Shown here: in pieces, positions 1 through 35,331 of the stretch | Layout of the letters: every line of letters starts with the position of its first letter | Position numbering within the stretch: the first letter of the stretch is position 1 | Translations under genes and position numbers: made by a program | Source of the DNA: a virus | DNA length: 35,331 nucleotides | IMG/VR virus record: IMGVR_UViG_3300002231_000757 | Coordinates: 1 to 35,331 of that record | Strand: one strand, 5' to 3' | Notes under the pieces: model-generated | The model's database searches: none | Told to the model about the DNA's origin: nothing | What the model saw: only the letters and a program-made list of their open reading frames with translations

Positions 1-1961
1 ACAATAACTGGTTCAAGTTTAGATACCGGACCAGTTACTCAAACAGCAACTCTAGGTGGGCAAGCCCTAACAATCACCAACTGGAACTCCGGTTCCCCAA
101 TAGTAGACATACCACTCCATATAAACCTTGAGTGGGGACAGACGTACCAGTTAGACGTAACAGATGACACAGGTACAGTTAGTCTAACAGGAGTGACATT
201 ATCCCCAGCTACAGGATGGGAACAAGTTACCTATGATGGCTCTACCCCACCTGTAGGAGACGTAGGCTTTGTCTCTCAGGCTCTGGCTGATCTTGGCATA
301 ACAATGGCCGCTGGTGACAGTTGGGTGTTTGAGAGCGCCACAGGCATGACAGTAGCCTTAGATGGCTCTGTTGTAGTTGATCCACCTGCTACCGTTACAG
401 GCAGTTATAAAGTACTGGGATGTAAGTGCTGGTGGGTAGTTCTGTCATTCATAATTATATGTGGAGAGAGACTGGAATATTACGCAGGTTTTTTAGGAAT
501 GCTAATCGTAACAATGTCATGATGGGTGAATTTCCTCTAGGGGATGCACCTGTTTTAAGTGGTGCAATTGATTGGCCAGCAGTACCACCCGGTGCATTAT
601 GGGTAGCAACTACTGGGAATGATACAACAGGAGATGGTACTGTAGGTAATCCATACTTAACAATTACTCATGGCACTTCACAATTGATATCAGGAGGCAC
701 ATTGGTAATTAAAGATGGTATTTATGATGGAGTCACTAATATAATTAATGATTATAGTTATACTATTCCTTCGGGAACACCCGGTAATTACACAACCATA
801 CGATCAGAAAATATATTCGGAGTCACCCTAACAATAACATCAGGTACAGCTAATCAGTGGGGACAAGTTAGAACAGATGGTAGTTATATTGATGTTTTTG
901 GTTTCATTGTAGAAAGAAATACAACAGGTGATTTCCCATCGTCACAAGTTGAATTAAACGGTAATCACAATAAATTTAGAAAGTCTATTGTTAGAAGGCT
1001 AGGGGTTATGGATGCCTTCGGTTCTTGGGTTAGAATAGGCCAAGATTCAACTTATAATTTATGTGAGGATGTGGCAGGAGTGGGAGTAACAAGATATGGA
1101 TTTGGTGCAGGTTCTAATACTGTATCTACAGGTAAATACAACATATTTAGGAGATGTGTTGGTAGGTTTGATATGACAGGCTCCCCATCAACCCAAAGCT
1201 ACTTTTAATCATTATGGTAATGCTGGGGGATTCGCAAATAGCCATCATATATACCAGAATTGTATCTCCTTTAGATGGCAATGAAGTTGGATATCATGGA
1301 GGAACAGATGGGTATAAATTTGGGGGTTTTTCTTCTATAAAATCATCTTCTGATGATATGTATGTTGGTAATATTGTATTAAATGAATTTGCAGAATATG
1401 GGGGCTTTTGGTTAGATGGACGCAATCATATTCTTAGGGATAATGTAGTATGGAATATCAAAACCATGCCTACTTATGGTCTTGTACCCCCTGACGGTGT
1501 ATGGGATAGGCCAACAATGTCGCCTATATTTGAAGCTTCAAACTTTACAGTGGGACAAACAGCGGGAACAGATATTGGTGGTGACTCAACAAATCTAAAC
1601 GTGACTAATTCAAACCTAAGCCCCGTTGGCCAACAGTATTTATTACAACCAAATTCCGGTAATACCACTGGTGCAACAATTCTTAAACGAGTAGGTGTCA
1701 CTGGTACTTTATATGGTGAGTCAGGATGGGACACAGTAACAAATGAAGATCTTTGGCCTTGGCAATATGAAGATAAAATAAAAGAAATATTTTCATTACC
1801 CAACCCTGTACCTACTGGTTATACCCCTGTGGTAAACGATACTTTTAAGAGGGTTTTGTGCCCCGGGTAATGATGCTTACGGCCAACCGCTTACGCTTAC
1901 ACGGTATATTTGGCAATATCTGGGCACACAAATTCCCGCAAGCGTTTATGGAGGGCCATAA
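1..1961 (+). CDS. Tail spike/fibre with right-handed beta-helix (5' partial, several frame breaks)
   Basis: Probably a virion adhesin that binds or cleaves surface polysaccharide. The gene is already open at base 1. Repaired, it gives about 651 residues, running through all three frames with breaks near 412-418, 433-437, 1194-1197, 1265-1272 and 1849-1857. The first 145 residues form a beta-rich module (IPLHINLEWGQTYQLDV, then DPPATV) repeated in the next gene. From about residue 190 there is a beta-helix domain starting ALWVATTGNDTTGDGT, a typical opening of pectate-lyase-like folds, with Asn/Gly-rich turns such as ILRDNVVWNIK. The C-terminus, LTRYIWQYLGTQIPA...YGGP, is a motif I know from the ends of such beta-helix proteins. 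The stop at 1959-1961 lies just before the next ATG. Lyase activity is inferred only from fold; no catalytic residues were identified. Confidence 0.75.
1950..1954 (+). promoter_or_regulatory. Ribosome binding site deciding the start at 1965
   Basis: GGAGG lies 10 bases before ATG 1965. It supports this ATG rather than the downstream GTG at 1993, and the reading MAFPVHESLGAVDF joins the downstream frame if the T5 run at 2003-2007 is really T4. Confidence 0.7.
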
Positions 1962-1964
1962 TAA

Positions 1965-4093
1965 ATGGCGTTCCCTGTTCATGAAAGTCTAGGTGCAGTT
2001 GATTTTTACATCTTTCGGCACTTCCGTAACGCCGGGTATTCCTGTTGGAACTTTATCCGGGGACACTTTATTAGCCATAATTTCGGCAGATTCAGCTAGA
2101 AATGTTGCTGCACCGGCTGGATGGACTGTATTAGCGGTTCAGAGTTATACGGCTAATTTTACTACATACACGTTTTTACGTACTTCTGATGGTGCTGACG
2201 TAGCCCCAACATTTGCTATTGATCTTGGTACAGAGCCAATGTTGGGGGTAATCGCTAGAATTACTGGATATGGTTCCCATACAACTATTTCAGATGCACA
2301 AACAGGCACTTCGCTAACATTCCCCGCTAATGGCACTGCAATAGCAGACACACTTGTTTATCGAATATTTGGCTGGGATGGTGGGCCTAATCCTAGTTTG
2401 GTTATGCCACCAACAAGTATCCACAACATGGGTACAGGTAGTGGTACAAATGATATTTGGACAGGCATATCGCATGAAAATGTAGCTAATGGACAACCTA
2501 TTGGAACAGCAAGTGCTACTGTAGGATCATCTGATAACACACTGTTAATAACGTTAGCTATCGCAGCGGCAATAGCGCCACCTGTTTTGTCGCTACCTAC
2601 GGCAGTTCAAACAGGCTCAACAACAGCTACGGGTACTGTCACAACAAACGTGGGAAATGGAATACTTTATTATTATATTTCAGCAAACGCTACTGAATCT
2701 TCTATAACAATTAAAACAAATGGTTTTACACAAGTTATAAACATTTCTGGGATACAAAACGTAAACGTCACAGGGTTAACTGCTTCAACAGCGTACTATA
2801 TACATTATATGCACAGTGATGTTGCTAATAATGACTCTAATGTTGTTAGTTCTACTCAATTTATAACTGATGCTCCTACTCGTTCAATAACAAACATAGA
2901 CACAGACAATGATGTACAAGCAGGGCAATCTACTTCCATAACAGGGGTAGTATTAAACTTACCTATCGTTAGTGTCACTTTAGGAGGCCAGCCACTTACC
3001 GTTACAGGAACCCCTACAGCCACCAACATAGACGTAGACATTCCACTTCACATTGATTTGCAATGGGGGCAGGTATATCAATTAGATGTAACAGACACTA
3101 CAGGCTTAATCAGCTTAGCTGGAGTAACCTTGTCCTCTGCTACGGGCTGGTCCAACATAACACTAGCATCTCTGCCTAATACAACTGCAACAGACTCTTT
3201 CTTTGAATTTGCTCAGACAGATAGCATAGTAGGCAATTTTACAGCAATTGTTGGGGATGTATTAGTATTTCAAGATTCTATTGGCCTCACTGTAAATGAC
3301 CAGACCATTCCTACTATAGATCCACCGTCAACTGTCTTTGGTGAATATAAATTTTGGAGTACTAGCTTAGGGGGGTATACACCTTTAAGTAGTTATACAT
3401 TTGAAGATGCTGGGTCAGTAGCTTCAGGTACTCAAGTTACTTCCTCTTTAGGTTCTATCTTATTAAAACAAAATATATTACGTAATGCTGTATTAGATTC
3501 TTTGCTACTGAAAGTAGGTATACCCGTTAGTACTTCTATTGATTCTGTACTAAGTAATGTTAATTCCGTTGTTGCAATTATAGATAGTATTTTAGTTACC
3601 TCAGGCACTTCAGTAAGTACTAATTTAGATTCTTTACTTAAGAAAACAGATATTCAGAAATTAGTCACATTATCTGCAATATTACAGAGCCAAAATAATT
3701 TTATTAGTTCTAACATGAATGCTATATTAACAAGCAATAATTTCGTTAATTCAAATATAAATTCTATTTTACAAAAAATGGTTACTGTATCTTCTGTATT
3801 TGATACCTTTTTAGTTAGTACAAGGTATTACTGCTATTGCAGATATAAATGCTATTTTGGCACAAACACAAAATACAATTGTTTCATTAGATGCTTTATT
3901 ACTAGCATCAGTGTCGTTATCCGCTAACATGAACGCATTAATAGCGACATTAACTATAAAAGTAACCAGTGACATTAGTGCTATACTGGATAATGGTTTT
4001 ATATCCAAGGACATAGCTTTGTTGGTAACAATATTAAAAAGTGTTACCATCGTTGATGTACCTAAAAACGATACAATTATTAAGGTTAAATAA
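1965..4093 (+). CDS. Long tail fibre: beta domains followed by a 15-residue-repeat stalk
   Basis: Structural adhesin of about 708 residues after repairing two breaks (T5 run at 2003-2007; near 3819-3825). By position: a beta-sandwich-like domain (about residues 1-200, with GTLSGDTLLAIIS), a fibronectin-III-like domain (about 204-300, LTASTAYYIHYMHSDV), then an IPT/Ig-like segment and the module shared with the preceding gene (about 303-455, VDIPLHIDLQWGQVYQLDV). From about residue 494 to the end a 14-15-residue repeat forms a probable trimeric stalk. It sits between the beta-helix spike and a small conserved virion protein. Threonine, serine and asparagine dominate, as expected for secreted-looking fibres. 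The family is not recognised precisely; the fibre role rests on architecture and context. Confidence 0.72.
3448..4075 (+). repeat. Pentadecad protein repeat in fibre stalk
   Basis: Coding repeat with a period of 14-15 residues. Core units read LDSLL, IDSVL, IDSIL, LDSLL, LSAIL, MNAIL, INSIL, FDTFL, then INAIL, LDALL, MNALI and ISAIL after the frame break. Aliphatic residues recur at fixed positions in each unit with polar Ser/Thr/Asn between, as in 15/4 coiled coils or a stacked-strand shaft. The DNA is diverged, so the repeat is old or kept at protein level. Confidence 0.75.
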
Positions 4094-4095
4094 TT

Positions 4096-4598
4096 ATGGC
4101 TGCTACCGTTCAAATTCAATGAAAAAAACACTGCGGGGTCAAGTATCTACAAATAAAACATCTGGAACAATTCGTTTTAAAACTGTTGATTCAGAAGTAG
4201 CAGATACTGCGAACCCTATTCCAATTCCTGCTTCAGGTTCTAATTTTAGTTTTGAAAAATGGTTACGCTTAACAGTTACTGTAGCTCCTACTACTCAAAT
4301 TGATAATCTATTAGTCTTTAGTGATGGTGCAAATGGGTTAGGTACAGGGATATCTGTACATCATAAAATAGTAGGTACTTTTGCTACACCTACTCAACCT
4401 GTTAATTCCGTAGGATTTACTGATTTCTTTGCTCTAACTAGTGGTGTACCAGGAAATGCTGATGCAACTAATGTTGGACCTTTCACAGGTACAGGGGATA
4501 TTGGGGATTACCTTGTATTGTTAATGGAAGTAGCCTCTACTGCTGTACAGGGGGCAACACCAACAGAACAGATAACCTTCAGCTATGATGAGAGTTAA
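4096..4598 (+). CDS. Small conserved virion protein near fibres
   Basis: About 166 residues after repairing two breaks (near 4111-4120 and 4135-4143). The ATG at 4096 follows the fibre stop directly (TAA, then TT, then ATG). The start reads MAATVQI...EKNTAG, then KTSGTIRFKTVDSEVADT, SFEKWLRLTVTVAPTTQI and GANGLGTGI. I associate this pattern (KTSGTxRFK, SFEKWLR, DGxNGLGTG) with a widespread small beta-sandwich protein encoded next to tail fibre genes of many prophages and aquatic phages; its role is undetermined. The frame without repair starts in the wrong phase at 4041, which is not the true start. Function beyond a virion or tail association is not claimed. Confidence 0.7.
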
Positions 4599-4600
4599 TA

Positions 4601-4861
4601 ATGGAAACAGATTTTAATAATGATCCTTTTGAATATGAAATATCTACCTCCAGTGATGGGAGTAAATTAGCTACTAACCCAATTTTGTCCCTATGTGTTA
4701 TGGATGATGGGGATAATAAAATTTTTAAACGTAGGTCAATAAAACTTAATGTTGCAAATGGTAAAGCTATTGACAGTGTGCTGATAGGGGAATTAGAAGG
4801 TGTACGTGTATACATTAAAGATTCTAATATTATTTTAACAAAACAAGATCTTTATCTTTAA
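4601..4861 (+). CDS. Hypothetical acidic protein, 86 aa
   Basis: Not recognised. The ATG at 4601 follows the previous stop by two bases, with GAGAG just upstream as a weak binding site. The protein is acidic at its N-terminus (METDFNNDPFEYE) and mixed alpha/beta afterwards; the segment GELEGVRVYIKDSNIILTK looks like two beta strands. No signal peptide, membrane segment or cysteine motif. It lies in the same orientation as the adhesion genes, so a tail-associated or fibre-accessory role is possible but unproven. Confidence 0.6.
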   Translation: METDFNNDPFEYEISTSSDGSKLATNPILSLCVMDDGDNKIFKRRSIKLNVANGKAIDSVLIGELEGVRVYIKDSNIILTKQDLYL

Positions 4862-4877
4862 TACTAAGGACTACTTA

Positions 4878-5527
4878 ATGCCTAAGATAACAATCTCTAT
4901 TAGAGAATTAATGACCTGTAATTTTTGTAAAGATGAATGGAAACTCTATCTTTTATTTGCTCATGGTGTAATAACTAAAGATGAGTTTGAGTTAGGTGTA
5001 ATACCTGATAGAGAGCTTATCTTAAATGATACTCAAATGGGCGTTGATGACGTGGACGCGGTGTGGAGTGCGTACACAGGCGTTAAAGGAGATTCATATT
5101 TAGATCGAGATGCTTACTGGTGGCTAATGGAAGCCCTACCAAAACATAATACTCTATGGCGTAAATATGCACTATGGTGTGCTAAACAAGTTGAGCATTT
5201 AATGACATGTAATGTGGCAAAAGAATGTTTAATTAAAGCTGCAACTAATGAAGGAGTCTGATTCCTTTCATGATTTGTTGTGCTGTTGTGCTAGAAAAAA
5301 GATATTTGCCTGAAGAAACTAATCAAGCTGACGAAGCAGGCAGACATACGATTATAGAGAATTCGGCTCATGCTGTAGCTCAAGTAGCTCATTTCGCTTG
5401 TATGGCCGTTAAAAAGGAAGCTTTTGATAATAAAAACACTAAAGTTACTCCACCTGAAGCAGTAAAAAATATGCAAAAAATACAAAATATAAAATGCAAA
5501 GAAGTATTTCGCACTGGGATTTGTTAA
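4878..5527 (+). CDS. Helical phage protein of unknown function (frame breaks near 5260-5300)
   Basis: Read as one 215-residue protein. The first part runs to a TGA at 5259-5261, and the second opens in another frame after 5270. Joining through DSFHDLL with two single-base corrections gives a continuous helical chain and a whole number of codons. The N-terminal half carries CNFCKDEW and the tryptophan-rich YWWLMEALPKHNTLWRKYALWCAKQVE; the C-terminal half carries RYLPEETNQADEAGRHT. The first half resembles small helical proteins I have seen beside tail-fibre genes, where a short Trp-rich helix pair is conserved; their function is unknown. Two separate genes remain possible, because ATG 5270 is a usable start. 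Confidence 0.5.
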
Positions 5528-5530
5528 CAA

Positions 5531-7126
5531 ATGCCTGCAATTATTGTTAGTGGGGGATTAGTAGAAATTTTCCCCTATCCAGATACTAAACCTCCAACAG
5601 GTACATTCAGTGTACATACTAACAATACATCTACCGTAAGTCCGTCTAGTGATCCTACTGTAGCTGGGGTTGTAGACAGCGGGCAAACTACTATGTCCGC
5701 AGGAAAGGATAGAACTGGGGCCATAGTTACAGGACAAACACAATTAAATAACCTAAATGCGCCGAGAACATTATTATATGTGGAAATGTCCGTAGCAGTT
5801 AATGCCCCGTTATATGCAAATGATAATGCTTGTTTTATTGCGCTTGATTCAGGAGCTACATCACTAATTACGCCACATGAAACATCATGGTCGATTATGG
5901 GAGGGCTGGCAGAATCAATACCTGAACCCGGACTAACTGCCGTTAAGGGTGCAGCCGTAAATATAACTAAATATGATAACGCATTTTTTCATGATACCGT
6001 ATACAACCCAGCATTTGTGCAAAATTTACTTGTAGGGTTCAGGTTAGTAGGTAAAGGCTATCAGGGTACGTTTATAAATATCGGAAGGTTGATTCCTTTC
6101 ACTATAACTGGAGGCACCGTACCGGTACCAGCTACGTTTGATGCTATTAGGCAATTTGTAAGTAATCAAAAAAATCAATCTATCTCATCTCCTACTGAAA
6201 ATATACATGGTTGTCGAACAGCTTGGATATGTGGAGACGGGGTAACTGAAACTCATTTTACAGATACGCTAAAAACTTGGGAATTTTATGGTGATGCCAA
6301 CTTTTCAGAAAATATTGTTGCACAATCACATATTTTTGATAATGACATTGGATTTGAACTCAATAGTTCTGCATTAGATACCGCATCATATACATTATGT
6401 AACTGGATAGGTACGACCCCCTTCTTTTGGAATTTAATTGGTTCAACCTCTGCTACGGCTACCTTTGATACTTGTATCGTAAAGGGCGCTGGTGATGTAA
6501 CAATAATTGATAACCGTACCTTTGACTTTTGTACGTTTGATAACTGTGGTGAATTGGGTGTAGCAAACCCTGTTATGACAAACACAACAATTAAAAACTC
6601 AGCAGCAACCAGAGCATTAAATCTAGTAACAACTGGCAGCATGTCGGGCATGACGTTTGATAGTAATACCACTGCAATGGTATTTGATTTTCCCGGAAGT
6701 GCTTCTGTTTCTCTTAACGACTTTACCTTTACGAATAATACTACAGATATAGAGTATACAGGTGATGGGGTATTAACGATTACCCCTACAAACGGTACAG
6801 TTGTGGGAACAACTCTAGCATCTGGTACAGGGACTATAAGTGTAGTTTCAGCTGGCTCTTCAATAACATTTACAGGTATTCCTGCAGGCGCTGAATATAG
6901 ACTATATGAAAAAGACGTTACCCAAGGAACAATCGGTACTGTAGAGCTTGTTGGGGCAGAAGTGCATGCAGGGGGTGATGTTGTTTATGCATTCTCATCA
7001 GGAGCAGGGAATATTGCAATACTTCAGGTTATGGCTTCAGGCTTTGAAGAGTACCTGTTTGAGTTTGCACTACCAAGTAACCCAACCACCCTACCCGTTA
7101 CCTTAGAGCCGGAAACAAATTTATGA
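5531..7126 (+). CDS. Beta-helix-like structural protein, 531 aa
   Basis: Intact frame from ATG 5531, three bases after the previous stop, to TGA 7124-7126. The N-terminal 200 residues are beta-rich. Residues 210-430 show short strand-turn units such as FDTCIVKGAGDVTIIDNRTF, FDFCTFDNCG and MTNTTIKNSAATRA, the pattern of a right-handed parallel beta-helix. The C-terminal 100 residues look like a compact beta domain (ITFTGIPAGAEYRLYEKD, FALPSNPTTLPVTL). No signal peptide or membrane segment. Probably a tail appendage, spike or virion decoration protein made with its neighbours; an enzymatic role cannot be judged. Its last base pair overlaps the next start (ATGA). Confidence 0.62.
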   Translation: MPAIIVSGGLVEIFPYPDTKPPTGTFSVHTNNTSTVSPSSDPTVAGVVDSGQTTMSAGKDRTGAIVTGQTQLNNLNAPRTLLYVEMSVAVNAPLYANDNACFIALDSGATSLITPHETSWSIMGGLAESIPEPGLTAVKGAAVNITKYDNAFFHDTVYNPAFVQNLLVGFRLVGKGYQGTFINIGRLIPFTITGGTVPVPATFDAIRQFVSNQKNQSISSPTENIHGCRTAWICGDGVTETHFTDTLKTWEFYGDANFSENIVAQSHIFDNDIGFELNSSALDTASYTLCNWIGTTPFFWNLIGSTSATATFDTCIVKGAGDVTIIDNRTFDFCTFDNCGELGVANPVMTNTTIKNSAATRALNLVTTGSMSGMTFDSNTTAMVFDFPGSASVSLNDFTFTNNTTDIEYTGDGVLTITPTNGTVVGTTLASGTGTISVVSAGSSITFTGIPAGAEYRLYEKDVTQGTIGTVELVGAEVHAGGDVVYAFSSGAGNIAILQVMASGFEEYLFEFALPSNPTTLPVTLEPETNL

Positions 7127-7341
7127 AAGATTTAATTCAACTACAACAAGCTAATATGTTCCAAGAAACTGTCAAAGGCAGTAAAACTGATTGGTTAATT
7201 AGAGAAAATGAGACTAATGAGGTACTATTCACATTACCTAGTACAATATCTGATAAAGACATGTTTGCCTTAATGAGAATGGCAAAGCAATTTGAACTAA
7301 TCGCATTCAATAGAGGTGTTGAATACGGTAAAACATTATAG
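7123..7341 (+). CDS. Small hypothetical protein, 72 aa
   Basis: Starts inside the stop of the preceding gene (ATGA overlap at 7123), implying translational coupling. Mostly helical: MKDLIQLQQANMF at the N-terminus, a two-strand element (DWLIRENETNEVLFTLPS), then a helix, DKDMFALMRMAKQFELIA. It resembles short accessory proteins inserted between structural genes in phages. No recognised family. The next gene starts seven bases later with its own binding site. Confidence 0.6.
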   Translation: MKDLIQLQQANMFQETVKGSKTDWLIRENETNEVLFTLPSTISDKDMFALMRMAKQFELIAFNRGVEYGKTL

Positions 7342-7348
7342 GTGATTT

Positions 7349-8830
7349 ATGGCTGTTATCGACTTAACAAATTATGCAACAACTTTAGTACAGTCTACCG
7401 CTGGTAGAGCAGGTACTCCAGATGGAAATATATTTTTTGACACTACAGGAAAAATAGAATTCCTTACTTCAGACGATTTAACATTTGTTGATCTAACAAG
7501 TGTTGGTGGCGGTCCTGCTGATCCTAATCCTCTTACAGCACAAGACGGAATTAAACTAGAAGCTGTGTATGCTTTTGAAAATCAGGAACGTGGAACAGAT
7601 GAAGTATTAAGGCAGTTTGAAAGATGGACAGATGCTAACTTTAAGTTTGCAGGTTCTTATAACTTTGTTAATTCGCGTAAACCTTCAACAGCAGCAGACA
7701 GAAATGTCATTAGAGGTTCTGGCTGGAAAGAGTTGGCAGCAGATGGAGGTACAGATAGAATTTATTTTGGGGCTAAAGGATTGTCTAATATCCTGTCTGG
7801 ATCTCAACCTTATTATCAATTACTAGCAGGTGGACCTCCTACAGACTTTTCTAAAGTAGGCCAGTTTGATGAGGCTGTACAGGTATTTGGGTCTACGTTA
7901 AATACGCCTTCAGATCAAGGAACAACTGATTTTGACAGTACAGGGGATTTAATGGCCGTGTCCATTAGAACCTTCGGCCAGAATTATGATCGAAAAGTAA
8001 CAACAACTGATCTGTCAATAACGGAACTTGGCGAATTCTCAACAGGTTTTGCAGTAAATGAAACACCTCATTTAACTTCAGGCGCTTTTTCTCTAGCAGA
8101 TGTATACGGGGGATTACAGGCATCTCCTTGGACAGGCAACTTGTTAGAGGAATTAGATGTAGCTCAAGTAGAAACAGGATTTAATGAGATAGATGGTAAC
8201 TTTACTTGGGTTGTGCATAACACAGCATCTTCAAATTTAGATCAGATGGTAGCTTTTCTTGATGCGCTAGCCCAAACAGATGACGATATTAATACACATG
8301 CTATTAATGTCACCAATGGTAAACGTGTAGGTACTTGGTACTCCTATGATGGTGCAGGAAATGTGGTGTGTGATTCACCCTTCCCGGGACAAGGTTTATT
8401 CTTGGAAAATGTCCCTGTAGCAGATGAACAAAAGGTTATCTTTACAGATGATGCAGGTAATACCAAAACAAGGCCATTCTCTGTAGCGATAGAAGCAGAA
8501 TTAGGTGCTGTTGCTAAAGCAGACCCTAAAGCTTGGTATCACTGTTTCTTTGCTGCTGCTTATAATACGGCAGGTGCAGTTACAGTATTAAATTCAACAG
8601 CAGGTGCTATTAAAGGGTTAGTTAGTGTAGATGCAGATGTTAACAATAAGGTAATAGATGCTTTTGACTATGACGGGGATATCTTAGGTGGCCCAGCAGG
8701 ATCAGATAAGAACTGTGTATATCTTTGTGAAGGAGATGGCGGAGCCACACAAGCTAAAACATTATTCACGATAACTAAAACTACTACGGTAGCATTTAGT
8801 GTGGCACCTACTGCAGAAACAAATGTATGA
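7349..8830 (+). CDS. Putative virion structural protein, 493 aa
   Basis: Intact frame with a good binding site (AGGTGAT just upstream). Conserved-looking blocks are RGSGWKELAADGGTDRIYFG, YYQLLAGGPPTDF and AVSIRTFGQNYDRKVTTTDL. I recall similar sequences annotated as structural or tail proteins in phages of aquatic bacteria and in metagenomic contigs. The C-terminal quarter is beta-rich (VSVDADVNNKVIDAFDYDGD). No membrane segment or signal. It lies between accessory proteins and the block leading into the portal, and overlaps the next gene by four bases (ATGA at 8827). The exact role (collar, tail tube or appendage) is not determinable from the sequence. Confidence 0.65.
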   Translation: MAVIDLTNYATTLVQSTAGRAGTPDGNIFFDTTGKIEFLTSDDLTFVDLTSVGGGPADPNPLTAQDGIKLEAVYAFENQERGTDEVLRQFERWTDANFKFAGSYNFVNSRKPSTAADRNVIRGSGWKELAADGGTDRIYFGAKGLSNILSGSQPYYQLLAGGPPTDFSKVGQFDEAVQVFGSTLNTPSDQGTTDFDSTGDLMAVSIRTFGQNYDRKVTTTDLSITELGEFSTGFAVNETPHLTSGAFSLADVYGGLQASPWTGNLLEELDVAQVETGFNEIDGNFTWVVHNTASSNLDQMVAFLDALAQTDDDINTHAINVTNGKRVGTWYSYDGAGNVVCDSPFPGQGLFLENVPVADEQKVIFTDDAGNTKTRPFSVAIEAELGAVAKADPKAWYHCFFAAAYNTAGAVTVLNSTAGAIKGLVSVDADVNNKVIDAFDYDGDILGGPAGSDKNCVYLCEGDGGATQAKTLFTITKTTTVAFSVAPTAETNV

Positions 8831-9129
8831 TTTACTTAAAAGTCAGAAAAATAGGTATAGATGTAATACCTGGTGACCCTTTTGTAACTTTATTTGTGGA
8901 TAAAATTATTGAGGATGCTAACGGCAACATTATACAAACAATAGGTAATTTCGACAGGATTTATCACAGGGCCTCTGAAGTACCTCTCCAACTAGCTGCA
9001 AATATAGCAGATGATGGTTACGTAGATGGTTTAGAGCTATTTAACTTAGTTGCAGGAGCTGCTTATATATGGATTATTGCAAAGCATGGTGGCGCAATGA
9101 TTGATGGCAAACTCGTTATAGAGGCTTAA
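8827..9129 (+). CDS. Small beta-rich hypothetical protein, 100 aa
   Basis: Start overlaps the previous stop by ATGA. Sequence is beta-rich with acidic turns (KVRKIGIDVIPGDPFVTLFVDK, then ANIADDGYVDGLELFNLVAG), ending in a hydrophobic stretch, AAYIWIIAKHGGAMIDG, too short for a confident membrane helix. It is followed after one base by the next gene. It belongs to the structural operon and probably folds as a single small beta domain. Family not recognised. Confidence 0.6.
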   Translation: MIYLKVRKIGIDVIPGDPFVTLFVDKIIEDANGNIIQTIGNFDRIYHRASEVPLQLAANIADDGYVDGLELFNLVAGAAYIWIIAKHGGAMIDGKLVIEA

Positions 9130-9130
9130 T

Positions 9131-9767
9131 ATGCCGGTAATAGATCATATAGATCCTGCAACAAGACGTATTTTTTTAAGTGCTGCTACGGTCGGGGTAG
9201 ATTTACAACCTTTGGAGATATACCAAGAATTAAGGGTTCTACGGTCTACCACAGAGTCCTTAAGACCCTTTGATATGTTTGCAGTAATGCAAGGACATGA
9301 GCCAAAAGACCAAACAGGCACTAAATTTACGCCTAGGAGGTTAGTGTTACAATTAGGTACTAGACTAGTACCTTTTGATACTGATCAGACATTAACTATT
9401 ATTGGTGAAATAATTTCTGATGATGGGTTTGAAGGAACTGCTTTATTTGATAGAACCTTACTAAGCCCTACTACAAATGTTGATATTAACTATATACCTC
9501 CTCAGGTAGAAATTATTGAAGTAAGTACTACAGGTAGTAATGTTAATTCAATTATTACAGCTATTTTCAATAATATTATGGAAAATGGGGAAAGTTTTAA
9601 AGAGCAGCAAAACTTGATTAGGGCTGCATTAGTAGGATTAGTAAATGTAAGTCCAGATGGAAATACATTTACTTTTAGAAATGCTGCAGATACCAAAGAT
9701 CGCATAGTTTCTTTTAACTAGTGAAACGGGTGATGAAAGATTAGCAGTGACTACAGATGGCACTTAA
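9131..9767 (+). CDS. Conserved tail-associated protein starting MPVIDHIDPATRRIFL
   Basis: Repaired length 211 residues. The open frame ends early at 9719-9721, but removing one A at 9716-9717 extends it with TSETGDERLAVTTDGT and a stop at 9765-9767. That ending (TKDR, then V or I, a short loop, and DGT) is what I expect for this family. The N-terminus, with IDPATRRIFLSAATVGVDLQP, then PRRLVLQLGTRLVPFDTDQT and DINYIPPQVEIIEV, matches a protein common near tail-fibre genes in prophages and environmental phages; its precise function is not established. ATG 9131 follows GAGGCTTAAT. The repaired end overlaps the next gene by 11 bases. Confidence 0.7.
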
Positions 9768-10038
9768 ACATTTTGGGACTAGACATTTTGGTCAGAAATA
9801 TTTTATACCAATATCACATAACATTATTAATGTTGCAGTATTTAGTGTACCTAAACATTTTATGCCAATACTGGCAGAAGGCAGAATAATGGCTATTAGC
9901 CCAGAAAATAGAACTATGACAGTTTTAATTGAAGATAGACAAATTACTGTAGACTTGGAAATCAGAGAAGTAACTGTTTTAATAGAAGATAGGCAAATGG
10001 CTGTAAATGATGAAAACAGAATTATGGGGATTAACTAA
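9757..10038 (+). CDS. Nonapeptide-repeat small protein, 93 aa
   Basis: Two parts. Residues 1-39 are basic and aromatic (HFGTRHFGQKYF). Residues 40-93 contain six arginines spaced exactly nine residues apart (43, 52, 61, 70, 79, 88) in units of the form E-x-R-x-x-T/A-V-x-x, each probably one beta strand. Similar VxxExR repeats occur in short proteins of tailed phages near fibre genes; function unknown. The ATG lies inside the end of the preceding gene, and its stop overlaps the next start (TAATG at 10036-10040). Confidence 0.65.
   Translation: MALKHFGTRHFGQKYFIPISHNIINVAVFSVPKHFMPILAEGRIMAISPENRTMTVLIEDRQITVDLEIREVTVLIEDRQMAVNDENRIMGIN
9874..10035 (+). repeat. Six-copy nonapeptide repeat
   Basis: Units of 27 bases encode a nine-residue beta-strand repeat with invariant Arg. 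The units ENRTMTVLI, EDRQITVDL, EIREVTVLI and EDRQMAVND are the clearest. A near-identical VTVLIEDRQ/MTVLIEDRQ pair suggests duplication of two units at a time. Confidence 0.8.
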
Positions 10039-10341
10039 TGGCTTTATTTGTCAGTAATGGTACAGACATACCCGTAGCTCCTATTAAGGATCCTAATTCT
10101 GAAGTAGATTATGGATGTGATTGGTCTAACTGGTTAACAGGAAATGAAGTCATATCAACATCTACTTGGACAGTATCATCCGGATTAACCTTGGGAGTCT
10201 CTGCTAATACAACTAACTCTACTAGCATATTTGTTTCAGGGGGTGTAGTAAAAAGAAAATAACACTCTAGCAAATAAAATAGTGACAGACGCTGGCAGAA
10301 CAGAAGAACGTTCTATGATTATAGAGTGTAAGCAAAAATAG
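10038..10341 (+). CDS. Small tandem paralogue A (frame break at 10250-10254)
   Basis: Repaired length is 100 residues; the paralogue next door has 99. The open frame stops at 10260-10262 after GGVVKRK. Treating the A5 run at 10250-10254 as A4 continues it as KENNTLANKIVTDAGRTEE and ends at 10339-10341 with ECKQK, parallel to WCEQK in paralogue B. Shared features are IKDPNSEVDYG...DWSNWL, TWTVSSGL and SGG. The IKDPNxxxDYGFDWxxWL pattern is common in short phage tail-region proteins of unknown function, predicted as an Ig-like beta sandwich. The start overlaps the previous stop (TAATG). Confidence 0.68.
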
Positions 10342-10354
10342 TAGGAATAAAGTG

Positions 10355-10654
10355 ATGGCTTTAAAATATAAAGGCCCAGATACACGAGTACCTAATAAAG
10401 ATCCCGATTCTATAGGTGTAGTATATGGTTTTGATCATGCTGCATGGTTAAAAGGAGATGATTCAATAGCTTCATCATCTTGGACAGTTCCTTCTGATTT
10501 AACAGTATTATCGGATTCTATAGAAGATGCTGTTACTTTAGTTAAGTTGTCTGGAGGCATAAAGGGCACTAAGTATCAATTAACAAATACAGTAATTACT
10601 GTAGATGGTGTACAAGATAATTTTTCATTTGTTTTATGGTGTGAGCAAAAGTAG
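10355..10654 (+). CDS. Small tandem paralogue B, 99 aa
   Basis: The same fold family as the preceding gene. It has NKDPDSIGVVYGFDHAAWL, SSWTVPSDLTVL and KLSGGIKGTKYQLTNTV, then a closing strand, FSFVLWCEQK. I place the start at ATG 10355 with AGGAA ten bases upstream; GTG 10352 is in frame but less likely. The tandem arrangement directly before the portal suggests duplication of a minor virion or fibre-adaptor protein. Function unknown. Confidence 0.68.
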   Translation: MALKYKGPDTRVPNKDPDSIGVVYGFDHAAWLKGDDSIASSSWTVPSDLTVLSDSIEDAVTLVKLSGGIKGTKYQLTNTVITVDGVQDNFSFVLWCEQK

Positions 10655-10660
10655 GTATTT

Positions 10661-12743
10661 ATGATTACTGACGAAAAAGATTTTGAAGTACTAGCACCAG
10701 ATCCTGCAGACTTAGGAGTAAAAATTACTAATTGGGAGAATCCACCTACAGTACGTAAATTAAAACAGGATTACACAGATGCCAGATCTAGTCATGACGC
10801 ACAAGTTTGTAAAATAGATACTTGGTTAGATAATCTAAATATTACTGGTAAAGCTAAACGTACTAAAACTGCTACTCGTTCTGCTATTTCCCCTAAATTA
10901 ATCCGTAAACAGGCTGAATGGAGATATGCTAGTTTAGCTGAACCTTTTTTAAGTACTAACGACATATTCAATGCAGCTCCCATATCTTTTGAAGATAAAG
11001 ATGCTGCTGTTCAAAAATGAACTGGTATTGAATAATCAATTCAATACAAAGATACAAAAAATTAAATTTATAGATGATTATATCCGTACAGCTGTAGATG
11101 AAGGTACTGTTATTGTTAGAGTTGGTTGGGATTTAGAGGAAGAAGAAGAAGAAATAGAAGTTCCCATAATTGAGTTAGTTCCTGTAACAGATCCTGTTAT
11201 AGCTCAACAACTAGCTCAGCAAGGTTTACCTCCTGTACAGGAAGTACAAACAGGTACTGAGATACAGAAACAATTGGTTACTACCAAGAATCAACCTACT
11301 GTAGAAGTATGTAACTATAAAAATGTAATTATAGATCCTACTGCTGAAGGTGATTTAGATAAAGCCAGTTTTGTTATTTATAGCTTTACATCTTCTCTTT
11401 CTGAATTAGAAAAAGATGGTAAGTACACTAATCTGGATAAGATAAGATTATCAGAAGCATCTGTATTAGGAGATCCTGATCATGCAACTGAAGGTGCAGA
11501 ATCTTTCACTTTTTCTGATAAACCTAGAAAGAAGTTCGTAGTACATGAGTATTGGGGATTTTGGGATATACATGGAACAGGCATTGTAGAACCTATCGTA
11601 GCAGCCTATGTAGGTGAAGTAATGATCAGATTAGAAGAGAATCCTTATCCTGATAAAAAACTTCCTTTTGTGTCAGCTCAGTACTTACCTGTAAGGCGTT
11701 CCGTATATGGAGAGCCTGATGGTGCTTTATTAGAAGACAACCAAAATATTATAGGTGCTGTTACCAGAGGAATGATAGATATAATTGGTAGAAGTGCTAA
11801 TGGACAAGTAGGATCACGTAAAGATGCTTTAGATGTAACCAATAAACGTAAATTTGATAAAGGTCTGGATTATGAGTTTAATACTAATGTAGACCCTAAA
11901 TCAGCTTTTCATATGCATACCTTCTCGGAAATACCAAATTCTGCCCAATTCATGCTAGAAACCCAGAATAACGAAGCAGAGTCCCTCACAGGCGTTAAAG
12001 CGTTTAGTCAGGGTATCAGTGGGGCTGCTCTTGGAAACACCGCTACGGGCATTAGAAGTGCCTTAGACGCCACTTCCAAACGTGAATTAGGCATATTACG
12101 AAGATTAGCAGAGGGAATTAAGCAAATTGGAAGAAAAGTAGTATCTATGAATGCTGAATTTCTTTCAGAAGAAGAAGTCGTAAGAATAACCAACGAAGAA
12201 TTTATTACAATACGTAGGGATGATTTGGCAGGAAATTTTGATTTACGGTTAACTATAAGTACTGCTGAAGCAGATAATGAGAAAGCACAAGAATTAGCAT
12301 TTATGCTACAAACTACTGCTCAATCTATGGGACCTGCTTTTGCACAGGTAATACTATCTGATATAGCCAAACTCCGTAAAATGCCTGAGTTAGCTAAACA
12401 AATTGCTGAATTCAAACAAGAGCCTGATCCCTTGGAAGTAGAGAAAGCACAATTAGAAATTGAATTACTTAGAGCACAAGTGGCTAATGAACAAGCTAAA
12501 GCTAACGAAAATGCTGTTGATGTAGGACTGAAACAAGCTAAGACTGTTACAGAACAAGCTAAAGTTAGGAACTTAGAGAGCCAGTCAGATCAGGTGGATT
12601 TAGATTTCTTAGAACAGAATGATAATGTAAAACATAATAGGGAAATAGATAAATTAGATATTAAGCGCAAGGGTGATTTAGACCTAAAGGCAGCTGATTC
12701 ACTACTCGCTCAACGAAATTCTGGAGAATCCTCTCCATTATGA
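10661..12743 (+). CDS. Portal protein, N4 gp59-like (frame break at 11013-11017)
   Basis: Forms the dodecameric ring at the capsid vertex through which DNA and the virion RNA polymerase pass. Repaired length 693 residues; N4 gp59 is about 760 as I recall. The break is an A5 run that should be A4, giving AAVQNELVLNNQFNTKI. Typical N4-like portal blocks are SPKLIRKQAEWRYASLAEPF, IDDYIRTAVDEGTVIVRVGW and, near the middle, GVKAFSQGISGAALGNTATG. An acidic patch (EEEEEEIEV) follows the first conserved region. The last 110 residues are a charged helical, coiled-coil-like tail rich in Gln, Lys and Glu. It heads the portal-to-capsid gene block. The unrepaired second frame appears to start at 10971, which is not a true start. 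Confidence 0.9.
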
Positions 12744-12792
12744 TGACTAAATAATAGTCAATAACTTACGGGTAATGCCGAAGGACACAACC

Positions 12793-13143
12793 ATGACTGA
12801 TACAAATAGTAATATTGAACAAATTGAAGTTAGTATGGAACATGCTAAAGCTACCATAGCTAAATTATCTTCCATGCGTAAACTAAATGATAATAAAGAT
12901 TTTCAGGATATAGTACTTGATGGTTATTTTGTTAAAGAGGCTAGTAGATTAGTTCTACTTAAAGCGGACTTAGCTATGCAAGGTGAAGAAGAACAGAAGC
13001 AGATAGATAATTCTATTAATGCTATTGGCTACGTTAGACAGTATTTCAATACTATAATTCAAATGGGTTTGATGGCAGAAAGAGCATTAGTTGCTGATCA
13101 AGAAACCCATAGTGAATTATTGAATGAAGCTGTAGGAGGTTAA
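12793..13143 (+). CDS. Small helical protein between portal and scaffold (N4 gp58 position)
   Basis: 116 residues. I choose ATG 12793 (MTDTNSN) because AAGGA lies seven bases upstream; ATG 12775 is in frame but lacks a binding site. The chain is almost entirely helical (IEVSMEHAKATIAKLSSMRK, VDQE-type acidic patches, INAIGYVRQYFNTIIQMG). By gene order it occupies the place of N4 gene 58, whose role I do not know. No motif supports a function; a head-morphogenesis or portal-associated role is inferred only from position. Confidence 0.6.
   Translation: MTDTNSNIEQIEVSMEHAKATIAKLSSMRKLNDNKDFQDIVLDGYFVKEASRLVLLKADLAMQGEEEQKQIDNSINAIGYVRQYFNTIIQMGLMAERALVADQETHSELLNEAVGG
13134..13139 (+). promoter_or_regulatory. 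Strong ribosome binding site before the acidic scaffold-like gene
   Basis: AGGAGG eight bases before ATG 13148, overlapping the end of the upstream gene. It is the best match to the anti-Shine-Dalgarno sequence that I noticed in the window and suggests high expression, as expected for a scaffold. Confidence 0.7.
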
Positions 13144-13147
13144 TATT

Positions 13148-14326
13148 ATGGGGTCTCCTGCGGAAAATACATTAGAATTATCAGATGAAGAATTCGATAA
13201 ATTAAATTTTGATGAATTAGTTAAAGAACGGGAACAAGAAGTTAAACAGGAAGTTGAAAGCAAGGAAGGCTCTTCTGAAGAAGAAACACCTGAAGATGGA
13301 AAAGAATCCGCTGAAAATGAGGATACTGAAGATGCATCTGAGGAAGAAACATCAGAAGAAGTACAACAAGAAGAAGATGAAGAGTCATCTGAAGTTAAAA
13401 AAACTACTGAGGCAGAAGAAGAGGATCTTTCTGAAACAGATAAAAAAGATGAAGAACTAGATAAAAAAGAAAATGAATCTACTGAAGAAGATACTTCTGA
13501 TAAAGTAGAACCTACTACTATTAACTTTGAAGATGAATACAATAAACTAATAGCACCTTTTAAAGCTAATGGTAAAGATATACAAGTAAACAATGTAGAT
13601 GATGCTATAACTCTTATGCAGATGGGAGCTAATTATAATAAGAAGATGGCAGGGTTGAAACCTAACCTTAAATTGATTAAGATGTTACAAAATAATGATT
13701 TACTTGATGAAGACAAGTTAAATTATTTAATAGATATATCAAAAAAGAATCCTGATGCTATCCAGAAGTTAATTAAAGATAGTGGAATAGATCCTTTTGA
13801 TGTAGAAGAAGAGGCTAAGAAGGAATATAAGCCTAATACTTATACTGTAAATGATAAAGAAGTAGAACTAGACAGCATACTTGATGAAATCAAGGACACA
13901 GAATCTTTTAATACTACTCTCGATATTGTAAGCAATAAGTTGGATAATGAAAGTAGGTCAATAATACTGGAACAACCCGGTATTATTAAAACTATCAATG
14001 ACCATGTTCAATCTGGTATATACCAGCAAATAAACACAGTTATTGAGTCTGAAAGAATGCTAGGGAGGTTAGCAGGTGTTTCAGATTTACAGGCTTATAG
14101 AACTATTGGTGAAAAGATACAAGCTGCTGGAGGTTTTACTCAAGCAGGACCATCAGATAACCAAAGTAATAAGACTGTTAAAAAGACTATAGATCCAAAG
14201 CTTAGAAATCGGAAGAAAGCTGCAAGTTCTACGAAAGCTAGTGCTACCAAAAAAGTAGCAGATTATGATCCTTTATCTATGTCAGATGAAGAGTTTAATA
14301 AACTAGCCGCTAATAATTTAATTTAG
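13148..14326 (+). CDS. Putative scaffolding protein, very acidic N-terminus (N4 gp57 position)
   Basis: 392 residues, intact. Residues 1-125 are dominated by Glu, Asp, Ser and Lys (about 30-125 are low complexity). From about 130 a structured part begins (FEDEYNKLIAPFKANGKDIQ, then ITLMQMGANYNKKMAGLKP), with helices to about 345. The C-terminus has a basic segment (NRKKAASSTKASATKK) and an acidic DPLSMSDEEFNKL end that echoes the N-terminal LSDEEFDKLNFDEL. An acidic helical protein with a basic C-terminal patch immediately before the major capsid gene is the usual profile of a scaffold that binds capsid subunits through its C-terminus. This is inference from composition and position; I see no protease motif. 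Confidence 0.6.
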   Translation: MGSPAENTLELSDEEFDKLNFDELVKEREQEVKQEVESKEGSSEEETPEDGKESAENEDTEDASEEETSEEVQQEEDEESSEVKKTTEAEEEDLSETDKKDEELDKKENESTEEDTSDKVEPTTINFEDEYNKLIAPFKANGKDIQVNNVDDAITLMQMGANYNKKMAGLKPNLKLIKMLQNNDLLDEDKLNYLIDISKKNPDAIQKLIKDSGIDPFDVEEEAKKEYKPNTYTVNDKEVELDSILDEIKDTESFNTTLDIVSNKLDNESRSIILEQPGIIKTINDHVQSGIYQQINTVIESERMLGRLAGVSDLQAYRTIGEKIQAAGGFTQAGPSDNQSNKTVKKTIDPKLRNRKKAASSTKASATKKVADYDPLSMSDEEFNKLAANNLI

Positions 14327-14338
14327 AGGTATAAGCCA

Positions 14339-15799
14339 ATGGCTAATGAAGCACAACTATATAACGATCCCGCTGGTGGGACCGATTCTAGTATCGGTGT
14401 ACAGTTCCGCACCGATCACTATCACAAGAAAGCACTTATTGAAGCTGCTAAGGAACAGTATTTTGGGCAATTAGCTAATGTACGTGCTATGCCTAAAAAT
14501 ATGGGTAAAACCATTAAGCAATATCATTATATGCCTTTGCTAGATGATCGAAACCTTAACGACCAAGGTATTGATGCAGCAGGTAATATTGATAAAGCTA
14601 ATGGTGCTGCTGCACAAGCTACTATCATAGCTACTGATCCTGGTGGTATGGATTGGTATTTTGTAGCAAGCGATGCTAATGCTATTTTTGCAACTGCGCA
14701 AACTAATGCTCAAACTGCTGCAGAAGCTAAAGTAGCTTCATTCTTGCTAATCCAAGGATATAACACTATTAATGATACTTTTGCTGAATTATCAGCAGCT
14801 GCTATCGTAGATGGTTGGGCATTTGCTGCTGTAGATATCAGATCAGATGCAGGTAACCTATATGGTTCATCTAAAGATGTAGGAACCATTCTAGGTAAAC
14901 TCCCTGTTCTATCTGAAACTGGTGGACGCAAGAACCGAGTAGGTCATAAGCGTATTGAACTCAACGGGACCATTAGTAAATTTGGTTTCTTTGATGAATA
15001 TACACAAGAATCTGTAGATTTCGATACTGATTCTGAATTGCAATCCCACATTGTCTCTGAATCTGTGAAAGCAGCCAATGAGATGACTGAGGATCAATTG
15101 CAAATTGATCTATTAGCAAATGCTGGTGTTGTACGATTTACTGGAGCTGCTGCTAATACAGCGTCTCTTACAGGTGGTCTTACACCAGCTGCTGGAGATG
15201 CCGTAGAATATGATGATTTAGTTAAATTAGGTATTGAGTTGGATAACAACCGAACACCTAAACAAACTACAATTACTTACTGGTTCTCGAATGGTGGATA
15301 CCAAAGTCGTTAATGCAGCTCGTTACATGTACGTGGGTTCAGAAATGATTCCTAGTATTATGAAAATGACTGATTACCATGGTGCTAGAGCTTTTGTTCC
15401 AGTTGCTCAATATGCAAATGCTGGCACAATTGCTAGGGGTGAGTTTGGTACTGTAGCTGATTTTAGGATTATTGTAGTTCCTGAAATGATGAAATGGGAA
15501 TCTGCCGGAGCAACAGTAGCAGCGCCAGATGGTGGAGAGAAAATTCCACTTTACTGGAAGCAAACTATGATGTCTTCCCTATGTTGGTTGTAGGTGATGG
15601 ATCTTTCACTACTATTGGTTTCCAAACTGATGGTAAAACAGTGAAGTTTAAAATCACTCATAAGCCACCTGGTAAAGAGATTGCTTCTCGTGACGACCCT
15701 TACGGTGAGATTGGTTTCCACTCTATTAAGTGGTATTACGGTTTTATGGCTCTACGTCCTGAACGTATTGCTGTAATTAAGACTGTCGCCGAACTGTAA
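14339..15799 (+). CDS. Major capsid protein, N4 gp56 family (two frame breaks)
   Basis: HK97-fold shell subunit of the icosahedral head. Repaired length 486 residues, with one extra base near 15274-15280 and one missing G at 15556-15557. Family signatures are [98 protein letters not shown] and the C-terminal [20 protein letters not shown]. About 87 residues (84-170, alanine-rich) lie between GIDAAGN and AGNLYGSS, where I recall N4 itself being nearly contiguous. ATG 14339 follows an AGAGGT binding site. A strong hairpin lies 22 bases after the stop. Confidence 0.93.
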
Positions 15800-15820
15800 G
15801 TTAAGCGTTAAGCAGTAATT

Positions 15821-15847
15821 GAATACTCCCTCGCAGAGGGAGTATTC
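15821..15847 (+). terminator. 12-bp stem, 3-nt loop hairpin downstream of the capsid gene
   Basis: Perfect inverted repeat: bases 15821-15832 pair with 15836-15847 around the loop GCA. The stem is AT at its base and GC at the top (CTCCCTC/GAGGGAG). Only a weak T tract follows (ATATTTATT), so it may act as a partial terminator or as an mRNA 3'-end stabiliser that raises capsid output relative to downstream genes. Other roles cannot be excluded. Confidence 0.7.
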
Positions 15848-15892
15848 ATATTTATTAACAGAGGTATCACCCTCTTCAAAAGGTATATTCAA

Positions 15893-16476
15893 ATGACTGA
15901 ACAAATGATTGATGGCTTACAAGCTTTAAAAAATGAAGCAACTCAATTAGGTATTAGATTTCATCCTAAAATAGGTGAAGCAAAACTCCTTAAAAAAATT
16001 AATGATTTCCGTAAAATATCTACAATTCCTACTGAAACACTCAGCAATGAAACTAAAAAAGTACGTCCTACTATTGCTACTAAAGATTCTATGACTTTAG
16101 AAGAATATAATAAATTCACTAATAAAAAGAAAAGTAGAGAATCTGGTGCTCTGGTTAGAGTACAGATTACTAATTTAAATCCAGCTAAAAGAGAGTGGCC
16201 GGGAGAAATTATTAGCGTAGGCTCTTCCAAACTAGGTACTTTTAAAAAGTATATACCTTATAACACAGATGCTCCTTATCATATTCCTCGTATTATGTTA
16301 GATGTAATGAAAGAACGTAAATATATTATGGTTAAATATGGTAAAACAGATAAAAGGGCAAGTTACCCAAGAAAATGTATTTATGCCTGAATTTGCATTA
16401 ACTGAATTACCTCCATTAACTGCAGAAGAAAATGTCTGAGTTAGCAGGGCAACAATCAAGAGCTTCTACAGCTTAA
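15893..16476 (+). CDS. Conserved virion-block protein, N4 gp55 position (two frame breaks)
   Basis: Repaired length 193 residues. The open frame ends at 16388-16390; reading the A4 runs at 16352-16355 and 16429-16432 as A3 extends it through DKGQVTQENVFMPEFALTEL and EEMSELAGQQSRASTA to a stop at 16474-16476. The N-terminus (MTEQMIDGLQALKNEATQLG) is helical. The central and C-terminal parts are beta-rich (VQITNLNPAKREWPGEIISV) and include the aromatic YIPYNTDAPYHIPRIM. The VFMPEF...LPPLT ending is one I associate with proteins at this position in N4-like phages. Role unknown; probably a head-completion or minor capsid protein. Confidence 0.68.
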
Positions 16477-16498
16477 TCTTCTATAAAGGCATTTATGC

Positions 16499-17152
16499 AT
16501 GGCTACTATTAATATAAGTGACGTAGTATCAGATAGTATTGATGGAACAGGTGTTTTTGATGTACTCATGAATTCTGTTGAATTACGTCTTCAACAGCAG
16601 TTTGAAAAGAATCGTATTAAAGGTACTGATTACGCTACTGTTTACTTAGGAGCCATGCAGTCTGTTATGCAGCAATCTATTGCTTATGTATTAGGTGTAC
16701 AGCAGGCAGATAAACAAGCTGATCTAATAGCTTCTCAGATATTACAAGCAAATGAACAAACCTCTTTGGTTACTAAACAAATTACTTTAGCTGATGAGCA
16801 ATTACTAAAGGTTACTGCAGAGAAAGAATTATTGAATCAAAAGAAAACTACTGAAGAAGCTCAAACTGTAGATATTGTTAATCCAGATGGAGTTACCCCA
16901 GTAGCCGGAATAGTAGGAAAACAGAAAGAATTATTTTCCAAACAAACTGATGGTTTTATTAGAGACGCAGAACAAAAAGCAGCTAAAGTATTTTCTGATA
17001 TGTGGACTATAGCGAAATCTACTGATTCAAGTGGTACACCTGATCCTACTCATATTGATGCTGAATCTATAGACGTTGTTTTAGAAAAAATAGCTCTAGG
17101 AATAGGAATTTCTAAAGTAGATCTTGATGTAAATCCTCCTCCTCCACCATAG
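16499..17152 (+). CDS. Tail or neck protein candidate, N4 gp54 position, 217 aa
   Basis: Intact frame. Residues 1-40 are mixed. Residues 45-125 form a long helix rich in Gln and Ala with regular spacing (QADKQADLIASQILQANEQT, then LADEQLLKVTAEKELLNQKK), a likely coiled coil. Next comes VAGIVGKQKELFSKQTDGFI and DAEQKAAKVFSDMW, blocks I recall as conserved in gp54-type proteins of N4-like phages. The C-terminus ends in a short polyproline tail (NPPPPP). By memory, N4 gp54 is a virion protein; assignment to tube, neck or internal structure remains open. Confidence 0.6.
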   Translation: MATINISDVVSDSIDGTGVFDVLMNSVELRLQQQFEKNRIKGTDYATVYLGAMQSVMQQSIAYVLGVQQADKQADLIASQILQANEQTSLVTKQITLADEQLLKVTAEKELLNQKKTTEEAQTVDIVNPDGVTPVAGIVGKQKELFSKQTDGFIRDAEQKAAKVFSDMWTIAKSTDSSGTPDPTHIDAESIDVVLEKIALGIGISKVDLDVNPPPPP

Positions 17153-17161
17153 TATTATTGT

Positions 17162-19702
17162 ATGTCAGGTGCTGTAGACTTTTTTGTTAGTGTTTTTTCT
17201 GCTGTCGGACAAGCAATAATAGTTGTAGGTGAAGCTTTTGTAGGAACAATTGTTCTAGTACACCAAAAAATCTTCCAAGAAATTGTAGCGCCTGTACTAA
17301 AACCAGTATTTAGGATTTTTGGGATTAAAGACCAAACTATCCATTCAACAGAACTTTTCACACAACAAATAATTCCTACAGAATCCACTTATTTCACTAG
17401 AAATTTATTAGCAGCTTTAGCTAATAGTAGTGATCTATCTGCTGCCATAAAATTTGTATTACTTACCGGCCCAATATCAACTCTACACAGTTATTTAAAT
17501 TATGGTAAACAACATTATGTTAATGGTTTACCTACTATCTCTTTGAATGCTCATTTAATTAGTCGTACAGGCATACAAAATACATTAGATGCATTACATG
17601 GAGAACCTGTAACGCTATTATCTATTGATAAAGATACACCAAATGAAGAATATTGGTGTAAATGGCATGTTACTAAATTCCATAATTATGATGTAAAAAA
17701 CGATTTGGTTTTATTACCATTCACTTCTCCTGTATTTAAACAATATCAGTTCGATTCATGTGTGTTTAATGAGTTCACACAAGAATGGGATATCACTTTT
17801 GCTTCATTAATAGAGCAAATAGTTAATACAGTTACTGATGTAGATACAGTATTCAGAAATCAAAATTGGTGGGATGACACTACAATTACTACTACGATAA
17901 CTGATCATTGGACAGGTTTTTGGCTACCTGACATCGTAAACGTTAGTGTAAGTACCAGTTCCAGTATTTCTGAATTAGACGATAATAATAACTTAATAGG
18001 TTCTCCAGGATTAGTTTCCACAGAAACAGAAGTGATTAATATTATTAATAAAGAATTATACACTCTAGCTGAACACGCACCTAAATTTACAAATAATCTA
18101 TATTATTTTGCTAAATATGTTATTAATTCGGATTCTATAACACAATTATTATGGTTCTTGGATACTGGACAAGAACCAGAAGGATCTGAATTAGTAGATG
18201 ATGAATTCATTACAGAAGATTCTTTACTGGAATCTTTTCCAGTTTTGCTCTTAAGGAGAGCTGGCGTATCAATCAACACTGATACCAATTCAGAAGAGTA
18301 TAAGACTGGTAAAATTTTGATGGATAAATTAGGTATTACGGATATAGATACCTTTATAACACAAATAGAACAGAGTCCAGATATAGCACTTATTCAAGAT
18401 GCTTTTTTAACCATAGGTATAAATATTTATGGAACAGATGAAGCCAGCAAATCTTATCTATTTATGTTCTTTTTCTTTTTAAGTGCTTTTACCTGGAAAT
18501 ACTAAACAAGATTTTCTTTCATTGGATGAAGAATCTAAATCTCTAAATAATATAATTTATTCTGTTAATGAAGAGAATTTTAGAAGTGTTTTAAAATTCA
18601 GTTATATTGATACTACAGTAACTTCAAGTACCCTTAGACCATCAGGAACTATTGAAATAGATTATAATATTTTTTAGTAATACCGCTTCCGGTACAACAT
18701 TTTTAAGTAATGGCACTTCTAAAGGATTGGTTAATAGTAATATTGTATTAAGATGGCAACAAACAGAATCAACTTTAATTACCCTTACTGTTCAAGGTTT
18801 AGCTCTCTTACATTTCATTAAAGTAGATTCAAGTAATTTTGATATTAAAGTAATTGAATTAACAGATCCTGCTAGTACAGTTGAAGCAGATATTCTGGAA
18901 AGAAATAATTTTGTTATACCCCTATCAAATACTATATTAAGGAGTTTGCCTGTTAAATTTGCAGAACAAATTGCTCATGTATCCCCTCATTTAACTATTT
19001 ATGCACATCAAGCCGTAGAACTTGATTGGTATCAAACTACCTGTCATTTCTTTTCACTAGTACAAGTCCTATTAACTATTGCAGCGATAGTAATCTTTAT
19101 TTACTACACTAGGTACTGGTAGTGAATTATCAGCTGCATTATTAGAATTAGGAACACAATTATTGGTTCAATTTGGTTTAACATTAATTTTACGAGAAAT
19201 TCTTAAACATAATTTATCTGATTCAGAAAAAGCTGTCGTACTGGCACTCTTTGTAGCAGCTTCTGTAAGTACTGGTTTGGGTACAGGAGGTGAACTAGCT
19301 TCACTAAATAGTTTACTTCTAGGGATTAGTTCTGTAAGTATAGCAATAACCATAGATACTGAACTACGAGCTGATGAGTTACTGGAAGAACAACAAGCTT
19401 TTGAAGATCAAGTAACCAGTAGAGAAGAAGAGTTAGCTTTTGCTCAAGAATTTCTGGATAGTACTGTATTAGGTGTAGATACTTTTGATTTATTAACTGC
19501 AAGTAGAGTGACTATAATAGATACTACTATTTCACCTACTCAATTTTTTAATAAGAGTCTGTCTACTAATCTAGCACCTCTGGTATTAAGTGATACAAGC
19601 GTATATCATGCTAATAGATTAGATATCAATAATATTGATATTCAAACTAGTCAAACTAGTATTGATGTTAATAGTATTCTGGATATTTCAAATAAACTAT
19701 AG
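17162..19702 (+). CDS. Large internal/ejection virion protein candidate with hydrophobic segments (three frame breaks)
   Basis: Repaired length 845 residues; breaks lie at about 18460-18484, at the T6 run 18670-18675 and at about 19105-19115. It is read as one gene because the pieces join without gaps and give whole codons. The first 50 residues are hydrophobic (VFSAVGQAIIVVGEAFVGTIV). A second cluster near residues 630-735 includes VQVLLTIAAIVIFIYYT, a Gly/Ser-linked hydrophobic run, AVVLALFVAASVSTGLG and LLLGISSVSIAITI, followed by an acidic helix (ELLEEQQAFEDQVTSREEE). Central parts are mixed alpha/beta with aromatic blocks (EYWCKWHVTKFHNYD). It sits in the N4 gp53/52 region. Membrane-active segments in a virion protein suggest a role in genome and polymerase delivery; this is inference. 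Confidence 0.58.
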
Positions 19703-19711
19703 GTATAAATT

Positions 19712-20187
19712 ATGGATATTAACTCAGCTTCACCTAATGCACTGGATGAGTTTTTTAAAAGTTTGCAGTTTGGTAACTTTGATTTTAATGCTGCCTCTAA
19801 TCCTAAAGATTTTTTTGGTGGCTCTAACTTTTCAAATAATTCAGCTTTTTCAGGTAATTCAACAAATCCTCTTGATGGTATAAATAGAAAAGGACTTTCC
19901 ACTTTTGGTAAAGGAATAGCTGGTTTACAGGCTTTAGCTGGATTAGCTGAAGCTATTGGAGGCTTTAAAACAATTAAAACTTGGTAAGAAAACAATTAGA
20001 CCAGAATAAACAAGCTTTTAATTCCAATTTTACTAACCAAGCTAAAATAACTAATTTTCAGTTAAGGGATTTAGCTAATAAAAGAGCTAGAAGTAATGCA
20101 GCTATACGAAATGATCCACAAGCTATTCAGGATTCTATAGATGCTTTCTTGGCTACAAATGGAGTAAATGAAAGAGGCATCCGATAA
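19712..20187 (+). CDS. Small virion protein, N4 gp52 position (frame break near 19977-19984)
   Basis: Repaired length 158 residues; one missing base near 19980 joins GGFKTIKT to VRKQLDQNKQAFNSNF. The N-terminal half is Asn/Ser/Phe/Gly-rich and probably disordered (NFDFNAASNPKDFFGGSNFS). The middle is a glycine/alanine-rich amphipathic segment (GKGIAGLQALAGLAEAIGG). The C-terminal half is a charged helix with TNFQLRDLANKRARSNAAI. This layout, a flexible start with a small hydrophobic helix and a helical end, occurs in internal virion proteins of podoviruses such as T7-like core proteins. It lies ahead of the gp51-like and vRNAP genes. Function not established. Confidence 0.58.
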
Positions 20188-20199
20188 GGTATTAATATT

Positions 20200-21561
20200 A
20201 TGGCTAGTAACAATATTAGATTTAACTCTGTAAATACAGGACAAACTTTTGGTAATCCGGGTGCTATCTTTGATAGAGCCTTTAAATCCTTTAGTGGTGG
20301 TATTAATACTATCTCTGGAGCTTTAAAAGGTTTACAGGCTGAACAAGTAAAGAATGAGAAGGACGCCACAGCGGAAGCTGTAGCCCGTATAAAGGGTATT
20401 ACTAACCAAGATGACCTGGATAGTACCTTAGCTGCTATAAACGCTTCTGATGGCCTTACAGGCAATCTAGCGGGTATAGATAAAACTTCTTTACTTAATG
20501 CTGCTACAGCCCAACGTCAAAATCTATTTAAATTACAAGATGATGCTTTAGCTAGAGAAGATGCAAGATTAAATAAAATAGATAAAGAAATTGGTAGAAC
20601 TGAAGCAGCTAAAGTAAGACAAGATAATGATGAAACCAATAGGCTCATTAAAGTATTAGAAGGAGCTTCAACAGCTGCTGAGGTTGACGCTTTAAGAAAC
20701 AATACCCCAAATAATTTTAATGACGCTGCTAAATTGCAAGCTTTATTTGATGCCAGAAGAAATGCTGTTAAAGCCCGAAACTTAACTAAAAATCAGGATG
20801 CTTTAGATAGTAGCATTCAAAATATTTTAGGTAACAATGAACTTCAAGGCACTGATTCTGAAACTTTTATCCAGCTATTTAGTAGAAATGCTAAAATTAA
20901 GGAAAATGTTTCTAATCTATTAACTAGTAAAGGATCCAATGGTAAGTTCCTTGTTCCTGCAGATCAACGTGCAGGACTTCAAAAACAATTATTAGCTAGT
21001 CTAAATGCTGGGGATATAGCTTTAGCTAAAAATTTACTTAAAGATTTTCCACCAGATGGTGTAACAGGATTTAGAGACACTGATGCATTTAAACGAGAAG
21101 GGGTGTCTTTAGGTATTTCTAGAAGTGCACTTAATCAAATAGCAAAAGAAAGTGAAAGTTTTTCAGGACAAGATATATTCAAACAAGCAAATGTTGCACA
21201 GGCTGCTGCAGATACATCTCGAAATAATCAAGTTGCTGATCTATTAGCAATAGAAAAAGCTAAAGAAAGTTTACCATCTACTGTTAGAAATTTAATTGAA
21301 AAACTATTTAATCCTACAACTGGAACGTTAAATTTAAATAGTTCTGCACAGGCAAATGCAACTAATGCACTTGCTATAGCAAACGAAGCAGGTTTTGCAC
21401 CTGCTGAATTAATCAGAGCTTTTCAAGCAAGTGTTGAAGACGATAAAGATTTTGATGAAGCTAAATTCGTTAATGCTTTAAACGTACTCGTAAACCCAAC
21501 TTCTACAAGGGACTTGAAAAAACTTAAAGTTTCTTCCTTCGGGACAATTTCAAGTAAATAA
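20200..21561 (+). CDS. Internal virion protein candidate, N4 gp51 position, 453 aa
   Basis: Intact frame; ATG 20200 lies 12 bases after the preceding stop with AGG upstream. The N-terminus is Asn/Phe/Gly-rich, then almost wholly helical and rich in Ala, Asn, Lys and Asp, including segments such as KDATAEAVARIKGITNQDDL, EDARLNKIDKEIGRTEAAKV and TAAEVDALRNNTPNNF. The long amphipathic helices resemble internal core proteins released during ejection. No catalytic motif, signal or membrane segment was seen. Its position directly before vRNAP matches N4 gene 51; co-packaging with the polymerase is inferred from that order only. Confidence 0.58.
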   Translation: MASNNIRFNSVNTGQTFGNPGAIFDRAFKSFSGGINTISGALKGLQAEQVKNEKDATAEAVARIKGITNQDDLDSTLAAINASDGLTGNLAGIDKTSLLNAATAQRQNLFKLQDDALAREDARLNKIDKEIGRTEAAKVRQDNDETNRLIKVLEGASTAAEVDALRNNTPNNFNDAAKLQALFDARRNAVKARNLTKNQDALDSSIQNILGNNELQGTDSETFIQLFSRNAKIKENVSNLLTSKGSNGKFLVPADQRAGLQKQLLASLNAGDIALAKNLLKDFPPDGVTGFRDTDAFKREGVSLGISRSALNQIAKESESFSGQDIFKQANVAQAAADTSRNNQVADLLAIEKAKESLPSTVRNLIEKLFNPTTGTLNLNSSAQANATNALAIANEAGFAPAELIRAFQASVEDDKDFDEAKFVNALNVLVNPTSTRDLKKLKVSSFGTISSK

Positions 21562-21575
21562 CCACTAGGTGTGTA

Positions 21576-24500
21576 ATGGAATTAGATCCTTTTACTAGAT
21601 TTAAGTTAAATGAACAAAAAGTTCACGCAGAAAAATTAAATAAGCAATTGAAATTAGCACAGGCCGCTGCTAAAAAAAGAGAACGTTTATTTTCTACATT
21701 TTCTCCCACTAAAACCAACGATATACCTTTAGGTTTTGGTATCAGGGATTTTGCTGGTTCTAATATTCAAGTAACACCTTCAACTACAAACAATCCACAA
21801 GATTTCTCTATTGATATAGAAGGTAAAGGAGCATCTCCTAGTCTTCTTGTTGATCTGTTAAGACGTAGAATTTCTAAAACATATTACGCCTACTAGTGAA
21901 GAAATTAATGCAGAAGATGCCATTAATACTTTAAAGGAACGCCAGAGAAAATTACTTAATGACTCATTAATTCAAAGCTGAGCGTGAGAAAACTTCTTTA
22001 GTTACAGATGCTGTAAAGAATACTATTTCAGGTAAATTATTAAATGCTGGGGGCATTTTATTATCTGGAGGTTCTCAAGTTATTGATGCTGTGGGTTCAC
22101 TGCCTTTTGAAGGTGTGAATGCTCTTCAAAATATTGGGATAAGTAATAATCAACGTAAACTTTTTGCTAGTATAAAAAATAAACAAATAGAACAGAAAGC
22201 ACTTCAAATAGAATTGGATAAGCTACCTCCTATAGAGGAGGATACTCCTGAAACTAGAGCACGAAGACGCCAGTTACTTGAGAGGAACTCCGCTCTCAGT
22301 TTTACTAAAGAGGAACAAGCATTATTCACTGATGGTATTAATCCAGATAGTGAAGGTTTACTGACTGAATCTACTTTTGATCAGCTACAAGAAATTGAAG
22401 TAAGAGATTCTTTTATAGATTCTTTTGGAAAATTATCAGAAGATGCAGGTAAACTGGTTAATAGAGATGTCTCTAATAAGGCATTAGGTACATTAGATAC
22501 TAAAAATAAAGAAGCTATAGCAGAATTTAAAAAAGGTAATAATTTAAAAGGCACTAAATTAATTTTAGAAGCTTTTAAAGATTTAGCTTTGGAAGACACT
22601 GAGGCTGCTATTGAGCTATTCTCTGAGTCTCTCCCTCTTATGGGGGCATTAGTTGTTTCTGGTGGCATCACCATGACAGCTTTAACTGCTCAATTTTTTG
22701 ATAAATCTGTAAAAGACTTTGAAAGTGAGAATAACAGATTACCTACCAATGATGAAAAACGTGGGATATTTGTATTGGGCACTGTATTTGCTACTTTAGA
22801 TAGGGTAGGTGCTATTGGTACAGCTCAAGCAGGTAAGATAGGTAAAACCATATTTAAAGGTTTAGAAGGAGCAGGTTTAAAACTAGGAAGCTTAAATAGT
22901 TTTTTGCTAAAGCCATTTACAGCAGGATTTAATACCACAGGAGCTGTGGCATTAGAAGCAGGAACTGAAAGTGTACAGAACGTCCTAGAACAGTTTGCAG
23001 TAAAGCAAGATCTATCTAAGGTAGATTTAGTAAAAGTTATAACAAATGGTCAATTAGGTGGTTTTGGTGGTGGTGTATTCTCTGCCCCAAGTGTGGCTGG
23101 TGCAGCTTTAGCTGTTCCAGCAGGTGTTGCAGCAAAAGGAGTGAATACTCTAGCTGAGAAACGGGATGCTTTCTTAAAAGACGCTAAAGATAAAAAAGAA
23201 GGTCAACTAGCTGCAGATCTTAAAAATAATACAGGTACTAGTGTTGAACTGGCTACTAGAATTGTTTCATCTGGTTTAGGTGATCTTAATGGAGATGAGA
23301 GGAAAGCAAGACTCAACAAATTAAGTGAACTAATAACTAAAGCCAGAAAGGAAGATCCAGAGAAAGATTTATCCGAATTAACTTCTGCATTCTCAGGTTT
23401 AGTGGATAGTCATTTAAATACGCTTGCAAAAGAAAAAGGAGAAACTGTTAAAGACAATTTAGCTACTTTAGCTGAAGAAACCACTGAAGAGAATAAAGAA
23501 GCTAAAACTGAAAGTTTTAACCAAATTGTATCCAGTATTAAAGATGGTACTGAGATTCCTTTAAAGCAACTTGAAGATACAGTATTTGGTAGTAAAGAAT
23601 TTGATGATGCTTCTAAAGAAGATCAAGACACCATAAAGAATAATATAGAGTTACTTACAGGGGCTGAAGAAGTACAAGAAAATATTCTTAAAAAAGATTC
23701 CAAGGGTTTTACTAGTATAACTACACATGCCAAGAATTTATTTAAAGCTATAGCTGTAGGAGATAAAACTGCTGCCTTAGCCACTGTTAAAGAATTAAGT
23801 AATCTAAGGCAACTACAGCAGGATAAACTTAAAGCATTAACATTAGCTGAAAAACGATTCAAGAAATCTAAAAAGCAAGAAGACTTTAAGGTTAATAGTT
23901 TTACTGGTTTTGGGGATAAGAAAACTGCTAGATTTATAAAGGAGTTTGTATCTCCTGACCTTGCTGCTATTAAATTAGCGGAGAAAGGAGCTATTGCTCT
24001 ATTCAATGATTCATTTGATGGCTCAGAGGTCGCTCCTGCACCGTTAGACTCTAAGGTAACCTTTGCAGGGGATACTACTGAAAACGTCTCTGAGGACACC
24101 TCAGACGTGTCTACGGATACATCTACTACAGAAACTAAACCAGTTACCAAGAAAACAGCTAAAACAGCTAAAACAGCTGTTACCAATTCTTCTAAAGTTA
24201 CTAAAGGTAAATTAGCGCTTAATAAGACTGGTAAAGGTGCTCTGACTAAAGTCCTAAATACCTTAAAATCACTCGGTGATAGTAAGAATAAATTACCTAG
24301 TAAAATTTTAGAGGATGAAAGAGCTGCTCAAATAGAAACCCTAAATAAAATTATTGGTGAAAATGGTACTAATGAAGTATCTGAAGAAGAATTTAATTCT
24401 ATATTAGAGAATTTTAAAATATTAAGAAAAGATTTCTTAGCTTTTGATACAACTAAATCAGGGGAAGAGAATGCTAAAATTGTTGAGTCTAAAAGAGCAA

Positions 24501-27500
24501 CTCAGGCAGCAGAAGCTAAGAAGAGAGCTGCACAAAGAGAAAAAGATAAAGCTGAGCAAGGAGTAGAAACTAAAAAAGTATCTGAAACTAAAGCTACTGA
24601 AGTTAATACAAAAGCAGGTAAAGACTCTATTGTAAATGAACAACCAATTGCAGATGAATTATTAGAGAATACCAATGAAAAAGAAGCTTTGATTGTTAAA
24701 GCAGCTAAAGCTTTAGTAGAAGCTGTCAAAAAAGGTACTAAAAAAATTATAGGATTACCTGTTGGTACAACTGTTAATACATTATTTTCTAAGAAAGCTA
24801 AAGCTCCAGTAGGTATTCTAAGTACAGTTCCTGATTTTTTTACCAAGATTAGGAACGATACTCTTAGTAGCTCAGTAATTACCCGGATCCTTGCATTAGC
24901 TGAAGAAGAGACTGCCGTACTTGAACCTCTTCAGAAATTTGTTAGTGCTTTTAGTAATACATTATCTAAGGCAATTCTTGAATTAGATTCTAATGCAGTG
25001 TTTCCAGAACAAATTAATGGAACCAGATCCTCCTTGGAACGTAATCCTTTATTATTCTTTGCAAAAAGAGATTCTAAAGGTAATTTAAGTTTACCTGAGA
25101 ACTTGGTCAGTATTATGAGTACTGTTGGGTTTAACTGGTTAGGTACTAGAAGCAGAGAAACACTTACTAATACAGCAGATGATATTAATAGCATTATAGG
25201 AGCACCTATAGGTACACCTATATCTCCTCGTAATTTAGCTACTTTTCAGAATGTAGGTATAGTTCGAACAGTATTGGCTGAAAATTTAGGTCGTCAGGTA
25301 GTTAAACAGTTGGGTATTAAAATAACTGACACTAATAATTCAGAGGTTATGGCTAAATTAGAAATGGCTGTTGGATTAGCCATGATAAAAACGATGGAAG
25401 ATAATAATTTAGTTGAAATTAGCTCAGTTTCTGCAGAAAGGATGGCTTCTGCAAATGGTATTGAAGATTCTGAAACTAATTTTGATCCTACAAAATCAAC
25501 TAATTTTGTACGTGCTAAATCTACAGCTAAAGTAATTAAAACTAAAAAAGGTAAAGCCAATAAACAAGGTAAACCTGTACTTATTAAAAGTATTTCTGAA
25601 ATAGAAGATTTATTGAGTAAAGCTCCTGAATTTTTAGAATCTTTCTTCGGAATTACTTCCAGTAAGGTATTAGCTGGTTTAGAACCTAATACAGAAATAC
25701 CAAAAACATTAAAAGGTAATAAACAAAAATTACCTTCTAAATTTAAAAAAGTTTTACAGAAGATGCAAGCTGTTAAATGGGAGATTAAACAGAATACTCA
25801 TAATGTTGTTAACAATATTGATAGAACCACTCTACTTAAAATGAGTGGTTGGGTTGATCTGGATAGTGAATCTTTTATTCATACTGATAGGCGTAAACAG
25901 ATAGAAGCAGTAAATGAGGAAATAGAACGTACTATAGATAATTATTTTCTTAATGTTAAGCATGTAGAAAATAATGGTGGATTAAAATCTCCTATCTATC
26001 TTTCCTATGAAGTATGGAAAAATTTCCGTATAGGCATAAAAAATAATACTTTAAATCCCCAAGGCAGTAAGATTATACGTCACCTCATAGGCGTTCGTTC
26101 CTGGAATACTACTGTAGGGGTTAAGGATAAAAGCAGAGTTAACTTTAAGTTAGCAGTAGCTGCTGCATTTGGTTTTGGCATAGATAAAAATAGTTTAGAA
26201 GACAGCTTAAAATGAATTTGAAAGATTACGTAAAGATCCTGTAATTAAAAAAGGAATAGCAGCCCTTAAAGTTATTAATAATCCCAAATCATCAGCTTCT
26301 AAAAAGAAGACTGCTGAAGAAGATCTTGTAGCTGCAGTTAAAGTAGGAGGTGAAGACCTACATAGCTTTGATGGCTTAGTAGCACTGGAAGCCTATAAAG
26401 TTACTAAATCTTTTGAAACTAATATAGGACTGGAGACAGATGGTGTTACTAATGGTCTAGCCCTTGCACTAATGCAAATGCCTGCTGTTTCTAATTCTGA
26501 GTTAGCTTCAGTAGGCATATTCGTCAATGAAGAAACTGGATTAACTTACCCAGAATGGAAGAGTAAACAAGGTAATCAGGATATTTATCAAAAATTAACT
26601 TCTGAGTGGCAAAGGCAGGTTTATTTGTTAGGACAGGGCAATAAAACTATTGCTAAAAAAATTACTGCTTTGGAGTCTTTAATTGGTGCTTTCGTAGATG
26701 CTGATAATCAAGTCACATCTCTCGGAAGACAGATGAGTAAAGACCCTGTCCTATTAACTAATTATGGTGCAGGTAGCGACAGTATTCTTGATAATCTTAC
26801 CCCTATAATTATAGAGAAAATCCAAATTGCTTTAGAAAAAGCTTCACAGGCTAAAGCACCTTCGTCGGTAGAAGCTGAAACCAAAAAAATAGTTACAGAT
26901 ATTTTTACCTTAGCAGGTAAGAAAATTCCTAAAGACTTAGATTTTTCAGATCCTCTTAATTTATCTATAAGTGCAAAATTAGAAACTGTTTTAAGAGGTT
27001 CTATACTAGAAATTTATGGTAATACTTTAAAATCAGCTCTTGAGAAAAAATTAGGATTCTTTACAGAATTTAGGGAAAAAATAAATAATTCCTTAAATAT
27101 CATGTTTGATATATTTAACAAGAAATTTGAAGACAGACAAAAAGCAGAAGTAAAAAGGCTGGGTAGAGAATTATCTTATCAGGAAATCTCAGATATATTT
27201 GATTCTCTCCAAAAATTTCAACCAATAATTAAAACACCTTTCTCTAAAGGAAAAGAAGATGGTCTGTTAGCAGTTAAACTAATATCAGAGAGAGATTACA
27301 AGAGGCTTAGGGATGCTTCTCAGGTTAATTATTCTAAAGGACAACCTAAGTCAGCTGTAGGAGTTATATCCCATACAACTTATCTTAACCCTGGTGTATC
27401 AGGCTTAGTGACAGCTACTCATGCACAGGATGGTTCTATTCAAACTAATATATTTGAGGAGTTTGAAGCTCTCAATATTCATGATGCAGCCATATATGGC

Positions 27501-30500
27501 ATAGCAGATGCTTCTGAGGGTACTAAAACAGCTAATAAAAGCTTCTGGAAAGTAGGAACTAATTATTCAGTATTTCAGGAAGTAACAAATGCTCTTACAG
27601 CTTTAGTTGATGATATTAATTCAGATGCAGGAGCCATGAAAGCAGCAACACAGTCTGTTAGAGCAACTACGAGAGCTAAAGACTTTCCTACCATTAGAAA
27701 CTTTCTAAATGAAATGGTTGATTTTAATGGTTCAGTACAAGCTGCTAGAGCAAATTTACTCAGTGAGGGTCCTATTGGTATAAACCAATTTGCTCTTCCC
27801 GGAGATAGTTCTTTTGAAGCCAATACAGAAGAAACGGTAGAAGTAACTGAAAGCAATATTAAAGAGATTACTGACTCAGTACATACTGAACAAGGTGAGA
27901 TAGCGCCTAGAACTGAACTTCAAATGCAAAATATTTTTAAAGGCATGAAGGATGCTCGTGAATTAGTAGCTTGGTTAAAAGATAATGCAACTACTCCAGC
28001 AAGAAGAGCAATTGCTGCACGCATACAAGAATTAATTCCTGAAGGTGTAACATTAAATTTAAATGCTAAGTTTCCTGTATTAGGTACAGCCAGCTTTAAT
28101 AAATTTAGTGATGAAAGACAGTTTGTGCCTGTATCTATTAGTATACTATCCATTGAAAATGCTGGTAGAAATAAAAATGGGGCTAATGAAATAACGTGGT
28201 TGCATGAATTATTACATGTAGCTACTGTTACTACCCATCAAAGAATAGTTGAAAGAGTTAAATTAACTGAAGAAGAATCTGAGGTACAAGATAACGTACT
28301 AGCAATAGATAATAAGTTAAAAAAACTTATTGCAAATATTTTAAACTCTCCTGAGTTTAATACAAAAGAATCTCTCACAAGATCTGATGAAGAAGTAGCT
28401 AGAGCTGTCGAGAATATGAGACTCTTTAAGAATGCTTTTAAAAATACTCAGGAAATAATTAGTTGGGGATTAACTGATCCTGATTTCCAGAGAGTATTAA
28501 GACAAGTAAAAGTAACTAAAACCAGGTCAGCATGGAATTCTTTTATTGAATTAATGCATGATCTACTTGGTATATCCAAGGATAATTCAGCATTAACTGA
28601 ACTAGTTGATCTATCTTCTCAGTTATTTGATGTAGCTATTCCAGATGGTCCCAACAATCATTTAACAGCTCTGGAAAAAGAAAGAGTTGCATTAGAAAAT
28701 GAAAGAGATGAAATTGATAAACAAATAGCTGAAAGTATTAATGATGAGAGCATAGATGTAAATGCACTTGAAATTAAAAGAAATGAGCTTTTGGAACAAA
28801 TTCTGGACAATCTTAGAAAAGATGATCCAGATAAAGTATTTAATTTATCCACTGAAAAAGAAGAATCAACTACTTTTAATTCTTCAAATGAAGAAAATAT
28901 TGATTTTGATAATTTTACTTCTCAATTTGATGAGAATCTTACAGCTAAGAATTCTGTAGAGATATTTGAAAAAGTTAAACAATATGGTAATAAACAGGAT
29001 TCACCTTCCCATACTGCACACCTTAGAAGCATATTAGAGAATATAGTTAATAAGGTATTGGTTAGAATGGACGCTCAGGATTTCCGTTTAAAAGTAGATG
29101 GCGATAAAACATTTGGAGCGGTAAAAGGTAGAAAAATATTTATTAATGCTTCTGCAACCAGTCGTATAAATAGCCATAGTGAAATGAGTACACAGGAGAC
29201 TCATGTCCATGAGTTATTACACACTACTATGGCTTACGCCATAGATAACTCTTTCTTGTTTAGACAGGAATTACTTAAAATATTTAACGGAGTTAAAGAT
29301 AGAATTACTCCTGATGATTTCTTACTACGTGATGAAAACGGTGATGTAGTAATTAAAAATTCCCTAGAACAAGAGAAAGCCAGTGCTACTGAGAGATATA
29401 ATTATATCTTTAATAATTCCAGGAATATTAAAACTAGTGATCAAACAACTAAAAATGCATTCTTACATGAATTTGTTTCCTTTGGTTTAACCAATGAAGT
29501 TTTCCAGAAAAAATTATCTTCTCTTATTGTTGATAGTACGGTTAAAGTGCCATTGACAGCAGCACAACGTATTAATAATTGGTTTATAAATGTACTTAAC
29601 TGGATTGGTTTTAAGTTTGAAAAGTTACGTAATACAGAAACTGCAGACGTTGCTTTACGTAATTTAGTTGAGCATACAGCTCACACCATGAATAAGCAGC
29701 GTAATAGCCTTCTGGATAAGATGCAGATTAGTCAACAGCTTAATGATAAAGCATCCCAGCTTGCTGTAAATAATATAGTTGAACCTTTTGTTAAATGGCG
29801 TAAAACCAAATTAGAAACATCTACTTCCAGAACAGGAAAAGTATTAAATGCTATTGCTGTGCTGCCTGATACTGTCAGAAGCAAGAAATTTAAAAAAGTA
29901 TTAAGAGAGTTTCTCAGAAGATTAAAAATTACTGAAGATGGTTTATTACTTTCCCTGGTAAGAGAAGTATCCAAAACATCTGTAGATGGTCTTAGATGGC
30001 ATGAATTACTGCGTAAGTCTAAAGATATTATTGACAGGGCACGTAAAACAGCTTCTGAAGAAATTATTGAAGAAATTGAAAATACATTTCTTACAGGAAA
30101 ACCTAACAGTAAGGAATCTACTGCTATTACCAAAGCACTGTTAAAACAGATTTGGTTACCCTTATTGGTAAATATAAGATTAAAGATATTCTTACAGACT
30201 CATCTGAACTGATTAAAGCTATTCAGGATACTCAAAAGGAACTTGATTCTTTTGGCCCTGAAAATAAATCTTATTACGTTAACCAAGCTAGAGGACTAGG
30301 TTTATTAATGGCCTCAGGGGTCGTAGGATTGTATGGATTGCAATTAAACGCTCAAAGTATAGCTACCCTACAGGGTACCCAACAGAGCCTTAAAGAGGGC
30401 TCCTCAAAGCAGGCAGAAGAGATTATTGATAGATTAGCTTCTCTTTACGCATTACAGAATACAGATACTGTGCATAAAGATACTCTCAGTACAGTAATGG

Positions 30501-32368
30501 AACGTGAATATGCTGAAAATGGGGATGATAATGGCATTATCCATTTGCTTAATTTACATGCTGGTGTAAAAGAAGAAGCCTTAAATTCTGTATTTAAAAA
30601 CCAAAAAGGATTAATGATTAAGGGATACACACATGAAACTATTAACCCTAATACGGATATTAAAATAGGCTCTAAAGAAGATGAAGCTGAAATGAACAGA
30701 GCAGGTTATGTATTACATGCTGTTCTTGATCAGGATAGATTTGACAGATCACCTTCTAGAGTAATGTACGTATCTAAAAACAATGCTTCTATAGCCTACC
30801 TAAAAGCTACAGCTTCTCTTACTAATAAAAACAGTAAGGGTTTTAGTTTTCTGGATGCGTATGAGTCTACTCACGCTATGACTGCTATAGATAAAGCAGA
30901 TGAAGCCCGACGTAAAATGAATGCTAAAGTTGATCCATTAATAGCAGCACAATTTAAAGGCACTGTTGCACTAAATACTACAGATCCTATTATGCTACCT
31001 ATCCGTAATTCTAACGGTAAGGTAACGGGATATAGATATGTTCTATCTGAACAATTTAAGGATGAAGTATTTGAGAAAGATAATAGATTTGATCATGTTA
31101 TGGGTAGTATGTGGGGTTCTCTTAAAGATAAGAAGAATTCTAAAACTATCAATAAAGAGGTTATTGATCTAGCCTATGAAGATTTCCAGAATGGGTTTGC
31201 AGAAGATCCTGATGCTTTCGTAAGAATAGCGCTAGATAGTGAAGATCCTAAATTCAGGGAATTGTATAAATTATTACCTAAAGATATGCGTAGAGATATG
31301 ATGGATGTCTTTGGTTCAGACCATATGTTTGTACGAAAAGAATTTGTTGATATTATTTTTGGATATCGAAAAGCTTCTATTGGTAATATTTTTAAAAATA
31401 GTAAAGCACCTTTAGCTAAATCAATAAACAGAGCTTTAAATTTAGGTAAAGTTAAACAGGCTGAACTTATTTGGCAAGAGATAGTTAATGTAGCCAAAAC
31501 TAATATTGTTATCAGGAACCCTGCAGTAATATCAGCTAATTTTATTAGTAATTTAGCTTTATCTTGGGTTAAAGGAGTTCCACCTGGTTATTTGATTAAA
31601 AATCAGGCATTAGCTTTACAAGCTCTAAGAGTTCATAGAGTAGATATCCGGAAATTATCTGCATTAAAACGAAAGGTAAAAATTGATAAAAACCTATCCA
31701 ATTCAGCAGTTACTGCTTTAAATGAGCAGATCTCACAATTAGAGAATAATATTGAGAATAATCCCGTTAATGAATTAATTCAGGAAGGTTTATTTCAAGC
31801 TATAACTGAAGATGTTTCTGATACTCGTTCTATCTACAATTACAGAGATAAATTAATTAATAAATCTAAAGTAATTAAGAAAATACCTAAGCCTATTAAA
31901 GCAGGTGCTGAATTAGCTTATTTATCTGAAGATACTACTATATTTAAGACTATGCTTAAAGCCACTCAATATAGTGATTTCATAGCTAGATTTGCTTTAC
32001 ACAAGCATAATACTGAAGTTAAAGGAATGACTAAGAAAGAGTCTATACAAGATGTAGTAGATGCTTTTATTAATTATGATGTACCTACCAGTAAAGAATT
32101 ACAGTACTTAAATGACATGGGCTTCTTTATGTTCAGTAAGTTCCTATTCAGAATTCAGAAAGTAATATTACAAAACTTTACTGAGAATCCAGCAAGAGTT
32201 CTTTCTTTATTATTAATGCAGGGTGCATTTGGTGGTATAACAGACATACTGGATGATAATTTAATTACAGGAAGCATCACTGGAAGAATGGGTTTCTTTA
32301 AAGGCCCATTTAATTCAGCTACAGATGTTCAGGGATTAAATATTTTATCAGGTATGTTTGGGTATTAA
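21576..32368 (+). CDS. Virion RNA polymerase (vRNAP), N4 gp50-like giant protein (four frame breaks)
   Basis: Single-subunit DNA-dependent RNA polymerase packaged in the head and injected to transcribe early genes. Repaired length 3,596 residues; N4 gp50 is about 3,500. Breaks are near 21862-21879, at 21973-21977, at 26209-26212 (A4 for A3) and near 30141-30148 (one base missing). Residues 1-1050 are a helical, Lys/Glu-rich ejection-type region with Gly/Ala-rich hydrophobic stretches. Residues about 1085-2000 are the polymerase core: T-motif Arg1484, motif A Asp1621 (ETDGVTNG), motif B Arg1717/Lys1721/Tyr1729, motif C Asp1969 (IHDAAIYG). Residues 2209-2631 hold two HELLH domains. The C-terminus is helical, ending at 32368. 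The third break falls inside the core between the T-motif and motif A, so it must be an artefact if the phage is viable. A GTG-rich SD (AGGTGTG) precedes ATG 21576. Confidence 0.93.
24152..24178 (+). repeat. Three copies of the 9-base unit AAAACAGCT
   Basis: Perfect tandem triplet repeat encoding Lys-Thr-Ala units inside the Lys/Thr/Glu-rich linker between the N-terminal region and the polymerase core of vRNAP. Prone to slippage, and probably a flexible tether. Confidence 0.9.
24829..27560 (+). other. Polymerase core of vRNAP
   Basis: Catalytic region within the giant protein. Landmarks by base: T-motif Arg at 26027-26029 in PIYLSYEVWKNFRIG; motif A Asp at 26439-26441; motif B Arg 26727-26729, Lys 26739-26741, Tyr-Gly 26763-26768 in RQMSKDPVLLTNYGAG; motif C His-Asp at 27480-27485. 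Spacings T-A 137, A-Lys 100 and Lys-C 248 residues compare with 135, 111 and 281 in N4 from residue numbers I recall (424, 559, 670, 951). All catalytic residues I know are present. Confidence 0.92.
28050..28640 (+). other. First HELLH metallopeptidase-like domain of vRNAP
   Basis: HELLH at 28203-28217 (EITWLHELLHVATVTTH) fits the HExxH zinc site. A Glu at 28452-28454 in QEIISWGLTDPDFQRVL lies 83 residues on and could be the third ligand, as in gluzincins. An amphipathic helix follows (AWNSFIELMHDLLGI). The order is the same as in the second domain. Confidence 0.7.
29040..29700 (+). other. Second HELLH metallopeptidase-like domain of vRNAP
   Basis: HELLH at 29208-29222 (ETHVHELLHTTMAYA). A Glu at 29469-29471 in LHEFVSFGLTNEVFQ lies 87 residues on, then NNWFINVLNWIGF. 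The three landmarks repeat those of the first domain, about 335 residues apart, so the two domains look like an ancient tandem duplication. Confidence 0.7.
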
Positions 32369-32544
32369 TTTTTATTATTCTCTTCTTCCTCTATAAATTC
32401 CCTATATTGCTGGATAGCAAAATAAATTACTACAGCTATAATTAAGGGTGATATCATCAAACCAATTATTGGTATTAGGAACCATCCTAGTACCAATAAT
32501 CCTGTTATTAATGCTGTACAGAGTATATCTATAAATGATTTCAT
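32365..32544 (-). CDS. Small membrane protein, 59 aa
   Basis: ATG at 32544 shares its A with the stop of the upstream gene (TAATG). Residues about 8-28 (LCTALITGLLVLGWFLIPI) and 29-46 (IGLMISPLIIAVVIYFAI) form two hydrophobic helices, followed by an acidic tail rich in Glu and Asn (YREFIEEEENNKN). Two-helix small membrane proteins are common as the last gene of phage early operons; holin-like or superinfection-exclusion roles are possible, but nothing proves either. Its stop (32365-32367) overlaps the vRNAP stop (32366-32368) from the opposite strand. Confidence 0.7.
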   Translation of the reverse strand: MKSFIDILCTALITGLLVLGWFLIPIIGLMISPLIIAVVIYFAIQQYREFIEEEENNKN

Positions 32545-32738
32545 TATTCAGAAAACACATTTGTTTCTTCTGAAACATTTTCTTCATTATCTAAGATAGT
32601 AACTTCAGCAGTTAAACCTTTATTCTGTTTCATTTTAGTAACTACTTTAATCTGTTTACCCTCAGTAACTACCCCCTGAGCACCAACATAATCAGTAATA
32701 GCAATATTAATTTCATCTTTATCTAGAGATATATTCAT
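32544..32738 (-). CDS. Small phage protein MNISLDKDEINIAI type, 64 aa
   Basis: Starts four bases after the resolvase stop. The N-terminus, SLDKDEINIAITDYVGAQGV, is a helix, followed by two beta strands (KQIKVVTKMKQNKGLTAEVT) and an acidic tail. Similar short proteins with an L-x-x-x-E-I-x-x-A-I-x-x-Y-V start recur in many tailed phages as hypothetical proteins. Function unknown. Confidence 0.65.
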   Translation of the reverse strand: MNISLDKDEINIAITDYVGAQGVVTEGKQIKVVTKMKQNKGLTAEVTILDNEENVSEETNVFSE

Positions 32739-32742
32739 AATT

Positions 32743-33220
32743 TCACACCTTGTAATTTAAAAAAGCATAATGAGCAATCATTAATGCATCTGATTTGCCA
32801 TCCAGTAATCCACCTTTAGGCCCATAAATTTCAGCATCTGGATACAAACGACTACAGATACTTGCTACCTCCTTTTTAATTTCTTTCCCCTTCTTGGTTA
32901 CACCTATTGTTTTCTGCCACTTTTTAGGTTGCACGAAATCAACAGTTACTTGGCTTAATAATGCTAGGGTATTTACTATTCCTACATTATAGCCAAAATT
33001 AAAATTAGATTTAGCTGAGGTTCCAAATACAGAATGTACTTTCTCCAGTAAAATAACTCTTACATTAAAAGAATCTTTAAATGCCTCTATACCAGCCTAA
33101 GATTTTTACTGGATGTTCTGCTGTAGGTATAAAATGTATAAATTTACTCTCAGGAGCAAATAAACATATCTGGCCCATAGAACCAGGATCAATGCCTATG
33201 AAGCCTTGTGGTTTATTCAT
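32743..33220 (-). CDS. RuvC-like Holliday junction resolvase (frame break at 33096-33097)
   Basis: Cleaves branched DNA such as Holliday junctions or replication and packaging intermediates. Repaired length 158 residues; removing one G of the GG pair (plus-strand CC, 33096-33097) joins VKIL to AGIEAFKDSFN. Signature residues of the RNase H-like fold are Asp11 in GFIGIDPGSMG, Glu59 in VILLEKVHSVFG, and Asp140/Asp144 in LLDGKSDALMIAHYA, with the typical VQPKKWQK before the last motif. ATG 33220 has AAGAGAG upstream and overlaps the end of the preceding gene. Cellular RuvC is slightly longer; this is the compact phage type. Confidence 0.86.
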
Positions 33221-33356
33221 TATTACTCTCTTTACCTAATTGGTAACCTTCGCAGAAAGCTTGAAAAGCTTCATAGTCTCTGCTACCAATAGCAATTGGT
33301 TCTATATCTGGTTTATTAAATATTTTTTTAAACAATTTAAATAATTTAAGATTCAT
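33213..33356 (-). CDS. Small hypothetical protein, 47 aa
   Basis: Reads MNLKLFKLFKKIFNKPD, then IGSRDYEAFQAFCEGYQLGK. A basic amphipathic helix at the N-terminus is followed by a short acidic/aromatic helix with a GYQLGK end. Its ATG overlaps the upstream stop (ATGA at 33356), and its own stop lies inside the resolvase start, so translation is probably coupled. Too short to assign. Confidence 0.6.
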   Translation of the reverse strand: MNLKLFKLFKKIFNKPDIEPIAIGSRDYEAFQAFCEGYQLGKESNNE

Positions 33357-33442
33357 ATTTCAATTCCTAATAGTGTTTTAACTTTAAATTTATCCAGTAC
33401 TCTTTTAGCTTCTTCCTTCGTATTGAATAGATCAGAACACAT
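33353..33442 (-). CDS. Very small ORF, 29 aa, possibly the end of a longer frameshifted gene
   Basis: MCSDLFNTKEEAKRVLDKFK followed by VKTLLGIEI, ending in an ATGA overlap with the next gene, as other genes in this operon do. The helix FNTKEEAKRVLDKF looks genuinely coding. The gene may begin at ATG 33493, which overlaps the upstream stop (ATGGATAG), with errors in the T9 run at 33472-33480 and near 33438. That extension is a guess. Confidence 0.45.
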   Translation of the reverse strand: MCSDLFNTKEEAKRVLDKFKVKTLLGIEI

Positions 33443-33485
33443 ATGTTATTAGTGCTAGTACAAAAAAAAATTATTTCTTGATAAT

Positions 33486-33734
33486 CTATCCATGGGCAGC
33501 TCTTATACAGGCTTTAGTGAACTTCTCAGCACTTATAACTTTTAAAAGCTCTTGTGTTTTTAATTTATTTATTATTTTAAGTGCTTTATTTTTATTACAG
33601 TATCTTTCCCTTGATGTAACTGAATAATGATAATAACCCCATACAATTTCTACTTTTACAATCCAATATTCTTTATTACATTTTCGTTTTCCTTTTTTAA
33701 TTTTAGTTTTTACTGTTTTAAATTGCATTGTCAT
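33486..33734 (-). CDS. Small basic hypothetical protein, 82 aa
   Basis: Lys-rich (KTKIKKGKRKCNKEYW), then aromatic strands (WIVKVEIVWGYYHYSVTSRE) and a helix with KALKIINKLKTQELLKVIS. Basic charge and a beta-helix layout would suit nucleic-acid binding, but no motif is recognised. Its start overlaps the end of the upstream gene by 17 bases. A second in-frame ATG at 33728 is possible. Confidence 0.6.
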   Translation of the reverse strand: MTMQFKTVKTKIKKGKRKCNKEYWIVKVEIVWGYYHYSVTSRERYCNKNKALKIINKLKTQELLKVISAEKFTKACIRAAHG

Positions 33735-33936
33735 TTTTATTTACTAAAGTCATATTTTTATTAAAAACAGTTTTACCACCTAAACTAAAAGAAGCGATAA
33801 AAGAATCTTTTTCCAAAGAGTTAATATCTCCACGAATTATGTGAGCTACACTGTTATTAGTTTTTATTACTGTCCAGATTTCATTTTTATTGTTTTTAAC
33901 TTTATCACCAATTTCTACCATCTTAAAAAGGGCCAT
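33718..33936 (-). CDS. Small beta-barrel-like protein, 72 aa
   Basis: The pattern VEIGDKVKNNKNEIWTVIKT, then SVAHIIRG and SLGGKTVFNKNMTLVNK, resembles the strand-turn-strand layout of small SH3/KOW-like barrels found in phage early regions. ATG overlaps the upstream stop (TAATG at 33936). Function unknown; fold is a guess from pattern. Confidence 0.6.
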   Translation of the reverse strand: MALFKMVEIGDKVKNNKNEIWTVIKTNNSVAHIIRGDINSLEKDSFIASFSLGGKTVFNKNMTLVNKNDNAI

Positions 33937-34127
33937 TATGTATTACCATTAAATTGTTGTTCCGTCATATGATCTCTAATACTAGAATCAGCGTAGCAGG
34001 CACTGTAGCCCTCCTCATAAGCTTTTAAGCTTTTCCTAGGGGGATAGCCCTCCTCACAGTCTGAATAGCCTTCAGCGTACTCTAAGGCATCCTTATCGGT
34101 TATTGTATTTGAAATTATATCAGTCAT
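33936..34127 (-). CDS. Small repeat-containing acidic protein, 63 aa
   Basis: Two similar units: YAEGYSDCEEGYPPR and YEEGYSACYADSS, each with GYS and a cysteine three residues after the glycine. Acidic and aromatic; could form a helical hairpin. ATG directly abuts the upstream stop. I do not recognise the family. Confidence 0.6.
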   Translation of the reverse strand: MTDIISNTITDKDALEYAEGYSDCEEGYPPRKSLKAYEEGYSACYADSSIRDHMTEQQFNGNT

Positions 34128-34340
34128 TTAGCTGACCCTTACAAAAGGAATTCCTCGCCCTATTTTTATAAACCCTAAACCTGAAGGATTCGGGGCATAA
34201 GTAGGTAATTTACCTTTGTATTTTCTATCTGACGTGTATATAAATTTTCCTTTTGCGATAGAAGCTTCTGTTGCACTGTTCATAGTAAATATTCTTTTCC
34301 TTTCACGTTTAGTAAGTTTTGGTTTTTTATCCACATCCAT
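34128..34340 (-). CDS. Small basic hypothetical protein, 70 aa
   Basis: N-terminus very basic (KKPKLTKRERKRIFTM), then a short helix (SATEASIAKGKFIY) and a Gly/Pro-rich end (TYAPNPSGLGFIKIGRG). ATG 34340 preceded by GGAAAC. Probably nucleic-acid or protein binding by charge; function unknown. Confidence 0.58.
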   Translation of the reverse strand: MDVDKKPKLTKRERKRIFTMNSATEASIAKGKFIYTSDRKYKGKLPTYAPNPSGLGFIKIGRGIPFVRVS

Positions 34341-34351
34341 AATTAGTTTCC

Positions 34352-34513
34352 TTAATCATCATCAATAAGAGTTACTCTGGTTATTTCAAAACCAGGAGAA
34401 TATTTGGCTATTTTAATTTTATAATTTTCAATAGCTTCTTCTTCCGTAGAAGCTTCTACATGAAAATCATAAGTTCCAATTGTATCTTTTACAGTAATAA
34501 TATAAGAACTCAT
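34352..34513 (-). CDS. Small alpha/beta protein, 53 aa
   Basis: Reads MSSYIITVKDTIGTYDFHVE, then a helix (TEEEAIENYKIKIAKYS) and a strand (FEITRVTLIDDD). This beta-beta-helix-beta layout is common in tiny phage early proteins. AAGG lies about 10 bases before ATG 34513. Function unknown. Confidence 0.62.
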   Translation of the reverse strand: MSSYIITVKDTIGTYDFHVEASTEEEAIENYKIKIAKYSPGFEITRVTLIDDD

Positions 34514-34528
34514 TCGTTATAACCTTAC

Positions 34529-35014
34529 TTATTTTAGCTGTTTAATTAAATTTGAAATTCTTTTATCTTGTTCAATAGATTGTTCAGTAATTCTAATCAT
34601 CATATCTATTATTTCTTGCATTGTGTATTCTTTAGGTGTTTTAGGTGTATTTTTATTGATAGACACAATTCTTTCTTTTTTAGGTTGATCCTTAACATTA
34701 GTAAGAACAGGCAATCCTTTATTAGTTATCTTGGTAAATTCTTTTGGTTCTTTTAAACTTTTGTAATATTTATCTAATCTATCCAAAGCTGTATTAATCA
34801 TAATTGAATTAATATTACCACCTATCCATTTATAGACATTTTTATCTTTATATACAAAATTACATTCCTGCATAATTCTCCAAGCAACATTGGTAATACC
34901 AATTTGTTTACAAATAGTATCCCTGTTTACTTTTTCAGGCTCATAAAGAATATTATATCGTACAGTGGTAAGGAATAATTGCATTTTAGCGAAATATCTA
35001 GGTGTGTGACTCAT
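34529..35014 (-). CDS. Putative DNA-binding-like protein, 161 aa
   Basis: Start placed at ATG 35014 (MSHTPRYFAKMQL) because AAGGA lies eight bases upstream; an in-frame ATG at 35050 falls within the first hairpin and lacks a binding site. The N-terminal 80 residues contain helices with KVNRDTICKQIGITNVAWRI, a helix-turn-helix-like segment, then YKDKNVYKWIGGN resembling a wing. The middle is a Lys/Pro-rich linker (VKDQPKKERIVSINKNTPKT), and the C-terminus a probable coiled coil (MQEIIDMMIRITEQSIEQDK). First gene after the hairpin leader. A DNA-binding or regulatory role is plausible, not shown. Confidence 0.58.
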   Translation of the reverse strand: MSHTPRYFAKMQLFLTTVRYNILYEPEKVNRDTICKQIGITNVAWRIMQECNFVYKDKNVYKWIGGNINSIMINTALDRLDKYYKSLKEPKEFTKITNKGLPVLTNVKDQPKKERIVSINKNTPKTPKEYTMQEIIDMMIRITEQSIEQDKRISNLIKQLK

Positions 35015-35022
35015 ATAAATTG

Positions 35023-35027
35023 TCCTT
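35023..35027 (-). promoter_or_regulatory. Ribosome binding site for the gene starting at 35014
   Basis: AAGGA on the minus strand, eight bases before ATG 35014. It decides this start over the in-frame ATG at 35050. Confidence 0.7.
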
Positions 35028-35042
35028 ATAAAATTAGTAAAT

Positions 35043-35126
35043 GGTTCCATGTACCTAAAAGATGGGAACCTGCACCTCCAGAGAGGGTGCTAGTGGCATC
35101 AACACTAGCTAGAAGTAGGTACTTCT
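35043..35126 (-). other. Three consecutive stem-loops in the leader of the minus-strand operon, plus a fourth small one
   Basis: Plus-strand pairs are: 35043-35050 with 35062-35070 (one bulged G); 35072-35078 with 35083-35090 (one bulged G, loop CAGA); 35090-35095 with 35103-35108 (perfect 6 bp, 7-base loop); and 35111-35117 with 35120-35126 (perfect 7 bp, 2-base loop, or 6 bp with loop AGGT). They fill nearly all the space between the 35148-35160 hairpin and the binding site. Could be a structured leader, a terminator of upstream transcription, or part of a promoter array. Confidence 0.7.
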
Positions 35127-35147
35127 CCGTATGAAATTGCATAGCAT

Positions 35148-35160
35148 ATTGCGGAGCAAT
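35148..35160 (-). promoter_or_regulatory. N4-type vRNAP hairpin promoter candidate
   Basis: The plus strand reads ATTGC-GGA-GCAAT: a perfect 5-bp stem with a 3-base GGA loop closed by GC pairs. The N4 P2 promoter, as I recall it, has GAAGC-GGA-GCTTC on the template strand, sharing the core GCGGAGC. With the plus strand as template, transcription would run to lower coordinates, starting about 11 bases away near 35143, into the minus-strand operon. An alternative long stem, 35125-35129 with 35152-35156, competes with it. Confidence 0.65.
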
Positions 35161-35331
35161 TAATAGTATTTGTCTTCAAATTCTTCTTCACTATTTCTAT
35201 CACTTTTTTTCCTACAAAAAATTTTAGTACCTTCTTTCAGATATAAATTTTTTTCAGGATCTTGAATAAAATATTTACCTTTATATTTAATATAACGTAC
35301 AAACGCATTAGCTGGAACACCTTCATTTAAA
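35160..35331 (-). CDS. Hypothetical protein, C-terminal part (cut by right edge)
   Basis: The frame is open at the right edge, giving 56 residues before the TAA at 35160-35162: VPANAFVRYIKYKGKYFIQD, then an acidic end (RNSEEEFEDKYY). Beta-rich then charged; small single-domain phage protein by appearance. Its stop codon abuts the promoter-like hairpin. No family recognised. Confidence 0.6.
   Translation of the reverse strand, partial: LNEGVPANAFVRYIKYKGKYFIQDPEKNLYLKEGTKIFCRKKSDRNSEEEFEDKYY

Follow-up and report, generated by a model that had tools for sequence, protein, structure and literature searches.

A vRNAP gene of an N4-like phage read across four frame changes, with two predicted zincin sites

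Described N4-type polymerases and the setting of the gene

The virion RNA polymerase (vRNAP) of Escherichia phage N4, gp50 (PDB 2po4, 3c2p, 9pnr and 9pnt), resembles the gene analysed here in gene order, length and polymerase fold, in motifs T, A, B and C and their spacing, and in having an HExxH domain (C1) after the polymerase and a long helical C-terminal region, with ~ 22-24% identity where BLAST aligns the two. It differs in its second zincin domain, which is degenerate in N4 and complete in the window, the window being the whole stretch of DNA that was analysed (the first 35,331 bases of the 57,895-base IMG/VR record IMGVR_UViG_3300002231_000757), and it differs as well in that the reading frames are broken in our record. 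The vRNAPs of Vibrio phages JA-1/phi 1 and of Pseudomonas phage LIT1 are among the best annotated matches of pieces 2 to 4 of the gene, at 24-30% identity; JA-1 keeps zincin site 2 only and LIT1 site 1 only, and both are single ORFs, unlike the gene in the window. The vRNAP of Vibrio phage vB_VhaP_PG11, also a single ORF, shows 33% identity in the C-terminal piece and is the only other member of our census in which both zincin sites are complete.

The HExxH zincin domain of N4 vRNAP is already known (PMC5512222; PMC12633501). In the first of these, as far as its available text goes, 'one or more' such domains are reported for N4-like RNAPs, and the MPTase domains of polyvalent proteins are given an HExxH and a downstream Glu, as in the window; tandem homologous domains with alternate loss, unlike what is seen in the window and its relatives, are not described in that text (Iyer et al. 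2017, PMC5512222). A 2025 preprint on N4 structure places HExxH in C1 and reports no significant homology for C2 (PMC12633501). Neither tandem homology nor alternate loss of the zincin domains was found described in the accessible sections of the open-access literature.

The record displays the gene order of N4-like phages (Schitoviridae). One strand carries portal, gp58-like, gp57-like, capsid, gp55, gp54, gp53, gp52, gp51 and vRNAP, and the other SSB, Sak4, primase, exonuclease and DNA polymerase, so that the late-gene neighbourhood of gp50, in which portal, gp57-like, capsid and gp55-51 precede gp50, is found here. The locus has the homology, motif set, fold and gene order of an N4-type vRNAP, and the protein is a divergent member of this known family.

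Reading the gene across four frame changes

An initial annotation had proposed that one vRNAP gene was concealed at 21576-32368 as several ORFs. This is confirmed by homology, codon usage and a model across the main break: the span is a single vRNAP gene of a Schitoviridae phage. It is open only when the phases are taken as 0, 1, 2, 0, 2. Stop-to-stop open frames are found at 21558-21893, 21971-26212, 26211-30209 and 30113-32365, together with a bridge in the third frame at ~ 21862-21978, and the four frame changes fall at 21861-21893, 21969-21978, 26208-26215 and ~ 30140-30165, the last being inside a 98-base ORF overlap and narrowed by homology and three-frame reading. The features, in positions of the window, are as follows.

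21576-21893, + strand: N-terminal piece 1, phase 0 (ORF list, codon usage); ATG start after AGGTG; no homologue detected
21862-21978, + strand: third-frame bridge, phase 1, from frame change 1 to frame change 2 (three-frame reading, codon usage); no homologue
21971-26212, + strand: piece 2, phase 2, 1414 codons; phrog_2206 E 2.8e-93, LIT1/JA-1 matches, core HMM positions 1-353
24758-27800, + strand: RNA polymerase module with frame change 3 read through, 1014 aa (P0001); AlphaFold2, 2po4, phrog_2206
26027-26029, + strand: motif T Arg (alignments), invariant in 67/67
26208-26215, + strand: frame change 3, from phase 2 into phase 0, with motif T before it and motif A after it (ORF ends, three-frame reading, relatives colinear across)
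26211-30209, + strand: piece 3, phase 0, 1333 codons; phrog_2206 E 3.1e-122, core HMM positions 363-833
26439-26441, + strand: motif A Asp (ETDGVTNG), upstream of ATG 26472 (alignments), invariant in 67/67
26739-26765, + strand: motif B Lys 26739 and Tyr 26763 (alignments); Lys in 67/67, Tyr in 45 and Phe in 22
27483-27485, + strand: motif C Asp (NIHDA) (alignments), invariant in 67/67
28203-28454, + strand: predicted zincin site 1, HELLH 28203-28217 and third-ligand-type Glu 28452 (alignments)
29208-29471, + strand: predicted zincin site 2, HELLH 29208-29222 and Glu 29469 (alignments), homologous to site 1
30113-32368, + strand: piece 4, phase 2, C-terminal region to stop; phrog_2206 E 4.6e-187
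30140-30165, + strand: frame change 4, phase 0 to 2 (tblastn boundaries, three-frame reading, flanking codon usage)

The matches of phrog_2206 (vRNAP) to pieces 2, 3 and 4 are colinear, and the vRNAPs of LIT1, JA-1 and N4 show the same order of matches along the pieces. Piece 2 holds the remaining N-terminal domain and the first part of the RNA polymerase module including motif T, piece 3 holds motifs A, B and C, the two zincin domains and the beginning of the helical C-terminal region, and piece 4 is matched over at least 80% of its length by 440 phage records. Furthermore, a codon-usage score trained on the genes of the window chose phases 0, 1, 2, 0, 2 on either side of every break, with phase 0 of piece 1 scoring +37.9 (-56 and -92 for the other phases) and phase 1 of the bridge +6.4 (-42 and -10). 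No homologue could be detected for the N-terminal ~ 500 codons, the N-terminal pieces giving 0 matches against 184 vRNAP ORFs, and the evidence for breaks 1 and 2 hence comes from codon usage and from an AGGTG that resembles a ribosome-binding site and precedes ATG 21576. The joined span of 10,793 bases represents 3,597 codons and 2 bases, broken by the four frame changes of the record, which agrees with the proposed length near that of N4 gp50 (3,500 residues); intact vRNAPs range from 3,022 to 3,693 residues (n = 17, all single ORFs).

The motif T Arg, motif A Asp, motif B Lys and Tyr and motif C Asp are present in that order, and their T-A, A-B and B-C spacings are 137, 100 and 248 compared to 135, 111 and 281 in N4. 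We take their counterparts in N4 mini-vRNAP to be R424 (T), D559 (A), K670 and Y678 (B) and D951 (C). Alignment with N4 and a comparison of 67 vRNAPs bear out that the catalytic residues are intact, with spacings near those of N4. Motifs T and A do lie in different frames, as had been noticed, with the break at 26208-26215 between them and motif A upstream of ATG 26472, and hence only the joined chain would make a polymerase. Modelling across the junction agrees with the earlier suggestion that only the joined protein could be active. Indeed, AlphaFold2, given an alignment of 66 relatives and with this one break read through, predicted the core at 24758-27800 with a pLDDT of 88.8 and a pTM of 0.89, block means being 91-97 around the junction, which falls within a confidently predicted helix (model residues 480-492). 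Since the alignment of relatives guides the model, the result indicates that the join is compatible with the fold and is not an independent proof of the sequence. When the PDB was searched with this core, as modelling of the repaired protein had been proposed at the outset, the best match was N4 mini-vRNAP 2po4 (E 1.3e-32, TM 0.75 over the query); the ten best matches were all N4 vRNAP, followed by mitochondrial and T7 RNA polymerases, so that the core has the single-subunit mini-vRNAP fold. The read-through core matched phrog_2206 at E 1.5e-162.

The expectation that automated annotation would miss the polymerase did not hold, given that PHROGs names three fragments vRNAP separately. On the other hand, Pfam gave nothing above threshold on the gene, with vRNAP domains below threshold only, and phmmer with single pieces or with the read-through core against PDB sequences returned no vRNAP, which was found by profiles alone. 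No near-identical relative was found in viral contigs or in bacterial and archaeal genomes. The vRNAP relatives were gathered with degenerate motif patterns, an alignment of nine vRNAPs being too divergent as a query. The frame breaks are of note solely as a warning, as essential genes of metagenome-assembled phages may appear fragmented and the polymerase here would count as several proteins.

Cause of the breaks

One uninterrupted giant N4-type vRNAP gene with indel errors in the record is the best explanation, and in our judgement a highly probable one. We infer that the four breaks are almost surely small errors in the assembled record and not biology. The best argument for this, and one that supports the earlier reading of the breaks as sequence errors, is that the portal, capsid, primase and gp53-like genes are broken likewise. 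Frame-aware alignment to relatives mapped one break in the portal gene (window 10655-12743, ~ 11015), two in the major capsid gene (window 14327-15799, ~ 15275 and ~ 15519) and one in the primase gene (record 40972-43066, ~ 41383), all of which are single ORFs in relatives, while the gp53-like gene (window 17162-19702) runs through four frames that overlap or adjoin; the frame-aware alignment placed no break in DNA polymerase, exonuclease, Sak4 or gp57. The density is 4 breaks in ~ 11 kb for portal, capsid, primase etc. compared to 4 in 10.8 kb for vRNAP, and the shift is +1 in six of the eight mapped cases. The stretches tested are unsplit in 189 of the 191 loci where vRNAP was matched, and 137 ORFs contain the full T-to-C core. 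The two split vRNAPs, L268 (IMGVR_UViG_3300028209_000015) and L161 (IMGVR_UViG_2700988792_000001), show simple overlapping frame changes.

The breaks had also been ascribed to homopolymer positions, and this part stood less well. A run of four A is found at three of the vRNAP breaks and of three A at the fourth, which lends the idea slight support, but the frame is kept through every A/T run of six or seven bases in the gene (22 of 22), and hence miscalling of long homopolymers is not the simple answer.

If the breaks were real and bridged by programmed ribosomal frameshifting, the polymerase would be made only by recoding. Three of the four breaks do lie in TAAAA contexts and the split relative L268 breaks within ~ 10 residues of the 26212 break. 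However, four changes of both signs in one gene, with more in portal, capsid and primase, the lack of any conserved signal and the absence of a split in the 189 relatives, by which the break is not conserved, make such recoding very improbable. The L268 record itself has several broken ORFs in 11 kb and the exact position of its break is different; its nearness to 26212 was hence judged to be chance and not a shared feature.

The record could also represent a decaying provirus or a defective genome with real pseudogenes, as several essential genes are broken, and we give this reading equally little credence. Indeed, the damage consists of frame changes only, no nonsense codons being seen inside the frames of the vRNAP, portal, capsid and primase genes, while catalytic and zinc-site residues are intact and codon usage is maintained up to each break. 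The record gave no recognisable host genes, and a search with close-relative patterns through 84,980 genomes of bacteria and archaea found no relative. Least probable of all is a gene truly split into assembling subunits like the N4 RNAP2 genes gp15/gp16, for although the pieces are of considerable length and an ATG (26472) lies within one of them, a second protein starting there would lack motif A, codon usage upstream of that ATG is of coding type, the junction is predicted inside a confident helix and no relative is so organised.

Under the preferred explanation of one gene with indel errors, the real gene would be an uninterrupted ORF of ~ 3,600 codons, a late gene after the portal-capsid-gp55-to-gp51 block as in N4, and the frame changes would be neither programmed frameshifts, introns nor split subunits. 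By analogy with N4 biology, its product would travel inside the capsid and be ejected along with the DNA into the host, where the T7-like single-subunit polymerase module would transcribe early genes from hairpin promoters, with catalysis predicted to depend on Arg (T), Asp (A), Lys/Tyr (B) and Asp (C). The chain would also bear two zincin domains in tandem, each with its full HExxH...E set.

Tandem zincin domains

What sets the protein apart, as judged from sequence, is solely that it has two protease-like metal sites that appear intact, almost every relative having one. Both are located between motif C and the C-terminal region, and the HExxH with a downstream Glu that characterises MPTase domains is found twice in this one chain. 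The HELLH-to-Glu distances are 83 and 87 residues, the Glu being part of a shared motif E-[FI]-[VI]-S-[WF]-G-L-T, and the two domains are homologous (hhalign E 2e-14). The degenerate second domain of other phages aligns to the intact second domain at E 4.6e-35 and to the first at 5.8e-5, which identifies it as the second domain. A model of the two-zincin region (701 aa) reached a moderate pLDDT of 69.7; each of its halves shows weak similarity to PRO-PRO endopeptidases (Z 4.0-4.5) and aligns to the N4 CTD (Z 12.5), and Foldseek gave no match for the model at E 0.001.

The distribution of the sites was examined in 91 vRNAP clusters at 80% identity, gathered largely by motif A/B patterns and biased toward the carriers of these motifs: 82 have site 1 only, 7 have site 2 only and 2 have both (the window and Vibrio phage PG11). 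Among the rows listed, every HExxH is accompanied by the Glu, and wherever the second HExxH is missing the Glu of the second domain is missing too. We tentatively propose, with slightly more doubt than conviction, that the duplicated sites here are both catalytically competent and that other Schitoviridae descend from a double-site vRNAP of which each lost one site, the loss taking all ligands of a site together, falling on the second site in most phages and on the first in some, and sparing one of the two in every case. If so, one working protease site would be essential to the ejected polymerase and either copy could serve. Should loss of both never occur among the 84 clusters that have site 1 and the 7 that have site 2 only, the need for a working site is probable. 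The divergent sequence and its double zincin state may hence serve as a data point on the role of the metalloprotease-like C1 domain of N4 vRNAP.

Some minor features of the record were also observed. Single N bases occur twice, at position 35332, directly past the end of the window, and at 53091. A tail-fibre-like region (window 1-522 and 1993-4600) has ORFs in changing frames, possibly broken likewise, with a repeated domain and similar 'VDIPLHIxLxWGQxYQLDVTDxTG' stretches in both parts. An Rfam search of the window gave no match. Elsewhere in the record, a group I intron (RF00028, E 1.4e-21) is found on the minus strand at ~ 51430-52395 (L006 16099-17064), adjoining an HNH-like endonuclease ORF, and appears to interrupt a gp16-like RNAP2 subunit gene, the gp16 match being divided by ~ 770 extra bases.

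Follow-up and report, generated by a model that had tools for sequence, protein, structure and literature searches.

Two predicted gluzincin-type domains with intact sites in the virion RNA polymerase of an N4-like phage

The window analysed here, a stretch of 35,331 bases out of a 57,895-base virus record (IMG/VR record IMGVR_UViG_3300002231_000757), carries a virion RNA polymerase (vRNAP) gene that is spread over three open reading frames (21971-26215, 26211-30212, and 30113-32368). All three match phrog_2206, the virion RNA polymerase family of PHROG (E 3e-93, 3e-122, and 4e-187, respectively), and the portal, major head protein and tape measure families are found upstream of the gene, which identifies the virus as an N4-like phage (Schitoviridae). 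The N4-type polymerase core and the conserved C-terminal region of schitovirus vRNAPs are both present. The first break between frames (26205-26215) falls at a short run of A and the second (30113-30212) in a stretch that also contains one, as sequencing indels would give. Further upstream, the match to the major head protein family is limited to positions 9-204 of a 356-position profile, in the frame 14339-15313 (region 14339-15799), and is followed by overlapping frames from 15234 and 15494, possibly another frame break in the record. The features of the vRNAP gene, in which copy 1 belongs to a domain type called A and copy 2 to a type called B, are as follows.

21971 to 26215, plus strand: upstream frame of the vRNAP gene, with the N-terminal part and the start of the polymerase (phrog_2206 positions 532-1379)
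26472 to 30209, plus strand: middle open frame, 1246 aa from its ATG (open from 26211; phrog_2206, E 3e-122)
26472 to 27641, plus strand: end of the T7-like polymerase part (marker R; iterated profile; present in 71/71 vRNAPs)
27906 to 28730, plus strand: copy 1 (A), inserted zincin-like domain (E 4.5e-55 to the A5 profile, which itself includes copy 1; missing as a block in the relatives L119, L120, and L122; model pLDDT 75)
28203 to 28217, plus strand: HELLH of copy 1, aa 578-582 (H, E, H invariant in 86 A-type domains and in 71/71 vRNAP A domains)
28452 to 28454, plus strand: distal Glu of copy 1, aa 661, at +83 (invariant column E192 of A5)
28527 to 28571, plus strand: Trp-bearing helix after the copy 1 Glu, SAWNSFIELMHDLLG (from the sequence; helix in the model)
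28731 to 28868, plus strand: charged linker from copy 1 to copy 2 (from the sequence)
28869 to 29741, plus strand: copy 2 (B), zincin-like domain of the core, with an orthologue in every vRNAP examined (B profile; pLDDT 87, pTM 0.81)
29208 to 29222, plus strand: HELLH of copy 2, aa 913-917 (conserved in 40/40 and 52/52 where B is intact)
29469 to 29471, plus strand: distal Glu of copy 2, aa 1000, at +87 (conserved in 40/40 and 52/52 where B is intact)
29559 to 29609, plus strand: Trp-bearing helix after the copy 2 Glu, AAQRINNWFINVLNWIG (from the sequence; helix in the model)
30113 to 32368, plus strand: downstream frame, with the conserved C-terminal region (phrog_2206 positions 2669-3392, E 4e-187)

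A sequence-only reading of this DNA had reported that three landmarks occur twice and in the same order downstream of the polymerase core: an HELLH motif, a glutamate 83 or 87 residues further on, and a tryptophan-containing helix. Every one of them is found in the middle frame (26472-30209). The HELLH motifs stand at aa 578 (nt 28203) and aa 913 (nt 29208), in a single unbroken frame; the distal glutamates at aa 661 (EIISWGLT, nt 28452) and aa 1000 (EFVSFGLT, nt 29469-29471) give exactly the spacings reported, and each is followed by its Trp-bearing helix. Two HExxH motifs arose by chance in 6 of 20,000 shuffles of the middle-frame protein, and even one E-x-x-S-W/F-G-L-T segment in 3 of 20,000 shuffles of the same protein; the evidence from homology is far stronger for both motifs than such statistics. 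No Pfam family was found for the region that holds them. Among 86 domains of the copy 1 type, compared at about 20% identity, the H, E, H, and E of the predicted site are the sole four invariant columns, and the same four residues are conserved in 40/40 intact domains of the copy 2 type.

How do these domains fold? Each set had been likened to the zinc site of gluzincin peptidases, with structure prediction proposed as a check, and the answer is firmer for one domain than for the other. The model of copy 2 is confident (pLDDT 87, pTM 0.81), while that of copy 1 is fair (pLDDT 75), with a poor strand region (pLDDT under 50). In both models HELLH lies on a helix (residues 104-125 with the motif at 109 in A; 108-127 with the motif at 114 in B), and the candidate third ligand lies on a later one (190-199 in A, 197-208 in B), E661 and E1000 being invariant along with the motif. 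The best match to the copy 2 model is N4 residues 2374-2592 (Z 10.2, rmsd 4.1, 186 residues). Its strands and helices also match the catalytic domain of anthrax lethal factor (Z 6.7, rmsd 4.1, 147 residues) and PPEP-2 (Z 6.2, rmsd 4.0, 138 residues), VIA scores of 6-7 to zincins being in a range where common arrangements also turn up. The copy 1 model, with its strand region under pLDDT 50, has as top matches N4 residues 2379-2591 (Z 7.2, rmsd 6.7) and lethal factor (Z 6.4, rmsd 4.8). Foldseek gave no match in the PDB at E<=0.001 for either model, and the usable scores come from VIA only; against predicted viral structures (BFVD), the copy 1 model retrieved the vRNAP of Vibrio phage phi 1, polyvalent proteins and internal core proteins. 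Conservation and fold matches together imply that the two histidines and the glutamate would meet at the site. Sequence, conservation and predicted fold thus support both copies as gluzincin-type zinc peptidase domains with intact predicted metal sites, and this part of the earlier interpretation, gluzincin-type domains in a packaged vRNAP, stands; a duplication, as the word "tandem" would suggest, is not borne out, and a role in maturation is disfavoured.

The two domain families are homologous, the A and B profiles aligning motif on motif and Glu on Glu (hhalign probability 98.2, E 4.7e-14), whereas copy 1 and copy 2 compared directly reach only E 0.002. By blastp, copy 1 is nearest to a DarB-like protein of Serratia phage Parlo (28% identity, E 3e-16) and to LUZ19 gp37 (27%, E 2e-12), matches that place it in the A type independently of the A5 profile; copy 2 is nearest to the second domain of Vibrio phage phi 1 (E 2e-30). 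In the zincin-domain tree the B domains form a clade apart from A. Copy 2 represents the core domain shared by all vRNAPs, and copy 1 is an insert missing from the nearest relatives. A telling case is offered by phi 1 and VCO139: a clean block of 218 residues, the A domain, separates flanks in which the two vRNAPs are 94.6% and 97.3% identical. The window's A, too, belongs to a block that the nearest relatives of the window (L119, L120, and L122) do not have, and A is therefore a module gained or lost whole. The sequence-only reading had named loss of HExxH in close relatives as evidence against it. The outcome is mixed, since these relatives lack the entire copy 1 block but conserve copy 2 in full. 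Internal core and polyvalent proteins that have no polymerase also carry A-type domains. In a quick gene tree of zincin domains the window's copy 1 grouped with non-vRNAP proteins; an AU test did not reject its grouping with the A of N4-type vRNAPs (p 0.54). Comparison shows A to be a mobile module of the kind present in other giant phage proteins delivered with the DNA, here inserted between polymerase and B.

Scanning viral contigs for the middle-frame protein alone returned zero relatives, and alignments were therefore used for the wider comparison. The first set held 71 vRNAPs (70 from isolates and IMG/VR at under 70% identity, plus the window), classed by iterated profiles, with site states scored within aligned columns. 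B is present in 71/71, always ahead of the conserved C-terminal region, and A lies between polymerase and B in 34/71; the distance from polymerase to B agrees with the presence or absence of A, except in the A-less L138 and L151, which have long unexplained spacers. The unusually long insert of L151, between polymerase and B, holds an extra HELGH (aa 1072 of the vRNAP frame) unlike either zincin type. A is absent and B intact in 37 of these vRNAPs, A is intact and B dead in 31, both are intact in three, and none is without an intact site. The same holds in a larger set of 122 vRNAPs (under 80% identity): an intact A is combined with a dead B in 69, B is intact with no A next to it in 49, both are intact in three, and the remaining one is L225. 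The count of vRNAPs without any intact HExxH+Glu site is thus 0/122. To the question of whether both motifs are kept in N4 gp50 and other vRNAPs, the alignments answer that an intact site is kept in 122/122 and both sites in only 3/122 (the window, Vibrio phage phi 1, and 1.238.A), the second one being dead in N4. Wherever a site is intact its H, E, H, and E are conserved, in 71/71 A and 52/52 B domains.

Several individual records deserve mention. L225, a candidate for a vRNAP without an intact site, was rejected as such: its frame (from base 2) carries an A-type zincin at aa 955-1164, ahead of the polymerase, with an intact HEVVH at aa 1042, and its usual second domain, B, is dead. It lies within the B-dead clade as the sole member without an adjacent A. 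L234 was missed by the domain filter and, read by hand, has A intact and B dead. L025 (frame from base 3), one of the 49, has an A-type zincin ahead of the polymerase (aa 774-999) as well as an intact B behind it. Two Enterobacter phage records, PQ898399.1 (SonariX, 248,734 bases) and PQ864023.1 (SABI, 76,175 bases), give an identical vRNAP match, and the SonariX record may be a joined or mixed assembly.

The dead B domains retain the fold signature. Among the 69 aligned, the second His has become Glu in 40 and the distal Glu has become Arg in 37, often giving LExxE...R; the joint occurrence of both changes in 33 suggests that a salt bridge may have taken the place of the metal. On a tree built from polymerase and C-terminus, with the zincin columns left out, B inactivation is one change, so the 69 cases go back to a single evolutionary event that has been retained and do not count as 69 separate ones, and the rows behind the association of A with dead B are not statistically independent. 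The three double-intact vRNAPs stand apart from one another on this tree, each surrounded by A-less, B-intact neighbours, and the window falls on the B-intact side.

N4 itself has been described in some detail. Iyer et al. (2017; PMC5512222) state that N4-like RNAPs carry "one or more" zincin-like MPTase domains, and PMC8472413 repeats that N4 vRNAP has such a domain. Bellis et al. (2025; PMC12633501; PDB 9PNR) solved the C-terminal domain (CTD) of N4 gp50, assigning an HExxH to C1 (2124-2375), reporting no structural homologues for C2 (2376-3500), and calling the role of the CTD in early transcription unknown. In our alignments N4 gp50 has one HELVH, at 2228, with a Glu 82 residues further, and its B site reads F2456-Q-M-V-T2460. 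On the strength of a profile match and of the Z of 10.2 to the copy 2 model, N4 residues of about 2376-2592, the first part of C2, are the dead counterpart of copy 2. No activity test of a vRNAP zincin was found in the open literature searched.

The best explanation, to which we would give a probability of about 0.7, is that the window's vRNAP carries two intact gluzincin domains, B belonging to the core and A inserted, that one site is obligatory, and that it acts after ejection. No vRNAP could do without an intact site. Along the N4 branch, A would have taken over the role and B turned into a dead scaffold; the window still has both intact. The same degree of belief attaches to the wider proposal that all schitovirus vRNAPs must deliver one active zincin, that the takeover of B by A in the N4 branch left an unrecognised dead zincin in the N4 CTD, and that double-intact proteins represent the state in between. 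We infer zinc, peptidase activity and action after ejection: the predicted peptidase would start to work when the ejected chain has regained its fold inside the host, and would either attack a protein of the host or of the ejectosome in trans or trim the vRNAP itself. A substrate in trans is slightly favoured over cutting of the vRNAP, because the active domain changes its identity and its place in the chain without being lost, and because delivered proteins that lack a polymerase also have A-type domains, a distribution that ties the role to delivery and not to transcription.

Self-processing after refolding is nevertheless a close rival, if a tentative one: the zincin would cut the vRNAP itself, for instance freeing the polymerase from an inhibitory CTD. 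The zincin domain is indeed flanked by the polymerase and the C-terminal domain, N4 transcription is damped by the CTD, and autoproteolysis has been proposed for related polyvalent proteins such as P1 DdrB; yet recombinant full-length gp50 shows no degradation, the intact zincin of L225 lies in front of the polymerase, and proteins lacking a polymerase also have A-type domains. It is unlikely that the domains are not peptidases at all, be it an HExxH metal enzyme of another kind (an alpha-ketoglutarate-dependent oxygenase with this motif, for instance) or a structural domain stabilised by metal. HExxH domains of the oxygenase kind are cited by Bellis et al., Foldseek lists one of them, 8s5f, as a weak hit (E 1.2), and dead B is a fold that persists without its site, but the best folds outside vRNAPs are zinc peptidases (lethal factor, PPEP), and the general-base Glu is invariant along with the three ligands. 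Somewhat less probable still is processing of the vRNAP or of head proteins inside the capsid during assembly, which the sequence-only reading had put forward for the giant protein. That option is raised by Iyer et al., and encapsidation is reported to require the CTD region; a maturation or constitutive protease is disfavoured, however, because N4 vRNAP is packaged unprocessed (PMC5512222) and its protein of about 383 kDa purifies intact and undegraded (PMC12633501). A recent tandem duplication in the window's phage, as the word "tandem" had implied, is rejected: the copies are homologous, with aligned motifs and HELLH in both, but each is far closer to other proteins (E 3e-16, 2e-12, and 2e-30) than to its neighbour (E 0.002), and B is a clade of its own.

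If one obligatory zincin is indeed the rule, what follows? That 122 diverged vRNAPs have, without exception, kept an intact site points to a metal-dependent, probably proteolytic, step needed in infection by Schitoviridae, whose substrate can now be sought. Part of a cryo-EM domain reported without homologues, N4 C2, gains a fold and an origin. The family would also illustrate clearly how one of two tandem domains can take over catalysis from the other, and double-intact vRNAPs such as the window's would show the in-between state that makes the passage from B to A possible.

The HELLH...Glu domain of the window's vRNAP is a new instance of a known domain, since a zincin in N4 vRNAP has already been described (Iyer et al., 2017; Bellis et al., 2025); the pairing of two intact domains and the rule of "at least one intact" look new against the open papers searched. 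The MPTase domain of N4 vRNAP and polyvalent proteins (PMC5512222) shares with the window's domains the predicted fold class, the HExxH with a distal Glu and the place after the polymerase. The passages of Iyer et al. examined mention neither a dead second domain nor a swap of the active copy, nor a rule that one site is always intact. C1 of N4 gp50 (9PNR), which carries HExxH, is the positional counterpart of copy 1; N4, however, has one intact site, in its upstream domain only, against two in the window, where both domains keep theirs. Anthrax lethal factor and PPEP resemble copy 2 in its predicted fold (Z 6.2-6.7) and in the HExxH...Glu pattern of the metal site, but these gluzincin peptidases have no detectable sequence relation to the vRNAP domains, whose peptidase activity is predicted. 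Vibrio phages phi 1 (Pacinivirus) and 1.238.A (Pariacacavirus) have tandem HExxH domains at the same two places as the window, their A domains being only distantly related to its own, and VCO139, the near-twin of phi 1, is without A. The closest named sequence relatives of copy 1 are the LUZ19 gp37-type internal virion protein (PDB 9sfn chain G) and the Parlo DarB-like protein. Neither is an RNA polymerase, and LUZ19 gp37 has one zincin domain joined to other modules. As 9sfn chain G, a 1337-residue "Internal virion protein" of the length of LUZ19 gp37, matches copy 1 at E 7e-8, an experimental structure of an A-type zincin probably already exists.

Follow-up and report, generated by a model that had tools for sequence, protein, structure and literature searches.

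The window analysed here, the first 35,331 bases of a viral contig of 57,895 bases, carries a small hairpin on its plus strand upstream of a group of small minus-strand genes, and the question is whether this hairpin serves those genes as a promoter of the type read by the virion RNA polymerase (vRNAP) of Escherichia phage N4. Judged by comparison of strand, loop and position, we consider this probable (about 0.7).

By its gene content the contig is a schitovirus (N4 family) with a vRNAP gene: the Schitoviridae markers SU10-type portal, vRNAP (PHROG 2206), RNAPII subunits, ATPase, DNA polymerase, primase, Sak4 and SSB are present, and the gene order is N4-like. No DNA-level relatives of the window were found among phage records. 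The plus strand holds the late genes, vRNAP included; from 32.4 kb to the right-hand end of the contig the genes are on the minus strand. Since the RNAPII subunits lie at contig 52.4-54.4 kb, the right end is the early region (52.4-57.9 kb), and the operon at 35.0-32.4 kb forms the distal end of the middle unit and is not early; its location does not support the early timing that a preliminary description of this DNA implied by analogy with N4. The same description placed the vRNAP gene in the window, which is correct as to its presence, except that two frameshifts divide the gene into three ORFs. The genes for primase, DNA polymerase and one RNAPII subunit likewise appear split or short (contig 40954-43093, 44333-46927 and 52384-53175), and an N occurs at contig 35332 and at 53091. 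The frameshifts in several genes and the two Ns indicate that the contig contains sequence errors or broken genes.

The hairpin and its surroundings

The 13-mer ATTGCGGAGCAAT at 35148-35160 occurs once in the contig. As first described, it forms a perfect 5-bp stem with a GGA loop and the core GCGGAGC, and the three-base loop lies on the template strand, as in the N4 promoters; stems of N4-type promoters measure 5-7 bp. The rules reported for vRNAP recognition are a C:G-closed loop with G at -10, a purine at -11 and A at -12, a G contact at -8, and four As that act as a ruler to +1 (PMC4496689). The loop C-GGA-G at 35152-35156 agrees with these rules in its closing pair and in all three loop bases, and G35151 corresponds to the G at -8. 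A GG start (template CC) 11 nt from the loop centre and an A-rich spacer are absent, the template +1 base being A and the spacer differing from AAAA. Folded as single-stranded DNA, the 13-mer adopts the same hairpin at -2.2 kcal/mol, compared with -2.4 and -2.7 kcal/mol for equally trimmed N4 P2 and P1.

The hairpin is correctly oriented, 98 bp (ATG 35050) or 134 bp (ATG 35014) upstream of the first operon gene, and is located in the distal middle region, past ssb, primase and DNA polymerase, rather than in the early region. It had been described as lying in the only large intergenic gap; the space is not open, since its right arm shares one base with a stop codon, at 35160-35162, that belongs to a gene on the minus strand. 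Rfam and tRNA searches gave no match. Nor does anything point to a sigma-70 promoter at the site: the segment 32300-35331 holds 12 promoter-like matches against 17.5 expected, and none of them falls at the hairpin.

Could this one copy have arisen by chance, even if the hairpin family to which it belongs is real? The stem has only 5 bp, and when wider flanks are folded the competing stem listed in Table 1 is the more stable, at -5.6 against -2.5 kcal/mol. Moreover, no conserved counterpart of the gene junction was found, and the relatives are too distant for a test of site conservation. Against this, only about 0.02 such hairpins are expected per contig, and the copy combines the right orientation, a position 98-134 bp before a start codon, a core identical to that of N4 and a matching flank, which makes a chance origin quite unlikely.

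Table 1. Coordinates of the hairpin, neighbouring genes and related features in the window.
Feature	Position	Strand	Description
Candidate promoter hairpin	35148..35160	+	Template-strand hairpin ATTGC-GGA-GCAAT, core GCGGAGC 35151-35157; would read toward minus strand
Upstream minus-strand gene, 3' end	35160..35331	-	Whole gene contig 35160-35549, exits window; stop TAA 35162-35160
Competing larger fold	35136..35161	+	AATTGC (35136-35141)/GCAATT (35156-35161); would sequester hairpin right arm
Predicted transcription start	35142..35143	-	35143 by N4 spacing, 35142 by relatives' context; RNA-sense flank TATGCAATTT; inferred
Predicted structured leader	35015..35142	-	Four further inverted repeats
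First operon gene	34529..35050	-	173 aa from ATG 35050 or 161 aa from ATG 35014; no known family
Further small operon genes	32402..34513	-	No known family
GGA hairpin	29283..29297	+	6 bp, antisense within vRNAP gene, same orientation
Weaker GGA hairpin	8737..8747	+	TGGC-GGA-GCCA, 4 bp, antisense within late gene
vRNAP gene	21971..32368	+	Three ORFs (21971-26212, 26211-30209, 30113-32365); two frameshifts

Strand bias of triloop hairpins in the contig and its relatives

Each strand of the contig has 13 copies of the pentamer CGGAG. A stem of 5 bp or longer, with four or more further pairs, surrounds 6 of the 13 plus-strand copies and 0 of the 13 minus-strand copies, where dinucleotide shuffles predict 0.02 (plus) and 0.04 (minus) such hairpins per contig, and the original impression that the hairpin exceeds chance is thus borne out. 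The six plus-strand copies have the first base of CGGAG at 29288, 35152, 41029, 51148, 56332 and 57418; a further plus-strand copy at 8740 has three further pairs, and no minus-strand copy reaches even three. The preliminary description had made its proposal depend on further copies upstream of early operons, and such copies are present at contig 57410 and 56327, with others in the middle region at 51144 and 41024. The five copies of the minus-coding zone lie 98, 67, 49, 92 and 134 bp upstream of start codons. As 18.8% of positions fall 40-140 bp upstream of a start codon, the probability that all five do so by chance is 2e-4. The copy at 41024-41038 precedes a sak4 homologue by 67 bp, a position like that of the relatives' distal-middle hairpins, which immediately precede sak4 or ssb.

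As a control, the C(GNA)G scan, with stems from 5 bp upward, was applied to N4. Its template strand gave P1 (90-102), P2 (557-573), P3 (4546-4562) and one other hairpin, its opposite strand a single one. The CGGAG hairpins of N4 are exactly P2 and P3; both carry GCGGAGC, so that the core identity claimed for P2 holds and extends to P3. A T7 control (GAA loops, 2 vs 0) was too sparse to weigh.

The relatives examined were six named genomes and 80 IMG/VR loci, the latter from an alignment query with vRNAP; a single-protein vRNAP search had given one short contig. Alignments of RNAPII yielded no usable pattern or six loci only, and whole contigs were taken instead. The resulting set of 27 genomes comprises 20 IMG/VR contigs, the six named phages and the present contig, with genes defined as simple ORF picks and not by annotation. 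Within 10 kb downstream of vRNAP, the 15 GGA hairpins of 63 non-redundant loci are all on the template strand, and the hairpins near vRNAP lie 7-92 bp before sak4 or ssb, gene identity being judged from sequence and position. The GNA triloop class is exceptionally stable as DNA. In the 27 genomes, the commonest closed triloops on the template versus the other strand are CGGAG (63/2), CGAAG (60/13) and CGTAG (33/5); C(GNA)G loops are the only strongly biased ones, the remaining common loops being near balance apart from a milder bias for GCTAC (23 vs 10). At least one GGA copy is found in 23 of the 27 genomes. In early and middle zones, C(GNA)G hairpins number 138 on the template strand and 17 on the other, and 81 of the 138 are intergenic where roughly 5-20% would be expected. 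Late zones show 35 vs 11, at a far lower density. The nearest relative, G001 (42% identity in the C-terminal part of vRNAP), has neither a template-strand GNA family nor another obvious hairpin family, and the family is therefore not universal.

A bias of this kind could also arise if the hairpins acted in RNA, as terminators, processing sites or protein-binding sites at gene ends. In the RNA sense they are indeed one-sided and often intergenic, the 35148 copy directly follows a stop codon, and 13 of the 81 intergenic hairpins have at least five T among the 8 nt that follow the stem; TAGTTTT comes after the 57410 copy. The other 68 lack a U-rich tail, there is no U-tract at 35148, and the bias is specific to C(GNA)G triloops in the template register, the RNA-stable C(UNCG)G tetraloop register reaching only 46 vs 26. 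The triloop register on the template strand, the weak UNCG bias and the scarcity of U-rich tails make action at the RNA level very unlikely.

Signals for replication or recombination on one strand, such as sites for single-strand initiation, primase or an annealing protein, would explain why the hairpins keep to one fixed strand along most of the genome, with some inside late genes (the 35 vs 11 above), and why they often precede sak4, ssb and primase genes. Such a role can scarcely be credited, given that three copies of the same type are the proven N4 promoters and that the hairpins are concentrated in early and middle zones, intergenic and just upstream of genes. The occurrence of copies in both the early and middle regions, together with the one-sided family in relatives, instead argues for promoters, and the promoter identity and minus-strand direction first proposed for the 35148 hairpin are well supported by these comparisons.

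Start context and the polymerase that reads the hairpin

The start site was predicted from N4 spacing and from the sequence context in relatives. In Vibrio phages, T-G-T-G-A or T-G-G-A, counted from the +1 of N4, follows many hairpins, one base after the GG position of N4. More generally, the base at N4's +1 is often T in the RNA sense (template A) in relatives, with the start context (TGTGA, TATGC) one base later, and several distal-middle GGA hairpins continue with TATGCAAAA, TTTGCAAAA, TGCGCAAAA, TATGAA or TGTGAA. The preliminary description had noted the template A at +1 as a departure from N4; the departure is real, and it weighs less since relatives often have the same base. The RNA-sense flank at 35148, TATGCAA, matches the relatives' context and ranks in the top 0.5% of positions with a matrix built from 15 distal-middle hairpins, or in the top 1.7% and 8.7% with broader training sets. 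This match is post hoc and lends no more than moderate support to a start context at 35148; the two early hairpins of the same phage do not match it.

In the mechanism that we infer, which covers extrusion, binding, start site, polymerase identity and timing, negative supercoiling would cause the plus (template) strand to extrude the C(GGA)G minihairpin, and a hairpin-reading phage polymerase, most likely the phage's own vRNAP, would bind it. N4-type hairpin promoters need SSB as well as supercoiling. Minus-strand RNA would start near 35142, about 12 nt from the loop centre, and the transcript would comprise a structured leader followed by the small genes from 35014/35050 to about 32.4 kb. The 35148 hairpin would then be the most distal of at least five such promoters over the early and middle regions of this phage. 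A polymerase that reads a template-strand hairpin would account for strand, loop and position together, and since the early copies share the hairpin type, vRNAP is the natural candidate.

The vRNAP of the contig is about 14% identical to that of N4 and retains the catalytic residues K437, R440, D559 and K670 of N4 mini-vRNAP, while the region of the promoter contacts K114, R119, W129, D901 and R904 cannot be reliably aligned. The -8 base is A, A, A and T in the minus-zone hairpins other than 35148, and across the family it is C in 44, A in 44, G in 35 and T in 15. Because the contact residues are not alignable and position -8 is variable, recognition probably depends on the loop.

A different reader for the middle-region hairpins would be RNAPII, of the gp15/gp16 type and with a single-strand-binding cofactor. 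The contig encodes RNAPII subunits and many hairpins lie in the middle region, where the genes are RNAPII territory in N4 (PMC4496689). The early and middle hairpins of one phage share the loop class, however, and in Vibrio phages the start context too, and the early hairpins must be read before RNAPII exists. Nor is any hairpin requirement known for RNAPII, and we consider this alternative unlikely compared with recognition by vRNAP.

The predicted leader contains the repeats GAAGT/ACTTC, CTAGTG/CACTAG, GCACC/GGTGC and GGTTCC/GGAACC within 35040-35135, with a possible GTACCT/AGGTAC pseudoknot, a DNA fold z-score of -3.8 and no Rfam match. For the first operon gene, ATG 35014 has a better ribosome site (AAGGA) than ATG 35050, and its protein has no relatives in IMG/VR or phage records.

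Relation to known hairpin promoters

The hairpin resembles N4 P1-P3 in being a template-strand hairpin with a three-base loop, a C:G closing pair, G and A at the loop ends and a purine in the centre. It further shares the GCGGAGC core with P2 and P3, reads toward genes of the early/middle direction and occurs in a genome that encodes vRNAP. Unlike the N4 promoters, it lacks the GG start and the AAAA spacer, and whereas all three N4 promoters have G at -8, this position varies within the present phage (A, A, A, T, G). It is also placed differently, in the most distal part of the middle region and some 17 kb past the RNAPII genes, where N4 lacks any such hairpin. The 1.5-kb gap of N4 between gp47 and gp48 (32113-33631), which is without annotated genes and occupies a distal middle position like that of the present operon, contains no C(GNA)G hairpin with a stem of 5 bp or longer. 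Between vRNAP and RNAPII, the number of hairpins is 0 in N4, 5 in Alteromonas phage PT15-A5, 5 in Vibrio phage PG11, 11 in D497 and 3 in the present contig.

N4-like early hairpins with 4-5-nt stems and 3-nt loops, three per genome, have been predicted in LIT1, LUZ7 and PEV2 and in the Pectobacterium phages CB1, CB3 and CB4 (PMC3715699; PMC6027278). Those reports inspected the early region only, in contrast to the family described here, which extends through the middle region and is backed by strand statistics over 27 genomes. The arrangement recalls T7, where many promoters of a phage single-subunit RNA polymerase point in the same direction across the genome (T7 annotation); T7 promoters are double-stranded sequences, whereas the signal here is a DNA hairpin and the polymerase is carried in the virion. 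What appears to be new is the dispersal of N4-type hairpins through the middle region of many schitoviruses, of which a literature search found no earlier report. A long-read primary transcriptome of LUZ7 reportedly describes promoter architectures, and for that reason the novelty is provisional.

The whole family has so far been viewed on the model of the three early hairpins of N4. Outside the N4 genus, the vRNAP of most schitoviruses may not be confined to early transcription: one-directional hairpins could allow it to transcribe replication genes directly, and perhaps to re-engage repeatedly and so pull the genome into the cell. We offer this wider reading tentatively; the hairpins concerned run through the middle region, ahead of ssb and sak4, and in places lie inside late genes in antisense orientation. 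If many relatives do have hairpin promoters along their middle region, the way in which vRNAP and RNAPII are held to share early and middle transcription would need revision, the force behind genome entry would become testable promoter by promoter, and many hairpin-polymerase pairs would be available for studying how a polymerase reads a DNA hairpin.

Other repeats were noted in the same genomes. The early-region gap at contig 55360-55580 is dense in inverted repeats, including a long stem GCTATAAAGCCG-TCCTA-CGGCTTTATAGC and TGGTGC/GCACCA, and a late-region gap at window 15820-15848 holds a 13-bp hairpin TGAATACTCCCTC-GCA-GAGGGAGTATTCA adjoining a direct repeat that contains gcttaacgcttaac. 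An AT-rich schitovirus contig (G020, 28% GC) has eight GGA hairpins, all of them on the template strand and several with the stems TATGTTC or ATGTTC, and is a good candidate for a simpler promoter family.
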